From an uncultured Myxococcales bacterium (GTDB taxonomy: Bacteria; Myxococcota_A; Polyangia; Nannocystales; Nannocystaceae), in NCBI GenBank assembly GCA_902826865.1, contig CADEGN010000008.1, positions 1 to 64,000 of the forward strand: a stretch of DNA of 64,000 nucleotides, written 5' to 3'. The translations under genes and the position numbers were made by a program. Below are positions 1-64,000 of the stretch, piece by piece. Position 1 is the first letter of the stretch. Each line of letters opens with the position of its first letter. The notes beneath the pieces are model-generated. The model was not told the DNA's origin. It ran no database searches and saw only the letters and a list, made by a program, of their open reading frames with translations.

Positions 1-2915
1 CCATATCGCTCGCTTAGGTCCCAGGCGAGCTTGCCGAGCTGATACGCAGTTCGATAGTCGCTCATAGCCGCCCAAACGACGATGCCGAACGTGCCGTAGC
101 CCGACGACGACTCCGGGCAGTTGCCGTACTCGAGCGACAGGTTGACCATCTTGGTGTCCATAAACGCGTACATTTCCTGGTTGGTCATGTACGCGCTGGG
201 CTGCAAACCGGCGAGGATCTCCATGGCGAGGCGCACGCGTTCGTTGGTCATCGTCGGAAGATCGATGAGCGATGCCACCTCGCGCCCGGCCAAAAGGCGG
301 CTGTAGGTCGCGAACTCCTGGCCGATGGCCGCTCCGATGTCGGTCTCGGGCACGTGAATGTCGAGGGCAGCCAACGCCTGTCGGCCCGTGCGCAGGACCT
401 CGTCATGGCGCATCTGCAGCGTGTATTGCCAGATCCGCTGCTTGTACGCCCGTGCCTTGTCGATCGAGCTACGCGACCGCGTGAGCATTTCCTCCACGAG
501 CTGATCGGCGGCGGCAAGGCTGCCGACCAGGTACTCAACTTCGGCACACTCCATGCGCAGGGCGTAGCCCAGTTCGTGACTGACCTCCCAGGTATCCACC
601 GCAGCGATGCCATTGCGGAGGTACTCCCTGGCGGCGGCGTAGGCCGTGGCCTTCTTTGCTCGTAGGCCGGCCTCAAGATTTAGCTGTGCTCGTTGCACAG
701 CCTCCTTGGGGTTGGTGATGCAGCTGCTACCCGCGTTCAGATGATCGACGATGCCAAACAGGTGCTCGGCCCGTTCGTCAGCGCTCAACTGTTCGAGCAT
801 GATGCGCGCGGTTTGGAGGTGAATCATCGGCACGTCGGTCGGTACAATCGACACGTAGGCCGCTTCTTGCATGCGATCGTGCAAGAACTTGTAGGTGGGG
901 TAGGCCAGCTGGGCCTCGCCCTGCTCGTCGGTGACGGCGACAAGGCTCGACGTGTTGGCGACGAGGCGCGCATCCAAGGCCGGGCGCAATCGGCTCGCCG
1001 CCTCTATCAACGAGCACCGACCGAGCGCTGCGAGAAGCTGTAGATCGAAGTTGGCGCCCAAGCAGGCGGCGATCTGCAACGTCGTCCGGGTTGCTTCGGG
1101 TAGCTCACGGATGCGGTGAGCCAGCAAGTCCGCGACGTTGTCTGTGACACTCGCCGTGCGCATCGCGTCGACCTCCCAGGCCCAGCGGCGGGCCTCGCGG
1201 TCGAAGTGAATGAAGCCCTCGGTGTGGAGAGTGCGCAGAAACTGACTGACGAAGAATGGGTTCGCTGCCGTCTTCTCGAACACGAGCGATGCGAGCGCGT
1301 CGACAGCGTCGCGCGATGCCGCGAGCGAGTCGGCGCACAGTTGCTGCACGTCGGCGCGGGCTAGCGGCCCGAGCTCGATCGTCTCCACCGGGATTCCGCG
1401 GGTTTGCAGCGCGGCGAGGAAGAGCATCAGCGGGTGGGCGGCCGTGACCTCGTTGTCACGGTATGAGCCGATGAAAAACCAATGGCGAACCTTGCCGCCA
1501 AAGAGCAGTTCTGCCAGCAATTTCAACGACGCGGCATCCACCCACTGCATGTCGTCCAAGAACAACGTCAGCGGGTGGTTGGCCGTACACACGACGGCCA
1601 TGAAACTCTGGAACACGGCATGGAAGCGGTGGCGAGTCTCAAGCGCGCCGAGCGTGGGCACGGGAGGCTGCGGCCCCAGGATGTGTTCAACTTCGACGAG
1701 GACGTCGACAAGAACTTGTCCATTGGTGCCGACGGCGCGAGCCAACTCGCCGCGCCACACCGCGAGACGCTCGTCGCTCTCCGCGAGCAGTTGGCGGACG
1801 AGGCCGCGCAGGGCCGCTGCGATGGCGCTGTAGGGCACGTTGCGCTGAAGTTGGTCGAACTTGCCCGCCGCGAAGTAACCACGCTCGCGGGTGATCGGCT
1901 TGTACAACTCGCTTATGAGTGCGCTTTTTCCGATGCCGGAGTAGCCAGAAACCATGAGGACTTGGGGCTCACCGGCCACGGCCTTCTCGAAAATCTGACC
2001 CATGCGCTGGATCTCGGCCGTGCGACCGTAGAACTTCTGCGAGACGCGGAATCCCCGGGGCACGTCGCGCTCGGCCAACACCAACGGTTGTGCTGGCGTC
2101 CCGGCCTCGATAAGCGCCATGCAGCGCTCAAGATCGTGGATGATGCCCTCGGCGCTTTCGTAGCGCTCCTCCGGGTTCTTCTGCATCAGTCGTAGAACGA
2201 GGTCTGACAAGGCTCTAGGCACGTCGCGGCGCAGCTCCGCCGGTGGCACTGGGGTCTTGGCCAGGTGAGCGTGCAAGAGCTCGAGCGGATCGGAACTTTC
2301 AAACGGAAGTCGCCCCGTCAGCAGTTGGTAGGCCGTCACTCCCAGGGAGTAGAAGTCGGTGCGATGGTCGATCGGGCGATTCATCCGCCCGGTCTGTTCT
2401 GGCGACACGTAGGCGAGGCTGCCCTTGAAGCCAAGATTGGCGCCCGCGGTCGCGTCCTCGGCCGCCAGCGTCGTGCTGGTGCCGAAGTCGATGACGTTTA
2501 GCTGATCGGTGGCGAGGTTTACGACGATGTTTGTGGGCTTGATGTCTTTGTGGATGACCCCCGCGGCGTGGATGTCGCGGAGGGCGACCGCGACCTTGCG
2601 TAGCAGTCGGACGGCCTGGATGACCTCAAGCGGGGTGGCCCGGTGTACCGCCTCAAGCGATATCGCCCCGATGTCCTCGAACACAACCACGCGATCAGCC
2701 CCGATGTCACGGAGTTCTATGGCTCGAACAACGTGCGGCGATCGGATTCGGCGGGCATGGTCGAACTGTTGACGAAACCAGCTCTGCCCTGCTCGGTCCT
2801 TCGTGGCCTTGAGGATGACGGTCGCTCCGTCGTCCACGCGCCGAGCTCGAAAGACACACGTTTTGGCGCTCTCGTAGAGGCACTCGGCGCCCTCAAACCC
2901 GGGGAACGATCGCAT
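1..2915 (-). CDS. Hybrid Ser/Thr kinase-AAA ATPase signalling protein (HstK-like), C-terminus beyond the window
   Basis: The frame is open from an ATG at 2915 to the left edge, giving at least 971 residues. Residues 1-270 form a protein kinase: Lys36 (TVILK), catalytic loop IHKDIKPTN (Asp124), VIDFG (Asp143) and an activation segment with SPEQTGRMNR. The glycine-rich loop is poorly conserved. A predicted ATPase follows, with Walker A GYSGIGKSA near 322-330 and Walker B LFLDDMQW near 447. A helical TPR-like region then runs to the edge. This order matches the trifunctional kinase/ATP-binding/sensor histidine kinase family (HstK-like), whose members usually continue with GAF and histidine kinase domains. 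Those would lie outside the window and cannot be confirmed. No gene lies immediately upstream on this strand, so it probably has its own promoter. Confidence 0.92.
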   Translation of the reverse strand, partial: MRSFPGFEGAECLYESAKTCVFRARRVDDGATVILKATKDRAGQSWFRQQFDHARRIRSPHVVRAIELRDIGADRVVVFEDIGAISLEAVHRATPLEVIQAVRLLRKVAVALRDIHAAGVIHKDIKPTNIVVNLATDQLNVIDFGTSTTLAAEDATAGANLGFKGSLAYVSPEQTGRMNRPIDHRTDFYSLGVTAYQLLTGRLPFESSDPLELLHAHLAKTPVPPAELRRDVPRALSDLVLRLMQKNPEERYESAEGIIHDLERCMALIEAGTPAQPLVLAERDVPRGFRVSQKFYGRTAEIQRMGQIFEKAVAGEPQVLMVSGYSGIGKSALISELYKPITRERGYFAAGKFDQLQRNVPYSAIAAALRGLVRQLLAESDERLAVWRGELARAVGTNGQVLVDVLVEVEHILGPQPPVPTLGALETRHRFHAVFQSFMAVVCTANHPLTLFLDDMQWVDAASLKLLAELLFGGKVRHWFFIGSYRDNEVTAAHPLMLFLAALQTRGIPVETIELGPLARADVQQLCADSLAASRDAVDALASLVFEKTAANPFFVSQFLRTLHTEGFIHFDREARRWAWEVDAMRTASVTDNVADLLAHRIRELPEATRTTLQIAACLGANFDLQLLAALGRCSLIEAASRLRPALDARLVANTSSLVAVTDEQGEAQLAYPTYKFLHDRMQEAAYVSIVPTDVPMIHLQTARIMLEQLSADERAEHLFGIVDHLNAGSSCITNPKEAVQRAQLNLEAGLRAKKATAYAAAREYLRNGIAAVDTWEVSHELGYALRMECAEVEYLVGSLAAADQLVEEMLTRSRSSIDKARAYKQRIWQYTLQMRHDEVLRTGRQALAALDIHVPETDIGAAIGQEFATYSRLLAGREVASLIDLPTMTNERVRLAMEILAGLQPSAYMTNQEMYAFMDTKMVNLSLEYGNCPESSSGYGTFGIVVWAAMSDYRTAYQLGKLAWDLSERY

Positions 2916-3228
2916 CCGACCGTTTTACTTCTGTCTGCTTCGTGGCGCTAGATGAGAAACGCCGGTTCCGATGGGGAGTGCGAGGGGGTTTCACGTGGGC
3001 AACCCGGGTTGCTGCAGCTCCCGATGATTCGGTCCTGTTCACACCGCCAGTCACCGCCGCACGAGAACACCGTGCGCGAGTCGCCAAGCGGCGTCAACGA
3101 CAGGGCACATGCAGGTACTCCGCGGGTGAGCTGACTACAGCCTGCGATATCAAGGCGCAGCGTCCTAGATGAGGCGTTGGGAAAGGAAGCGAGCGGGTCG
3201 CCCGAGTTCGCCGAAGCGGCGAAGGGGG
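2916..3228. other. Intergenic stretch without a recognised gene
   Basis: This 313-base gap separates the start of the kinase/ATPase gene from the 3' end of the esterase operon. Short open frames exist on both strands, but none has a recognisable motif or start context. It should hold the promoter of the leftward kinase gene and the terminator of the leftward esterase operon (hairpin at 3207-3223). No tRNA or conserved RNA was recognised. Confidence 0.5.
3207..3223 (-). terminator. Hairpin after the esterase operon
   Basis: TTCGCCG-AAG-CGGCGAA is a perfect 7-bp stem with a 3-base loop, starting 5 bases past the esterase stop codon. There is no clear T-run after it on the minus strand, so intrinsic termination is only a guess. 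Confidence 0.35.
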
Positions 3229-4353
3229 TCACATCGATCGCACTTCGCAGTAGTCGGGAAAGCTGGCCGGCAGACCGGCCTCCCGCCACAGCGCATCTGC
3301 TCCAGGCGAGAACGGGTGATCGACCATGAAGTTCCACAGTTCTCCCGCGGCATCGCCGGGAGGGTAGCTGTGGCCCTGACCATGATCACACACGACCGTG
3401 AACTGGCCGTTTTGAACCATCGTGGTGGCGAGGCCCTCGGTTGCGGTCTCTCCGCAGCATGCCGGCGTGTCGGAAACTCCACCATGGTACAGAAGGCCCG
3501 GAATCGGATGCGCCGCCGCCGGAACCACGATGATGTCCTGCGGCGTTCGATCACCTCCGCTCCATGTCACCGCGGAGCCAAAGCGGTCGCTACGGTGCCC
3601 CATGAGATAGGCGGAGAAGCGGCCACCGACCGAGAACCCCACGGTGTGAATGCGACGTAGATCGATGGGCAGCTGTTCCCACAGGCAGGCGATGACATCG
3701 TCGACGAAGCGAAGATCGTCGGTGGCGGGAGACCCGGCGACGCCGGGCTCAACCTCGACGTGCCACTGCGAGTCGTAGCGCGATTGACCATCGGGAACGA
3801 CGAGCACGTAGCCGTCGGAGTCATAGCTGCCCAGAAGTGCCTGACCGAAAGCAGTCGCCGTGTCACCGTCGCCGTGCCACGCGAAAACCACCGCGTAAGG
3901 TCCATTGGTAGATGTCGGCACGTACAGATCAAAGTCGCGGGCGTTATAGCCAAATCCGACGTTGCGTCCGTCTTGGATCAACGCCGGGCATGCTCCTTGG
4001 CTGTAGGAATCCAGCGTCGCCGGACCGTCGGGGCCGAGCGGAGGCAGGCATGGTCGCGTGCACGGTTCGCCTGGACATGGCGCGCAGGTTGCCTCGCCCG
4101 AGCCGCCGCTGCTCGCATCCGCAGTCGTGCTCGCGTCGTCGGTGCCGACGCCTGTACTGGCCGCGCTCGCGCTGCTTGCTGCGGCGGTGCTAGCGTCGCC
4201 TGTGGCAACCGACCCCAACGTGCTAGCGTCGCCGCTCGTACCCTCGCTGGCGCTGCCGAGAGTCGAGCTGGCGGCATCGGTCTCGCCCTGCGCACACGCC
4301 GTCCCAAGCGCAGCGCTGATGACGAGCACCCATTGCCCGAGCAATCGGCTCAT
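3229..4353 (-). CDS. Secreted alpha/beta-hydrolase esterase lipoprotein (PHB depolymerase/feruloyl esterase type)
   Basis: A 374-residue lipoprotein with lipobox LGTAC (Cys20). A long Ser/Thr/Ala-rich linker spans about 22-88, a cysteine cluster about 90-102, and an alpha/beta-hydrolase domain about 120-374. The nucleophile elbow is GFSVGG (Ser241). His328 in CDHGQGHSY is the likely catalytic histidine. FAWHGDGDT near 157 resembles the oxyanion region of LpqC/PHB-depolymerase-type esterases. It should act at the cell surface or periplasm on an ester-linked polymer; the substrate is unknown. Its ATG overlaps the stop of the DUF1552 gene by 4 bases (ATGA), so it is the last gene of the sigma-DUF1592-DUF1552 operon. 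Confidence 0.85.
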   Translation of the reverse strand: MSRLLGQWVLVISAALGTACAQGETDAASSTLGSASEGTSGDASTLGSVATGDASTAAASSASAASTGVGTDDASTTADASSGGSGEATCAPCPGEPCTRPCLPPLGPDGPATLDSYSQGACPALIQDGRNVGFGYNARDFDLYVPTSTNGPYAVVFAWHGDGDTATAFGQALLGSYDSDGYVLVVPDGQSRYDSQWHVEVEPGVAGSPATDDLRFVDDVIACLWEQLPIDLRRIHTVGFSVGGRFSAYLMGHRSDRFGSAVTWSGGDRTPQDIIVVPAAAHPIPGLLYHGGVSDTPACCGETATEGLATTMVQNGQFTVVCDHGQGHSYPPGDAAGELWNFMVDHPFSPGADALWREAGLPASFPDYCEVRSM

Positions 4354-5813
4354 GCAAACAGCTCGTCGATCACCCCGGTGACTTCGCCGAGATCCTTATC
4401 GACGCCCACCGCCCGCATGGCCGAATTGAGTACGTGTACGGGGTGGCGCCCGTTGCCGATCACGTGCTGCCCTGCCGCTAAGCCGCCAGCCCGGCCGGCG
4501 ATGAGGCAACACATGTTTTCGGTCGAGTGGGTGACGTTGTCGTTGCCTGAGCCAGGATCAAAGCCATGGCCGGCCTCGTTCAGGTGCACCATCGCGCAGC
4601 TGTCGAGAACGGAACCAGCCCCCTCGGGTGTGTCGCGGAGCTTCGCGCACAGATACGCGAAGTGGTCGATGTGCCACGCTCGCACCACGCTCATGTCGCT
4701 CGTGTTGCCGCCGCCGTGACCGAGTTCGTGCAAATCATACGGGATCTGCGTCATCGGATAGATGTTCATATGCGACTGCGCCATGGTCATGAGCCAGGCC
4801 ACGGAGCGCGTCCGATCGCAGGTAAACGCCATGTGGATCAGGTCGGCGAATCGGCGCGCGCGGGTGGTCTCGTCGCTCCACCCGGCGTTGACGTCGTAGC
4901 CCTCCCCACCAGCGCCGGAATTCTCACCGCCCACCGCCGGGTCCGCGCCTGGGTCGGGGAACATTGAACAGTTCGCGGTATTGCCCGGTGGCATCGCGGC
5001 CAGTCGCGCCTCGAGATCACGGATCTCGTCGAGGTGCCGCTCCATGCGGACGCGGTCGGCGCTGCCAAGTTTTGGCATGAGCCCGTCGATGTCCTTCATC
5101 ACGCGATCGAGCACCGAGCGTCGCTTCTGGAGCTCGTACGTCAGCTCGGCGGCATCGCCCGGGTCGGGCGGCTCGAACCCGGTAAAGAGCGCCATGTAAG
5201 CTGCCCGCGGGCTCGTCTGGCCCGGGTTCGGTACGAGCGATCCGTTGTCGAGGCGATACGAGATGACGTCGCGCCCGTACGGCGCGCTGCCGGTGAGGTA
5301 CCACGCCGCTTGGACCTGATAGGCGAGGCTCCGGAAAACGGTGTCACCCGCGATCGCGTCGGCCACGACTTGGTCGGCGGTGGGGCCGTTGACGCCGTAG
5401 TCGTCGGTGCCTGAGTTTCGCACGCCGCTAATCAGGGGTCCGAGGGCTTGGATGTGAAAATCCGCGGCCCATCCACCCGCCGGAATCGGATCGAGGCCGT
5501 ACGGCACGCGCAAGTCCGAGACAATGGTGACCTCGCTCTTGATCCCCCCGTAGTCGCCGAGCGGCATCGTCGCCGTCTTGAGATCATAGTTGGTCCCAAC
5601 GGTGTCGGGTGCGTAGAGATTGTGCACCGGGTCGCCATCGGCTCCCAGCGCTCCTCCATCGAACGAGACCAGGAAACGGCACGGTACGATCCCCCCGTCG
5701 GCAAGCGCGTTGCCGTTGCCGTTGAGCATGATCTCAAGGATCGGCAGTGCGACTACGACACCACCAGCGCCGCGCAAGAACGTTCGTCGTGGCAAATGCT
5801 GTGCCATGGTCAC
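4350..5813 (-). CDS. Tat-exported DUF1552 family protein
   Basis: A 487-residue protein with an N-terminal twin-arginine signal (RRTFLRG at 9-15) and a hydrophobic stretch to about residue 30. The rest matches the DUF1552 family, common in Planctomycetes and Nannocystis-like myxobacteria. That family is usually encoded beside DUF1592/DUF1587/DUF1588/DUF1585 proteins and has no settled function. Its relation to the DUF1501 group suggests a periplasmic hydrolase-like fold, which is inference only. The start overlaps the DUF1592 stop by 4 bases and its stop overlaps the esterase start by 4 bases, so the three are probably translationally coupled. Confidence 0.88.
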   Translation of the reverse strand: MTMAQHLPRRTFLRGAGGVVVALPILEIMLNGNGNALADGGIVPCRFLVSFDGGALGADGDPVHNLYAPDTVGTNYDLKTATMPLGDYGGIKSEVTIVSDLRVPYGLDPIPAGGWAADFHIQALGPLISGVRNSGTDDYGVNGPTADQVVADAIAGDTVFRSLAYQVQAAWYLTGSAPYGRDVISYRLDNGSLVPNPGQTSPRAAYMALFTGFEPPDPGDAAELTYELQKRRSVLDRVMKDIDGLMPKLGSADRVRMERHLDEIRDLEARLAAMPPGNTANCSMFPDPGADPAVGGENSGAGGEGYDVNAGWSDETTRARRFADLIHMAFTCDRTRSVAWLMTMAQSHMNIYPMTQIPYDLHELGHGGGNTSDMSVVRAWHIDHFAYLCAKLRDTPEGAGSVLDSCAMVHLNEAGHGFDPGSGNDNVTHSTENMCCLIAGRAGGLAAGQHVIGNGRHPVHVLNSAMRAVGVDKDLGEVTGVIDELFA

Positions 5814-7570
5814 TGCTCCTCCCGGCGATAGCCGAATGCCTCATCTCCGGCGAGCGAGAGCACTAGCCGGTCGAAGCGATGATCGTCCGCAACGAAAGCG
5901 GATCGGAGATCATCGACGTAGCGCATGTCGTCGTCCCCTGCTTCGTGGCCCATCGCGAAGCGATAGACCTGCGCGACGAGGCAAGTGTCGAGTAACTCAT
6001 TTTCGATGATGTAGTTACCGAGCTCGGCGGGTCCCGTGAAGTCTGTTCCGTCGATCTTTCCTTCGCCGGTGATCTGACACTCGGGGTGGTCGGCCTCGAC
6101 GGTGCGAAAGCTGCCGTCCTTGTCGAACTGCTCGAGCCCAAAGCCGATGGGATCGGTCAACTCATGACAGCTCGCGCAACTGCCCTCGGTCCGGTGCGCG
6201 GCGTAACGATCCACCTTGCACTCACTCACCGGACTCGTCGGTTCGGAATCCACATTGACGGTGGGCGGGGGTGGGGGAATCGACTGGCATAACAACCGGT
6301 TGCGCACGAGCTTTCCTCGACGCGTTGGGCTGGTATCGCCGAACTTAGGTACGACCGACAAGAACGATCCGTGTGAGAGCAATCCCGCGCGCCCGGTGGC
6401 GCCGTATTCGACCCACACCAGTTCGTCGGTGCCTGGCGCCGGCAACCCATAGAGCTCCGCGAGGAGGTCGTTGGCGAATGTGCCGGGGGCCTGGAACACA
6501 TTGAAGTAGCTGCGCGCGTTGTCGAAGATCACGTCGTCGAGAAGAGCGCGGGTTTCCTTGCGCATCGCCGTGGTTAGTTCAGGTGAATGCGGCAATGTGT
6601 AGTAGCCGAGCCACATTGCGTGGAAGCGATCGATGCGCTCGCGCGCGCGCGGGTCGGCGAGCAGCGTTTGTGCCGCGGCGGACACGTCATCGGGGGCGCC
6701 GAGCCCACCGGACTCAGCAAGATCGAGCAGGTCATCGGTCGGCGTAGTTCCGAGCACGAAATACGAGAGTCTCGTGGCAACCTCGTAGTCGTTGAGGCGA
6801 TAGACGCCTGTCTCCTCGGTCGGCGTCCCGAGCTCGACCCGGTAGACGAACTGCGGATGCTGGAGCAGCAGCCGGACAACCACGTCGACCCCCTGGTAGA
6901 AGTCGTTTGACTGTCCCGCGTAGTCGAGCGCGAGCTCGACCCAGCCCATCACCTCCGCATCGTTGAGTCCTCGTCGCAACGCGCGGCGCCCAAAGCTGCG
7001 CACGAACGACTCCATGCAGGCCGCATCTGCAGCGCCGCTTGGGGTACAGCCGACGGCGGTGTTGCGGCGTCCGGCGTCCGCGACCAACCGGTTTGCCACA
7101 TCGATGGCAAGCGACTCCAGGGATTCGACCATTAGGGTGGTGACTACTTGCTGCGCGTAGTCGTTGTCGAATGGATCGAGGGCGTCTTCGGGCAACAGCG
7201 CCGTCCCCGGGCGCGTGTCATCACCGAGAAGATCGCGCAGCGTGTTGTCCATCTCCCACCGCGAGAGCCGGCGCATGCCCACCACGCCGACGCCGCCGTT
7301 CGCGGGTGGATCCTCGATCCCTCCGCTGCCGGAGCCGGCTGTCGCTCCGTCGTCGTTGCCGCCCGATCCGCCACCATCAGCTCCGCCGCTGCCGCCGGAG
7401 TAGCAAGCGGCGGTCAGGCAGCACACCATCAACACGCCGGCTTGTGCGGAGATCGGTGGAGACGTCACCGAGATCAAGACTGTCGAGCTGGCCAGCGGTT
7501 CACGACGAATCGCGAGAATGGCGCTGAAAAATGAGTGAGGCGGATCGCGTTGCCGCTCAGGGTTCGGCAT
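5810..7570 (-). CDS. DUF1587/DUF1595/DUF1592/DUF1588/DUF1585 lipoprotein with CxxCH motif
   Basis: A multi-domain protein typical of Planctomycetes and myxobacteria. RRLSRWEMDNTLRDLLGDD marks the N-terminal DUF1587-like segment. Central DUF1595/DUF1592-like helices follow, then a DUF1588-like segment (RRGKLVRNRLLCQSIPPPPP). The DUF1585-like tail holds GSCASCHELTDPIGF, a CxxCH haem-c-type motif. A Gly/Ser/Asp-rich linker follows the lipobox LTAAC, so it is probably an exported lipoprotein. The start is uncertain. ATG 7570 overlaps the sigma stop by 14 bases and leaves an unusually long N-region (lipid Cys about 56); GTG starts nearer the hydrophobic segment are possible. The pairing with DUF1552 is well known, but the biochemical role is not. 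Confidence 0.85.
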   Translation of the reverse strand: MPNPERQRDPPHSFFSAILAIRREPLASSTVLISVTSPPISAQAGVLMVCCLTAACYSGGSGGADGGGSGGNDDGATAGSGSGGIEDPPANGGVGVVGMRRLSRWEMDNTLRDLLGDDTRPGTALLPEDALDPFDNDYAQQVVTTLMVESLESLAIDVANRLVADAGRRNTAVGCTPSGAADAACMESFVRSFGRRALRRGLNDAEVMGWVELALDYAGQSNDFYQGVDVVVRLLLQHPQFVYRVELGTPTEETGVYRLNDYEVATRLSYFVLGTTPTDDLLDLAESGGLGAPDDVSAAAQTLLADPRARERIDRFHAMWLGYYTLPHSPELTTAMRKETRALLDDVIFDNARSYFNVFQAPGTFANDLLAELYGLPAPGTDELVWVEYGATGRAGLLSHGSFLSVVPKFGDTSPTRRGKLVRNRLLCQSIPPPPPTVNVDSEPTSPVSECKVDRYAAHRTEGSCASCHELTDPIGFGLEQFDKDGSFRTVEADHPECQITGEGKIDGTDFTGPAELGNYIIENELLDTCLVAQVYRFAMGHEAGDDDMRYVDDLRSAFVADDHRFDRLVLSLAGDEAFGYRREEQ

Positions 7571-8174
7571 CCAGGGACGCGCGGAGCCCACGTGCCCATG
7601 CGTCCAGGTCGTCGGCGTTGGCCCCTGGGAGGGCTCCCAGGCCCGGGAGGGCTGCCATCGCGTCGCGAAGCAGCTGCCTGGCCTTGAGCAGCCGCGTCTT
7701 GACGGTGCCCTGGGGGACGTCGACCACAACCGCTAGTTCGGCCGTGGTCAGCCCCTCCCAGTAATGAAGCTCGAGCAGGATCTGTGTCGCGAGCGGAAGC
7801 GTCTGCAGCGCGTGCAACAGCAATCGATCGCGCTCCGATGCCGCGAGGATGCGGCTGGGCGACCAGCCCGTGTCGATTACCGATGTGACCAGGGGGTCGG
7901 GTCGATTGTGCGCGCGCGAAGCCTTGAGAAAGTGATCGTAGAGCAGGTTCTGGGCTGTTCGTAATAGATAGGCGCGGAAGCTGTCGCCTTCGCGCAATCG
8001 ATCGCGCGCCTCCACCAACGCGAGAAACGTCCGCTGCATGAGGTCCTCGCGCTCGTCGCCCACCTTGTTGCGCAAGAAGCGGCTGACGAGGGAGATGTGG
8101 CGCGAAAAGAGCTCCCGCCCTGCGTCGAGGTCGCCGCCGCGCCAGGCGTCAAGCAATTCGGCGTCCGATGGCAT
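7557..8174 (-). CDS. ECF-type RNA polymerase sigma factor
   Basis: A 205-residue sigma factor starting at ATG 8174 (MPSDAELLDAWRGGD). Region 2 covers about 18-85, with the core-binding stretch EREDLMQRTFLALVEARDRL. Region 4 covers about 125-180, with the helix-turn-helix LTTAELAVVVDVPQGTVKTR. It is the first gene of a leftward operon with the DUF1592, DUF1552 and esterase genes, and its 3' end overlaps the next gene. No anti-sigma factor is adjacent. Instead a Ser/Thr kinase is divergently transcribed 63 bases away, as in ECF groups thought to be controlled by kinases. It likely directs expression of its own operon; kinase control is inference. Confidence 0.9.
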   Translation of the reverse strand: MPSDAELLDAWRGGDLDAGRELFSRHISLVSRFLRNKVGDEREDLMQRTFLALVEARDRLREGDSFRAYLLRTAQNLLYDHFLKASRAHNRPDPLVTSVIDTGWSPSRILAASERDRLLLHALQTLPLATQILLELHYWEGLTTAELAVVVDVPQGTVKTRLLKARQLLRDAMAALPGLGALPGANADDLDAWARGLRASLDAEP

Positions 8175-8180
8175 GCGAGC

Positions 8181-8198
8181 GCCGATGCTACCATCGGC
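8181..8198. promoter_or_regulatory. Inverted repeat between the divergent sigma factor and kinase genes
   Basis: GCCGATG-CTAC-CATCGGC is a perfect 7-bp inverted repeat with a 4-base centre. It lies 7 bases upstream of the sigma start (8174) and 40 bases upstream of the kinase ATG (8238), so it could be an operator or RNA hairpin serving both genes. If the kinase starts at the alternative GTG 8202 it would sit in that leader. Confidence 0.35.
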
Positions 8199-8237
8199 TC
8201 GGTGGACGCCGACGAGTCGGTCACGCGAAGCGAGGGA

Positions 8238-10307
8238 ATGGCGCGGCCCAGCTACGAGCACACCCGGGGGGACCCCGACGAACAACAGTTGCGCGCGCGC
8301 GTGCGAGGCGCCCTGTTCGGCGACGCGATCGCCCCGGTCAAGGTTGGGCGCTACAGTGTCCTGGAGCGGATCGGGGCCGGCGGGCTCGGCGTTGTCTACT
8401 CGGCGTACGATCCACAGCTCGATCGTCGCGTCGCGCTCAAGCTCGTGCGGGCCGACCGGATTTCGGCGGACGCTGCCGCCCGCATGCAGCGCGAGGCCCA
8501 GGCGATGGCTCAGATCGCCCATCCCCACGTCGTCACCGTGCACGACACGGGCGTGCATGACGGCGCGGTTTTCATCGCGATGGAGCTGGTCGATGGATCC
8601 GGCCTGCGCGAGTGGGCCGCCCAACGCCGCGACTGGCGGGCGATCCGCGATGTCTTGGTCCAGGCGGGTCAGGGGCTTGCCGCCGCGCACCGTCAAGGCC
8701 TAGTCCATCGCGACTTCAAGCCGGCCAACGTGCTCGTCGGCCGCGACGATCGTGCCCGCGTGCTCGACTTCGGCTTGGCGCGTGCGGGCGAAGCGTGGAC
8801 GCCAGTCGTCGGCGTGTCGTCGGAGAGCCTCGTCGACGCCGACGTCACCACGACGGGCGTGCTGCTCGGAACTCCGGCGTATATGGCACCCGAGCAGTTT
8901 GCCGGCCGAGCCGACGCGCGATCGGATCAATGGTCGTTCTGTGTCGCGGCGTATGAAGTGCTCTACGGTGTTCGACCATTTGACGCCACCACGCGCGAAG
9001 AGTTGATCAAGGCGCACACGCGGGGTGCGAGCCCCGAGCCGCCGCTTGGGTCACAGGTGCCGCGCTGGCTGCACCGCGCACTGCTTCGCGGCTTGTCGCA
9101 TGACGCGGTCGGTCGCTTTGCAAACATGGACGAATTGCTCGTGGCGCTGCAGCGCGACAAGCACGTGCGACGCATGCAATGGGGGGCACTCGCGGTAGCG
9201 ATCATGTTCTCGAGCGGTGTCACCGCGGCGGCCACGGTGTGGATTCGGGCGACGCCGACTGCGGAGAGCCGGGAAGCAATCGAACAGCTCGAGGCCCAGG
9301 CACGCGATGCCGCCGACCGGGGATACTTCCTCTATCCGCCTCCGGGCGTGCTCTCACCAACCGCTTTCTCGAGCATCGTTGCGCTCGAGCAATTCACCGG
9401 GCCAGGGGTGGATGAGGCCCGCGCGCGTGCGGTTGCGCTGCGTCGCGAGTTGGCCGAGGCGGCGGTCGTCCTCGGTGAGAGCTACGCCGACCGCCAAGGT
9501 GGCGCGACGTTTGCGGCTGACTTCTATGCAGCCGCGTTGGTGCTCGAGCCGGAGCATCCGGTTGCGCGCGCGCGCTCGACGATGACCGCCGCCGAGCTGT
9601 CTTGGTTGCGCGACAAGGCGGGGCGCGTCGACTTCACCGAAGCGGAGCGGGCCGGGGCCGAGCCAGCGGCCGTCCTGGCCGATCGAGACTGGGTGCGGCG
9701 CAGCGAACGTCTAGCTAGTTTGCTGCGCTCGGAGGCGGTGCAGGCCGCCAGTACGCGAGAGAGTCTCGCACGCGTCCTAGCCGCCGAGAGTGACGCGCAG
9801 AAGCAGCCCAGCGTCGGACGCAGTGGGAGACCGGCGACGCCGGCGAGCGCGTCCTCCCGCTCGGCGCCTGTCGCCGTGGTCGCCGCGCCGACTTCTGCGA
9901 ACAATGACGTGACTGAGACACCCGCGCCAACTAGGGGCATCGAACCCAAGATCAACGCGCGCGCCGAGGTCGAACGCGGTCGTGCCGCTCAAGCATCCGG
10001 GGACGATGTCATGGCGGAGCAGGCCTACCATCGCGCACTCGAGAAGGATCACGACAACGCCGCGGCGCTACTCGGTCTCGCCGAAATTCACTTTGAGCGC
10101 GGGGCGTATCAGAAGGCGGTGCGTTTTGGAGAGCGGGCCGTTCGCGCCGCACCTCGGGGCGCGGCGGCGCGCATGCAGCTGGGCGATGCGTGTTTCCGGG
10201 TCCACCGCTACGACGACGCGCGAAGCGAGTACCAAGCTGCTGCAGCGCTCGGGCATCCGGCCGCTGCGAAGGCACTCGAGCGTGTCACGGCGGCAATCGG
10301 CGACTGA
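8238..10307 (+). CDS. Membrane Ser/Thr protein kinase with C-terminal TPR repeats
   Basis: A 689-residue PknB-type kinase. Residues 37-290 hold the kinase domain: glycine loop IGAGGLGVV, Lys68 (VALKLV), LVHRDFKPAN (Asp159), VLDFGLA (Asp177) and GTPAYMAPEQ. A transmembrane segment lies near 315-335 (ALAVAIMFSSGVTAAATVWI), with an extracytoplasmic helical region after it. An Ala/Ser/Thr-rich linker and TPR-like repeats fill about 580-689. ATG 8238 was chosen because it precedes the kinase domain without overlapping the divergent sigma gene; GTG 8202 is possible. The sigma factor 63 bases away is the most likely functional partner. Confidence 0.92.
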   Translation: MARPSYEHTRGDPDEQQLRARVRGALFGDAIAPVKVGRYSVLERIGAGGLGVVYSAYDPQLDRRVALKLVRADRISADAAARMQREAQAMAQIAHPHVVTVHDTGVHDGAVFIAMELVDGSGLREWAAQRRDWRAIRDVLVQAGQGLAAAHRQGLVHRDFKPANVLVGRDDRARVLDFGLARAGEAWTPVVGVSSESLVDADVTTTGVLLGTPAYMAPEQFAGRADARSDQWSFCVAAYEVLYGVRPFDATTREELIKAHTRGASPEPPLGSQVPRWLHRALLRGLSHDAVGRFANMDELLVALQRDKHVRRMQWGALAVAIMFSSGVTAAATVWIRATPTAESREAIEQLEAQARDAADRGYFLYPPPGVLSPTAFSSIVALEQFTGPGVDEARARAVALRRELAEAAVVLGESYADRQGGATFAADFYAAALVLEPEHPVARARSTMTAAELSWLRDKAGRVDFTEAERAGAEPAAVLADRDWVRRSERLASLLRSEAVQAASTRESLARVLAAESDAQKQPSVGRSGRPATPASASSRSAPVAVVAAPTSANNDVTETPAPTRGIEPKINARAEVERGRAAQASGDDVMAEQAYHRALEKDHDNAAALLGLAEIHFERGAYQKAVRFGERAVRAAPRGAAARMQLGDACFRVHRYDDARSEYQAAAALGHPAAAKALERVTAAIGD

Positions 10308-10328
10308 GCAATGCCTTGCGCCTGCGGA

Positions 10329-11303
10329 TCAGAACCGCACGACAACCGCAGCTCCGCGGGGTCCGATCGCGACTTTCGCCCGCCGGCGATCGCGAGTCGC
10401 CACAAGAATGCCAACGCTTGTGGCGAGCATCGCAGCGCCGATCGAAAGTGCAACGGCGCCGGCTTCGAGCGTCGAGTAGATGAACTTGCAGTTTCCCCGA
10501 GGGTCGACGTTGCCGCCGCTACAGTTCGAGCGGTTGGGGTCCCCGTCGATCGCGATCAATGCAGCCCCCGTCGGCACAGCAGCCAGGCCGATCCCGAGCG
10601 CGGCCCACCCGAATGCTCGCAGCTTGCTGTAGCGCTGGCTCTTCGGGGTAGGGTCGAGTTCGAAGCGAACCGTCGCACGCACGCCCGCGACGGCTTCGAT
10701 GCGCTGTGACTCGGCGACGAAACCCGACTTCTCAGCGCGCACCTCGTGTGAACCCGCGGCCACAACTCGGTCGAACGGGGTCTCACCGACGAGCTCCCCG
10801 TCGACGCGCACAAGCGCGCCGCTCGGCGTGCTCTCGAATCGCAACGACGGCGCCTCGAGTGCCAGCGCCTGCAATCTTCCCCGCAGCGCCGCGGCCTGGG
10901 TCGCGACGACTTCGCTCGCTTCGGCGAGACCGCAGACATCGCACCGTTCGCGGCTGCGAGCGACCACCGTGGAGGCTTCACGCGCGACGAGTTCGATCAC
11001 GACGTCGTAGTCGCGTCGGGAGATCTCAATGCGCCAGGTGAGGGCGTACTCAGCGGCGGATTCCGCGGCCGCTGAGACGGCGCAACCGACATCAGCACAT
11101 ACGGCACTCGTAAGCGGCGGATCGACCGGGACCAGCTCGCTGCGCGAGAGACCCTCGCGGAGCGCCGCCACGAGCCTATCTTGCGCGGTTGCCGGCAACT
11201 CCCCGTCCACCACTGGCGCGAGGACGACGACGCGTACTGGTCGAGCGGAGCTGGGCGGCGGCGCACCCGCAAGCAGCGCGAGGGCGAGCAGTTGGATGGT
11301 CAC
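10329..11303 (-). CDS. PEGA-domain membrane protein
   Basis: A 324-residue protein with a signal peptide (TIQLLALALLAGAPPP) and a periplasmic region to about 175 of unknown fold. A PEGA domain follows at about 180-245, with FESTPSGALVRVDGELVG and an embedded VGETPF turn. Two hydrophobic segments lie near the C-terminus (WAALGIGLAAVPTGAALIAI and ALSIGAAMLATSVGILVA). PEGA domains are surface beta-sandwich modules common in myxobacteria. GTG 11303 is chosen because it lies two bases after the upstream lipoprotein stop and begins the signal peptide. It converges with the upstream kinase gene, whose stop is 22 bases away. Confidence 0.82.
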   Translation of the reverse strand: MTIQLLALALLAGAPPPSSARPVRVVVLAPVVDGELPATAQDRLVAALREGLSRSELVPVDPPLTSAVCADVGCAVSAAAESAAEYALTWRIEISRRDYDVVIELVAREASTVVARSRERCDVCGLAEASEVVATQAAALRGRLQALALEAPSLRFESTPSGALVRVDGELVGETPFDRVVAAGSHEVRAEKSGFVAESQRIEAVAGVRATVRFELDPTPKSQRYSKLRAFGWAALGIGLAAVPTGAALIAIDGDPNRSNCSGGNVDPRGNCKFIYSTLEAGAVALSIGAAMLATSVGILVATRDRRRAKVAIGPRGAAVVVRF

Positions 11304-11305
11304 GC

Positions 11306-12304
11306 TCACCAGCGAATCCGCATTTCGTCGACGCGAACGACCGCACCGTCGCTCCAGAGACAACCGACGTTGAACCCAAAGAGGCCGAAGGCGAGCTCGG
11401 ATGGTGGCGCAGGCGTGTCGCCCATCGCGAGCACGCGCAAGGGGACTTGAAGCAAATGGTACTCACCGTCGACCTTGGCCGTCCACGCGTTGTACGAGGC
11501 GATCTTCTCCGTGCTCGATCCGTCGTACCAAAGATAAACGTCGCACCACCACGTGGTGGCGGTTCCCTCCACCGCAAGGGCGAGTTCGAGGTGCGCCGTA
11601 GTGAGGTAGTTGCCGGTCGAGATCTGCGAAAGATCGAGCGACATCTCCTGCCGGCGCAGATTCTCCCAGCACTCGGGTTCGCCGCCGCAGTTCGCTTGCC
11701 AACGATAGCAACTAGGACCCGCGTAGGGGCGATCGTTGCTCAGGACGAACTCCGCCGGAATCGAGTACCCCGGCGTGTCGGCGTCGGCAATCAAGACGAT
11801 CTCTCGTGACGGAGGGACGGTGGTGCGGGCCTGAGCGACGTTGGTGTAGCTGACGCCCCCGGCCGTGTCGCGCGCGCGTAGGCGTGCGTAGACGACGGTG
11901 TCCGGGTCGTGGCCGACGGTTGTGGTGGAGACGACAGGATCCGCTCCGCCAGTCTTAGGCAAGAGGTAGTGGGCAAGCTCGGGATTGTCCGCAGACGTCC
12001 ACAAATACGTCGCTTCGCTCTCGTCCAACACGTCTTGTTCGCTGGGCCCAACCACCAGCTCGTAGGCGAAAAACCCGTTCTGCTCGCCGCTGGCGTCCCA
12101 GTCCCACCGGATCTGGTTCGGGGTTGTCCAACCCGCCCGCAGCTCCCCGACATCGATCGCAGGGGATCCCGTGCCTGCAGTTGGATCCACCTCGGTCGAC
12201 GAGTCGGCTGCGATCGTTGGGTCGAACAGCGGATTGAGCTCGCAAGCCGCCGCGGCCGCCCAAAGCGCGATCACAAGCGGTCCAAGCGAGCGCCCGCCCG
12301 TCAT
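11306..12304 (-). CDS. Secreted lipoprotein with a fibronectin type III-like segment
   Basis: A 332-residue lipoprotein with a short charged N-terminus, hydrophobic core and AAAAC lipobox (Cys21). Residues 50-165 resemble a fibronectin type III-like sandwich (IRWDWDASGEQNGFFAYELVV and an ending near YARLRARDTAGGVSYTN). Residues 165-332 form a second domain of unknown fold rich in Trp and Tyr, with four cysteines between about 195 and 215. That half could bind carbohydrate, but no family was recognised. It is translated just upstream of the PEGA gene, suggesting both are cell-envelope proteins of one unit. Confidence 0.75.
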   Translation of the reverse strand: MTGGRSLGPLVIALWAAAAACELNPLFDPTIAADSSTEVDPTAGTGSPAIDVGELRAGWTTPNQIRWDWDASGEQNGFFAYELVVGPSEQDVLDESEATYLWTSADNPELAHYLLPKTGGADPVVSTTTVGHDPDTVVYARLRARDTAGGVSYTNVAQARTTVPPSREIVLIADADTPGYSIPAEFVLSNDRPYAGPSCYRWQANCGGEPECWENLRRQEMSLDLSQISTGNYLTTAHLELALAVEGTATTWWCDVYLWYDGSSTEKIASYNAWTAKVDGEYHLLQVPLRVLAMGDTPAPPSELAFGLFGFNVGCLWSDGAVVRVDEMRIRW

Positions 12305-12395
12305 TGCACGTAGTGTAGGACGCCGTCACGCATCCGGCCAGCGCCTTGAGCTGGGCAGCGGGATCCGCCCGCTTCGACCCGAGGCGGCCACGACT

Positions 12396-13103
12396 TCACG
12401 CGAATACGTCTTCAAAGAATCGCCTCATGGCAAGCCATGATCGACGGTCGGCCTCGGCGTTGTAGGACAAACCGCTGACGGTGTCGTTCGCCTGCGGATT
12501 GGTGAACGCATGCTGCACGCCGCGATACGCTTCAAGCGCCCAGTCGGCGTCGATGCGTTTCATCTCTTCGGCGAACGCTCCAATTTCGGCGGCGGGCACC
12601 ATGGGATCGTCCTGGCCGTGGAGCGCGAGGATGCGCGCTTTTGGCCTCGCTTCGAGTTTCTCGCCGATCTTCAAGAGACCATGGAAGCTCACCACGCCAC
12701 GCAGGGGTAGACCCATGCGTGCGGCGAGGATGGAGCACATTCCGCCGAAGCAGAAGCCGATCGCCCCGACTCTGTCGTGATCGACCGCTGCAACACCGCG
12801 AACCGCATCGAAGGACGTCGTCAACCGTGTGCGCAATAGTGGCGCATTGTTGACGAGCGACATCATGAGCGCCTGGCACGAGGCCGTGTCGTGGCCGCGA
12901 TTGCCAACGCCGTAGAGATCAATCGCGATGCCGATGTAGCCGAGGTTCGACAGCGCTCGCGCCTTCGACTCCATGAGTTCGTCGCGGCCGCCCCACGCGT
13001 GACAGATCATGATCGCGGGGTGCGGGCCTGCGCCGGGCGGCCGCGCCACGAATGCGTCGAATGCGTCTTTGCCATGGGAGTAGGGGACGAGCTCCGGAGT
13101 CAT
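12396..13103 (-). CDS. Dienelactone hydrolase family protein
   Basis: A 235-residue cytoplasmic alpha/beta hydrolase. The nucleophile motif GFCFGG (near 117) has the cysteine typical of dienelactone hydrolases. The acid is in LHGQDDPMVP and the histidine in GVQHAFTNP near 205, completing a Cys-Asp-His triad. Length matches the family (about 230-260). Members hydrolyse dienelactone or a wide range of small esters. No aromatic-degradation genes are nearby, so the substrate cannot be assigned. It is a single gene, leftward and facing away from the small membrane protein at 13256. Confidence 0.9.
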   Translation of the reverse strand: MTPELVPYSHGKDAFDAFVARPPGAGPHPAIMICHAWGGRDELMESKARALSNLGYIGIAIDLYGVGNRGHDTASCQALMMSLVNNAPLLRTRLTTSFDAVRGVAAVDHDRVGAIGFCFGGMCSILAARMGLPLRGVVSFHGLLKIGEKLEARPKARILALHGQDDPMVPAAEIGAFAEEMKRIDADWALEAYRGVQHAFTNPQANDTVSGLSYNAEADRRSWLAMRRFFEDVFA

Positions 13104-13255
13104 GCGGGCGATGAGAGCGCACGAGTCTCGGCAAGTCCACAGCGCGGGAGCGCGCCCTCGTGAAGCCCTGCCTGCGTCCGTCCCGGGCGCGCTCCCACGA
13201 CACCGGCGTCGCCCCTGTGGCGAGGTTCGACCGAAGTGCTAGGTTCGAACCAGAG

Positions 13256-13528
13256 ATGCTTTCCCACTGCGCCCGCTGCCAAAAGGACGTTGAGGTCGAA
13301 CACGACCGGCCCGGCCTGCGCAAGGTGGCCCGGTTTTATACCCTATTGCCGATTCTCCTCTTGCCTCTCTACCCGATCGCGGCCTGTGATTACGTCGTCT
13401 GCATTCCATTAATGATGCTGTACATGTTTGGGTTCGGACCGGTGCTGGCCATCCTGCGCGAGCCACCGACGTGCCCGGAGTGCGACGCGTTCGTCGACGT
13501 GAAGTCCCGGGCGGCTGTCCCCTGGTGA
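13256..13528 (+). CDS. Small membrane protein with split zinc-ribbon cysteines
   Basis: A 90-residue protein starting at ATG 13256. Two CxxC pairs (CARC at 5-8, CPEC at 73-76) bracket two hydrophobic helices (YTLLPILLLPLYPIAACDYV and VCIPLMMLYMFGFGPVLAIL). This resembles a zinc ribbon whose halves are brought together on the cytoplasmic side of a hairpin membrane protein. No characterised family was recognised. The open frame extends upstream to 13160, but that part looks non-coding. Confidence 0.6.
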   Translation: MLSHCARCQKDVEVEHDRPGLRKVARFYTLLPILLLPLYPIAACDYVVCIPLMMLYMFGFGPVLAILREPPTCPECDAFVDVKSRAAVPW

Positions 13529-13685
13529 AACCATCTCGATGCCGTCGGGTCGCGGTCGACCGACCGCGCGACTGAGCCGGCGCGACGCACACTCCGACCC
13601 CGGATTCTGCCCTCCGCAGCTCCCCGCGCCCGGTGCTTCACTGCACTGGACCCGACCGTGCCAGGGTGGGTAGCTTTGCCGCGAC

Positions 13686-16238
13686 ATGGGCAGCGTTCCA
13701 GACAAGCCAACCCTCGAGGGGCTCGAGGACAAATGGTCGGCGACATGGGAGTCGGCGGGCACGTATCGCTTCGATCGCAAGGCCGCGCGGGCCGAGGTGT
13801 TCTCCATCGACACCCCGCCGCCGACGGTCTCGGGCTCGCTGCACGTCGGTCACGTCTTCAGCTACACGCATACCGACACGATCGCGCGGTATCAGCGAAT
13901 GCGCGGCAAAGCGGTGTTTTACCCGATCGGCTGGGACGACAACGGCTTGGCGACGGAGCGGCGGGTACAGAATTTTTCGGGCGTGCGTTGCGAACCGCGG
14001 TTGCCCCATATCGAGGGCTTCCCGGCGCCTTACTCCGGCGATGTACCCAAGGACCATCGCGCCGTCGCTGTGAGCCGCCCGAACTTCGTCGATCTCTGTT
14101 ATCACGTGACAGAACTCGACGAGCGCGCGTTTGAAGCGCTGTTCCGCCGTCTCGGATTGTCTTTTGATTGGGGTCTGCTCTACACCACGATCGGCAAGGA
14201 CGCGCGACGCATCAGTCAACGCGCCTTCTTGCGCAACCTCGCGCGAGGCGAAGCGTATCAACAGGATGCGCCCACGCTTTACGACATCGACGAACGGACG
14301 GCCGTGGCGCAGGCTGAAATGGAGGATCGTGAGGTCCCCGGTGCCTACCATACGCTCGCGTTCCACCGCGACGACGGGAGCGATCTCCGGATCGACACGA
14401 CCCGGCCTGAGCTGCTGCCGAGCTGCGTAGCACTCGTCGCCCATCCGGACGACGCGCGGTACCAGCACTTGTTTGGTAGCAAGGTCCGCACGCCGTTGTT
14501 TGGCGTGGAGGTCCCCGTACTTGCCCACCGCCTCGCCAATCCGGACAAAGGCACCGGTATCGCGATGATCTGCACCTTTGGCGACGTCACCGACGTGACG
14601 TGGTGGAGAGATCTCAACCTGCCCTCGCGGGCGCTTCTCGGGTTCGATGGTCGCTTCGCCAGCGAGGTGCCTTCGTGGATCACGAGCGCCGCCGGTCTCG
14701 AACATTATGCGGCGATCGCAGGACTCGCACCTAAGGCGGCGCAGGCGAGGGTCGTCGAGCGGCTGCGCCAAACCGGCGAGATGATCGGCGAGCCGCGACC
14801 GATCACCCACCCTGTGAAGTTCTACGAACGAGGCGCGCGACCGCTCGAGATCGTTGCGACGCGGCAGTGGTACATCCGCAACGGCGGGCGCGATGAGGAT
14901 CTCCGCGCAGCGCTGCTTGCCCGCGGGGCCGAGCTTGTGTGGCACCCGGGCTACATGCAGCACCGCTACGACAACTGGGTCGGCGGCCTCTCGGGGGACT
15001 GGCTGATCAGTCGCCAGCGTTACTTCGGCGTGCCGATCCCCGTGTGGTATCGCGTGGGGTTGGACGGCAACATCGACTACGACGCGCGGATTGTGCCAAC
15101 CGAGGGGCGCTTGCCTGTGGATCCATCGAGCGACGTCCCCGAAGGGTTCGATGCTGCCCAGCGCGGCAAGCCCGGCGGGTTTGTCGGCGATCCCGACGTG
15201 ATGGATACCTGGGCGACGTCATCGCTGACGCCACAGATCGCGGGCCGGTGGGAGGACGACTCGGATCTGTTCGAGCGCGTGTTCCCGATGGACATGCGAC
15301 CGCAGGCCCACGACATCATCCGCACGTGGCTGTTCGCGACGGTGGTACGCAGCCATCACGAGCATAGTGGCGTACCGTGGCGCAATGCGGCCCTTTCGGG
15401 TTGGATCCTCGATCCCGACCGCAAAAAGATGTCGAAGTCGAAGGGGAACGTTGTCACGCCCATGCACCTCATCGAGCAGTATGGCGCCGATGCGGTGCGA
15501 TATTGGTCGGCGAGCGGTCGGCCCGGCACGGACACGGCATTCGACGAGGGGCAGATGAAGATCGGGCGCAAGCTCGCGATCAAGATCCTCAACGCGAGCC
15601 GCTTCGCGATTGGTCTCGGTGAACCGAAGGCGGGGGCACCGACGGAGCTGGTCGATCGCGCGTTGCTGGCTAAGCTCGCAGATCTCGTGGATGAGGCGAC
15701 TGCGGCGTTTGACGGGTTTGACTACGCTCGGAGCCTCGAGCGCACCGAGTCGTTCTTCTGGTCCTTCACCGATGACTACCTCGAGCTCGTGAAGAATCGG
15801 GCCTATGGTGCGCACGGCGAAGACGCATCCGACTCGGCCAAACACGCATTGCGCATCGCATTAGAAACGCTCCTGATGCTGTTCGCGCCGATCTTGCCGT
15901 ACGTAACCGAGGAAGTGTGGAGTTGGTGGCGCACCGGTTCCGTGCATCGAGCCCCGTGGCCGAGCGCGAAGCCGATCCGCGATGCGTCCGCCGCAGCCGA
16001 CCCGCGCATCCTCGAGGTGGCGAGCGCGGTGCTCGGAGAGATTCGGCGCAGCAAGACCGACGCGAAGCGAGCACTGGGTGCTGAGATCGCAACGCTGAGC
16101 GTGCGCGACACGGCGGAACGCCTCGCAGTGTTCATGGCTGTCCAGCGAGATGTGTGTGATGCAGGGCGGGTCCGTGCCGTCGTGACCGAGGCCGGGGAGT
16201 CGCTGGGCGTGACGGCGGCGTTCGTCGGCGCCGAATGA
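13686..16238 (+). CDS. valS: Valyl-tRNA synthetase
   Basis: An 850-residue class I aminoacyl-tRNA synthetase that charges tRNA-Val. The HIGH-type motif is GSLHVGH near 50. PIGWDDNGLATERRVQ near 80 and the editing (CP1) domain at about 160-400 follow. KMSKSKGNV near 580 is the KMSKS loop. The tRNA-binding helical domain occupies 620-780. The C-terminus lacks the long coiled coil of E. coli ValS, so this is the shorter type. ATG 13686 gives the complete N-terminus. It stands alone on the plus strand, and the downstream gene converges on it. Confidence 0.97.
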   Translation: MGSVPDKPTLEGLEDKWSATWESAGTYRFDRKAARAEVFSIDTPPPTVSGSLHVGHVFSYTHTDTIARYQRMRGKAVFYPIGWDDNGLATERRVQNFSGVRCEPRLPHIEGFPAPYSGDVPKDHRAVAVSRPNFVDLCYHVTELDERAFEALFRRLGLSFDWGLLYTTIGKDARRISQRAFLRNLARGEAYQQDAPTLYDIDERTAVAQAEMEDREVPGAYHTLAFHRDDGSDLRIDTTRPELLPSCVALVAHPDDARYQHLFGSKVRTPLFGVEVPVLAHRLANPDKGTGIAMICTFGDVTDVTWWRDLNLPSRALLGFDGRFASEVPSWITSAAGLEHYAAIAGLAPKAAQARVVERLRQTGEMIGEPRPITHPVKFYERGARPLEIVATRQWYIRNGGRDEDLRAALLARGAELVWHPGYMQHRYDNWVGGLSGDWLISRQRYFGVPIPVWYRVGLDGNIDYDARIVPTEGRLPVDPSSDVPEGFDAAQRGKPGGFVGDPDVMDTWATSSLTPQIAGRWEDDSDLFERVFPMDMRPQAHDIIRTWLFATVVRSHHEHSGVPWRNAALSGWILDPDRKKMSKSKGNVVTPMHLIEQYGADAVRYWSASGRPGTDTAFDEGQMKIGRKLAIKILNASRFAIGLGEPKAGAPTELVDRALLAKLADLVDEATAAFDGFDYARSLERTESFFWSFTDDYLELVKNRAYGAHGEDASDSAKHALRIALETLLMLFAPILPYVTEEVWSWWRTGSVHRAPWPSAKPIRDASAAADPRILEVASAVLGEIRRSKTDAKRALGAEIATLSVRDTAERLAVFMAVQRDVCDAGRVRAVVTEAGESLGVTAAFVGAE

Positions 16239-16258
16239 AGCAGTCTCGTCGGTGCCCC

Positions 16259-16300
16259 AAAAAAGAAACCGGGGCGCCGCCACGTAGGCTGCACCCCGGT
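16259..16300 (-). terminator. Intrinsic terminator of the repeat-containing lipoprotein gene
   Basis: Read on the minus strand, stem ACCGGGG...CCCCGGT (16294-16300 with 16268-16274, about 19-base loop with an inner GCC/GGC pairing) is followed by TTTCTTTTTT (16259-16268). This is a classic rho-independent terminator, 25 bases past the lipoprotein stop at 16326. It also separates that gene from valS, which ends at 16238. Confidence 0.8.
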
Positions 16301-16325
16301 CTCGCGTCTGACGACGGGTGTGCGA

Positions 16326-16853
16326 TCAGACGCAGACGCCCGAGCCGTCGGCGTCGGCGTGCGGGCAGTGCACATCCGGCATGCCGGCTGCGACGCCAAG
16401 GTGGTAGGCGCGGCACTCGAGATCGTCGCCTGCCATTGGCATGCCGTCATCGACGGTGAACCCGCTGCAGACGTCCATGCAGTCCGCCATGTCATTGTAC
16501 TGGTCGGCGTCGCGAATTTCTCCGCACGTGGCGATGAACGCGGTGCAGTAGGCCTCGCACGCAGCGTCTCCGCCACTCTCCGAGCCGGCGGTGTCGGCAG
16601 CGGTGTCAGCGGCGGTGTCGGCAGCGGTGTCGGCAGCGGTGTCGGCAGCGGTGTCGGCAGCGGTGTCAGCAGCGGTGTCCTCCGCCGTGGTCATCTGCAT
16701 CGTGGTCATCTGCATCGTCGTCATCTGCATCGTGGTGCCAGCCGTGTCGGCGGCGGAGGTGCCGGTCTCGCCAGCGGTGTCGCCCGCATCGTCAGCACAG
16801 GCTGAGAGCGAGGCAGCAAAGCAAGACAGGGCGATCAGGGTACGAATACGCAT
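16326..16853 (-). CDS. Short secreted lipoprotein with internal tandem repeats and a cysteine-rich tail
   Basis: A 175-residue lipoprotein with signal peptide MRIRTLIALSCFAASLSAC (lipid Cys about 19). A low-complexity linker follows, with three MQMTT repeats and about eight ADTA repeats encoded by exact DNA tandem repeats. A C-terminal domain of about 80 residues has eight cysteines (ACEAYCTAFIATC, DCMDVC, ECRAYH, HCPHADADGSGVC), probably disulfide-bonded. Similar small lipoproteins are common in Nannocystaceae; their role is unknown. ATG 16853 has AGGA about 10 bases upstream. A strong terminator follows at 16259-16300. Repeat copy number could change linker length in frame. Confidence 0.85.
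   Translation of the reverse strand: MRIRTLIALSCFAASLSACADDAGDTAGETGTSAADTAGTTMQMTTMQMTTMQMTTAEDTAADTAADTAADTAADTAADTAADTAADTAGSESGGDAACEAYCTAFIATCGEIRDADQYNDMADCMDVCSGFTVDDGMPMAGDDLECRAYHLGVAAGMPDVHCPHADADGSGVCV
16588..16680. repeat. 12-bp tandem repeat, seven full copies plus a partial one
   Basis: Unit GCGGTGTCGGCA with a few G/A changes in copies 2 and 7, inside the lipoprotein gene at 16326-16853. Each unit adds four residues (ADTA frame), so gain or loss keeps the frame. Near-identity suggests recent expansion. Confidence 0.9.
16687..16736. repeat. 15-bp tandem repeat, three copies
   Basis: Unit GTGGTCATCTGCATC (one C change in the third copy) in the same lipoprotein gene, encoding the repeated MQMTT pentapeptide. 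It abuts the 12-bp repeat array. Confidence 0.85.
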
Positions 16854-17107
16854 GTGCAATTCCTTCAGGGTTGGTGGTGAAGCAAGAACGCGTGCGGAGT
16901 TTGGAGTTACGCGTGGCTGAACGCAAGCCTGAGGCGAGATCGCGCAGAGCGAGCTGCCCACCACCGACCGGATTTGGGAGTTCTGCTCCACTAGACCGTG
17001 CCAAACGCGTAGGCAAGGCGATCTGGTGCGCTCGTGGGGCCCTGTAAGCCTGTGCAGGGCAAACTCGATCCGATCCCGGGGCGGAGGTGGCGACCATGAC
17101 ATCTGCG

Positions 17108-20100
17108 TCATGGGGGCGACTGTGGCTCGGCTGCCACACCGCCGCGGACAAGCACGCGCAGGGCGTCGATCGATCGCACGCTGCTCGTCTGGCCGGCCAA
17201 CTCGGCAACCGTCAAGTAGTCGCCCGGTCGGCAGGTCAGCACCAGGATCTGGACGCGCTCGCCCACGTCGCGCAGCAACGTGCGGAAGAACTCAACCCGG
17301 TCTGGGTCGGTCTGCGCCAGGTGATCGTCGAGAATCACGGCGGAGCCGAGTTGCTCAGCGATCGCGAGCCGCACCAGTGTCGCGAGCTGCTCCTTGACGC
17401 CGCTCGACATCATGTCGATGGCGCGGGCGGCCCCGTCGGCGCGTAGCCCCGTGGTTCGGAGGTCGCGATCGATCTCGACCTGGGCATAGCGGCCAACTGT
17501 GAGTCGGGCCAGCCGCTCTTCGACGGCGCGGGCAAGTGCTGTGCCGAGGTGGAGAGCCTGGCTGTCCTCGACCTCGCGCAGCGTGTCACGGAGCAGCTCC
17601 CACGCTTCGACGTCGAAGCGGATCTGATCCTCGCGCCGTTTCGCTTCGGTCAGGGCCTGCTCCGTTTCCTGGGCCGAACGGCGCAAGGCGTCGCCGCCGA
17701 CCTGCTCGAGCCGACCCTCGGTCTTCTGCGTTTCGGCGCCGAGATCGGCAAGCTGGGCCTCGAGGTCGTCGAGCTGTCGTCGCGCCAGGGCGATCTCCTC
17801 TTCTGCGACCGTGCGCTCGGGCTGCGGACATGCGCGTTGCTCGGACTCGGCCACTTCGACCGCGGCGACCAGGGCTTCGCCGTCGAGCCCGCGTAGGCGC
17901 GCGGCGTTCTCCTCGCGTCGGGCCGACGCCGCGGCTAGCCGCTCGCGTCGCGCCAGCAGGTCTTCTTCAGCGGCCGTAATGGCGGCGGCGGCCTCCCGGT
18001 CCGACAGCTGCGCGCGCGTGAGCTCAGTCGCTCGGCCGGCACGCGCCGCGTCCGATCGCGCTCGCAGCTCGGCGAGCCGCGACTCGAGCGTCAGCTGTTC
18101 GGCGGCGAGGGCAGAGCGTCGATCCTCTTGTTCGGCGCGGAGCGTCGCCAGATCGCCGGGAAGCTCGTCGCGCGTGCGCGCCGCCGCAATCCGGGCGTCT
18201 TCGAGATCGTGCGTGATGCGCTGATGGTTTGCGCGTGCGATCGCTAGCTCATTGCCCGCCTCGTTTGCGCGCGCGCGGGCAGCCTCGCGGGAGTTCGCCA
18301 CCGCGGTTCGTGCTTGCTCGAGCGCAGCCGCGGTGGGCATCGCCGTGTCAGGCTCTGGCTGCTCGTCGAGAACCGCGCGCGCGGCCGCGGCGTCGGCAGC
18401 GAGCTGCGCGAGCTCGTCGCTGGGTCGATCGTGGGCCGCAGCCTCGCGCGCGAGCGCGTGGGCCTCTGCCTCGACCCGCGCGACAGCGTCGAGTTCTGCC
18501 CGTGTGTCGCCGACCGCCTGCGCCAGCGCATCGAGGTTGTCGATATTGGCTGCGCGGAGCATCGGCACCACATCCCGAGCCCAGCGTGTGCGCAGCCCAG
18601 CGAGTTGGGCGCGGGCGTCGGCGGCTCCCGCCGAGATCACCACCGTTCCCACGCCGTCAATCGCGAGGGAGAGATCGAGCTCAGCTCGATGCTCCGATAC
18701 CGGTCGTACGCGCTCAGGCGGATGGTCGTCTCTGGCAACCTGCACCTGAGTGTCCGCGAGTAGCTCGAGGCGCACACCGATGCCGACCGCCGCAACGCGT
18801 TCAGCGATCTGAAGTTCGCTTTCCAATCGGAGGGCCTGTCCGAGCTCGGACTCGCCCGGTAGCGCCCGCGCCTCGACCAAGGCACGCCGTGCGGCGGCGG
18901 CCTCGAGCCCCAGTCGCGCTCGCGCTCGGAGCGCGTCAGCATGGGCCTGCGTTTGTTCGGCCCGCGCCCACGCGGCGATGCTCGCTCGCGCGGCTGCACA
19001 CTGCACCGCACGCTCCTGCTCGAGCATGGCGGCATCGGCACGCGACAACGCCTCGTTGGCTTCCGCGGCCCGGCGGGCAAGTTGCTCGAGTCGCGCGGCT
19101 TGCTCGATCCCCACCCGCTCAACCGCGACAGCATGCTCGCGGATCGCGATCGCAGCATCGATCGCAGTGAGCTTCTCCACCACCTCTCTGAGTTCGAGTG
19201 CCACACTCATCTGCCGGTTCTCCGCCGTGCTCACGGCCGCATCGGTGCCAGCGCTCGCTGCTTCCGCCAGGGCCCGCTCCGCGACTGCGACGGCGGCGCG
19301 CGTCTGCTCGCGCGTCGCCCGAGCCTGTCCGAGCGAGCTGGTGGCGGCGCTGACTTCGTGACCGAGTCGCTCGATCTCGCGATCGAGGTCGCGCTGTCGA
19401 TCCCGCGCAAACGTGAATTCCGCTAGGCGAGCGCGGGCTTCGTACACCCCGTCTGCGACCTTGCGCCAACGCGCCGCCGCGGCGTGAAGTGCCGTCAGAT
19501 TCGCATGCCGCACGTCGGCGGCATGGCGGCGCGCGACTAACTCCTCGCGGCGAGCGGAGAGTTCATCGAGTCGGCTGCGTACGCGTTCGCTTTCGTCGGC
19601 GCGGTTGGCCAGCTCGTCGCGCAGCCGCTCGAGCTCGACGATCCGCTCGGCGATCTTGAACGTCGGCGATTCTCGACCGCGGCGCCACTGACCGGTGGCC
19701 GTCTTGGCAAGATCGATGTGCGTATTTGCTTCGGTGAGAAGCTGTTTGAACAGCGGATCCTCGGCCAGCGTCTGCAAAGCCTCGGTCAACGCCTGCCTGC
19801 CGGCGTCGTCGCCGTCCCTGCTGAGGTCGGCGCTAAACAGGGCCTCGAGGCTGGTGCCCTGCCCAAGCAGCGCGGTGGTGAGAAACGAGGTCGGTAAACC
19901 CTTGGGTGCCCCCTTGCCGCCGGGCTCGCGGATACCAAACCGGAGCATTTGGCGGAGCGCACCGTCCACGCCGCGACTCTGCTCGTGTTTGGTGAAGTGC
20001 GTGCCATCGTTTGAAAACGCCAACGTGGCGGTACCGCGACTGCCATCGGCAAACGTCTTGTCGACCCGCCAGCGTCGGCCATCGAGCTCGAACACCAGCT

Positions 20101-20311
20101 GCACGCGCGGAGGCTTGCCGCTCGTCCAAGATTCGAACTCGCGGCGCTCGCTCGACGTCACCGGCAGCAACAACGCCGCGCGAATCGCCTTGGCCACCGT
20201 GGATTTGCCCAGATCGTTCGGTCCGTGCAGCACGTTGAGCCCCGGACCAAACTCGATGCACGCGCGATCGATGGGCCCGAACGACTCGATCTCGAGCGAC
20301 ACGAACCTCAT
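17108..20311 (-). CDS. SbcC/Rad50-like (YhaN-type) coiled-coil ATPase without a zinc hook
   Basis: A 1067-residue SMC-related ATPase. The N-terminal half-site has Walker A GPNDLGKST (about 31-39). The C-terminal half-site has signature MSSGVKEQLATLVRLA near 990, Walker B AVILDDHL near 1010 and the H-loop region LVLTCRPGDY. Between them are long Ala/Glu/Arg-rich coiled coils. The central stretch (about 490-590) looks like a small beta-rich domain instead of the CxxC zinc hook of Rad50/SbcC; the lone CPQP near 800 lacks the second cysteine. Its start overlaps the SbcD-like gene by 4 bases. It likely works with that nuclease on DNA ends, an inference from the SbcCD complex. Confidence 0.88.
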   Translation of the reverse strand: MRFVSLEIESFGPIDRACIEFGPGLNVLHGPNDLGKSTVAKAIRAALLLPVTSSERREFESWTSGKPPRVQLVFELDGRRWRVDKTFADGSRGTATLAFSNDGTHFTKHEQSRGVDGALRQMLRFGIREPGGKGAPKGLPTSFLTTALLGQGTSLEALFSADLSRDGDDAGRQALTEALQTLAEDPLFKQLLTEANTHIDLAKTATGQWRRGRESPTFKIAERIVELERLRDELANRADESERVRSRLDELSARREELVARRHAADVRHANLTALHAAAARWRKVADGVYEARARLAEFTFARDRQRDLDREIERLGHEVSAATSSLGQARATREQTRAAVAVAERALAEAASAGTDAAVSTAENRQMSVALELREVVEKLTAIDAAIAIREHAVAVERVGIEQAARLEQLARRAAEANEALSRADAAMLEQERAVQCAAARASIAAWARAEQTQAHADALRARARLGLEAAAARRALVEARALPGESELGQALRLESELQIAERVAAVGIGVRLELLADTQVQVARDDHPPERVRPVSEHRAELDLSLAIDGVGTVVISAGAADARAQLAGLRTRWARDVVPMLRAANIDNLDALAQAVGDTRAELDAVARVEAEAHALAREAAAHDRPSDELAQLAADAAAARAVLDEQPEPDTAMPTAAALEQARTAVANSREAARARANEAGNELAIARANHQRITHDLEDARIAAARTRDELPGDLATLRAEQEDRRSALAAEQLTLESRLAELRARSDAARAGRATELTRAQLSDREAAAAITAAEEDLLARRERLAAASARREENAARLRGLDGEALVAAVEVAESEQRACPQPERTVAEEEIALARRQLDDLEAQLADLGAETQKTEGRLEQVGGDALRRSAQETEQALTEAKRREDQIRFDVEAWELLRDTLREVEDSQALHLGTALARAVEERLARLTVGRYAQVEIDRDLRTTGLRADGAARAIDMMSSGVKEQLATLVRLAIAEQLGSAVILDDHLAQTDPDRVEFFRTLLRDVGERVQILVLTCRPGDYLTVAELAGQTSSVRSIDALRVLVRGGVAAEPQSPP

Positions 20312-21462
20312 GGGCTGGTCCGAGCATCCTTCGTGAGTTGAAGCAGGTGACTAAGTGCGCGCCGGGCCACCTGGCCGCGCACCGGATCCTGGCCGAGCGC
20401 CAGCAATCGCTCTGCCGCGGCGCGAACAGATTCGGGCAGGCCCTCGAGATCGGGAGGCGCATCCGTATCGAGATCCAAGCCCTCTCGATCCAGGGGGAAC
20501 AGGACGGCGGCGCGTCCAGGTTCGACATCGCTTCCGCTGAGCTCCGACAAGAGGTGCTCGGCCTGACGGTAGTCGTCGGCGGCCAACCGTAGGGCCAGTT
20601 GGATTCTCAGGACCGTCTGCCGCAGATCGTCACGGCAGAGCGCCCGCAGCTCCTCCAACGATCGAATCGCGACCTCGCGCCAGCGAAAACCTGCGATCGG
20701 CTGGCCTTGCACGATCGGCGGTGCGCGGCGGGAGAGCAAGGCCAGCACCACCTGACCGGCGGCGGTTTCGTCGAAGCGCGTGGGCTCAGGCGTGCCGGGG
20801 TATGCCAACGTCGACTTGCCGCTCGCGACGATGCTCAACGAGTGCGTGTCACCAAGGGCAACGTAGTCGAATCCTAGGCGCGTACCCGTATCCTCAGGAA
20901 TGTGAAAGTTGTTGGCGAAACCGCGGATCGACAGGGTTTGCCCGTGGAGGAGCGCAATGCGGATGCGCTGATCGCCGGGTTCGCGAGCGGGCAACTTCGC
21001 GGTGATGTCGAGTTGACCGGCTGCGCGGCGACATGGCACGGCGTGAAGCACCGCCTCCTCGCCGAACGAGTACACGAAGTCATCTCTGTCCACGACGTGG
21101 ACCCACGGAGGAAGGCCCTGGCGAAAGCGTTGATCCTTCCACACTGAGGTCTCGGTGAGGGGATCGTGATTGCCCGGCAGAAGGAACAGCTGACGGTCGG
21201 TCCACGCCTGCTCGCGCAGGGTCTGGGCCAGCGCCCGCCACCAGGACTCCTCGGGCTCAGGGACGTCGAAGATGTCGCCGGCGACGACGACCGCGTGCAC
21301 ACGACGAAGCTCGGCGAGACCGAGCACCTGCTTGACGGTGGAAAGCCGCTGCTGGCGAAGGCGCCGTTCGTCGGCCTCGGCAAAGGCCGGGAAGCGGGCT
21401 CCGAGGTGCCAGTCGGCGGTGTGTAGCAGCTTGATCGCCACGTCGTCCTCGGTTGCGGTCAT
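20308..21462 (-). CDS. SbcD/Mre11-like DNA exonuclease subunit
   Basis: A 384-residue calcineurin-like metallophosphoesterase. The metal-binding motifs are in order: HTADWHLG (about 14-21), VVAGDIFD near 60, LPGNHD near 97, LLHGQTL near 173 and ALGDTHSL near 200. The C-terminal 130 residues would be the capping and coiled-coil-binding region. In SbcCD this subunit is the Mn-dependent nuclease opened by the ATPase. Overlaps of 4 bases with the helicase gene upstream and the SbcC-like gene downstream imply an equimolar complex or pathway. Whether it replaces or adds to a housekeeping SbcCD elsewhere cannot be seen. Confidence 0.9.
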   Translation of the reverse strand: MTATEDDVAIKLLHTADWHLGARFPAFAEADERRLRQQRLSTVKQVLGLAELRRVHAVVVAGDIFDVPEPEESWWRALAQTLREQAWTDRQLFLLPGNHDPLTETSVWKDQRFRQGLPPWVHVVDRDDFVYSFGEEAVLHAVPCRRAAGQLDITAKLPAREPGDQRIRIALLHGQTLSIRGFANNFHIPEDTGTRLGFDYVALGDTHSLSIVASGKSTLAYPGTPEPTRFDETAAGQVVLALLSRRAPPIVQGQPIAGFRWREVAIRSLEELRALCRDDLRQTVLRIQLALRLAADDYRQAEHLLSELSGSDVEPGRAAVLFPLDREGLDLDTDAPPDLEGLPESVRAAAERLLALGQDPVRGQVARRALSHLLQLTKDARTSP

Positions 21463-24389
21463 GGCGTGGTGAAGTCGGCGGTGAATAGCCGCTCGATCTT
21501 CGGGGGAGCATAGCGCCGTGCGTAGGCCTGCTGAAGCCAGGCAATCGCCTCGTCATCCTCGCCGCTGCGCAGGCGTGTGAGCGCCCGCTCGCAGCGTTCG
21601 ATCCCTGCGTCGAGGTCGGCAAGGGCGCGCTCGGCCCGGTTCCGTGCGTCCGCACCGCCGGCGAGCTCGCGGCGGCGTTCGGCCTCGCGGCGGCGTTCAC
21701 CGAGGTCGGCCCGCTCGCGTGCGAGTACCACGCAGCGATCGCCGATGCCCCGCTCAATGCGGAGGAGTACTTCGACGAAGTGGGCGTGCTCGACGCTATC
21801 GATGTCGCCCTGGGCAAGGAACACGGCGGCCTCAATGGCTTCGTCGATCGCGTCGGGAGTGACTCGCGGCGCTGACATGCGCTCGCTGGCCTCCAGGGTC
21901 GTGTTAAAAAGCGCGAGCGCATCCGACTCCGGCAAGCGGCGGCCGTCGGGTTCGCAGACGACGACCGGCAACAATACGCTGATCGGTTCGAAGCCGCCGT
22001 GATCGAGCCGCACAAGTACGATCGTGCCGCGGACCGATGCCGCCCATCCGGCAGGTCTCGACTTGGCCCGCACGCGAAAGTGCCTGCCTGTTGTCGCCTC
22101 GCGACTCTCCGTCACGGCGGCGTGCACAAGCGCGTGGCCGAGGTGGAGGCGTTCTGCGTTGGCGTCGCCGGAACCGAGTGAGAGCGAGACGCCAGCACGC
22201 AGCTGTTCCGGGAGGTTCGGGTTTGCCCCAATCGTTAGTAGAACGCCACCGTCCACGCTAGCTCGAGTGCACGGAGCGCCGATCGCTGCGGCGTACGCGG
22301 TGACGACCGACTCGAGGGCCCGATCAAACGCAGCCAACCCATCGGGCAACGCCGCTGCTAGGGACCGAAACGCCGATCGCACACTCTCGTCGAAACGGGT
22401 CTCGATTAACCCGGCAGTGCGACGGTAGGTGTCCTCAAACACGGTGCGGCTGCCCGAGATCGCCGCGTCCACCGCGAGCAAACCGGCTTCGATCTCGGCG
22501 GCAGAGCGGGCCTGCTCATAGACCCGACGAAGTTGCGACTCGAGCTCCGCCCCGACGGCGCTGACCAGGGCCTCGGCCGCGTGTTCACCCGCTTCGTGGA
22601 GAATCTGGTCCGACGCATCGAGCACGGTTCCGAACAAATCGAGCTTGCGGCTGAGAATGTCGAACAGCATCCGATCAGCCGCGTTATCGCTGGCCAGGAA
22701 GTTGACGACCGTAACATCACGCATCTGCCCGTAGCGATGGCACCGCCCGATGCGTTGTTCGATGCGCTGCGGGTTCCATGGCAGATCGTAGTTGATGACA
22801 GTATCGCAGAACTGCAGGTTCAAGCCCTTCGCGCCGGCTTCTGTCGCGATCATTATCGACGACCGCGTGGCAAACTCGTGGACGAGCGCGAGCCGGGTTG
22901 CGACCTCGACGCTCGGCCCACGCGGACCAGAGAGCCCACTCACCGCATCGCTCTGCCAGTTGCGCAGCGCCTCACGTGCGCGAGGCCCATCGTTCGTCCC
23001 AGAGAACAGCGTGATGTCGCCGTCGCGCCAGCCACTGGACAGCAGAACCTCGCGAAGGTACCGCTGCGTGGCCAAACTCTCGGTGAAGATGACCACCTTG
23101 CCCGAGCCCTCGCCGGTTTGCTGGCGTTCTCGTGCGAGGCGACAGGCTGCGACGAGCTGGCGGGCTTTCGTATCCGCGCCGATCGCGTCCGCGCGGGCGA
23201 TGAACCCCTCAACGAGCGCAAGCTCAGCGACGAGTCGCGAGGCCTCACCTTCGACCACCAACGCGGCGTTGTCCGCGGAGATTTCCTCACGATCGTCTGG
23301 GTCGATCTCGAGGTCGTCGGCGAATAGGTCCGCCGTGTCATCGTGACCCTGAACGCCAGCGATCCGCTTGCGGAGACGTTCTGCGACGTTGCGCAGGCTC
23401 GCCGCCAACGCCCGTTGTGACGACGCCATGCGCCGATGAAACCCAATGATGAGCAGTCTACGGAAGGCGCCGCCAAAGGAAGCTGACTTGGGATCGAGCA
23501 ACCAAGAGCTGACGTCCTCGTACAACGTGCGCTCCTGCGTGGACATCTCGTAGGTGAACAGGCGGGCGAAGCGGCGTCGGAACGGCTGCTTCATGAATTC
23601 CTGGGCCTGACGGCGAAGCGTCCGCTGACACACCGTTGCCAGTCGCCGACGCAGATCGTCTTCTCGGCCGTCGCGCAACCGGCGATCGTCGCCAGCACAA
23701 AACAGCGCGCGGAACGTTCCAAGATCGCCGAACAGGCTTCCGGTTGGCTCGACGTATTGCACCAACCCCCATAGCTCGGTCAGGGAGTTCTGGATCGGCG
23801 TGGCGGTGAGGAGCAGCACCGGCACACCACGGAGGATCTGGCGCACACGCATGGCCGTCCGCGCATGGTTTGAGTCGCGAAGTCGACCGTGGGAGTCGAA
23901 GCGGCGGTAGATTCCGGAAAACACTTCATGGGCCTCATCGATCACGCAAAGCGAAAACGGCGGCGCAGCCTGGAGCCTTGCTGCGCCGTTCTCGCTGCCG
24001 GCCCATTCACGACCGACGATGAATACGCCTGCGCCATCGAGGTCGCCCGTGCCCTCGCGGGCCTCGATGCCGAACAACGCGAGTAGTTCGTGCGTCCACT
24101 GTCCGACCAGCGGTTTGGGCGTGATCAGCAGGATCCGCGCAGCCCCTTCGGCACGGAGTTGAGCCATGACGAGGCCGGCCTCGATCGTCTTGCCGAGCCC
24201 CACTTCGTCAGCCAGGATGCAGCCGCCCTGAGGCAGTCGCGATAGCGCGAAGATTACGGCGTCGATTTGATGCGGGTTTGCGTCGATGTGGCCAGCTCGC
24301 TGGGACGCGATGAAGCGCTGCTGCTCATCGGCGCGGCGCTGGCGGACCAGCTCCTCTGCGAAGTATCGGCGCTGAATCGGGTGCAGCAC
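21459..24389 (-). CDS. SNF2/RapA-type DNA helicase-translocase, first gene of the helicase-nuclease-ATPase operon
   Basis: A 976-residue superfamily 2 ATPase. The Q-like region is HQIDAVIFAL near 40. Walker A is ADEVGLGKTIEAG (about 60-72), DEAH box VIDEAHEVF near 150, motif III LLTATPIQNS near 193, motif V MIATEAGAKGLNLQ near 505 and motif VI QRIGRCHRYGQ near 535. This SNF2/HepA pattern predicts double-strand translocation rather than strand unwinding. The last 400 residues are helical and of unknown fold, ending in a coiled coil. Size and layout recall the DISARM helicase DrmD, but no other DISARM gene is present. It starts the overlapping operon with the SbcD-like and SbcC-like genes. Confidence 0.9.
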   Translation of the reverse strand: MLHPIQRRYFAEELVRQRRADEQQRFIASQRAGHIDANPHQIDAVIFALSRLPQGGCILADEVGLGKTIEAGLVMAQLRAEGAARILLITPKPLVGQWTHELLALFGIEAREGTGDLDGAGVFIVGREWAGSENGAARLQAAPPFSLCVIDEAHEVFSGIYRRFDSHGRLRDSNHARTAMRVRQILRGVPVLLLTATPIQNSLTELWGLVQYVEPTGSLFGDLGTFRALFCAGDDRRLRDGREDDLRRRLATVCQRTLRRQAQEFMKQPFRRRFARLFTYEMSTQERTLYEDVSSWLLDPKSASFGGAFRRLLIIGFHRRMASSQRALAASLRNVAERLRKRIAGVQGHDDTADLFADDLEIDPDDREEISADNAALVVEGEASRLVAELALVEGFIARADAIGADTKARQLVAACRLARERQQTGEGSGKVVIFTESLATQRYLREVLLSSGWRDGDITLFSGTNDGPRAREALRNWQSDAVSGLSGPRGPSVEVATRLALVHEFATRSSIMIATEAGAKGLNLQFCDTVINYDLPWNPQRIEQRIGRCHRYGQMRDVTVVNFLASDNAADRMLFDILSRKLDLFGTVLDASDQILHEAGEHAAEALVSAVGAELESQLRRVYEQARSAAEIEAGLLAVDAAISGSRTVFEDTYRRTAGLIETRFDESVRSAFRSLAAALPDGLAAFDRALESVVTAYAAAIGAPCTRASVDGGVLLTIGANPNLPEQLRAGVSLSLGSGDANAERLHLGHALVHAAVTESREATTGRHFRVRAKSRPAGWAASVRGTIVLVRLDHGGFEPISVLLPVVVCEPDGRRLPESDALALFNTTLEASERMSAPRVTPDAIDEAIEAAVFLAQGDIDSVEHAHFVEVLLRIERGIGDRCVVLARERADLGERRREAERRRELAGGADARNRAERALADLDAGIERCERALTRLRSGEDDEAIAWLQQAYARRYAPPKIERLFTADFTTP

Positions 24390-24544
24390 GGTGCGCGAGC
24401 ATACTACTCACGCGCGACTGTGTGGATGCCGAGGCAGACGGCCGTCCCAGTTCGTATCGGGGTGAGGCTGCCGTGGTCGAGGTGGTGGGGATTTGGCGCA
24501 CGGACCTAATTGCCGCTAGGCCGCACGATCTCGCATCACTCACG

Positions 24545-25954
24545 CTACGCGGCAGCGTCGGTCCGTAGACGTCGTGCCTGCTCGAGAATGTCGATCGCGG
24601 CGATCCGGTAGGCCTCTGCCATCGTTGGGAAGTTGAAGGCGTTCTCGACGAAGTCCCGGACGCGCGCGCCCCCGACGAGAATCAACATGCCCAAGTGCAC
24701 AAGCTCAGTCGCCCCCTCGCCAATGATAGCGACTCCGAGCAGACGCTCGCCTGTCGAGTCGGCCACCAGCTTGAGGCCGCCATCGGGATCTCCGGCGATA
24801 TGCCCACGCGCGACTGCGGCGAAGTCGGCCCGCCCGACGAGAACTTCGCCGTAGCGTTGGCGCGCCGCGTCCTCTGTCTCGCCAACAGCCGCGAGCTCTG
24901 GCACCGTGAAGATCCCGGTCGGCACGAGTTCGGGAGCTCGTGCTAGCGGATGCCCGCAGGCATGCGACGCCGCGCGCCGCCCCTGCTCCATCGAATAGGA
25001 AGCGAGGGCCGGTGGGCCAGTCACGTCGCCGACGGCATAGATAGACGGTACGTTGCTACGACAGTTGTCATCCACGGGGATTCGTCCGTGGTCATCGAGT
25101 TTGACGCCAACTGTCTCGAGGCCCAGGCCGCGAGTGGTGGGTGTGCGGCCAAGCGCGACGAGGACCTTCTCGCAGAACAGCTCGTCACCGCTGTCGAGCC
25201 TGACCCTAAGGGCTGCAAAGCCGTCGTTGCTCACATCTACGATTCGGCGTCCGCCGAGGTACTGCCCGCCGCTTCGTTCCAGCTCGCGCACAAATCCAGC
25301 CGACAGGTCCTGGTCGAGGAATGCCAGTGGGCGACGGGCGCGATCCACAATCGTTGCGCGAACACCGAGGGTGGCAAAGATCGACGCGTACTCGCATGCG
25401 ATGACTCCGCCGCCGACGATCACAAGCGAACGGGGCAGGTAGTCGAGCCCAAGAACGGAGTCGGAATCAAGGATCTGTTCGTGGTCGATGACCAGGTCCG
25501 AAGTCGCGCGGGGCCGCGAACCGGTGGCAATCACGATGTGATCAGCGACAATCGAGGTGCTGGCGCCGGAGGGGGATCGTACTTCGATTTCATTGACGCC
25601 GACGAGTCGAGCGTGACCGTGCAGCAACGTCACGGCGGCATCCGCGAGGGCGGAACGCAGCTCTTTCACATGACGGTCGATCACCGCATCCAAGCGCTCG
25701 CGGACGTGCGAGAACCTGAACTCGGTGGAAATCGACATGCCGAACCTCTCGGCCTGCTCCCGAAAGCGGCGCAGTCCCAGGGCCGCTTCGCGCATGGTCT
25801 TGCTCGGGATGGTCCCGCGATGGACGCAGCTCCCGCCGATTCGCGGTTCCCGCTCGATCACTGCAACCCGCCGGCCCATTTGGGCCGCGCTCACCGCAGC
25901 GCTCTGGCCCCCTGGCCCGCCGCCGATGACAACGAGGTCGAATCGATCGCTCAT
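24545..25954 (-). CDS. sthA: Soluble pyridine nucleotide transhydrogenase
   Basis: A 469-residue flavoprotein of the disulfide reductase fold, transferring hydride between NADPH and NAD+. FAD-binding GGGPGGQSAA begins at residue 11. The active-site region GGSCVHRGTIPSK (41-53) keeps only the first cysteine (Cys43). Thr48 replaces the second, as in SthA and unlike lipoamide dehydrogenase. A second GxGxxG (VIVGGGVIACEYAS) binds the nicotinamide nucleotide, and the C-terminal dimer region NFPTMAEAYRIAAIDIL is typical of SthA. The start overlaps the HDOD gene stop by 4 bases. Other one-cysteine relatives such as mercuric-reductase-like proteins are less likely. Confidence 0.9.
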   Translation of the reverse strand: MSDRFDLVVIGGGPGGQSAAVSAAQMGRRVAVIEREPRIGGSCVHRGTIPSKTMREAALGLRRFREQAERFGMSISTEFRFSHVRERLDAVIDRHVKELRSALADAAVTLLHGHARLVGVNEIEVRSPSGASTSIVADHIVIATGSRPRATSDLVIDHEQILDSDSVLGLDYLPRSLVIVGGGVIACEYASIFATLGVRATIVDRARRPLAFLDQDLSAGFVRELERSGGQYLGGRRIVDVSNDGFAALRVRLDSGDELFCEKVLVALGRTPTTRGLGLETVGVKLDDHGRIPVDDNCRSNVPSIYAVGDVTGPPALASYSMEQGRRAASHACGHPLARAPELVPTGIFTVPELAAVGETEDAARQRYGEVLVGRADFAAVARGHIAGDPDGGLKLVADSTGERLLGVAIIGEGATELVHLGMLILVGGARVRDFVENAFNFPTMAEAYRIAAIDILEQARRLRTDAAA

Positions 25955-26799
25955 GACATGGCCTCCAACGCGGACTTGATCGGGCCGGCGAACTCCGCAA
26001 GACGATCGAGATCATCGGGATACAGGTTGAGCGCGACCGCCGCGGGTGCGCCGTGCAGCGCCCTCGCATCAACGGTTCCGCTACTCATCAAGCTCCCCGA
26101 CGCGTCCGCGGCGAGCCGTGAGGTGTGGACCATGTCGGCACACTGATCGGGGACAGCTTCGCTATTGCAGTACGTGACGACGGCGTGAACATGGGCGGAA
26201 AGTTGCCACGCTTGGCAAAGCAATAGCCCTGCCTCCACTTCGTACGCCGCAACAAGGCGGTCGAGGAGGTCCGGCTTGATCGGCCCCGTCGCGGTCAGTA
26301 AGTTGATGACAACCGGCGCACCCACACGACGCAGCAGCCCCGCGAGAAATGCGGAGTCAACCGCTTGCCGTCGCATGCGAGCGATCTCCTTGGCGAACAA
26401 CCCGGTTGCGAGCGAGCTACGCCACCAGGTCAGCAGAGCGGCTTGGTATGGCCCAGGTTTGACCAACGCACCGTGGACCGCGGCGGCCATCGCCAGGGAC
26501 GCGACCTCGCCCATTCCAATGCGAGCAACGGCTTGTCGCACCGAAACGATCTCGACGCGCGAACCGTACATCACCGAGTTCGATGCCCGCAGAACGCGAG
26601 CGCACAGCGCTGGATCGCGCTCGACGAGGCGGGCAACGTCTGCGGCCCCTCGTAGCGGATCAGACGCCGCGAGAGTGACCTCTTGGGCCAGCTTGGGCAA
26701 CACCGGGAGCTCGAGATCTCGGGCGGCAAGGCGCTCCGACACCAGATCCTGCGGTGACGACGTTGCAGTCGGAACGACCACGAGCTGGGCGCGTGTCAC
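25951..26799 (-). CDS. HDOD-domain signalling protein
   Basis: A 282-residue protein with an HDOD (HD-related output) domain at about 25-235. Seen are LPVLPKLAQEV, a divergent metal-site-free core and a series of helices including ALCARVLRASNSVMYGS and VRQAVARIGMGEVASLAMA. HDOD domains are regulatory, often tied to cyclic-di-GMP or stress signalling, and usually lack HD phosphohydrolase activity. Here it is the first gene of a two-gene operon with sthA, joined by an ATGA overlap. The pairing suggests a link between signalling and NADPH/NADH balance, but this is inference. Confidence 0.85.
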   Translation of the reverse strand: MTRAQLVVVPTATSSPQDLVSERLAARDLELPVLPKLAQEVTLAASDPLRGAADVARLVERDPALCARVLRASNSVMYGSRVEIVSVRQAVARIGMGEVASLAMAAAVHGALVKPGPYQAALLTWWRSSLATGLFAKEIARMRRQAVDSAFLAGLLRRVGAPVVINLLTATGPIKPDLLDRLVAAYEVEAGLLLCQAWQLSAHVHAVVTYCNSEAVPDQCADMVHTSRLAADASGSLMSSGTVDARALHGAPAAVALNLYPDDLDRLAEFAGPIKSALEAMS

Positions 26800-26865
26800 G
26801 CTTGGAGAATCGACCGAGCGACGCGCGATCTTTCGTCCCGAATGCGTCCTCCGCTCGCGACAGCT

Positions 26866-27636
26866 TCACTCTGGGCGCCGCGAAAAGCGGTTGCGGGCGG
26901 AGATGGCGAGCAGGCGAAGGGCGAAGGGTATGTCGTCGACAAGATAGCGATGGGCCAGTTTGCGAGGCTCTTGCACGAGGCGGTGGAGCCATTCGAGTCC
27001 ATAGCGCTGCATCCACTCCGGAGCGCGTTGGACCTGGCCCGCGATGAAACCGAGACTGATGCCCACGCCGATGAACCAAGCGTCAGGAAATCGCTCGCGC
27101 AATCCGCGAGCGACAAACTCCTGCTTCGGCGAACCGAACGCGACGTAGACGATATCGGGGTTGCACGGCTCGATTACGTCGCCGATGGCTTCGAGCTCGG
27201 TCAAAGTGGCCGGATTCGAAACGCGCGGGCTCGATAGCCCGCAGATCCTGAGCCCGCGGTAGCGCTCTTGCAGCACCCGCGCTGCGCCTTCCGCGGCGCC
27301 GGGATCGCCCCCGAGCAGATAGATCGAGCGACCCTCTTCCGCGGCACGCTCGGCGATCAGCCACGACAGCGTTGAGCCAGCGACGCGCTCTGGAAGTGGA
27401 TCGCCTTGCAGTCGCGCTGCCCAAACGAGCGGCATGCCATCGGCGACGCGGAGATCTGCCGCCCCGTACAGTGCCTCCATGTCGCCATCTATGGCGTAGC
27501 GGCGAAGTATGTCGAGGTTCGCGGTGACGATCCAGCCGCCGGTGGCCTCAGCCAGCGACTCAAACATCTCGTCGAGCAAGCCGCGATAGTCGAGCGCATC
27601 GATCGACATACCCAAGATTTCGACAGTTCGCGTCAT
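26866..27636 (-). CDS. WecG/TagA/CpsF family glycosyltransferase
   Basis: A 256-residue GT26-family enzyme, which adds a sugar to a polyprenyl-linked acceptor in polysaccharide or enterobacterial-common-antigen-type synthesis. Typical signatures are VTANLDILRRYA near 40, the catalytic-region VADGMPLVWAARLQG near 68, SIYLLGGDPG near 105 and AFGSPKQE near 165. The C-terminal YGLEWLHRLVQEPRKLAHRY (about 215-235) is a family hallmark tied to membrane association. It is the last gene of the leftward lipid/glycan cluster that starts at 35340. Confidence 0.92.
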   Translation of the reverse strand: MTRTVEILGMSIDALDYRGLLDEMFESLAEATGGWIVTANLDILRRYAIDGDMEALYGAADLRVADGMPLVWAARLQGDPLPERVAGSTLSWLIAERAAEEGRSIYLLGGDPGAAEGAARVLQERYRGLRICGLSSPRVSNPATLTELEAIGDVIEPCNPDIVYVAFGSPKQEFVARGLRERFPDAWFIGVGISLGFIAGQVQRAPEWMQRYGLEWLHRLVQEPRKLAHRYLVDDIPFALRLLAISARNRFSRRPE

Positions 27637-27655
27637 GACTCAGGGGAATCCGGCT

Positions 27656-28507
27656 TCACGAGGGTGACCGCGATGTGTCGTCGCGATCCCAAACACGCTC
27701 CTGGCGCTTGCGCAGTTTGTCATGGGCGCGGAGCTTGGCCAAGAACATGACGCCGAGGTAAACCGGAGCGTCGAACCATAGCGATGGCGTGGTGGCGATG
27801 ATGCGGAGGGTACGCCCAGCGTCGGTGTTTCCATTGCGCAGCAGCTCGGGGAACTTCTCCCGCAGCTCATAGTTGCCGGCCCGTGCTCGCGTGTTGATCT
27901 TTAGCACGCCGGCAATGGTCCGAGGGGGATGGATCGTGAACGTCGCTCGGTTGCTGGCCTTCCGCTCGTGCGGTGCGGCGGTCAGCCGTGCGTACTCATC
28001 GTCAGAAATCACGTCTGGAAAGCGATCAAAGCGCGCTCGGCCGCGGCGCGAAAAGGCGTAGACGCCGGAGCCGATCATGTTCTCGCGAAAGTACGGAAGA
28101 GTGGTCCATACGCGATAAAACGCGCGCACAAGCCACGCGCGGTCTTCGTAGGCGACGAGCGCTCTCGGAGCGGCGACGAGGATTGGCGAGTCATCACCCA
28201 AGATGCTGGCGACCTCGCGGATCGCCGGCGCCGACAGTTGGACGTCGGCGTCCACATAGAAGCGGGGAAAGCCGTGTACGTGTTCGTCGCCGAGGTTCAG
28301 CGCGCCGATCTTCGAGCCAACAGGGGTCTCGACCACGAGGACGCCGCGATCGGTGAACTTGCGCGCTCTTGCGGCAGTATCGTCCTGACAACCATTGCAG
28401 ACCACGACGATTTCAAATTCGCCGGGCCGGGCATCTGCCAACATCGCTTGCAAGCAGCGCTCGATGACGGAGCCCTCGTTATAGGCGGGAACGACGATCG
28501 AGATCAC
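27656..28507 (-). CDS. Family 2 glycosyltransferase
   Basis: A 283-residue GT-A fold glycosyltransferase with ISIVVPAYNEGSVIERCLQA at the N-terminus, CNGCQDDT near 37 and the metal-binding DxD-type motif YVDADVQLS near 90. The C-terminal 100 residues are amphipathic and basic. GTG 28507 lies 1 base after the stop of the upstream GT4 gene and starts exactly at the GT2 strand; an ATG at 28549 would overlap that gene. It probably extends a glycan on a lipid carrier together with the adjacent GT4 and WecG proteins. Confidence 0.88.
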   Translation of the reverse strand: MISIVVPAYNEGSVIERCLQAMLADARPGEFEIVVVCNGCQDDTAARARKFTDRGVLVVETPVGSKIGALNLGDEHVHGFPRFYVDADVQLSAPAIREVASILGDDSPILVAAPRALVAYEDRAWLVRAFYRVWTTLPYFRENMIGSGVYAFSRRGRARFDRFPDVISDDEYARLTAAPHERKASNRATFTIHPPRTIAGVLKINTRARAGNYELREKFPELLRNGNTDAGRTLRIIATTPSLWFDAPVYLGVMFLAKLRAHDKLRKRQERVWDRDDTSRSPS

Positions 28508-28508
28508 G

Positions 28509-29738
28509 TTAGTGGCTCCGCCGTTGATGTTCTTCGGCGACCGACGCACGCACGTGTTCGGCCAAGCGAGCCGTCTCGGTGGGCGTGTAGTGATGAAACC
28601 GCACTGCGTCGCGTCCGCGCGCGGCCATGCGTTCGAGATCGGCCGGGTCGGTGCGAAGAATCTCTAGGATCGCGCCGGTAATGGCGTCGCGTGAGCCGGC
28701 GGGAATCAGCCAGCCGTTCTCGCCGGCCTTCACCAACTCGGGGATGCCTGCGATGTAAGTCGTGAGGACCGGCCGGCCGAGCGCGAACGCCTCCATGATC
28801 ACCATGGGCAAGCCCTCGGCGAAGCTCGGCAGCACGAGCGCCCGCGCGGCGAGGATCTCCTGGCGCACCTGCTGCCCGCTGATCCAGCCGGTGACGCGCA
28901 GGCGCGAGCCAAGTCCTCGCTCGGATGCGACTCGTTCGATCTCCTGCCGCATCTCGCCGTCGCCGGCGAGCACCAGCTCGGCATCGGCGCCGCGATCGAT
29001 GGCGTCGGCGAAGGCCTCGACCAGAAGCAGCTGACCCTTCTGCGGTGAGAGACGGCCGACGCACACCAACCGACGTGAGTCCGGCGCGATCGGCTGTGAC
29101 TCGCGAAAGAATTCGTCGCCCACGGTGCAGTGGACGACGCGGATCTTGTCCCAGTGCTCGTGTGACACCCAGCGGCGGAGCTGGGCGGCACAGTAGTTGG
29201 TGATCGCGACGACGAATGCCGCATCTTCGATCTTCGTGCCGAGCTTGAGGCCAACCGGTGCGTCGAGCTCGTCTGGCCCATGCACGGTGAACGAATAGGG
29301 CGGGCCGCCCATCGCGCGCATGATCGTCGCTACCGCCGTAGGGTTGGTGCCGAAATGCACATGCAGATGCTCGATGCGTCGCCGCTCGACCTCGTCGAGA
29401 AGCATCATCGCTTCAAGCAAGTAGGCGGCATGAACCGGCAACCCGCGGCTGCTCTTGCGGCCGAGGTTCAGGGCCTTGCGCACGCCGGCGAGGGTCTCGC
29501 GTGGCCGGGTCAGCGCGCGTTTGGCGACCACCTGAAGCCAGCGAAGCTTGGGTTGTGCAAGCAGACGGACGGTTTGAGTGTCCTCGCGCGCATCGTCGGG
29601 ATCGACGATGTCGTACGGCGTGTGGCGAATCGCGAAGCGGGTGATTTCGCCGATCTGTCGCTCGAGTTCGCACAGCTCACGGCGGATGAAGGTGTGGCTG
29701 ACCGAGGGATAGGTCGTGGTCAGGTAGGCGATCCGCAC
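28509..29738 (-). CDS. Family 4 glycosyltransferase
   Basis: A 409-residue GT-B fold enzyme. The N-domain begins RIAYLTTTYPSVSHTFIRRE. VHGPDELDAPVGLKL near 175 is a substrate-site region. The C-domain shows VGRLSPQKGQ near 225 and the E-x7-E motif PSFAEGLPMVIMEAFALGRPV near 310. These are typical of polysaccharide-building GT4 enzymes. GTG 29738 is chosen because it begins the N-terminal strand and follows the LolA-like stop by 4 bases. It is cotranscribed with GT2 and WecG downstream. Confidence 0.9.
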   Translation of the reverse strand: MRIAYLTTTYPSVSHTFIRRELCELERQIGEITRFAIRHTPYDIVDPDDAREDTQTVRLLAQPKLRWLQVVAKRALTRPRETLAGVRKALNLGRKSSRGLPVHAAYLLEAMMLLDEVERRRIEHLHVHFGTNPTAVATIMRAMGGPPYSFTVHGPDELDAPVGLKLGTKIEDAAFVVAITNYCAAQLRRWVSHEHWDKIRVVHCTVGDEFFRESQPIAPDSRRLVCVGRLSPQKGQLLLVEAFADAIDRGADAELVLAGDGEMRQEIERVASERGLGSRLRVTGWISGQQVRQEILAARALVLPSFAEGLPMVIMEAFALGRPVLTTYIAGIPELVKAGENGWLIPAGSRDAITGAILEILRTDPADLERMAARGRDAVRFHHYTPTETARLAEHVRASVAEEHQRRSH

Positions 29739-29742
29739 GGTC

Positions 29743-30402
29743 TTACCTCTGGACGCTGAACACCTTGGCCGCTTCGTCAGCGTCGTATACGTGCTTGGTG
29801 TCGATCTCGAACAGCTCGGTGACCGTGCGATCCCCTCCGACCTCGAACACCTCAAGGTGCGTTACTTCGACGCCACGACCGCGCAGGACGATCCGTTCGA
29901 CCATGCGGTTGGCGGGGGAACCACGGGGGCGCAGCGCCAGCACCCAGGCCTGCGGGTCACCATCGGCCGCGGGCGAAAACCCGATCGCCCAGGTGTGACG
30001 CAGCCCCTCCTCATCGCCGGCGAGGACATCGAGGAAGCTCTCGACAAACAGCGCGACAACCGGGTTGCGGGCAAGTTCGAGCGAATCAGCGCCGAACTCG
30101 TCGGCGAAGCGAAGCTTCCCCTCGGCCACCACCATCCGCGCTGCGCCGGGCGTCCGCTGATGGCGGGCGAGTCGACCGAGCGGCGCGAAGTGAAGCGTGC
30201 CTTCAGAGATGAGCGGCGCTGCCAACAGGGTGATGTGGCGTGTCTCGCGATAGCGGGCACGCACGCCTGGCACGGTGCGAAGCGCCCCCAGCAGATCGGA
30301 GAGCGTCATCGCGGGTGAGGCCGCCACCGTGGGCGTCGCGCCGGTCGTCGCTGGGGCGGGTGCGAGGACGAGCTGGAGAGCTGTGGCCAGCGTTGCGAGC
30401 AT
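29743..30402 (-). CDS. LolA-like periplasmic lipid carrier
   Basis: A 219-residue exported protein with signal MLATLATALQLVLAPAPA. A LolA-like beta-barrel half follows, with ALRTVPGVRARYRETRHITLL near 45 and repeated strands such as GTLHFAPLGRLARH. The C-terminus ends with GDRTVTELFEIDTKHVYD. LolA-like proteins of this type are encoded in aryl-polyene and related lipid clusters and are thought to carry lipidated products to the outer membrane. The position after the thioesterase matches that gene order. ATG 30402 was preferred because it starts the signal peptide. Confidence 0.85.
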   Translation of the reverse strand: MLATLATALQLVLAPAPATTGATPTVAASPAMTLSDLLGALRTVPGVRARYRETRHITLLAAPLISEGTLHFAPLGRLARHQRTPGAARMVVAEGKLRFADEFGADSLELARNPVVALFVESFLDVLAGDEEGLRHTWAIGFSPAADGDPQAWVLALRPRGSPANRMVERIVLRGRGVEVTHLEVFEVGGDRTVTELFEIDTKHVYDADEAAKVFSVQR

Positions 30403-30495
30403 CTCGAGGGGGATGCTAGCACGCGGCGGGGCTGGCCTCGAACACCGCAGCGTGGCTTTGAACACGTGGCGGTCGCCAAACTGGAGCCGGGCTGG

Positions 30496-30912
30496 CTACT
30501 TCGGCGCGATCACACGGTCACGCAGTACGGGCGGCACTTCAAACAGGAGGTTGCCGGCCGCGTCGGTCACAACGAGCACCGTGTGCGCCCGGGCAGCCCG
30601 TCGTGCCGCCGTCACGTTCATCACCTCGTAAGCGAGGTAGATCCGCTGCTCCCATTCGCGCAGCCATCCGACGACGCGCACGCGATCGCGGTAGCGAAGG
30701 GGCGACAGGTAGCGGCAACGTGCATCGCTGATGTACATGCGGTGCCCGCTCTCGATCAGCTCCTGCCCGTCGAGTCCAAGCGGCTGCAACATCGCCGTGC
30801 GTGCGAGCTCAAGGTACTTGTAGTAGTGCCCGTGCCACACGACGCCAAGTGGATCGACGTCGTGGAATGGGACCGTCAACTCGACAACGGTCTCGTGAAA
30901 CCGCATGCGCAC
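30496..30912 (-). CDS. Hotdog-fold acyl thioesterase (4HBT/YbgC type)
   Basis: A 138-residue hotdog thioesterase with catalytic-region VPFHDVDPLGVVWHGHY (Asp20 the likely catalytic residue) and the long helix YYKYLELARTAMLQPLG. Length is typical of YbgC-type acyl-CoA or acyl-ACP thioesterases. Aryl-polyene clusters carry a thioesterase of this kind next to the LolA-like gene, as here. It could release or proofread acyl chains bound to the two carrier proteins in the cluster. Confidence 0.9.
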   Translation of the reverse strand: MRMRFHETVVELTVPFHDVDPLGVVWHGHYYKYLELARTAMLQPLGLDGQELIESGHRMYISDARCRYLSPLRYRDRVRVVGWLREWEQRIYLAYEVMNVTAARRAARAHTVLVVTDAAGNLLFEVPPVLRDRVIAPK

Positions 30913-30942
30913 GAGAGGCTAGCAGATGGCGTCACACCACGC

Positions 30943-31845
30943 TTACGCCCAAAAATCGAAGAAGTTGAACCAGCACAGCGGCGAACGCCGGGCAAACAGC
31001 TCAAGGCGATCGGCGTAACGTTGTGCCAGCGCGGCGAGAGCAGCATCACGATCGGTGCGCGGGAGCACCACGCGATCGGCGAATGGTTCGCAGTAGAGGG
31101 CGTAGTGCCGAGGCGCGTGGTAGAGTCCGAAGGTGAGGTAGATCGGGCAACGTAGGGCGGCGGCGAGGGCGTATGGGCCGATCGGGAAGCGGGCATCGCT
31201 GCCGAGGAAGCGCGCGCGGGTCTCTGACTCGCCGAGCCCTACCCGATCGCCGAGCACCGCCACCAGCTCGCCCGCCTCGATCCGCTCTGCGACGGTGAGC
31301 ACGTAGTGGGGCGCGGCCGGATCGATCTCAATCACGCGAACATCGAAGTTCGGCGCGACGGCCTGCAGCATCGCGGTGATCTTGCGCGCGTTGGCGAAAT
31401 GGACGAGCACGTTGAGTGACAGGCGTTCAACGTTGCTCATCGCCCGCATCGCCTCGAAGCTGCCAAGGTGGGCGCCAAGCAGCAGCGCTCCTCGGCGCGC
31501 TCGCGCGAGCGCCGCAAGATGGTGCTTGCCGTCGCGGGTGATCGTGAACTCCTCGATTTCGCCGGCAGCAAACAACACCCGATCGAACGCACAGTCGGCG
31601 AACGTGTGCACATGCCGGACGGTTCGCCAGAAGCTAGGCCCCTGGCCAAGGCGGCGAAAGTAGTCCTGCGACGCTTGGCGCGCTCGCGTGGCGAACATCG
31701 CGTAATAGAGCGACACGATCCGGAGAATGAACCGGACAGGCGGGCGCCCAAACCAGCGATAGACGCGCAGCAGAGCCCGCAGAGCGAGCATCGAGCCGCG
31801 CTCGCGCTCGCTCAGCCAGGCGGGGCGTGCCTGCGCTTCGCTCAC
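30943..31845 (-). CDS. LpxL/HtrB-type lipid acyltransferase
   Basis: A 300-residue membrane-associated acyltransferase with the HX4E motif in GAHLGSFEA (His126-Glu131), a nearby basic region and an N-terminal hydrophobic segment (FILRIVSLYYAMFA). VAVLGDRVGLGES near 215 and FLGSDARFPIGPYALA are typical of the lysophospholipid acyltransferase-like group in aryl-polyene clusters. GTG 31845 overlaps the GT2 stop by 4 bases (GTGA). In many aryl-polyene clusters GT2 and this acyltransferase are one protein; here they are separate, tightly coupled genes. It probably transfers an acyl chain to a sugar or lipid acceptor. Confidence 0.88.
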   Translation of the reverse strand: MSEAQARPAWLSERERGSMLALRALLRVYRWFGRPPVRFILRIVSLYYAMFATRARQASQDYFRRLGQGPSFWRTVRHVHTFADCAFDRVLFAAGEIEEFTITRDGKHHLAALARARRGALLLGAHLGSFEAMRAMSNVERLSLNVLVHFANARKITAMLQAVAPNFDVRVIEIDPAAPHYVLTVAERIEAGELVAVLGDRVGLGESETRARFLGSDARFPIGPYALAAALRCPIYLTFGLYHAPRHYALYCEPFADRVVLPRTDRDAALAALAQRYADRLELFARRSPLCWFNFFDFWA

Positions 31846-32606
31846 CGATGCCACCGCCCGGTGAGCCACCTCCAGAACGCGAGATGACACAGTCGCGTGT
31901 GCAGCCAGCTGATCCGAACGTTGTCGCGGAACATGCGAAAGTGCGAGATGCCGCCGGCAACCGCCGGGACATAGCGGACCTTCGTGGGCAGGTTGATGAC
32001 GGGAACGCCTTCCCAGACCAGCCGCACGGCGATTTCGATATCGAAGTCCATGCGATCGGAAGGCACGTGCACGCGAGTTGCAGTGGCCAGCGGATACACG
32101 CGGAAGCCACACATCGGATCGTCGATGATGCCCCCGCCAGTCTCGAGGTCGGTCCAAAATTTCGTGATCTTGCGGCCGACAAGGCGGCCGCGTGGCGCCG
32201 TCTCGTCGTATCGCGGCGACGATAGTACCAGCGCCTCGGGTCGGTCGCGTGCGGCAGCGAGCATCACCGGGATGTCGTCGGTGTCGTGTTGACCATCGGC
32301 ATCGATCTGCAGTGCGTGGGTAAAACCGAGGTCCGCGGCGCGGCGCAGACCGGCCTTTACGGCGGCACCCTTTCCGCCATTGTGGTCGCGGCGGACAACC
32401 AGCGCGTCTCCGGCCGCTCCCACCTGGTCCACCGCTGTGCGGCCGCGCTCTCCGCTTCCGTCATCGACGACGATGATGTCGCGGATGTGCCTCCGCACGC
32501 ACTCAACGACTGCGGCAATGGTGCGTGGATTGTCGTAGGTAGGAATCACTGCGCATGGCCGGACGTCGGCCGCGCCGATCGTCACGTCCGTGCGCGTCGG
32601 CGACAC
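31842..32606 (-). CDS. Family 2 glycosyltransferase of the aryl-polyene-like cluster
   Basis: A 254-residue GT2 of the dolichol-phosphate mannose synthase-like type. CAVIPTYDNPRTIAAVVE near 18 begins the fold. VVDDGSGE near 45 and the DxD motif QIDADGQHD near 100 bind the nucleotide sugar. GGGIIDDPMCGFRVYPL near 155 and DFDIEIAVRLVWEGVPV near 187 are family signatures. It lacks the membrane-spanning C-terminus of true DPM synthases. It lies between the carrier proteins and the LpxL-type acyltransferase, with 5 bases and a 4-base overlap to its neighbours. Confidence 0.9.
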   Translation of the reverse strand: MSPTRTDVTIGAADVRPCAVIPTYDNPRTIAAVVECVRRHIRDIIVVDDGSGERGRTAVDQVGAAGDALVVRRDHNGGKGAAVKAGLRRAADLGFTHALQIDADGQHDTDDIPVMLAAARDRPEALVLSSPRYDETAPRGRLVGRKITKFWTDLETGGGIIDDPMCGFRVYPLATATRVHVPSDRMDFDIEIAVRLVWEGVPVINLPTKVRYVPAVAGGISHFRMFRDNVRISWLHTRLCHLAFWRWLTGRWHR

Positions 32607-32611
32607 GGCGG

Positions 32612-32866
32612 TTAGGGCCGCGCGGGCTGCGACGCCGCGCTGACCATTTCGACCACGTCCGAGACGGTCCGCAATGCGCGGAGCTCTTGCTCGTCGACAC
32701 GGCGATGGATGAGCTCTTGCAACTTGACGACCATGTCCAGTGCATCGATGCTGTCGAGTTCGAGATCCTCGTAGAGTCGCGCCTCAAGCGTGATGCGCTC
32801 GGGCTCGATCTCGAAGGTCTCGGCCATCATCTCGGAGACGTTACGAATGATGTCTTCGCGGGTCAC
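32612..32866 (-). CDS. Acyl carrier protein (second of pair)
   Basis: An 84-residue acyl carrier protein. ELDSIDALDMVVKLQE has the phosphopantetheine serine at position 39, with an acidic helix II after it. A four-helix layout and acidic composition fit the family. Its start overlaps the preceding carrier protein by 4 bases (ATGA). Paired carrier proteins are a hallmark of aryl-polyene clusters, where they hold the starter and the growing polyene. Confidence 0.93.
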   Translation of the reverse strand: MTREDIIRNVSEMMAETFEIEPERITLEARLYEDLELDSIDALDMVVKLQELIHRRVDEQELRALRTVSDVVEMVSAASQPARP

Positions 32867-33162
32867 ACGCGTCCTTTGTCGCGCTCATTCGCGACGAACG
32901 CCGCCAGACTGCGGACCGAGGAGAAGATCTCGCGGTTGCGTTCGTCGTCGCCCTTGGTCTTGATCCCGTAGCGGCGATGCAGTGCCATTGCGAGCTCGAG
33001 CACATCGATCGAATCGAGGCCGAGCCCGCCTTGCCCGAACAGTGGCGCCGCGGGGTCGATGCTCGCCGGGTCCTTGTCCTCAAGCATGAGAGCCTCGATG
33101 ATCAGCTCACGGATCTCGCGTTCCAGGGCGACATCAGGTGTCCCGTCGTCGGCTCCGGCCAT
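32863..33162 (-). CDS. Acyl carrier protein (first of pair)
   Basis: A 99-residue carrier protein. GGLGLDSIDVLELAMALHRR carries the phosphopantetheine serine (Ser51). ATG 33162 gives a normal carrier-protein length. An in-frame GTG at 33303 overlaps the upstream acyltransferase stop (GTGA) and would add a 47-residue Pro/Ala/Arg-rich tail. That start is possible but atypical; without it, about 137 bases between the genes are unexplained. It is close in order and type to the first carrier protein of aryl-polyene clusters. Confidence 0.88.
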   Translation of the reverse strand: MAGADDGTPDVALEREIRELIIEALMLEDKDPASIDPAAPLFGQGGLGLDSIDVLELAMALHRRYGIKTKGDDERNREIFSSVRSLAAFVANERDKGRV

Positions 33163-33299
33163 GGCGACCGGAAATACCAAGGGCTCGACCCGACGACAAG
33201 CCCCGTCGTGCCACCAACCTCGAACGCGGGGGGGAGACGCGCGACGGCGTGCGCTCGGCGGCGCCACGCCTGCCGGGGTCGCCTGGGGTGTGGCCTCGG

Positions 33300-34100
33300 T
33301 CACGCTTGGGCCTCGGTCGGCACCACCGCCTCGCTGGCAGCGGTCTCCGTGAGGTTGAGCTCGCGGCGATACATGTCCTCGACGTCTCGTGCGACCGTGC
33401 GAGACGAGCGCCCGTCGGCGTTGATGGTCGGCATCACGCGCATCCGAAAGTCTACGACGCAGTCGGCAACGTCGAACCAAGGTTGGTTCTTGCGCAACAT
33501 CGGCGGATCAACCTCGAGTATGACGGGCACAACCGGGACGCCGACCCGAGCCGCGGCTTCGAACGCGCCGCGGCGGAACGGCAGAAGGCCCTTGCGCGGC
33601 GATCGCGATCCTTCCGGGAATACCAGTAAGTTACGGCCGGCCTGCAGGGTCTCCATCATGCGCTCAAGGGCGATCGCGCCATCGGCCGGCGTGGTTCCGC
33701 GCGGCACGCCGATATGACCACATGCGCGCAACATTGGGCCAACCAAGAACCCGCGCACCCACTCCTCTTTGGCGACGTAGGTGATGCGCGGCACGGCGCC
33801 CATGATAAACACGACGTCGAGCAGGCTAGGATGGTTACATACGACAACGCGGGGTCCGAGCAGCGTGGCAAGCTGCTCGGGCGGTGGCAGATGCACGCGT
33901 AGAACCCCCAGCAGTCGCATGAATCCGAAGTAGCGCCGGGACCAGGCGTGTAGCACGCCCTGGGCCTTGGCGACCCGGCGATCGCCTTCGCGCACCCCGA
34001 GCAAGGCGATCGGCAGGCGCACGTAGGCCATGAGGAACCCAAACACCCCAAACACGAGGTAGCAAAGGCCGACGAGGATGATGCGTACGAGGCGTGGCAC
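33300..34100 (-). CDS. PlsC-type 1-acylglycerol-3-phosphate acyltransferase-like enzyme
   Basis: A 266-residue membrane acyltransferase with an N-terminal hydrophobic segment (LVRIILVGLCYLVFGVFGFL), the catalytic HX4D motif VCNHPSLLDVV (His90-Asp95), the phosphate-binding FPEGSRSP near 170 and VGVPVVPVIL near 190. GTG 34100 follows the ketosynthase stop by 13 bases. Enzymes of this type occur beside the ketosynthase in aryl-polyene clusters, where they may transfer the acyl chain from a carrier protein to a glycerol- or sugar-phosphate acceptor. Confidence 0.9.
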   Translation of the reverse strand: MPRLVRIILVGLCYLVFGVFGFLMAYVRLPIALLGVREGDRRVAKAQGVLHAWSRRYFGFMRLLGVLRVHLPPPEQLATLLGPRVVVCNHPSLLDVVFIMGAVPRITYVAKEEWVRGFLVGPMLRACGHIGVPRGTTPADGAIALERMMETLQAGRNLLVFPEGSRSPRKGLLPFRRGAFEAAARVGVPVVPVILEVDPPMLRKNQPWFDVADCVVDFRMRVMPTINADGRSSRTVARDVEDMYRRELNLTETAASEAVVPTEAQA

Positions 34101-34113
34101 GGCCGCTCCGCGA

Positions 34114-35340
34114 TCACACGCGCGAGAACACCAGTGACGTGTTGATCCCGCCGAACGCAAAGTTGTTGTTCATTACGCGGTTCAGTCGGGCTTCACGTGC
34201 GTCGCCGCGGGCGTAGTTGAGTGGTGCGCAGCGAGGGTCCACCTCGACCAAATTGCGTGTGGGGGCGATGAATTTTCCCTGCATCATCGCGATCACGAAG
34301 ATCGACTCGATCGCGCCGCAACCGCCGAGAGTGTGGCCGGTGTGGCCTTTGGTGGATGACACAGGGATGTCGGGGCCAAGTGCGCGATGCGTTGCCGTGG
34401 CCTCGGCGACGTCGCCGACGTCGGTGCCCGTGGCATGGGCATTGACGTAGTCGATCTGCCCCGGTGAAAGTTCGGCGTCGGCCAAGGCTAGTTCCATTGC
34501 GCGCGCCATGCCGTCGGGCGATGGGGATGTCAGGTGCATGCCATCGCAGTTGGTGCCATAGCCGAGTAGCTCCGCGTAGATGCGCGCGCCCCGTCGTTGG
34601 GCAGCATCGAGGCTCTCGAGCACCAGTGTGCCGGCGCCCTCGCCGACGACCATGCCGTCGCGGGCGGCGTCAAACGGCCGCGGCGATGCTCCGGGCGCGT
34701 CGTTGTAGCGCACCGAGGTGGCGAGCATGAGGTCGAACACACCGGCCACGGTGACGTGGAGCTCTTCCGCGCCACCGCAGACCGCGATGTCCTCGCGGCC
34801 GCTCGCAATCGCATGATAGCCCTCGCCGATTGCCTGGCTCGCGCTGGTGCACGCGCTGCAGATCGGGACGACCCGCCCGGTGATGCCGAACACTTGGCTG
34901 ACGTTGGCAGCGCAGGTGTGGCTCATGAACTTGAGATACATCGACGACAACAACCCGCTGAAGTTGTTGGTGGTATACAATTTGCGGTAGTAGTCCTCGG
35001 CCGCACCCGTCGAACCGTCGGTCGACCCATAGAACAGTCCGGTGCGTGGGTGACTGACCTGTTCGGCGGAGAGGCCGGCGTCAATGATCGCCGCATGGGT
35101 GGCCGATACCGCCAGGCGCGCTACCTTGCCCATCGAGCGCAGCTGCTTTCGCGAGCACGCCGGCGGGTCGACATCGGCGACCACGGCGCCCAGACGCGTT
35201 TCGACCCCGTATGCGCGCCAGCTTTCGACGTTGACGATGCCGTGTCGCCCCTCGCGCAGCGCGTTCGACACCTCCTCGAGGCTGCTGCCGATCGGGCTAT
35301 GCAGCCCGAGTCCCGTCACGACGACCCGGCGTCTTGCCAT
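34114..35340 (-). CDS. Beta-ketoacyl-ACP synthase (FabF/ApeO type)
   Basis: A 408-residue condensing enzyme with a complete Cys-His-His set: PICSACTSASQ (Cys164), VNAHATGTDVGD near 301 and STKGHTGHTLGG near 336. The Cys is intact, so it is a ketosynthase rather than a chain-length factor. ATG 35340 (MARRRVVVTGLG) starts the typical N-terminal strand. It is the first gene of the leftward cluster and diverges from asparaginase across 266 bases. Without a ketoreductase or dehydratase nearby it depends on housekeeping enzymes or genes elsewhere. Confidence 0.94.
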   Translation of the reverse strand: MARRRVVVTGLGLHSPIGSSLEEVSNALREGRHGIVNVESWRAYGVETRLGAVVADVDPPACSRKQLRSMGKVARLAVSATHAAIIDAGLSAEQVSHPRTGLFYGSTDGSTGAAEDYYRKLYTTNNFSGLLSSMYLKFMSHTCAANVSQVFGITGRVVPICSACTSASQAIGEGYHAIASGREDIAVCGGAEELHVTVAGVFDLMLATSVRYNDAPGASPRPFDAARDGMVVGEGAGTLVLESLDAAQRRGARIYAELLGYGTNCDGMHLTSPSPDGMARAMELALADAELSPGQIDYVNAHATGTDVGDVAEATATHRALGPDIPVSSTKGHTGHTLGGCGAIESIFVIAMMQGKFIAPTRNLVEVDPRCAPLNYARGDAREARLNRVMNNNFAFGGINTSLVFSRV

Positions 35341-35606
35341 CCGGGGCAACTGTGTCACACGCGAGGGCGCGCTACCACAGGGCTCGTGCCCGGCGGGAAC
35401 CGTTCGGACACTAGGTTGTGGCCGCTTCCGCACATCCGGCGGGCCCCGAGCGGTTGTCGGGCTGGACGCGTTCCCGTGGGTCGCCCGAACTGAACGCGCA
35501 CGACGCCAAGGTTCCGATCTTGTCGCAGCTCAGCGTGAGCAGGCGCGCGACGGAGTCGGCCGAACCGCGTTCAGGAATGCGGGGTATCTGCTACGGTGCG
35601 GGGCGA

Positions 35607-36671
35607 ATGTCCGCGCGCGTAGGCGGCAAGCGCCCGACCGTTTGCATCCTCCATGTCGGAGGCACGATTGGGATGACGCGCACGCCCGACGGTCTTCGTC
35701 CGGTGCCTGGCCTGCTCGAGCAATACCTTGCGGTGATGCCCGAGCTGCGTGGGCCCGAGGTCCCGCTGCATCACGTCGAGCGGCTCGATCCGTTGCTCGA
35801 CAGCGCCGAAATGGGTCCGGCGGACTGGGTTCGGATCGCGACGGCGATCACCGAGCGCGATGACGAGTTCGACGGTTTCGTTGTGCTCCACGGCACCGAC
35901 ACGATGGTTTACACCGCGTCGGCGCTCAGCTTCCTCCTCGCCGGGTTGCGTAAGCCGGTAATTATCACCGGCTCGCAACTGAGTTTGGAGCATGTTCGTA
36001 GCGATGGGCGCGAGCACATCATTACGTCGCTCATCATGGCCGGGACGCTTGCGATCCCCGAGGTATGCATTTACTTCGCGTCGCGGCTGCTCCGCGGCAA
36101 CCGTACCCAGAAGATCCACAACAGCGACTTCGTCGCGTTCGGTTCGGGCAACTTGCCGCCGCTCGCGACGGTAGGCGTGGGAATCGCCGTTGCTGAACAC
36201 CTCGTGCGCCCGCCCGGTGGTGGATTGTCCGAGCGACCCAACTGGCATCGGCACCCCGAGGTCGCCACGCTCCGGGTGTTTCCCGGGATGTCGCCCGCGG
36301 TGCTCGATGGGCTGCTCGACACCGGCGTCGAGGGACTGGTCCTCGAAACCTACGGCGCCGGGACGTTACCCACGGGGAGCGGTTTGATCGAGGCGCTCAG
36401 CCGGGCGACCAGCCGAGAGCCGCCGATCGTGGTGGTCAACTGCTCGCAATGCCATGGTGGAATCGTCCGGCAAGATGTCTACGCCGGTGGTCGCAAACTC
36501 ACCGCCGCCGGCGTCGTGTCTGGCTACGACATGACGCCCGAAGCCGCACTCACCAAGCTCTACTGTCTGCTTGCGTCGGGGAAACCGGTGGCTCAGATTC
36601 GTGAGCGCATGGGCACCGATTTGGCGGGCGAGCTCGACCCGCGAGCCGCCGAGCGCGAGGCGGGTACATGA
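35607..36671 (+). CDS. ansA: Type I L-asparaginase
   Basis: A 354-residue asparaginase converting asparagine to aspartate and ammonia. The nucleophile Thr is in HVGGTIGMTRT (Thr20); the second active-site motif HGTDTM holds Thr97-Asp98. FASRLLRGNRTQKIHNSDF near 155 and ETYGAGTLP near 250 are further family signatures. There is no signal peptide, matching the cytoplasmic type I form. ATG 35607 fits the family N-terminus; the longer open frame upstream is non-coding. Its stop overlaps the downstream thioredoxin-like gene by 4 bases. Confidence 0.93.
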   Translation: MSARVGGKRPTVCILHVGGTIGMTRTPDGLRPVPGLLEQYLAVMPELRGPEVPLHHVERLDPLLDSAEMGPADWVRIATAITERDDEFDGFVVLHGTDTMVYTASALSFLLAGLRKPVIITGSQLSLEHVRSDGREHIITSLIMAGTLAIPEVCIYFASRLLRGNRTQKIHNSDFVAFGSGNLPPLATVGVGIAVAEHLVRPPGGGLSERPNWHRHPEVATLRVFPGMSPAVLDGLLDTGVEGLVLETYGAGTLPTGSGLIEALSRATSREPPIVVVNCSQCHGGIVRQDVYAGGRKLTAAGVVSGYDMTPEAALTKLYCLLASGKPVAQIRERMGTDLAGELDPRAAEREAGT

Positions 36672-37201
36672 ACTGCCGTGCGCTTGCGTTGATCCTCGCC
36701 CTTGGCTGCGGCGGGGGAGAAGCTGCGCTGCCGCCGAGCAAGGCGACGGCTGACGCGGCAGCGGATCCCGACGCACCGATCGCCTACGACCTTCGCCGCC
36801 TGCGACCGCGCGACGGCGAGACACTCGGCGAGATGTTTGATCGCAACTTCGCAAAGGCCCGGGGCGAGGGCAAACAAGTCGCTGTGTTGTTCTCGGCCGA
36901 CTGGTGCGAACCGTGCCGTATTCTCGATCTCGAGCTCGGCAATACTCACCCGCGCAAGGCAATCGGTCACGTCCGGATCTTCGAGATGAAAGAGGAGGAT
37001 TGGGGGGCGGCGACGAGGCTTGATGAGCTCGCGGCTCTCCGCAAGCGGTGGTATGGATTTGACGATTCGTATCCTGTCTTGGTTGTGCTCGACGCCGACG
37101 GCAAGCCTCGCGAGGAGATGAAAGACGCGATCGCTCGGTTGCAAGCGGCGGGCGTCGATGCGAGCCTTCCCAACTGGTTTGCCGGGTTTGCCGGGACGTA
37201 A
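36668..37201 (+). CDS. Exported thioredoxin-fold protein, probably a lipoprotein
   Basis: A 177-residue protein with a short signal (MNCRALALILALGC; Cys14 a possible lipidation site with a weak lipobox). A thioredoxin-like domain follows at about 45-160, with VAVLFSADWCEPCRILDLEL (active CxxC Cys80-Cys83) and the cis-proline region YPVLVVLDADGK. The CEPC pair suggests reductase or thiol-disulfide exchange activity outside the cytoplasm. The family resembles DUF255/thioredoxin-7-like proteins. The ATGA overlap with asparaginase makes a two-gene unit of unclear logic. Confidence 0.82.
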   Translation: MNCRALALILALGCGGGEAALPPSKATADAAADPDAPIAYDLRRLRPRDGETLGEMFDRNFAKARGEGKQVAVLFSADWCEPCRILDLELGNTHPRKAIGHVRIFEMKEEDWGAATRLDELAALRKRWYGFDDSYPVLVVLDADGKPREEMKDAIARLQAAGVDASLPNWFAGFAGT

Positions 37202-37381
37202 GGGCCACCGGTGCCGCTGTCAGCACCTGCAGTCTGCAGCGAGCCCGGCACTCCGATCGATGCCAGTGACGCGACTTCGTCGCGGAAGATGGCGATTCCC
37301 CGACTTTGTACGCTAGTGCAAGCCCCACTACCGCGCCAAGCTGACGATGCTAGGCGCGTGGTCTAGGACGAGCGGGGCCGC

Positions 37382-38581
37382 TTAGCTAATGAAGAGATAA
37401 TGCACGCTGTCGTCTGGCGCGAGCACGTAGACGCCATATCCCGAGCGGGTATCGCGGATCGTTGGGATTGCCCAGTACACGATGCCACCAGAGATCTCAG
37501 ACTCGGCCTCGGTCACTGCGTCAGACAGAGACATCGACTGCGTCTGCACGAGCGTGAGGTCTCGAGCCGAGCGATTGACATGCTCCTCATCGGGGACATC
37601 GAACTTCGTCTCGGTGGCGACGTAGGTCGCTGCCGTGGGGTCACCCTGGAGCTCGAAGAACGTCTGGCGCTCGGCATCAATCGAGAGCGGCTCCTTGACT
37701 GGATAGATGCTTAGGACGAGCTTGCCGTCGCCGCCGATTTCGTACTTCGCTTCGATCACGCCTGGATATTTTTCCAACGTTTGGTTCAGCGCAGTCGACA
37801 TACTGACTTGCGCGGTGCGTACTACCGTCGGATCGGGCAGCTTGGGGACACGAAGATCGGTCGCCTCGGGGCCGGGACCCGTGCCCAGATCGATCGTTTG
37901 GTGGGCGCTGCTGCCCGCCCCGTCGATGAAGGAGTAGAAGGGTTGGTCGTCGACCAGTGCCCACACGCCATAGCCGGCCCGCATGTCCTGAATCGTCGGG
38001 ATCGCCCAGTACACCGTCCCAAACGGGTCGACCTCTGCCACCGCATCTTCAAGCGAGAGCTGCGAGAGTTGGATCAACGTGAGATCGCGCGAGGATCGAG
38101 TGAGGTGCTTGAAGTCGTGGAACGTCTCGGTCGGCGGGGCCCACGGTTGGGTCGCGTCGCCCTTGAGTTCTAGGAACGTGGTCCGCTCCGCATCCAACGC
38201 GACCGAGGTCACTGGGTACGTGCTCAGCAAGAGCTTGCCCTTCTTTACCTCGAACTTCGCCTCGATGACCGGGCCAATGCTCGCGGAGGCCCTCAGGCCC
38301 TCGGCCATCGTAATCGTGGCGGTGTTCATGACCGTCGGATCCTCGCCGAGCTCGGGCCGTCGCGCGTCCGTCGCGCAGTCCTCGTCGAGACGGAGACAGA
38401 AATCGTCGCAGACCCCGTCGCCGTACCAATCGAACTCCTCGCAGAAATCCCGGCTAATGTCGGTCTTGCCGAGCCCGCTGTCCTCCTCCTTGGTGAGCTC
38501 TGATTCTGAGCCCGCCGCGGATTGGGTACACGCACCGATTGCAAGTAGAGAAACAGCCAGAAGGAAGTGTTGCGAAGTCAT
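37382..38581 (-). CDS. Lipoprotein with two copies of a PepSY-like domain
   Basis: A 399-residue lipoprotein (lipobox AIGAC, Cys18) with an N-terminal acidic, cysteine-containing segment (CEEFDWYGDGVCDDFCLRLDEDC) reminiscent of short calcium-binding or disulfide loops. Two repeats of about 140 residues follow (roughly 85-230 and 255-399). Each has a VIEAKxE strand pair, a LLLSTYPV or LVLSIYPV strand, RSxRDLTLxQ and GxVYWAIPTIxDxRxGYGV. The repeats resemble PepSY-type domains that modulate peptidases, but this is a weak fold guess. An RBS AGGAAAC precedes ATG 38581. Confidence 0.75.
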   Translation of the reverse strand: MTSQHFLLAVSLLAIGACTQSAAGSESELTKEEDSGLGKTDISRDFCEEFDWYGDGVCDDFCLRLDEDCATDARRPELGEDPTVMNTATITMAEGLRASASIGPVIEAKFEVKKGKLLLSTYPVTSVALDAERTTFLELKGDATQPWAPPTETFHDFKHLTRSSRDLTLIQLSQLSLEDAVAEVDPFGTVYWAIPTIQDMRAGYGVWALVDDQPFYSFIDGAGSSAHQTIDLGTGPGPEATDLRVPKLPDPTVVRTAQVSMSTALNQTLEKYPGVIEAKYEIGGDGKLVLSIYPVKEPLSIDAERQTFFELQGDPTAATYVATETKFDVPDEEHVNRSARDLTLVQTQSMSLSDAVTEAESEISGGIVYWAIPTIRDTRSGYGVYVLAPDDSVHYLFIS

Positions 38582-38757
38582 TGTGGTTTCCTGGTTGGTT
38601 TGCCCGCAAGGAGAGGTCCCGCGGATGGGTCGAGCGGCGGAGTAGCCTCCGTGCCAGCGACTCGGTATTTGTCATTTCAACACGATGAGTGCACGAGCTG
38701 AGGTGGCTCGATGGGCGGGAGATGAAGATCAGCGCCCGCGTGAAAACGAGATGAAGG

Positions 38758-38794
38758 GCGCCAGGCCGTTGCCGCCTCCGGAGTGGCCTGGCGC
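38758..38794 (-). terminator. Strong hairpin between the two lipoprotein genes
   Basis: GCGCCAGGCC (38758-38767) pairs perfectly with GGCCTGGCGC (38785-38794) across a 17-base loop, 14 bases past the stop of the 38809-39456 gene. It is likely the terminator of that gene, upstream of the next leftward gene. The following bases on the minus strand are only moderately T-rich. Confidence 0.55.
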
Positions 38795-38808
38795 GGCTTG
38801 CCGCCGAC

Positions 38809-39456
38809 TCACTGCTTTACAGCGAACGTACCCATGTTGACGTAACTGCCGGGATGCTCCTCGAAAGGAGTCCACGAGTTGTCACACACTGGTGGCGGCA
38901 CTTGAGAACGGTAGTAGCCAAAGTTCGAGCCGCCGTTGTCCCACCGGACCGTGCCATCCGGCATGTCGATCCGGAAGACAAACTTGAAGAACTGCAGGTC
39001 GGGAACAGGGATAAACGTACTCGAATGTTCCGTCTCTGCCGACCAGACGAAGGGGGCACTGGCGGGCATCGTCTCGTGCTCTTCAAACACCCACTCAAAA
39101 TGGGTGCTGGTCTGAGGCTCGCAGCCGAAACAGTTATTTGTCCCCGAGAACGCTCGCACCAGTGTGACGCTGGCACCCCATGGAATGCTGTGGTTTTCGT
39201 AGGAGATCTGATAGTCGACACTCTCGCCCGAATCGCACGTAGAAGGCGAGCCCTCCCCGCGATAGAACGACGAAACCCGGCCCTTGACGGTGGCTGTGCC
39301 GAGGGTGATGCCGCCGTCGGCCTTGCCCCCTCGGATGACTTTTCCGTCTAGATGCGGACCGTGCCCATCGACGACAGCTTCATCAGAACTGGGATCGCAG
39401 GCTGCAACCGTTGCGATCACGGCGACAGTGAAAACAAGGCGATACTCGTGGCGCAT
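38809..39456 (-). CDS. Secreted lipoprotein with a carbohydrate-binding-like domain
   Basis: A 215-residue lipoprotein with lipobox TVAAC (Cys20). The body (about 50-205) is beta-rich. It ends with FRIDMPDGTVRWDNGGSNFG, which resembles the WDNNxGxNY ending of CBM21/CBM53-type starch-binding domains. The match is short and could be coincidence. Four or five cysteines could form disulfides. It lies upstream of a separate lipoprotein gene and is probably transcribed on its own, given the strong hairpin after it. Confidence 0.7.
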   Translation of the reverse strand: MRHEYRLVFTVAVIATVAACDPSSDEAVVDGHGPHLDGKVIRGGKADGGITLGTATVKGRVSSFYRGEGSPSTCDSGESVDYQISYENHSIPWGASVTLVRAFSGTNNCFGCEPQTSTHFEWVFEEHETMPASAPFVWSAETEHSSTFIPVPDLQFFKFVFRIDMPDGTVRWDNGGSNFGYYRSQVPPPVCDNSWTPFEEHPGSYVNMGTFAVKQ

Positions 39457-39795
39457 CTGCTAAGAGTCCTTGGTAGGCGTTTGTAGGTGCCAACCTAGCT
39501 CATCGGAGCGATTTGGCCACGCCTAAACACCTGAAGTTTCCTTCATTCTCGCACGCTGCGGCCATGGAGCTTGCATGAATGACATTGCGCAGCGCGGACG
39601 CGCGGTGGGCTCCACCGTAACCGACAATCACCCGACCAAGGTCCGGCGAACAATCAGATCGTCGAAGTCTGTGACCGAATCGCCCTTGGTCCACAAGCCG
39701 GTCCAGCCGTGATCAATCAGCAGCGCTGCCGGGGATACGCCTGAATATGGCGACCCATGGCACAACACGAAGGGTGTGCCATTCCCCCGGCGCCA
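39457..39795. other. Intergenic stretch with no recognised gene
   Basis: This 339-base gap lies between the lipoprotein gene at 38809-39456 and the 3' end of the leftward response regulator gene. Short frames exist but lack starts and motifs. It should hold the lipoprotein promoter on the minus strand. No strong terminator for the regulator was found. Confidence 0.45.
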
Positions 39796-40479
39796 TCACA
39801 GACCCTCCGCCCGAACGGCAAATCCAACCCCACGCACGGTTTGCAGCAGCTTGATACTGTGACCATCGTCGACCTTGCGGCGCAGTCGGGCCATGTGCAC
39901 GTCGATCACGTTGTCCAGCGGAGTCGCGCGGGCCGACGCTCCCCAGACTTCCTGCGCGAGTGTCTCGCGAGAGGCCGGTTCGCCCTTGCGACGGAGCAGG
40001 CATTCAAGCAGGGCGAACTCACGGACGGTGAGCTGGATCTCGGCATCCGCGCGGGTCACCCGGCGCGTCACGAGATCCATCTCGAGATCGGCGACCTTGA
40101 GGCGCATGACCTGTGCACTGTGGCCGCGCCGGAGCAGCGCACGGATGCGCGCCAGCAACTCGCTGAACGCAAACGGCTTGACCAGGTAGTCGTCGGCGCC
40201 CGCGTCCAGTCCTTTTACACGTTCTTCCACGGCATCGCACGCGGTCAACACGAGTACAGCGATGTCCGATCCGTGCTTGCGGATGCCGCTCAGGATCTCT
40301 AGACCATCGCGATCTGGAAGCATCAGGTCCAACAGGACGAGGTCAAGGCGCTCAGCGTTCAATATGGCGAAACCGTCCTCGCCGGTCAGCGCGACGCGAA
40401 CCTCATACTGCTCCTGAATAAGTTCTTTTTCGATCGCTTGGGCGACCTTGAGCTCGTCCGCGATGACCAAGATCCGCAT
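39796..40479 (-). CDS. OmpR-family response regulator (orphan)
   Basis: A 227-residue two-domain response regulator. The receiver domain has acidic Asp8/Glu9, phospho-acceptor Asp51 (LVLLDLMLPDRDGL), Thr79 and Lys101 (YLVKPFAFSELLARI). The winged-helix DNA-binding domain (about 125-225) ends IDVHMARLRRKVDDGHSIKLLQTVRGVGFAV. Overall it resembles CusR/QseB-type regulators. No histidine kinase gene is adjacent, so its partner lies elsewhere. ATG 40479 (MRILVIADE) starts the receiver; the open frame upstream is not typical. Confidence 0.94.
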   Translation of the reverse strand: MRILVIADELKVAQAIEKELIQEQYEVRVALTGEDGFAILNAERLDLVLLDLMLPDRDGLEILSGIRKHGSDIAVLVLTACDAVEERVKGLDAGADDYLVKPFAFSELLARIRALLRRGHSAQVMRLKVADLEMDLVTRRVTRADAEIQLTVREFALLECLLRRKGEPASRETLAQEVWGASARATPLDNVIDVHMARLRRKVDDGHSIKLLQTVRGVGFAVRAEGL

Positions 40480-41557
40480 GTGCCAACCATCGCTTGGACG
40501 CACGCAATTCGCCGCGTTAGGCCCGGGCGCACTGGCGATCCTTGGCACGTGGGCAAGCGCCCGTCCAACCGAAGCGCAACCCGAGTCGCACCAGCGTCGA
40601 TCCCGCTTGTTCTTGAGTGTCGATCTCGCCCTCAACGAATGTCTCGCAGAGAGTTCGCGCAGCACATCGAGGCGCTGTGTTGGGACGTGCGTCGACGAGA
40701 GCGGCGTTTTGTCGTTTTCGTTTGGCTCGTCCTTCGTTGTCGACATCGGTGTCCTCAGCGTAGGGTCATCAGATCGCGAAGACGTGACGCGTTTGTCGCC
40801 CCAGGCGGGTCTCCATCCGCCCGATCAACGCCTCTCGCCTGCCCGTCGTCGAAGGCCGCCTGCACGTGGTTGCCCGTCACCACCAGCCAAGGGCCGTTGC
40901 CGCGGCGGTGCTCCCAGCGCAGGAACACGTTCGCGCAGGTGCGCGTAAGCCGAGGACGCGGGGACCACAAGAGCAGGAGGAGGAGTCGCACCCGCTGGTA
41001 CACTCCGTCCGCCAGATGAAACCACGATGAAGGTGGCTGATTCGGCAAAGGGGCGGGCGACACGGCTCGCCCGGCGACCTTCACCGCGGCTTCATCCAGG
41101 CCGCCCACCGACGATCGAGTTGCCTGGAGCCCGATTCCGCCTCCTGCTGGTGGATCCATGCGGTTGTCGTCGTCGCAGATCGCGGGACGCTCGCCGAGCG
41201 GGTGATCCCATGGTCGACACGGTCGATGGCGGCGCCGCCGCGCTCGCAGCTCGCGAGGATCAGGTCAGCGGCGTGATCGACGGATTCCTCGTCTGAGGGG
41301 TCCGCGAGGGGGGCACCGCGTTGGGCCGCGGCAGGGGTACGCCCCCGAAAATCACCGCGTCGGCCGCACCGAGAATCGCGCGGCGAGGCTGTTCCGATTT
41401 CCTCCTCCGCGCGAGGGACCGGGGGCCGCCGACGTCATTCCGACGCCGTTGGTGCGGACCCGTCCCGGCCCCAAAGCGTGCGGCCCCGCACCCTGATGGC
41501 CCGCCCGCGACGGAATCTTTCCCCTCGGCCGCGCGTGGGCTAACAACTGCCTAAGCG
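40480..41557. other. 1.1 kb region without an intact gene, possibly degenerate
   Basis: No open frame here shows a full domain or credible start. On the minus strand about 40870-41010 holds short, strongly GC3-biased, coding-like segments in two adjacent frames (see the candidate at 40755-41159), as expected for a frameshifted remnant. On the plus strand 41110-41295 holds similar short segments in more than one frame. The region separates a response regulator from a lipoprotein gene and may be a decayed gene pair. It should also hold the promoters of both flanking genes. Confidence 0.35.
40755..41159 (-). pseudogene. Possible frameshifted gene remnant
   Basis: In one frame about 40860-40960 reads FLRWEHRRGNGPWLVVTGNH with nearly every third base G or C, as in real genes of this genome. 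Just upstream, an adjacent frame (VVPASSAYAHLRE) looks more coding-like, as if one base had been gained or lost. No family was recognised. It may also be chance in high-GC DNA. Confidence 0.2.
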
Positions 41558-43390
41558 ATGCGCATCCTGACCGCGAGCTTCGCCGCTGCGATCGGCCTCG
41601 TTGGCTGTGACAACCAGGGCAGCGCCCGCGGCTCGGCGCGCGCGGAGTTCGAGCCGCGCAAGCCAGACCCGGGGGCCGCGGAGGCGCGCCCGGCCAAGGC
41701 CGCGGTACTCGCCGATCGCGCCGGAACCCGGGACGAAGCCCCTCCCGAGGTGCTCGGGGACGATCGCCCCGACGACGCACCCCTCGCAGATGAACCGGCG
41801 CCCCCTGAACCGCCACCCGACTACGGCTTCATCCACCCGAGTCGGCCGCCGCCCGAGGCGAGCGCGCTGACCGTCCATGCGCTGGCAGGTTTCGAAGTCG
41901 TCGCCATTCACGACGCTCCCGACGCCGAGTCGGCGAAGCTCGGTTACCTGCGCATCGGCACGCGCGTGAAGGTGGCGGACAAGGTCGAGGGCCCCGGATG
42001 TCCTAGGGGTTGGCACGCGTTGGCACAGGGAGGGTACGCGTGTGCAAGCAAGGGACTTGTCGTCGATCGCGCTCGCGAGCCGTTCATGCAGCATGCGCCG
42101 CCACCGCCGAAGGTGGACGAGCCTCTGCCGTACGAGTACGCGTACGTGAAGCGGTGGAACACTCCAATGTGGTGGCGCGTGCCGACGCAGGATGAGGTCG
42201 CGTCGGCGGAGGCGTTGCGCGAGGTTCGAGAGCGCGAACGCATCGCGGCGGAGGCCGGTGTCAGCGGCCAAGCGGCGAAGCCTGAACCGTCGGAACCTTC
42301 CGTTGTATCGACGAGATCCGACAAGCCCGACAAGCCCGACAAGCGGCCGCAGCTGCGTATGCCGGGGGAAGGGGCCGACGACGTCGCCAAAGATGACGGG
42401 GCTGGCGAGTTGCCTTCGGTCGACGACGACGACCCCGGAGACAAGGCAGCCACGAAGCCGGCCGCGAAACCGGCCGCGCAGCCATCAAGCGCGTCACCGC
42501 CGGCGGCCAAACAGCCCGCTCCTGAAAAGGAACTCATCCCTGCGGACCGGCTTCCACTGAGGCCCGAAAAGTCGTGGCTCGAGCGCGGCTTCTTCATCAG
42601 CGTCGGCGACAAGCTGAGCGAGGAGGGGCGCACCTGGTGGCGAACCGCGCGTGGGGCCTACGTCGAGGCGAGTGCGACCTACAAATACGGCGCCAAGGAT
42701 TCCGCCGGCGTGCCGTTGCCGGAGGGGGCGACATTCCCGTTCGGCTTCGTCATGGCCGATACCACCAAGTTGCTTGAGCTCGGTATCGACAACAAGCTCA
42801 AGGTTGTCGGTACCCTGGAAAAGCGGGCCTTTGTCGATCTTAGCGAGGCGATCGAGATCGCGGGCAAAAGCTACATGATGACCGACGAAGGCAAGCTGAT
42901 TCGCGCGGCGGATCTCCGCCTCGCCGATCAACAGGTCCTGCCCGACGGTCTTCAGCCGTGGGAGCGCTGGATCGATGTCAGCCTCGACAAGCAGATCCTC
43001 GTGGCCTACGAAGGTACGCGTCCCGTCTTCACGGCGTTGGTGTCGACCGGAAAAAAGGGTACCCAAGAGGAGTCGTTCGAGACGCCGACGGGTCGGTGGC
43101 GGATCCGCAGCAAGCACGTCACGACAACCATGGACGGCAATAGCGCTTCCGACGGCAACTACTCGATCCAGGACGTTCCGTGGACGATGTACTTCGACGG
43201 GAACTACGCGCTGCACGGCGCGTTTTGGCACCAAGGCTTCGGACGCGTGCGCAGCCACGGCTGTGTGAATCTCGGGCCGAGCGCAGCAAGGTGGCTGTTT
43301 TTCTGGACCACGCCCTTTTTGCCAGAGGGCTGGCACGGCGTGCACGCGCACGCGGGGAGCCCCGGCACCACAGTTATCGTGCGGCGCTGA
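41558..43390 (+). CDS. L,D-transpeptidase (YkuD) lipoprotein
   Basis: A 610-residue lipoprotein (lipobox LVGC, Cys17). A long Pro/Glu/Asp-rich region with low-complexity DKPDKPDK and AAKPAAKPAA segments covers about 20-85 and 220-320. An SH3-like segment lies near 105-170. The C-terminal YkuD domain (about 470-610) has YALHGAFWHQGFGRVRSHGC with catalytic Cys569 and His567, which forms 3-3 peptidoglycan cross-links or anchors lipoproteins. The periplasmic location fits. The start has no obvious RBS, but the N-terminal signal is convincing. It stands alone on the plus strand. Confidence 0.9.
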   Translation: MRILTASFAAAIGLVGCDNQGSARGSARAEFEPRKPDPGAAEARPAKAAVLADRAGTRDEAPPEVLGDDRPDDAPLADEPAPPEPPPDYGFIHPSRPPPEASALTVHALAGFEVVAIHDAPDAESAKLGYLRIGTRVKVADKVEGPGCPRGWHALAQGGYACASKGLVVDRAREPFMQHAPPPPKVDEPLPYEYAYVKRWNTPMWWRVPTQDEVASAEALREVRERERIAAEAGVSGQAAKPEPSEPSVVSTRSDKPDKPDKRPQLRMPGEGADDVAKDDGAGELPSVDDDDPGDKAATKPAAKPAAQPSSASPPAAKQPAPEKELIPADRLPLRPEKSWLERGFFISVGDKLSEEGRTWWRTARGAYVEASATYKYGAKDSAGVPLPEGATFPFGFVMADTTKLLELGIDNKLKVVGTLEKRAFVDLSEAIEIAGKSYMMTDEGKLIRAADLRLADQQVLPDGLQPWERWIDVSLDKQILVAYEGTRPVFTALVSTGKKGTQEESFETPTGRWRIRSKHVTTTMDGNSASDGNYSIQDVPWTMYFDGNYALHGAFWHQGFGRVRSHGCVNLGPSAARWLFFWTTPFLPEGWHGVHAHAGSPGTTVIVRR

Positions 43391-43468
43391 TCCGTCGGGG
43401 ATGATCGGGCCGTCGATTGCCCCGTCGAAAGACCCGGGGGCGCTGACTCGTGGCCCGCGCGAGCTCGA

Positions 43469-44059
43469 TCATACCGGCTCGGCGTAGCAGAACCATGGCG
43501 TGTTCCAGCACTGCCCTCCAAGGCAGTTGCCGCAGCTGCAGTCCGAGTCGCGCTCGCACATGGATCGCTGGCAGGTCTTGTCTTCGCAGTCGAACAACTC
43601 TGGGCACGCGAGCGCGCCGGGCTCGTCGCATGGGATGATCACGCAGCCGTGGGCGTCGCCGGTGGGAGCGCCTCCCTCACAACGCGATCCCTCTGGGCAG
43701 TCGTAACCGTCAGCGCATGGGATCGCCTCACACGTGACATTTGACCCGCAGCGCATGCCTTCGCCGCAGCTGGTGTCTGTGCATCTTGGCACGCAGACCG
43801 AGACTTCCCCGCAGCAAGGGTCTGTGCCCGTGTAGCAGGCTCCCGGAACCCCGTCGATGTCGGCGCACTCGTCGTTGCTTTGGCAGGCCGTGCCCATGGT
43901 CCACGGTTCGATGCAACCCCCAGCACCACCGCAGGGACCGGCGGCTCCGGGTGGCCCGCACACTTCAAACATCTCCGGGTCGCAGTCGGCGTCGGTCCGG
44001 CATCTCGTGCCATCGGGTTTGGTCGCCCCCGGGCAGTAGTCGAGCGTCGATGGTTCCAT
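43469..44059 (-). CDS. Cysteine-rich repeat protein, possibly missing its signal peptide
   Basis: A 196-residue protein with over 25 cysteines in repeats such as CRTDADCDPEMFEVC, CIEPWTMGTACQSNDEC, CGEGMRCGSNVTC and CERDSDCSCGNCLGGQC. These resemble the disulfide-rich surface proteins of myxobacteria, which normally carry a signal peptide and a Ser/Thr linker. Here ATG 44059 leads straight into the cysteine repeats. Upstream in frame only about 17 codons exist before a TAA, with no hydrophobic segment. Either export uses another route or the 5' end is broken by a frameshift or deletion. Confidence 0.65.
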   Translation of the reverse strand: MEPSTLDYCPGATKPDGTRCRTDADCDPEMFEVCGPPGAAGPCGGAGGCIEPWTMGTACQSNDECADIDGVPGACYTGTDPCCGEVSVCVPRCTDTSCGEGMRCGSNVTCEAIPCADGYDCPEGSRCEGGAPTGDAHGCVIIPCDEPGALACPELFDCEDKTCQRSMCERDSDCSCGNCLGGQCWNTPWFCYAEPV

Positions 44060-44481
44060 CGTGTCGCTTTCGGCGACGTTGCGACGCGATAAAATCGCCC
44101 TTGGCCCAACTTACTACCAGCTGCTAGCCCAACCATCTCCTCTACCATAGCCGCCGCCGAGGACCGGCTCAAGCATGCCAGCAGCCTTCGCACCACAGTT
44201 GAGGGCCGGCGCCGGCACCCAGCCAGACATCTCCCTTCACGTCGGCACATGCTCGAGAAGCCCCAGTCAAGGCAGCAGTGCGGTTCTGGCCATTCCAGGT
44301 GAGGCCCGCGGGCAAAGAAACCGACGAGAGCCAAGTTACGGGAGCAAGGGCATTGCTGGCGAGCAAACGCCAAGCAGCGAGCGGATCTCCATGATACGCC
44401 CGTTGTGACATCGTTGTCGCAACGCGCTGGGTTTGCGACGTACCATGGCACTCGCGAGCCGGACTGCTCGCGCGACGTCAC
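44060..44481. other. Intergenic stretch between divergent genes
   Basis: These 422 bases separate the leftward cysteine-rich gene from the rightward folB fusion gene. No convincing gene, RNA or repeat was found. If the cysteine-rich gene lost its 5' end, the remains of a signal peptide would lie here on the minus strand; none was seen. Promoters for both genes are expected. Confidence 0.45.
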
Positions 44482-45165
44482 GTGGCCGATCAGCTCGTTA
44501 TCGAGGGACTCGAGATCGACTGCATCGTCGGCGTCCTGCCGCACGAACGCGAACACACGCAGCTCTTGCGCGTCGATCTCGCGGTCACGCGCGGATTGGC
44601 CCTGGCTGGCCGTAGTGGTCGCATCACCGACACCGTCGACTATGCGAGGATCGCCGATGAAGTCGCGGCACTGTTGCGTTTTCGTCGCTACCGGCTGCTC
44701 GAGAATGCAGCCGAAGAGCTCGCGGCGATGATCCTGGGCCTGCACGAAGGCAGCGAATCGGTGGATCTCAGGCTGACAAAGCCCGAAGCGATCTCGGGTG
44801 CGCGCGGGGCTGGCGTGAAAATCGAGCGACGTCCGAACGATTATCCGCGACGTCGAGAAACGCCCGATTGGGGCGAGGTCGAGGTGCTGCTCGAGACCCG
44901 CGAGGCGGGGCTGTACCTCCTTCATATCGCCGCCGGCCACGAGATCCCTGCGCACCACCACGCCGTCATGCGCGAGCTGGAGTGGTTGGTGGCCGGCGAG
45001 CTTCTGATCGAGGGTGAGACGCTGGTGGCGATGACGCCGCGGCAGTGGGACCACGGCCAAGTCCATGCATATCGCAACGCCAGTAGCCTCAAGGCGACGC
45101 TGTTCTGCTGCGACTGTCCACCCTTCATCCGCGACGACGAAATCGTGCGAGGGTCCAGCCGATGA
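44482..45165 (+). CDS. folB: Dihydroneopterin aldolase fused to a cupin domain
   Basis: A 227-residue two-domain protein. Residues 1-118 match FolB, which splits dihydroneopterin in folate or pterin synthesis: IVGVLPHEREHTQ near 15, TDTVDYARIADEV near 50, YRLLENAAEELA near 70 and LRLTKPEAI with the catalytic-region Lys near 97. Residues 130-227 are a cupin with GHEIPAHHHAVMRELEWLVA (H, H and E metal ligands, spacing G-x5-HxH-x4-E-x6-G) and HGQVHAYRN (third His). Fusion of FolB with a cupin is unusual. GTG 44482 is the only good start. Its stop overlaps the SDR gene by 4 bases. Confidence 0.9.
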   Translation: MADQLVIEGLEIDCIVGVLPHEREHTQLLRVDLAVTRGLALAGRSGRITDTVDYARIADEVAALLRFRRYRLLENAAEELAAMILGLHEGSESVDLRLTKPEAISGARGAGVKIERRPNDYPRRRETPDWGEVEVLLETREAGLYLLHIAAGHEIPAHHHAVMRELEWLVAGELLIEGETLVAMTPRQWDHGQVHAYRNASSLKATLFCCDCPPFIRDDEIVRGSSR

Positions 45166-45950
45166 GCGAGGCGAAGACGACCCGACAAGTGGCCACGAAC
45201 GGCGCCCATTCGGACGTCCCGCCAGGGGCAACGATTGTCGTGACGGGCGCCACGCGGGGCATCGGCCGCGAAGTTACGCGCCTGCTCGTGCGATTGGGTC
45301 ACGACGTCGTCGGTGTCTACCGACAGGACGTTGATGCAGCAGGCCGGCTACACGACGAACTCGGGAGTTCGGTGCGCATGGTCAAGACGGATCTCACCGA
45401 TCCCGAACAGGCCAATGCGCTAGCCATCGACGTCTCGCTCGGCGCCGCTCCGATCGCAGGCGTTGTGCTCGCGGCTGGAACCACACGAACCGAACCATTT
45501 GCTTCGTCCCGCGCGCCGGATCCAATATTCGAGCAGATCCGCGACAACCTATTGGCACCGCTTTGGCTGTTGCGATCGCTCTTGCGCGAGGGCGCGCTGG
45601 GATTTCCGGCGGCGGTCGTGTTCGTGGGCTCGAACGTCGCCCGTCGCGGCCTGGCCGAGAGGGCGAGCTACGCCGCGGCCAAAGGCGGCATCGAGAGCGC
45701 CACTCGATCTCTCGCGCGCGAGTTGGGTCCCCGCGGAATCCGCGTGAATACCGTCGCCCCGGGGTTGCTACGTACCGACATGACCAAGCGGATCGGCGAA
45801 GATGCGTTTTCTCGCTACGCAGCCGAGGTGCCTCTTGGTCGCGTTGGGCTGGCGTCCGACGTTGCCCCGCTGGTGGCGTTTCTCCTGGGAATCGAGTCGA
45901 GCTACATCACGGGCCAGGTGATCGATGTCGACGGCGGTTGGGCCTGCTGA
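45162..45950 (+). CDS. Short-chain dehydrogenase/reductase, FabG- or FolM-like
   Basis: A 262-residue SDR with nucleotide motif VTGATRGIGREV near 28, NNxG-type LAAGTT near 100, catalytic Tyr-x-x-x-Lys in ERASYAAAKGGIES near 170 and the C-terminal ITGQVIDVDGGW. It resembles 3-oxoacyl-ACP reductases. Coupling by an ATGA overlap to folB suggests a dihydromonapterin or pteridine reductase (FolM-like) role instead, a context-based inference. The first 22 residues before the Rossmann strand are longer than in FabG. Confidence 0.85.
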   Translation: MSEAKTTRQVATNGAHSDVPPGATIVVTGATRGIGREVTRLLVRLGHDVVGVYRQDVDAAGRLHDELGSSVRMVKTDLTDPEQANALAIDVSLGAAPIAGVVLAAGTTRTEPFASSRAPDPIFEQIRDNLLAPLWLLRSLLREGALGFPAAVVFVGSNVARRGLAERASYAAAKGGIESATRSLARELGPRGIRVNTVAPGLLRTDMTKRIGEDAFSRYAAEVPLGRVGLASDVAPLVAFLLGIESSYITGQVIDVDGGWAC

Positions 45951-46095
45951 GGGGCGCGCGAGCACCGAGCGGTGAAGCCCCGACGCGATAGTGGCGCGTT
46001 CCGCTCCGCTGGTACCGCAGGACTCGCAGCGGTACGCGACCACCCTACGACCGATCAGGTTGCCCGGGATGCGCGTAACCCTGGGGCGACGTCGT

Positions 46096-47442
46096 ATGAG
46101 CCACCCAGGGACGCAGCCGGCTTCCACAAACCTCGCGGATCGCTGGTTGCGATCCGTGGTGGATCGCTGTGGCGGACGGCTTGCCGGCCGCTATCGGCCC
46201 GTGCACGTGCTTGCCCAGGGCGGCATGGGTGTGGTTCTGCATGCGATCGACGAACGGCTGCAGCGCGACGTCGCAATCAAATTGTTGCGGCCCGAGTTCG
46301 CCGGTGATCCCGGGTTCGTCGAGCGTTTTTCCGCCGAGGCGCGTGCTTTGTCTCGGCTCCACCATCCGAATGTGGTGCAGATCATCGATGTGTCCGAGAT
46401 CGATCCCGCCACGCCGTTGTACGTGATGGAGTTCGTGCCCGGCGTGACGCTATCGCGTCGGCTCCGTCAGCGCGGGCGCATGCCCTGGGCCGAAGCCTTT
46501 GAGGTGTTGCAGCAACTCGCGGGCGCACTCGCAGCGATCCACCGCGCGGGTATCGTGCACCGAGACATCAAACCATCGAATATCATCTGTCTTGATCTCG
46601 ACGACGATCGCCTGCACATCAAGCTGATTGACTTTGGGATCGCTCTCCATGGCGGAGCCCCAAGATTGACTGCACCAGGTGAGATGATTGGGACGGTGGC
46701 GTACATGGCACCGGAGCAGTTCGCTGGCCTTGCCCTCGATGCCCGCACGGATGTCTACGCTTGGGGTGTGCTCGCGCTTGAAGTCGCCGCGGGGGCGTCG
46801 CCCGCTGAACTCTCGGGGGATGAGGAGCTCTGGGGTTCTCCCCTGCGTGAGGCCGCCGTGACGCTATTGGACGAGGCTCGTATCCCGCAGGGGGTCGCGG
46901 GCGTCATACGCCGCTGCCTTGCAGCTCGCGCCGAGGACCGCTTCACCGATATGGCGGAAGTTGCCCGCACCCTCAAGGCGCTCGACAACGGGGGCGCGCC
47001 GACGCTGACGTTTCAGCGCGACGACGCGGCGATCTGGACCCCCGAAGCCGCCGATGGCGCAGTCGCGGCCGCATCTACGAGCATCGAGGCGACCACGGCC
47101 GACGCTGTCGGCGAGTCGCAAACCCAGGTTGCGCCGCACGTGCCCCGCGACGTGCTCGCGAACGCGAAAGGCAGCTCTGCCGCAGGTCGCCCGCGATCGA
47201 CCATGGGCGAGGTGTTCGCGGTGACGATGCTCGCGACCATCCTCGTCGGTGGTGCCGCGTTGCTCGGGTATCAGCATTTCACGCGGCTGCCCACGCCGGT
47301 GCGCTCGGGCGCTTTCGCGGGGTTACCTGCGGCCGTGACGGCTGCGATCGACCCCGCGCGCGGAGTCCAACCGCCCGCCTCGCTGACCGCACCTGCCACG
47401 CCGCTGCCGCAGCCCAAAAGTGCGCCGCGCAACTCACCATGA
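46096..47442 (+). CDS. Membrane-bound Ser/Thr protein kinase
   Basis: A 448-residue PknB-type kinase. The kinase domain covers about 32-300 with LAQGGMGVV, Lys62 (VAIKLL), GIVHRDIKPSN (Asp156) and KLIDFGIA (Asp179), then GTVAYMAPEQF. A proline/alanine-rich linker precedes a single transmembrane helix near 380-398 (VTMLATILVGGAALLGY) and a short Pro-rich outer tail. ATG 46096 (MSHPGTQ) was chosen; the frame is open upstream to 45991. It follows the pterin operon by 145 bases and is probably independent. Confidence 0.92.
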   Translation: MSHPGTQPASTNLADRWLRSVVDRCGGRLAGRYRPVHVLAQGGMGVVLHAIDERLQRDVAIKLLRPEFAGDPGFVERFSAEARALSRLHHPNVVQIIDVSEIDPATPLYVMEFVPGVTLSRRLRQRGRMPWAEAFEVLQQLAGALAAIHRAGIVHRDIKPSNIICLDLDDDRLHIKLIDFGIALHGGAPRLTAPGEMIGTVAYMAPEQFAGLALDARTDVYAWGVLALEVAAGASPAELSGDEELWGSPLREAAVTLLDEARIPQGVAGVIRRCLAARAEDRFTDMAEVARTLKALDNGGAPTLTFQRDDAAIWTPEAADGAVAAASTSIEATTADAVGESQTQVAPHVPRDVLANAKGSSAAGRPRSTMGEVFAVTMLATILVGGAALLGYQHFTRLPTPVRSGAFAGLPAAVTAAIDPARGVQPPASLTAPATPLPQPKSAPRNSP

Positions 47443-47449
47443 TCGTCAC

Positions 47450-50004
<2,555 letters not shown>

Positions 50005-50008
<4 letters not shown>

Positions 50009-51030
50009 CACTTGCCCTGGATCCGCGCGATGAAGTCGTACGGATAACCGAGGTCGGGGGCGGAAATTTCGTCGAGCTTGCGCACGAAGTCGTCCGGGAG
50101 CTGGACATTCGCGGTCTCGAGGTTGTCGTCGAGCTGCGCGAGGGAGCGGGCGCCGAAGATCACCGATGTGACGCCTGGCTTGCGCATGAGCCAGCCGAGC
50201 GCAACCTGGGCCGGCGTTGCCCCGAGCTCAGCCGCAATCGTCACGAGGGCGTCGACGATGCGCCAGTTCTGCTCGGTATCGAGTCGACCCCACCGATCCT
50301 TCCACTGCTCGAGACGGCTGCCGGCTGGAGGGCGCTGACCACCGCGGTACTTGCCGGACAACAGTCCGCCCGCCAGTGGCGACCACGGCAAGATCCCGAG
50401 GCCGTGGTTGCGGCAGAGCGGCACGTGCTCGCGCTCGATCTCTCGCGACACCAGTGAGTACTGCGCCTGCAGCGAAACAAACGCAGACAGCCGTTGCTCG
50501 CGGCTGGTCCAGAGGCTATCGCATAGGCGATACGCAGCGTAGTTGCTCGCTCCGATGTAGAGCACCTTGCCCTGGCGCACGAGGTCGTCGAGCGCGCGGA
50601 GAGTTTCCTCTTCGGGCGTGTCGAAGTCCTGCATGTGGATCTGGTAAAGATCGATGCGATCGGTCTGTAGCCGCCGCAAGCTATCCTCGCACGCACGAAT
50701 GATGTGGTAGCGCGAAGCACCGGTCGCGTTGGGCCCCTTCCCCATGCGAAAGCGGAACTTGGTCGCAAGCACGAGCTCATCGCGCCGTTTGCTGCGGGCG
50801 AGCCAGCCGCCTATCACCCGTTCGGTCAGCCCCTCCTGGCCGTACACGTCTGCGGTGTCGAAGAAGTTCACGCCGCCATCGAGCGCGCGGCTCATGATTG
50901 TCCCGGCCGTCTGCTCATCGCACCCTACGGCGTGCATGAACGAGTTCTCGTCGGCCTCGCCGAACGTCATCGTCCCGAGGCAAAGCGTCGAGACTTGCAG
51001 GCCGCTTCGGCCCAGGGTGCGGTATTGCAT
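50005..51030 (-). CDS. Aldo/keto reductase
   Basis: A 341-residue (beta/alpha)8 oxidoreductase. The tetrad is visible: Asp and Tyr in NFFDTADVYG, Lys in LVLATKFRF and His in LYQIHMQD. It also has the NADPH-loop signature ILPWSPLAGGLLSGKYRG near 230. Length and YAKR-type features match AKR family 11/14-like proteins. The substrate is unknown. ATG 51030 (MQYRTLGRSG) starts the typical N-terminal strand. It is the first gene of a two-gene unit with hrpB (GTGA overlap), diverging from feoA. Confidence 0.92.
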
Positions 51031-51234
51031 CTCGTACGACTCCGTCGAGGGACGCCCGAACCTACAGCTCGCGCCCGAGCCTCGCAACGAGACGATTGCC
51101 CGGATGGCTTACATGCGACAGCCCGGAAGACGGGTGGTGCCATGGGGCGAGGCCCGGCGAATGGTCGGTCCGTGACCCTGCTCCCATCGCGACGGGTGCT
51201 TGACCGGCTTCCCGCGCCCACCGATGCTCTCCTC

Positions 51235-51462
51235 ATGCCTGAGCGGACGCTGGCTGCGCTTTCGGTAGGCGAGGCCGCTACCGTGCGCGAAGTTGGAGGA
51301 GATGGCACATTGGCCGTCCGCCTGCTCGAGATGGGGTTTGTTCCCGGCACGTCGGTGAAACTCGTGAAACTAGCGCCGCTCGGCGATCCGATGCAGTTCG
51401 AGGTTCGCGGCTACCATCTCTCGCTTCGCCGCGCGGAAGCGGCGCGGATACGGGTGCTGTGA
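51235..51462 (+). CDS. feoA: Ferrous iron transport protein FeoA
   Basis: A 75-residue SH3-like FeoA: LSVGEAATVREVGG at the N-terminus, LLEMGFVPGTSVKLVKLAPLGDP in the core and RGYHLSLRRAEAARI at the end. It supports FeoB in Fe(II) uptake at the cytoplasmic side. ATG 51235 was chosen as it gives the family length. The stop overlaps the feoB GTG by 4 bases. Confidence 0.93.
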   Translation: MPERTLAALSVGEAATVREVGGDGTLAVRLLEMGFVPGTSVKLVKLAPLGDPMQFEVRGYHLSLRRAEAARIRVL

Positions 51463-53543
51463 GCCGGGAGGTCAAGCCAATTCGCGTCGCCCTCGCCGGC
51501 AATCCCAACGTCGGCAAGACGAGCCTGTTCAACGAGCTCACCGGTTCGCGGCATCGGGTTGGCAATTACGCTGGTGTGACCGTCGAACGCCGCGAAGGGG
51601 ATCTTGCGGACGGGTTAGCTGCGTCCGCCAAGGTGACGCTGCTGGATCTTCCCGGCACATATAGCCTGTCGCCGACTTCTGAGGACGAGGCGCTTGCGTA
51701 TCGCGTGCTTACCGGCGAGGGGGAGCCCGCGCCCGATGCCGTGTTGCTGGTGGTCGACGCCACGAACCTAGCCCGCAACCTTTATCTTGCGCTGCAACTG
51801 CTCGAGCTCGGTCGTCCGCTCGTTGTGGCGCTCAACATGGTTGACGATGCTCGGGCCCTTGGGCTTCCGAGCGATGCCGCGTCGCTCGCCGACGCACTCG
51901 GTGTGTCGGTGGTCGCTACAGTTGCGCGCACTGGCGAAGGAGTTTCGCAATTGGCGGCCGCCCTGGCTCAAGCCGAGTCCGCCGAGCACGAACCGCGGCT
52001 GGCCGCGCCCGGGCCTGATCACGTTGCGCTGTGCGAAACGCTTGCATGCCTCGGTGGCGACAGTGCCCGGGCACGCTGGTTGCTAACCGCGGGGGTGGCC
52101 GGGACTGCCGCACAGTTCGGTGCCACGGCTACGGAACTTGAGCGCCTGGCTGCGGTGGATGACGCGAAGGCGCGGCGAGCGTGTCAGGAGCTCGTCGCCA
52201 CCCGCTATGCCGAGATCGAGCAGATGCTCGTCCGGCTCGGCTCCCGGCGCAGCGACGCCGGCGCGCCCGCGATGACGCGGTCGCAGCAGATCGATCGGGT
52301 CCTCACCCATCGAGCGCTTGGGCTTGTCATCTTCGCCGCGGTGATGAGCGTCGTGTTTGTTTCGATCTTCACGTGGGCACAGCCACTCATGGATGCGATC
52401 GAGGCCGGCTTCGGCGCTCTGTCGAGCTCAATCGGCGATGCGCTCGGGCCAGGTATGTTAACCGACCTCGTCACCCAGGGTGTGATCGCCGGCGCCGGCA
52501 ACGTGGTGGTCTTCGTTCCACAGATTGCGCTGCTATTTCTGTTTCTCGGTCTCCTCGAGGACAGCGGCTACATGGCTCGCGCCGCCTTCTTGATGGATCG
52601 GATCATGGCCCGACTCGGGCTGCACGGCCGCGCTTTCATTCCGCTGCTCTCCGGTTACGCGTGCGCGATTCCAGCGATTCTTGGCACGCGGACGATTTCG
52701 AGCTTCAAGGATCGTCTCGTGACGATCCTTATGATCCCTTATATGAGCTGCTCGGCGCGGCTGCCGATCTACAGCCTCGTGATCGGTGCGCTTTTTGTCA
52801 CGGCTGACGAAGGAGCCTCCGGGGATCTGGAGCGCGGCGGGATTCTCCTAGGGATGTACGCGCTCTCCACCGCGTCGGCATTGTTCGTGGGTTGGTTGTA
52901 CAAGCGAACGATCCTTACGAGCCCAACACCACCCTTGGTCCTCGAGTTGCCCCCGTATCGCTTGCCGCGGGTGCGCAATACCCTGCTCATCGTTTACGAT
53001 CGCACGGCGGATTTCGTTCGCAATGCGGGCACGGTGATCGTCATGCTGACGATAGTGTTGTGGGGGCTGCTCAGCTTTCCCCGCGACCAAACAGGTGCCG
53101 GTGGAGAGGGGCCGACCCGGATCGCCGAGAGCTGGGGTGGCCGGGCCGCCCGGACACTCGAGCCGGCACTCGAACCGATCGGCCAGGATTGGCGGATGGG
53201 CGTCGGAATCATCGGGAGCTTCGCCGCGCGCGAGGTGTTGGTAGGGACGCTTGGGCTTGTCTATGGCATGGAAGCCGACGACGACGATCCCGTCGAGCTG
53301 CGGCGAGCGATCCGCGAGGACCGCGATAGCGCAACCGGCAAACCCCGGTACACACGCCTTTCGGGCCTAGCGCTCATGGTCTTCTTCGTCTATGCGTGCC
53401 AGTGCATGTCGACGCTGTCGGTTGTCCGCCGTGAGACGAGGTCGTGGCGGTGGCCGGCATTCATGTTCGTGTCGATGACGGCGTTGGCTTACCTCGCCGC
53501 GCTGGTCGTGTATCAAGGTGGTCGGTTGCTCGGATACGCCTGA
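51459..53543 (+). CDS. feoB: Ferrous iron transporter FeoB
   Basis: A 694-residue Fe(II) permease with an N-terminal GTPase: GNPNVGKTS near 12 (G1), DLPGTYSLSP near 65 (G3) and ALNMVD near 127 (G4). A helical insertion follows, then about nine membrane helices with two Gate-type segments (VFVPQIALLFLFLGLLEDSG and FIPLLSGYACAIPAILGTRT). GTG 51459 overlaps feoA. No FeoC is present. Length is slightly shorter than E. coli FeoB (773). A hairpin at 53638-53661 may end the operon. Confidence 0.96.
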   Translation: MSREVKPIRVALAGNPNVGKTSLFNELTGSRHRVGNYAGVTVERREGDLADGLAASAKVTLLDLPGTYSLSPTSEDEALAYRVLTGEGEPAPDAVLLVVDATNLARNLYLALQLLELGRPLVVALNMVDDARALGLPSDAASLADALGVSVVATVARTGEGVSQLAAALAQAESAEHEPRLAAPGPDHVALCETLACLGGDSARARWLLTAGVAGTAAQFGATATELERLAAVDDAKARRACQELVATRYAEIEQMLVRLGSRRSDAGAPAMTRSQQIDRVLTHRALGLVIFAAVMSVVFVSIFTWAQPLMDAIEAGFGALSSSIGDALGPGMLTDLVTQGVIAGAGNVVVFVPQIALLFLFLGLLEDSGYMARAAFLMDRIMARLGLHGRAFIPLLSGYACAIPAILGTRTISSFKDRLVTILMIPYMSCSARLPIYSLVIGALFVTADEGASGDLERGGILLGMYALSTASALFVGWLYKRTILTSPTPPLVLELPPYRLPRVRNTLLIVYDRTADFVRNAGTVIVMLTIVLWGLLSFPRDQTGAGGEGPTRIAESWGGRAARTLEPALEPIGQDWRMGVGIIGSFAAREVLVGTLGLVYGMEADDDDPVELRRAIREDRDSATGKPRYTRLSGLALMVFFVYACQCMSTLSVVRRETRSWRWPAFMFVSMTALAYLAALVVYQGGRLLGYA

Positions 53544-53928
53544 ATGCTGCGCCGCTGAGCGTGCGGCGCGCCCCAGCGCACCGTGACGGGAACTGGCCGC
53601 GTGTTGTTCCGGCGTTCCACGGTTGTGATGAAACCCCCCACACGCGTACGGTCGCGTGTGGATCGTGGGCCTTGCTCGATTCCGCCAAGGTGGCGCGAAG
53701 CTGCTCGCTCTCGACCCGTCGAGCGCGCAAGGGCGCGCCAGACCGGCGATCGCGGCGTTGTCTCGGTCGCCGCGCTTGATCCTGGAAGCGGGCCTCGGCA
53801 TGGTGTTTGGCGCGAGGTGGTCGCCGAACGTAAATTCGCCTGGGCGTCCGATGAAGGGGTGTTCGGCGGGCGAGGCAAGCTGAGGCCGACGGCCTCGCGC
53901 CCGGCGAGGTCCGCAAAGAACGGTGGGG
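53544..53928. other. Intergenic stretch between feoB and the S1-GGDEF gene
   Basis: These 385 bases contain a perfect 9-bp hairpin (53638-53661) and no convincing gene. The rest should hold the promoter of the diguanylate cyclase gene. No Fur-box-like sequence was identified, though a reliable search by eye is not possible. Confidence 0.5.
53638..53661 (+). terminator. Hairpin downstream of feoB
   Basis: CCACACGCG-TACGGT-CGCGTGTGG forms a perfect 9-bp stem with a 6-base loop, 95 bases past the feoB stop. No T-run follows on the plus strand, so it could instead be a regulatory or RNA-stability element. Confidence 0.35.
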
Positions 53929-55440
53929 ATGGGCGCGGACACCGACCAACGAGCTGAGGCGATGCGCAAGCAGCTCGTGGTCGGTGACGAGCTCCACGGA
54001 ACTGTGGAGTCGATCGATGCCGCCGGGGTCGTCGTTGATCTCAACGGTCTAAAGGGGCTCGTTGACCTCGCGGAACTCAGCGACCGCCCCTTCGTTTCCC
54101 CATTCGAGGTGGTGTCGGTTGGTGAGCGCGTGCGTGTAAAAGTGCTGGCGATCGACCCCGGTGAAGGGAGTGACAAGCGAGCGCGCCTCTCGATGAGAGC
54201 GCTCGCGCCCGCCCTGCTCGCGCGAACCACCCCGTTTGCTCAACTCCTTGGCTTCGCCCGGATTCGCTACATCGTGCTGCTTCTGCCGGGCGTGATCCTC
54301 GTGGCCGCGCTGCTCGTGGGCTATTCCGCCAGCGATAGCAACTGGAAGTCCGCGCAAGCGGCCCTCGAGCGTGCCCACACGGTGTCCAATGCGGCGCTCG
54401 AGCTCAAGTTCCAGAGCGCTGACCTCAACGGGTGGCAGACGGCCTACGCCCTGGATTTCGCGAGACGCTCTCCGGCCGCCGTGCCGCTCCTCCGGCGGCA
54501 GGAGTTCCTCGCATCGACGCGGAGGTTCGGCAAACAGATGGACGAGGTTCGTCGTCTGCTCAGGACCCGCGAGGAAGAGGCGACGATGGCGGAGCTCGTG
54601 GAGACGTTCAGGGCCTTCATGGCCGCCGACGTGGAGATCTTCGCGGCTTTTCAGAGCGGAGACCCCGAACGAGTTCGACTCGCGCATGACGACGTGTTGG
54701 GCGCGGAGATCGACCGGTTCGAGAAAATTGCCCGATTGACCGACACCCTGGTGGCATTGATCCAGGAGCGAACCCAAGAGAGCCTTGACGTTTCCGATCA
54801 GACTTCGGCGCGCATTCGGATGCAACTTTGGGGAATAGGCGCACTCGGGCTCATCTTTTCTGCGGTCCTGACCCTGTTGTTGCTGAAGTCGATGCGCCGG
54901 ACCGATGCTCTCGTCGTCGAGCTACGCAAGGAAGCTCATACGGATGCGTTGACGGGCCTACCCAACCGCCGCACCTGGGACCAGCGAATCGGCGCAGAGC
55001 TGGCCCGTGCCGAGCGGCTTTCTTACCCGCTTTGCCTGGTGGTTATCGACTTGGACCGCTTCAAGCAGTTCAACGATGAGCACGGTCATGTCGAGGGTGA
55101 CAGGCTGCTTCGGTCCGCTGCACGAGCGTGGAGCGAGATGATCCGCGAGGGTGACCTGCTTGCGCGCCTCGGCGGCGAGGAGTTTGCGCTTCTGCTGCCA
55201 GGGTGCGGCCTAGCCGATGCGCGGATCCTCGTCGACCGGCTGCGGTCAGTCACGCCCTCAGGTGAAACCTTCTCGGCCGGGCTTGCTTTGTGGGCCCGCC
55301 AAGAGACCGCGGTTGAGCTGTTCCTGCGGGCCGACGCCGCCTTGTATCAGGCGAAGGTCCTCGGGCGGGACCGAACAGAGATCGCGCCAGAACCCAGCTC
55401 GTCGGGGGCGCCGGTCACACCGATCCAGAACTTGGGTTGA
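53929..55440 (+). CDS. Diguanylate cyclase with N-terminal S1 RNA-binding domain
   Basis: A 503-residue membrane protein with an unusual order: a cytoplasmic S1-like domain at about 17-90 (VGDELHGTVESIDAAGVVVDL, LVDLAELS, VVSVGERVRVKVLAIDP), a first membrane helix near 114-134, a periplasmic helical sensor to about 300, a second helix near 300-322 and a GGDEF domain to the end. The GGEEF active site lies at 415-419 and an RxxD inhibitory site (REGD) five residues before it. It should make cyclic di-GMP and be product-inhibited. S1 modules usually bind RNA. ATG 53929 has GGTGGGG upstream; ATG 53962 is also possible. Confidence 0.9.
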   Translation: MGADTDQRAEAMRKQLVVGDELHGTVESIDAAGVVVDLNGLKGLVDLAELSDRPFVSPFEVVSVGERVRVKVLAIDPGEGSDKRARLSMRALAPALLARTTPFAQLLGFARIRYIVLLLPGVILVAALLVGYSASDSNWKSAQAALERAHTVSNAALELKFQSADLNGWQTAYALDFARRSPAAVPLLRRQEFLASTRRFGKQMDEVRRLLRTREEEATMAELVETFRAFMAADVEIFAAFQSGDPERVRLAHDDVLGAEIDRFEKIARLTDTLVALIQERTQESLDVSDQTSARIRMQLWGIGALGLIFSAVLTLLLLKSMRRTDALVVELRKEAHTDALTGLPNRRTWDQRIGAELARAERLSYPLCLVVIDLDRFKQFNDEHGHVEGDRLLRSAARAWSEMIREGDLLARLGGEEFALLLPGCGLADARILVDRLRSVTPSGETFSAGLALWARQETAVELFLRADAALYQAKVLGRDRTEIAPEPSSSGAPVTPIQNLG

Positions 55441-55468
55441 GTCGCAGTGTGACGGGGTACACGGCAAC

Positions 55469-56506
55469 TCAGAAGCGAGCCCGCACGTACACGCCGGCCT
55501 CGCGTGGACCGACGAGCAGGGAAACCTGATGCTGGGGACGCACGACTTCGCGACGCCGGTTGAGGATCAGCATCGTCACACCGGTGGTCACGGCGACACC
55601 TCCGACCACAAACATCCCGATCGAAGCACCGCTCAACGAACGCGCCTGCCCGCGAAGATCTCGTACCGTCTCCGGGACGTCAGCGGCGTTGCACCCCTGC
55701 GGGCAAAGATCGCTGATTTCTCGGTCGAATCGGCGCGCGCGCGCGACTGCGGAAATGCGCAGTGCGCCGCCGATAACGCCCACTGCGACGCCTGCGGCGA
55801 GCGGCAGGAGCGGAACCCATACCTTCCACCTACGTTCGAGTCGGGTTGACGCCTTGGGCGGCCTGAGCTCCACGAGCTCGCGCGTGCTTTCGCCAGCTCG
55901 CAGATCGAGCGAGCGCGTGAGGGGAACATACCCGGGTTTCTCCGCGACGATCTGATGTTCCCCAGGAATGAGATGCTGCTCCGTCGTCGCGGGGCATCGC
56001 AGCAGGTGTTTGCCGTCGAGTGTTACGTCGACGCCGGCTTGAACACATCGAATCTGCAGGCGGGCGAGACGGCCTTCCAGGAGTTTCGCGTAGGTTTGCG
56101 CCTGCGTGCGAAAATCGCCACCGAGGGTTTCGGCGCTGCGCTCGAGGGCCTGACGCAGATGCGCAAGCGCCTGCACTGGCTGATCGAGGTTGATCAGGCA
56201 AACGGCGAGGTTGAAGTGAATCGCCGGGTGTTCCCACAACGCTAGGGCGTCACGGTAGTAGCGTGCCGCATCCGCGAATCGGTCGCGCTCGAACTCGCCG
56301 TTGCCCATCAGAAACAAGCCGCGCGCCTTTTGCCGGTCATCTTCCGGCGCTTCAGGTTCCGCGTCGGGCTCGGTTGGTGGAAGCGCGGGCTGACCATTTG
56401 CTGGGTCGCTCGCTGACGCGTGCTCGGTGGCATCTTCCCCGAAGATCTCGGGAGATGTAAGTGCAGCCAGCACTCCTCCGACCCAGCTGGCAACAATCGT
56501 GGACAT
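55469..56506 (-). CDS. TPR-PEGA membrane protein
   Basis: A 345-residue protein with an N-terminal hydrophobic segment (ASWVGGVLAALTS), an acidic Pro-rich linker and TPR repeats at about 65-140 (YYRDALALWEHPAIHFNLAV and a following repeat). A PEGA-like domain (QAGVDVTLDGKHLLRC) is near 155-225. Two C-terminal membrane helices follow (VWVPLLPLAAGVAVGVIGGAL and GMFVVGGVAVTTGVTMLI). Such proteins are frequent in myxobacteria, often with Ser/Thr kinases. ATG 56506 was chosen. It converges with the S1-GGDEF gene, 28 bases apart. Confidence 0.85.
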   Translation of the reverse strand: MSTIVASWVGGVLAALTSPEIFGEDATEHASASDPANGQPALPPTEPDAEPEAPEDDRQKARGLFLMGNGEFERDRFADAARYYRDALALWEHPAIHFNLAVCLINLDQPVQALAHLRQALERSAETLGGDFRTQAQTYAKLLEGRLARLQIRCVQAGVDVTLDGKHLLRCPATTEQHLIPGEHQIVAEKPGYVPLTRSLDLRAGESTRELVELRPPKASTRLERRWKVWVPLLPLAAGVAVGVIGGALRISAVARARRFDREISDLCPQGCNAADVPETVRDLRGQARSLSGASIGMFVVGGVAVTTGVTMLILNRRREVVRPQHQVSLLVGPREAGVYVRARF

Positions 56507-56727
56507 CTGAGCCCAATATAGGGTTTCGAGGATCCAGATTGAAGTGTCACACTGAGGATCTCGGGCTGTTGATCCCCAACCCCTCTGACGCCACCTGCGG
56601 ACGCACGCAAGCACAAGGGTTCTTCCGCACAGGAGAGCAGGTCATGTTGACTCAAGTTCGACCATCCCTGGCCGAATTAGACGACTATCCCCCCGGGGGT
56701 TCGCCCTCCCCCGAGCTTAGGTGTTGT

Positions 56728-58116
56728 ATGCACGAGGCTCTGCCGCAGAGATCATGGGAGCCACCTGTCGCGCGTGCCGGCGTGCTGGCGGTTGCTTTCG
56801 GCCTCGCCGCATTGGTTGGCTGCCAAGCGTCGGAAGCAGGGTCCGACAACAAGGTGATCGCGATGACCACCGCGGGCATGAGCGCGATGGAGGGGACCTC
56901 GACGGGCGAGTCGAGCGGAACCGTCGCGGACACCGTGGGTGCTCAGCCCTGCGACGTGAACGAGGACTGTGACGACGGCAACCTCTGCAACGGCGCGGAG
57001 GTCTGCGCCCCGGCCGGGGTATGCGAAGCCGGCACGCCGCCCGAAGGGCGCCCCCAATGCGGGGATGGCATGCTGTGTGTCGACGGAGAGTGCGTTGCAG
57101 CCGTGTGTGGGAACGGTCAGCTCGAAACGGGCGAACACTGTGACGACGGGAACACCGCCACCTTCGACGGTTGCGACCAGTCCTGTCGCTACGAGTTGTT
57201 CTACCGCATGTACGAGGTCACCGCGCTGCCGAGTCCGGCCGCGAGCTTCTGCTCTCGCCCGACCAGTGCCGTGGGCGACAGCATGTCGGAGTTCGTGCTC
57301 GGGGCGCATAACGCGGGCACGCAGGACGATATCGACATCGGTGTACGCAACTCGCTCTTCCAGCTGCTCGATCTCGATGACATGAGCGGGCAGAGCGACG
57401 AGACGATCGAGTTTCGGATGGTTGGCGCGGTTACCGATCCCGCGCGCGGCACATGGCCAGCAGACGGGTCGAATCCGATCGATTGGTGGTTTCTCGCCAA
57501 TCCCTGGGATCTCGCTCCCGACGGCGGCATTGGCATCCGCGTGGCAGATACGGCGCTTCAAGGCGGGACATTTATCGGCGGGCCGTCAACGATTCTAAGT
57601 GAAGCGCACGACCTGCTGGACGTGTCGGTGCGGGCGCACTTCAGCGACACTTTAGATCCCAACGTTCCAGCCGGCCCACCCGAGTCCTTGGCGCCTGGCC
57701 TGCAGGTTCCGCAGGAGATCATCGGCGAGGGCGACGACGAGGGGATCTGCGGCACAATCACCGTTTCCTACTTTGCGAGTCAGCCCCTGAGCTCTGGCCT
57801 CGCGGACTGTCTCGACTGTCCTGGCCGCTCGCGGACCTACAACCCCTGCGAAGGCGAGATGCTAACCGAGACGTGCAATTCTGCCCTCGATGTCGTTGTC
57901 GGCGGCTGCGTGCTTGGGCCGAGCTGCGATGCGGGGATCGAGATCATCTTTCCCAGCCAGCCGGACGTGGACCATGGTGGCATCGCGGTGCTCACCAACG
58001 ACCCCGCGAATCTCAACAAGATCCCGACGGCGCAGACAGACGGAAACCTCAACGGGTACTCGTACTACTATCACTTTCGAGCTCGTCGGGTTCATATTAC
58101 CGGCATCAACGAGTGA
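56728..58116 (+). CDS. Cysteine-rich lipoprotein with DUF4215-type repeat (paralogue A)
   Basis: A 462-residue lipoprotein (lipobox LVGC) with a Ser/Thr linker. A cysteine-rich region follows with CDDGNLCNGAEVC, CVDGECVAAVC and the DUF4215-type CGNGQLETGEHCDDGN...FDGCDQSC. A large C-terminal domain of about 290 residues has repeated ASFCxRPTSxxGD, DWWFLxNP and LNKIPTxQTDxNxNGYS motifs. That domain is shared with the protein at 61380-62753. Function unknown; probably a surface protein. ATG 56728 has AGGTG upstream; ATG 56644 has a stronger AGGAG but would put the signal 45 residues in. Confidence 0.75.
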   Translation: MHEALPQRSWEPPVARAGVLAVAFGLAALVGCQASEAGSDNKVIAMTTAGMSAMEGTSTGESSGTVADTVGAQPCDVNEDCDDGNLCNGAEVCAPAGVCEAGTPPEGRPQCGDGMLCVDGECVAAVCGNGQLETGEHCDDGNTATFDGCDQSCRYELFYRMYEVTALPSPAASFCSRPTSAVGDSMSEFVLGAHNAGTQDDIDIGVRNSLFQLLDLDDMSGQSDETIEFRMVGAVTDPARGTWPADGSNPIDWWFLANPWDLAPDGGIGIRVADTALQGGTFIGGPSTILSEAHDLLDVSVRAHFSDTLDPNVPAGPPESLAPGLQVPQEIIGEGDDEGICGTITVSYFASQPLSSGLADCLDCPGRSRTYNPCEGEMLTETCNSALDVVVGGCVLGPSCDAGIEIIFPSQPDVDHGGIAVLTNDPANLNKIPTAQTDGNLNGYSYYYHFRARRVHITGINE

Positions 58117-58483
58117 TCGCCGCTCATTCGCGGCTTTGCCCGGAGCCTTGAGAACGCCCGGTGTTCCTCTTCGCGTGCCTTCGCCGGAGTCTCGGTCTCG
58201 GCTCCGCGCGGGCTTCCCCAGGATGCTCGTGCTTCGAATCGATTCCGAGCCCGCGGAGCCTAGTATCACGGCCGTTACGGAACGATCGCCCGGAAAGTTG
58301 AGTCTGGGCGTCGACGACGTCGCCATACACAACACCGCGTTCGGCGGAACTCGGACCGTGCGCTGCGGCGGCTCAGCGGGAAGAACAGCGTAGAACAGCC
58401 GTTCCGCGTGCCTGCGGTGGGGACGAGCGTCGTCGACCCGCCTCCGGCTGACGCGCCTTGCTCTGCTTGCTCTGTCCCCGGGC
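58117..58483. other. Intergenic stretch upstream of the kinase-STAND gene
   Basis: These 367 bases hold a short hairpin just past the stop of paralogue A (58119-58137) and no convincing gene. The remainder likely contains the promoter of the kinase-STAND gene. No tRNA, repeat or riboswitch was recognised. Confidence 0.45.
58119..58137 (+). terminator. Short hairpin after paralogue A
   Basis: GCCGC-TCATTC-GCGGC followed by TTT lies two bases after the stop codon. The 5-bp stem is short, so termination is possible but weak. Confidence 0.4.
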
Positions 58484-61393
58484 GTGGTCGTGCTCGGTGA
58501 TATCATTGACGTCCAAGTGGCCGAGCTTGCCGAGACGAGTGCTGAGGATCCAACAGTCGCGCCCCTGGATCCGAACTGGCGTGCGTTTATGGCCGAGCAG
58601 GCGACGCTCGAGCCTGGGCGTCGCATCGAAAGCTACGAAATCATCCGCGAACTCGGCCGCGGTGGCATGAGCGTCGTTTACCTCGCTCGCGACGTACAGC
58701 TGGGCCGGCGCGTTGCGATCAAGGTGCTCTCGATGCGCCTCCTTTCCGAGGCCACGCGATTTCTCAACGAGGCCCAGGCTACTGCGCGGTGCCAACACGA
58801 GAACATCGTTGTCATCCACTCAGTAGGGACCCTCGAAACGGGTGTGCCTTACATGGTGCTCGAGCACCTGGCAGGGTCGACACTCAAGGACTTCCTCAAG
58901 GAACGGCGCCTGCCAGCGGCCAAAGCAGTCGAGCTGATGGTTCCCGTGGTACGGGCGCTCGTCGTTGCCCACGGCGAGCGAATCGTTCACCGCGATCTCA
59001 AGCCCAGTAATATCGTCCTCACGCGCTCGGGGACGATCAAAGTTCTCGACTTCGGCATCGCGAAAACGCTAGATCCACTGGCCTCGTTCGCTGAGCCAGA
59101 ACGCCAGCTCCCGCACAGCATTCGTCGGAGCGGCGCAGGTAGCGATGCCTTGTTGACCACGGACGCGGAGCTCTCCGCGATCGGCCAGCAAATCGGCACG
59201 GTGCAGTATATGGCGCCCGAGCAGTGGGGCGCAGACGAGATCGACTACCGCGCCGATATCTGGGCGGTCGGTCTCATCTTGTACCAAATGGTTGTCGGCG
59301 CTCCGCTCTTGGGGGGGCGCTCAGCTGAGGAGATCCACGAAGAAGTCTGCGACCTTGAGCGGCCGTTCCCGAGTGTCAGCCAGGCCGCGCCGACCCTGCC
59401 CCGCGAGTTCGTCGAGATCGTCGATCGCTGCCTGCAGAAGAAGAAGTCCCAGCGCTTCGATTCGGCCAAGGAACTCCTCCAAGCGCTGGAAGCGCTCCTG
59501 CCCCATTACCGTGGGGCCGCCTCCGACCAGTGCCCCTACCCCGGGTTGGCCGCGTTCGATTCATCGGAAGCGAATCGGTATTTCGGCCGCCCGACCGAGA
59601 TTCGCCAGGCCCTCTTGTCGCTCGACCGAAACCCATTGCTGGCGATCACCGGTCCGTCTGGGATCGGCAAGTCGTCGTTCGTCCGTGCGGGTCTCATTCC
59701 GGCCCTTCGTGGCTCAGGCGAGAACTGGGACTCGTTCGATATTCGACCTGGTCGACGTCCATTGTCGAGGTTGGCCAGCATCTGCCAGCAAATCTCCCGC
59801 ACGAACACGGTCACGGCTAGTCCGACGACGCGCAAGCGTGACGTGGAGAATCGCGACGAGATCCTCACGCGGCTGCGCGAACAACCCGGGTATTTCGCGA
59901 ATTCTCTGCGTCGGTATGCGAACGAGGTCGGCGTTCGGATTGTCCTGTTCGTCGACCAGTTTGAGGAGGTCTTCACGCTTGTCCCGGACCGAGATGAGCG
60001 CATGGCGTTTGCTTCCTCGCTGCTTGCGATGGCAGACGACGCGGGCTCGCCCCTGCGCGTCGTGCTCTCGTTGCGCTCGGATTTTCTCGATCGGGTATCA
60101 GAGCACGAGGAACTGTCGCAAGAGATGACGCGGGGCTTGATGCTCCTGCCTCAGATGTCCCGCGATGCATTGCGCTCCGCGCTGACGCAGCCGGCGGAGA
60201 TGGCCGGCTACCGCTTCGAGGATGCGGCGATGGTCGAGGCGATGCTCGACGTACTGGAGACGAGTCTGCACTCCCTGCCGATCCTTCAATTTGTGGCGGG
60301 GCGCCTGTGGGAGTTGAGGAACAAGGAAAGCAAGGTTCTCCCGCGGGCCGCCTACGATGAGCTGGGCGGGATTGAAGGCGCCCTCGCAGCCCATGCGGAT
60401 GCCACCTACGATAGTTTCTCCCAGCGCGAGCAGGGGCTCGTCCGCAAGGTCTTCCATCGGCTCGTCACGCCCGAGCGTACGCGTGCTCTCGTCGATGTCT
60501 CTGAGCTCGAAGCGCTGGGCTTGTCCGGCGAAATCAACCGGGTTTTCGATCGATTGTCGAACTCGAGGTTGATCACGGTGGACGCGCGCGGTGGCGACAC
60601 CGCGGTCGTCGAGCTCGTTCACGAGTCACTCATCACTGGGTGGCCGCGGCTCAAACGGTGGCTCGACGAAGATGCAGAGCACGCGGTCCTGGTAGCAGAA
60701 CTCCGCGATGTCGCTCGACAGTGGGACAGCCGGGGCCGCCCGCCGGGGCTGCTGTGGCGCGCCGATGCGCTTGCGGATGCGCAGAAGTTTGCAGAGCGCT
60801 ACCGCGGGAGATTAGCGGCGCGAGAGCAAGACTACCTGGATGCCGCGTTTGCTTTGCAGGCGCGGTCTGTACGAATCCGACGGGTGGCGATCGCCGGCGC
60901 CTTTGTGCTGGTGTCGAGCTTCGCAGCTGCGACCGGCATAGGATTCGTGAAGATCCGGAGCGCGGAGCAGGTCGCTCGCGTGGCCGAGAAAGACGCGCGC
61001 GAGGCGGAGCTTGTCGCCCGGAAGTCGGAACAGGCGGCAACCGATCAGGCCGGACTTGCCAACCAGGAAGCCGCTCGCGCCCAGGAGGCCGAGCGCAAGG
61101 TGAGCGAGCAGCTCGAGAAGCTCAAGGCCGAGGAGAACGCACGCATGGCGGCGGAGCAACAGGCGACGAAAGCGGCTGAAGAGTTGCGCGTGACCAATAC
61201 CGAGCTTGCGAGTAGCAACCGGCAGCTAGGCGATGCCCTGGCTCGGGCAAAGAAGTCCGCCGAGGAGGCCGCGAAGTCCACCCTGGCCGAACGAGCGCTC
61301 AGCCACCGGCTCGAGGTCTTGCTCGAGGAAGAGCGGCAACGCGTGCGAGAGCTAGAGAAGAAACGCGGAAAGATCATCGATGACCTGCACTGA
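58484..61393 (+). CDS. Ser/Thr kinase fused to a STAND-type NTPase with coiled-coil tail
   Basis: A 969-residue protein. The kinase domain (about 52-330) has LGRGGMSVV, Lys80 (VAIKVL), IVHRDLKPSN (Asp171), VLDFGIA (Asp189) and GTVQYMAPEQW. A nucleotide-binding domain follows with Walker A GPSGIGKSSFVRAGLIPAL near 390 and Walker B VLFVDQFEEVF near 486, as in nSTAND1-type proteins. A winged-helix-like region, a transmembrane helix near 804-823 and a charged coiled coil at 830-969 complete it. GTG 58484 is open and its acidic N-terminus is plausible; ATG 58589 gives a shorter start before the kinase. It lies between two paralogous lipoprotein genes and overlaps the second by 14 bases. Confidence 0.9.
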   Translation: MVVLGDIIDVQVAELAETSAEDPTVAPLDPNWRAFMAEQATLEPGRRIESYEIIRELGRGGMSVVYLARDVQLGRRVAIKVLSMRLLSEATRFLNEAQATARCQHENIVVIHSVGTLETGVPYMVLEHLAGSTLKDFLKERRLPAAKAVELMVPVVRALVVAHGERIVHRDLKPSNIVLTRSGTIKVLDFGIAKTLDPLASFAEPERQLPHSIRRSGAGSDALLTTDAELSAIGQQIGTVQYMAPEQWGADEIDYRADIWAVGLILYQMVVGAPLLGGRSAEEIHEEVCDLERPFPSVSQAAPTLPREFVEIVDRCLQKKKSQRFDSAKELLQALEALLPHYRGAASDQCPYPGLAAFDSSEANRYFGRPTEIRQALLSLDRNPLLAITGPSGIGKSSFVRAGLIPALRGSGENWDSFDIRPGRRPLSRLASICQQISRTNTVTASPTTRKRDVENRDEILTRLREQPGYFANSLRRYANEVGVRIVLFVDQFEEVFTLVPDRDERMAFASSLLAMADDAGSPLRVVLSLRSDFLDRVSEHEELSQEMTRGLMLLPQMSRDALRSALTQPAEMAGYRFEDAAMVEAMLDVLETSLHSLPILQFVAGRLWELRNKESKVLPRAAYDELGGIEGALAAHADATYDSFSQREQGLVRKVFHRLVTPERTRALVDVSELEALGLSGEINRVFDRLSNSRLITVDARGGDTAVVELVHESLITGWPRLKRWLDEDAEHAVLVAELRDVARQWDSRGRPPGLLWRADALADAQKFAERYRGRLAAREQDYLDAAFALQARSVRIRRVAIAGAFVLVSSFAAATGIGFVKIRSAEQVARVAEKDAREAELVARKSEQAATDQAGLANQEAARAQEAERKVSEQLEKLKAEENARMAAEQQATKAAEELRVTNTELASSNRQLGDALARAKKSAEEAAKSTLAERALSHRLEVLLEEERQRVRELEKKRGKIIDDLH

Positions 61394-62753
61394 CATTCGC
61401 GCGCGCGACGCGTTTGTATCGCCGGTGGGGCCGGTCGGGCTGGCACTGGGAGTCGCGGTCTCAGTCGCATGTTCCGCGAGCGGCGAAGGGGGCGCAACGT
61501 CCCACGTCGCCGCGTCCGATGGCACTGAGCAGACGACCGCAGCCGAATCACTCGACTCGAGCAGCGGCACCGGGGGCGGGCCTCCACCGTGTCAAACGGA
61601 CTTGGACTGCGACGACCTAAATCTCTGCAACGGGACAGAGGTTTGCAATGCCGCTAGCGTGTGCGATTCGGGTCAGCCCCCTGTCGACTCGACTCCGTGC
61701 GGCGAAGGCATGGCGTGTTTCGATGGCCAGTGTGTCGCCACCGTGTGCGGAAACGGGGAGATCGAGCCGGGAGAGGACTGCGACGACGCGAACTTCGAGG
61801 TCCTCGACGGGTGTGATGATCGTTGTCGCTACGAGATGATCTTCCGTCTGTTCGAACTCACCATCTTGCCGAGCCCGGCCGCGAGTTTTTGCGCGCGTCC
61901 TACGAGTACGCTTGGCGACGCGCTTGCACCTTTTACACTTGAGGCCCGGAACGCGGGCACAAAGGCCGACATCGACGCGGGTGTCTTCAACTCGCTCATC
62001 CAGTTCGTCAACGTGACGGATTTTTCGGGGGCAACGCAGCAAACAATCGAGCTGCGCATGGCTGATGCAGTCCTTGACCCCGCGCGCGGCGCTTGGCCGC
62101 AGAACAGTTCAAATCCGGTCGACTGGTGGTTTCTTATGAACCCGGAGTCGATGGCACCTGATGGTGGCTTTGGGATCCGGGTACCTGAGGTCGTGCTAAG
62201 CGGGGGCATGCTTATCGGCGGACCGGGGAGCACCCTGGCTGCCGCCCCCGATCTGACGGATCTCGCCGTGCACGCACGGATCAGCGGCGTGCCAGAGGCC
62301 GATACGCCAGCCGGCCCCCCCGACGAGCTGGCCGACGGCCTCCTGATCCCACAGGAGTTGATCGGCGACGGACCCGACGAAGGCGTCTGCGGAACGCTGG
62401 TGGTCCCCAGCTTGGCGGGGAACCCGATCGGGCCGCCGCTTGGGGACTGCCTCGAGTGCCCGGGCATGTCTCACGCCTACATCGAATGCCCTGGGACCGA
62501 GGTGCCCGACACCTGCAACTCATTGCTCGACACGCTGGTCGGTGGATGCGTGCTGGGAACCAGCTGCGAATCGGGGCTTCCGGTCATCTTTCCCACGCAG
62601 CCAGACGTCAACCACGGTGGAGTAGAAGTCCTAACTAACGACCCGGAGAATCTGAACAAAATCCCCAGCGTGCAGACCGACAAGAACCCTAATGGTTATT
62701 CCGTCTACTTTCAGTTTCGCGCGCGGCGTGCTCACGTTACGGGTGTGAACTAA
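61380..62753 (+). CDS. Cysteine-rich lipoprotein with DUF4215-type repeat (paralogue B)
   Basis: A 457-residue lipoprotein (lipobox SVAC near residue 31) closely related to the gene at 56728. It has the same order of linker, CxxDxDCDDLNLCNG-type cysteine repeats, CGNGEIEPGEDCDDAN...LDGCDDRC and the same C-terminal domain with PSPAASFCARPTSTLGDAL, DWWFLMNP and LNKIPSVQTDKNPNGYS. The start overlaps the kinase-STAND 3' end by 14 bases, so it is cotranscribed with that gene. Its stop overlaps the convergent beta-propeller gene by 3 bases. Confidence 0.8.
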   Translation: MTCTDIRARDAFVSPVGPVGLALGVAVSVACSASGEGGATSHVAASDGTEQTTAAESLDSSSGTGGGPPPCQTDLDCDDLNLCNGTEVCNAASVCDSGQPPVDSTPCGEGMACFDGQCVATVCGNGEIEPGEDCDDANFEVLDGCDDRCRYEMIFRLFELTILPSPAASFCARPTSTLGDALAPFTLEARNAGTKADIDAGVFNSLIQFVNVTDFSGATQQTIELRMADAVLDPARGAWPQNSSNPVDWWFLMNPESMAPDGGFGIRVPEVVLSGGMLIGGPGSTLAAAPDLTDLAVHARISGVPEADTPAGPPDELADGLLIPQELIGDGPDEGVCGTLVVPSLAGNPIGPPLGDCLECPGMSHAYIECPGTEVPDTCNSLLDTLVGGCVLGTSCESGLPVIFPTQPDVNHGGVEVLTNDPENLNKIPSVQTDKNPNGYSVYFQFRARRAHVTGVN

Positions 62754-64000
62754 GGAGGGCTGCGAACCAACTTCCAGGCTTCCCCGCCTTGCTGGATGAA
62801 GTAAGCCGCGCGTGGGTGGACCCAAACGGAGTGTAGCGCGAGGTCGAAAGGAGAGCGCACCGGAGCAAGGCCGGTGGCATCCGCGTGGAGGATCCCTCCG
62901 GCTGCGCCAACAACGAACAGATCTGTTGCCGATGTGCCTCCGAGAGACGCGAGCGTCTGGGTTGTCCCTGTGCCGACCGGCGTCCATCCTTCGCCATCGT
63001 AGTGCAGCAATATGCCTGAGCTGCCGCACGCAAAAACATCGTCGGTGTCGAAGCCGGTGATCGCCAGCAGCGATTCGGTTGTCGCGGAGTCCTCCAGCGA
63101 CCACTCGACCCCATCGAAGCTCAGGATTGTGCCGTCCGTCCCGACGGCGAACGCGGAGGTATCGTTGGCAGCCCAGACTCCATTTAGCCACTGACTAGTC
63201 GTGGAGTCCATCTCTGTCCAGGTCGAGCCGTCATAGTGGAGGATGGTGCCTTGCGTCCCGACGGCGAAAACCGACGTTGAGCCCGCGCCAGAGATCGCGC
63301 GAAGCCCACGCTGCGTCGGAGTTGGCATAACCGCCCAGTCGGCACCATTGAAGCGCACGACCGTGCCGTTATCGCCTACCGCGAAAACGTCGTCTGCTCC
63401 AGTCCCCCAGATCCCGTAGAGCCATTCGTTCGTGGGAGAATCGACGGGCGCCCACTCACCGTCCTTGTGACGAACGATAACCCCGTCCTCGCCGACGGAA
63501 TACACGTTGTCCGAGTCACTTCCCCACGCAGCTAGAAGTTGGGCGTCGGCTGCCGTATCGGGTGCCCAGTCCTGCCCGCCGAACTTCATGACATCCCCGG
63601 TGTCGAGGATCGTGAAGGTCTCGTGCTCATTGGACCAGAACTCGAAAAACACGCCAGGAGCGCTCTGCAGGTTGGACCAAGACAGGCCGTCGAAGTAACT
63701 GACCTTGTCTCCACCCACGAAGATCTCGCCTGGGCGGCCACCGACAGACCAAAGCGGTTGCGCTGTCCCGCTATCGAGCGGTGTCCACTCGTTACCGTCG
63801 TAGTGGAGCAGCGTGCCGCCCCAGCCGGCCGCGTAGACCGAATCTCCGCCGGTGCCCCACACTGTGTTCAGATCTTGGTCCGCCGGAACATCCATCGGGG
63901 ACCACGATTGACCATCGTAGTGAATGATCGTGCCACCCGAGCCACAGGCAAAGACGTCGTCGGGCGCACTACCCCACACCTCGAATAGACGTGCGCCGGT
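62750..64000 (-). CDS. Beta-propeller repeat protein, N-terminus beyond the right edge
   Basis: At least 416 residues of a repeat protein with units of about 38-42 residues built on WGSxxDDVFAVGxxGTIxHYDGxxW, as in Kelch/galactose-oxidase-like beta-propellers of myxobacterial surface proteins. About nine units are visible. Upstream in frame the sequence stays open to the edge, so the start and probable signal or lipobox lie outside. The 3' end, with a short divergent tail, overlaps paralogue B convergently. Confidence 0.85.
   Translation of the reverse strand, partial: TGARLFEVWGSAPDDVFACGSGGTIIHYDGQSWSPMDVPADQDLNTVWGTGGDSVYAAGWGGTLLHYDGNEWTPLDSGTAQPLWSVGGRPGEIFVGGDKVSYFDGLSWSNLQSAPGVFFEFWSNEHETFTILDTGDVMKFGGQDWAPDTAADAQLLAAWGSDSDNVYSVGEDGVIVRHKDGEWAPVDSPTNEWLYGIWGTGADDVFAVGDNGTVVRFNGADWAVMPTPTQRGLRAISGAGSTSVFAVGTQGTILHYDGSTWTEMDSTTSQWLNGVWAANDTSAFAVGTDGTILSFDGVEWSLEDSATTESLLAITGFDTDDVFACGSSGILLHYDGEGWTPVGTGTTQTLASLGGTSATDLFVVGAAGGILHADATGLAPVRSPFDLALHSVWVHPRAAYFIQQGGEAWKLVRSPP

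Follow-up and report, generated by a model that had tools for sequence, protein, structure and literature searches.

An S1 domain on a membrane diguanylate cyclase of one Nannocystaceae species, probably captured from a four-repeat S1-like protein

What does an S1 domain do on a membrane diguanylate cyclase, and where did it come from? The question is raised by a gene in the 64,000-nucleotide stretch of DNA analysed here (the window), an open frame of 503 codons at 53929-55440 on the + strand that encodes an S1 domain, two transmembrane (TM) helices around a sensor, and a GGDEF domain. Diguanylate cyclases carry many kinds of sensor domain, and we know of none with an S1 domain. An earlier note on this DNA had stated that no established class is known to join S1 to GGDEF, and likewise no description of such a class was found in the open-access literature searched.

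The gene and its domains

Codon-position GC is flat 5' of 53929 and coding-like (0.77/0.37/0.77) from 53929 on; because the coding signal sets in there, we place the translation start at 53929 or very near it. An in-frame GTG at 53923, two codons further 5', is a possible alternative start. Homology to S1 repeats can be traced from residue 3 on, ahead of the Met at 53962, and together with the codon periodicity from 53929 this indicates that the S1 part is genuinely translated. The earlier note had cautioned that a true start at 53962 or later might remove part of the fold, but a start at 53962 would cost only residues 1 to 11 and leave the S1 core (residues 18 to 80) whole. Codon periodicity is uniform from the S1 part through the sensor to the GGDEF part, and similar in the neighboring feoB gene. 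The sequence around the start showed neither a sigma-70-like promoter nor a terminator, an observation of little weight in a high-GC genome.

The N-terminus opens with a helix (residues 3 to 17, 53935-53979; this and all following coordinates within the gene are on the + strand) whose homologue in S1-like proteins is the linker that precedes repeat 3. It is followed by an S1 (OB-fold) domain at residues 18 to 80 (53980-54168), whose last strand runs to about residue 92. When the whole protein was compared with PF00575, residues 18 to 80 matched with an E value of 3.1e-10; when residues 1 to 106 were compared, the E value was 1.8e-11 and the score was 44.7 bits, against a curated cut-off of 22. 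In a phmmer search against solved structures, ribosomal protein S1 chains topped the list. An AlphaFold2 model of residues 1 to 100 (mean pLDDT, 72.8) matched solved S1 domains by Foldseek, namely mycobacterial S1, Vibrio S1, GSP13 and Tex, with TMq values mostly of 0.70 to 0.77 and E values of about 1e-6, although the alignment behind the model consisted of S1 repeats from five IMG/VR contigs, so that this fold support is not fully independent. A prediction for the whole protein made without relatives was too poor for use (pLDDT, 42.5). The earlier note had placed an S1-like domain at the N-terminus and had proposed a profile search and a structure prediction as the check; both gave an S1 match.

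Hydropathy peaks predict TM helix 1 at residues ~112 to 133 (54262-54327) and TM helix 2 at residues ~298 to 323 (54820-54897), in keeping with the earlier description of two membrane helices around a periplasmic sensor. The intervening segment (residues ~134 to 297, 54328-54819) is predicted to be periplasmic and all helical, the helices being those of the low-confidence whole-protein model, and it belongs to no known family: the ~160 residues between the helices had no match among Pfam families or solved sequences. Among 241 class and 379 phylum genomes (overlapping sets), no credible relative of the sensor was found beyond one weak likeness to the periplasmic helical domain of a histidine kinase from another family (L043, G194:C302; 28%, E 1.3e-4). 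We rejected this kinase as a sensor relative, the likeness being that of a weakly similar helical bundle, and discarded a match in G208 as spurious, its frame lying antisense to a long open reading frame (ORF). Two scans of genome contigs, one with residues 1 to 328 and one with the sensor motif, in which only the exact peptide words tried were detectable, gave no confirmed relative.

The GGDEF domain occupies residues 336 to 482 (54934-55374; PF00990, E 1.6e-36). Its motif set is complete, comprising the GGEEF active-site motif (residues 415 to 419, 55171-55185), an RxxD inhibitory site (I-site) in the form REGD (residues 406 to 409, 55144-55155) five residues ahead of it, DLDRFKQFND for DxDxFKxxND, and GHVEGD for GHxxGD; it thus classes as a GGDEF domain with an I-site, and the active and inhibitory sites reported in the earlier note are both present. 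The best NCBIfam match was SiaD (NF038266; 138.6 bits, residues 328 to 482), yet the score falls far under the cut-off of 290, and we do not count the protein as a member of this equivalog. With other membrane GGDEF cyclases that have a periplasmic sensor, it shares the TM-sensor-TM-GGDEF plan, the GGEEF motif and the I-site. It differs from them in the extra cytoplasmic S1 domain, in the sensor without a known family, and in a GGDEF domain that is shorter than the domains compared by ~12 residues before the TFSAG strand, in the segment between RLRSV and TFSAGLA (55246-55296, +).

Origin of the S1 domain and its RNA-contact residues

The S1 proteins of the host genome include a six-repeat ribosomal S1 (G000:C453), a four-repeat S1-like protein of 443 amino acids (G000:C104) and a few single-S1 ORFs. 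An S1 search of ten genomes (this one and nine relatives) gave frames whose sizes fit ribosomal S1, S1-like proteins, PNPase, Tex, RNase E/G and NusA, the assignments being by size. Within its own genome, the cyclase S1 domain is most similar to repeat 3 of the four-repeat protein, with 63.6 bits, as against 13.3 bits or less for the other repeats of that protein, 25 bits for the best ribosomal S1 repeat and 18 bits for the lone S1 domain of ORF C243. Repeat 3 was also the best match in every multi-repeat S1 protein fetched from the relatives (51 to 67 bits). The similarity includes the preceding helix, residues 3 to 101 of the cyclase being 49% identical to repeat 3 of G000:C104. That protein is otherwise unlike the cyclase: it has four S1 repeats and no membrane or GGDEF part, and it retains Y, F and H at the sites of RNA contact. 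Because the score to repeat 3 so exceeds that to any ribosomal S1 repeat, the cyclase S1 domain probably stems from the four-repeat S1-like family.

In a tree built on 97 columns, the cyclase S1 domain grouped with most repeat-3 sequences, away from the ribosomal S1 repeats (branch support, 97/99). The same group also holds the S1 domains of E. coli PNPase and C243. The alignment is short and the branch to the cyclase is long (1.09), so that the tree gives it no definite sister. In a larger tree with all repeats, the cyclase S1 domain took no firm place; it lay in the vicinity of repeat 3 and of the ribosomal repeats and not inside the repeat-3 group. The most economical account is capture of repeat 3 together with its preceding helix, and we infer the direction, from the S1-like family to the cyclase.

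The earlier note had suggested that RNA or translation might control cyclic di-GMP (c-di-GMP) synthesis at the membrane, a reading under which the S1 domain would bind RNA or the ribosome and alter GGDEF activity. The RNA site of the S1 domain in PNPase consists of F19, F22, H34, D64 and R68 (PMC6832287). Against a PNPase reference whose full-length sequence is identical to a solved PNPase chain, the cyclase aligns at these positions with Ala32 (54022-54024), Val35 (54031-54033), Asp46 (54064-54066), Asp76 and Arg84. Three of the five residues are therefore replaced, and the domain does not have the full set of residues of an RNA-binding S1. Across 21 repeat-3 sequences (20 repeats from relatives plus ribosomal repeat 3 of the host genome), the His is present in all 21 and the Phe in 17, and the first position is Tyr or Phe in 17 and His in the rest. 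Ribosomal repeats 3 to 6 of the host keep both aromatics and the His. In one group of relatives (L026, L029, L035 and L038), the S1-like protein keeps the later His of repeat 3 but carries His and Ile/Val where the two aromatics would stand.

The replacement of both aromatics and the His makes the usual RNA sensing unlikely, and judged by these residues canonical RNA binding by the cyclase S1 domain has most likely been lost. Control by RNA or by the state of translation would be in line with the clear S1 sequence and fold, with the retention of two RNA-site residues, D76 and R84, and with the presence of E. coli DgcO/PdeO in a degradosome that has a c-di-GMP-responsive PNPase (PMC8846402). 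That precedent, however, acts by protein contact and has no S1 domain on the cyclase, and A32, V35 and D46 stand where F/Y, F and H are expected. Moreover, RNA binding by a single S1 repeat is usually weak. The suggestion thus found no support at the residues concerned, and we regard it as improbable. A variant in which the captured domain would use an altered, non-canonical binding face to link c-di-GMP synthesis with RNA, ribosomes or the RNA-decay machinery appears to us just as doubtful.

Distribution and gene neighborhood

The earlier note had named a confident S1 match in several genomes as support for a new architecture. When a joint S1 and GGDEF profile was run on the family's 29 genomes and almost every candidate was scored, only the gene described here spanned both domains; the other matches listed, down to an E value of 1e-45, were essentially to the GGDEF side only. 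No second S1-GGDEF protein was seen in 284 genomes of the phylum, with five candidates scored in each. Four profile matches (L045 to L048), three of which reached the S1 columns, were set aside as fusion relatives, inspection showing them to be without an S1 domain. Searches with the full-length cyclase returned matches to the GGDEF part only, and no plasmid record covered 80% of it. The architecture is thus found in one genome, and within the family and phylum genomes covered the fusion is confined to a single species.

Directly upstream of the cyclase lie feoA and feoB (ferrous iron transport; 50704-53543, +). The order akr-feoA-feoB is kept in three sister species, with identities of 77 to 81% for akr, 67 to 69% for feoB, and less for feoA. 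No counterpart of the cyclase follows feoB in two of them (G003 and G002), where a kinase gene is next; in the third (G001) the contig ends at feoB. The cyclase gene is solitary, lying 385 bp beyond feoB and facing a convergent gene downstream, an arrangement that does not support a dedicated operon. The convergent neighbor (55469-56614, -) encodes TPR and PEGA domains, and because it finds only weak matches in the sister species, the stretch from feoB to the kinase gene is variable. The kinase gene of the window (58484-61393, +) encodes a Ser/Thr protein kinase fused to an nSTAND1 NTPase, and the frames flanking it (56461-58116 and 61380-62753, both +) have weak DUF4215 matches that lie under the curated cut-off.

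A single occurrence in a fragmented draft assembly (628 contigs, 91% complete) could in principle reflect the artificial joining of an S1 fragment to a cyclase. This is very improbable, since the S1 copy differs from every other S1 in the genome, the nearest being about half identical, the frame is continuous with even codon periodicity over the junction, and feoB lies upstream as it does in the sister species. The main rival to a functional module is instead a recently added S1 domain of little or no function that is tolerated on an otherwise ordinary membrane diguanylate cyclase. Its restriction to one species, its absence after feoB in the sister species, its long branch and the loss of RNA-site residues are all consistent with this. 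Yet the S1 core is intact, with a Pfam score twice the cut-off, an open frame and preserved periodicity, and the fold gives the impression of conservation, not decay. We consider a functionless accretion rather unlikely, although less so than RNA-dependent control.

A possible role in protein contact or placement

The reading that we prefer, to which we give a probability of about one half, is that this diguanylate cyclase is peculiar to its species and that its captured S1/OB module, now degenerate, probably serves in protein contact or in placing the enzyme. The protein would be an inner-membrane diguanylate cyclase whose periplasmic helical domain takes a signal and passes it through TM helix 2 to the GGDEF domain, so that active dimers make c-di-GMP under feedback from the I-site. 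Its cytoplasmic N-terminus would have acquired a single S1/OB domain, probably copied from repeat 3 of the four-repeat protein of the host. This domain may hold the enzyme beside other proteins, for example ribosomal or RNA-decay proteins, and so create a local source of c-di-GMP. A role in contact or placement is the likelier one, given that the two aromatics and the His, three of the five residues of the RNA site, are replaced. Other diguanylate cyclases are known to signal locally with c-di-GMP by way of protein contact (PMC5635695), among them a cyclase that sits in the E. coli degradosome (PMC5635695, PMC8846402).

Several observations count against this preferred reading. The equivalents of D64 and R68 remain, and some repeat-3 relatives also lack the aromatics while keeping the His. 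No conserved neighborhood points to a partner protein, and since the S1 domain has no orthologue, selection on it cannot be shown.

The E. coli degradosome, with DgcO/PdeO, RNase E and PNPase, likewise ties c-di-GMP synthesis to S1-bearing RNA proteins (PMC8846402, PMC5635695). There the tie is made by contacts of separate proteins and a heme sensor, whereas here the S1 domain is covalently joined to a membrane cyclase and is missing key RNA residues. The wider meaning is limited because the fusion is seen in one draft genome only. It offers a clear case in which one repeat out of a multi-repeat RNA protein was apparently captured as a signaling module and lost its RNA-contact residues. If it is true that the S1 module places the cyclase by ribosomal or RNA-decay proteins, the cyclase would achieve in one protein the link for which E. 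coli uses DgcO/PdeO and the degradosome.
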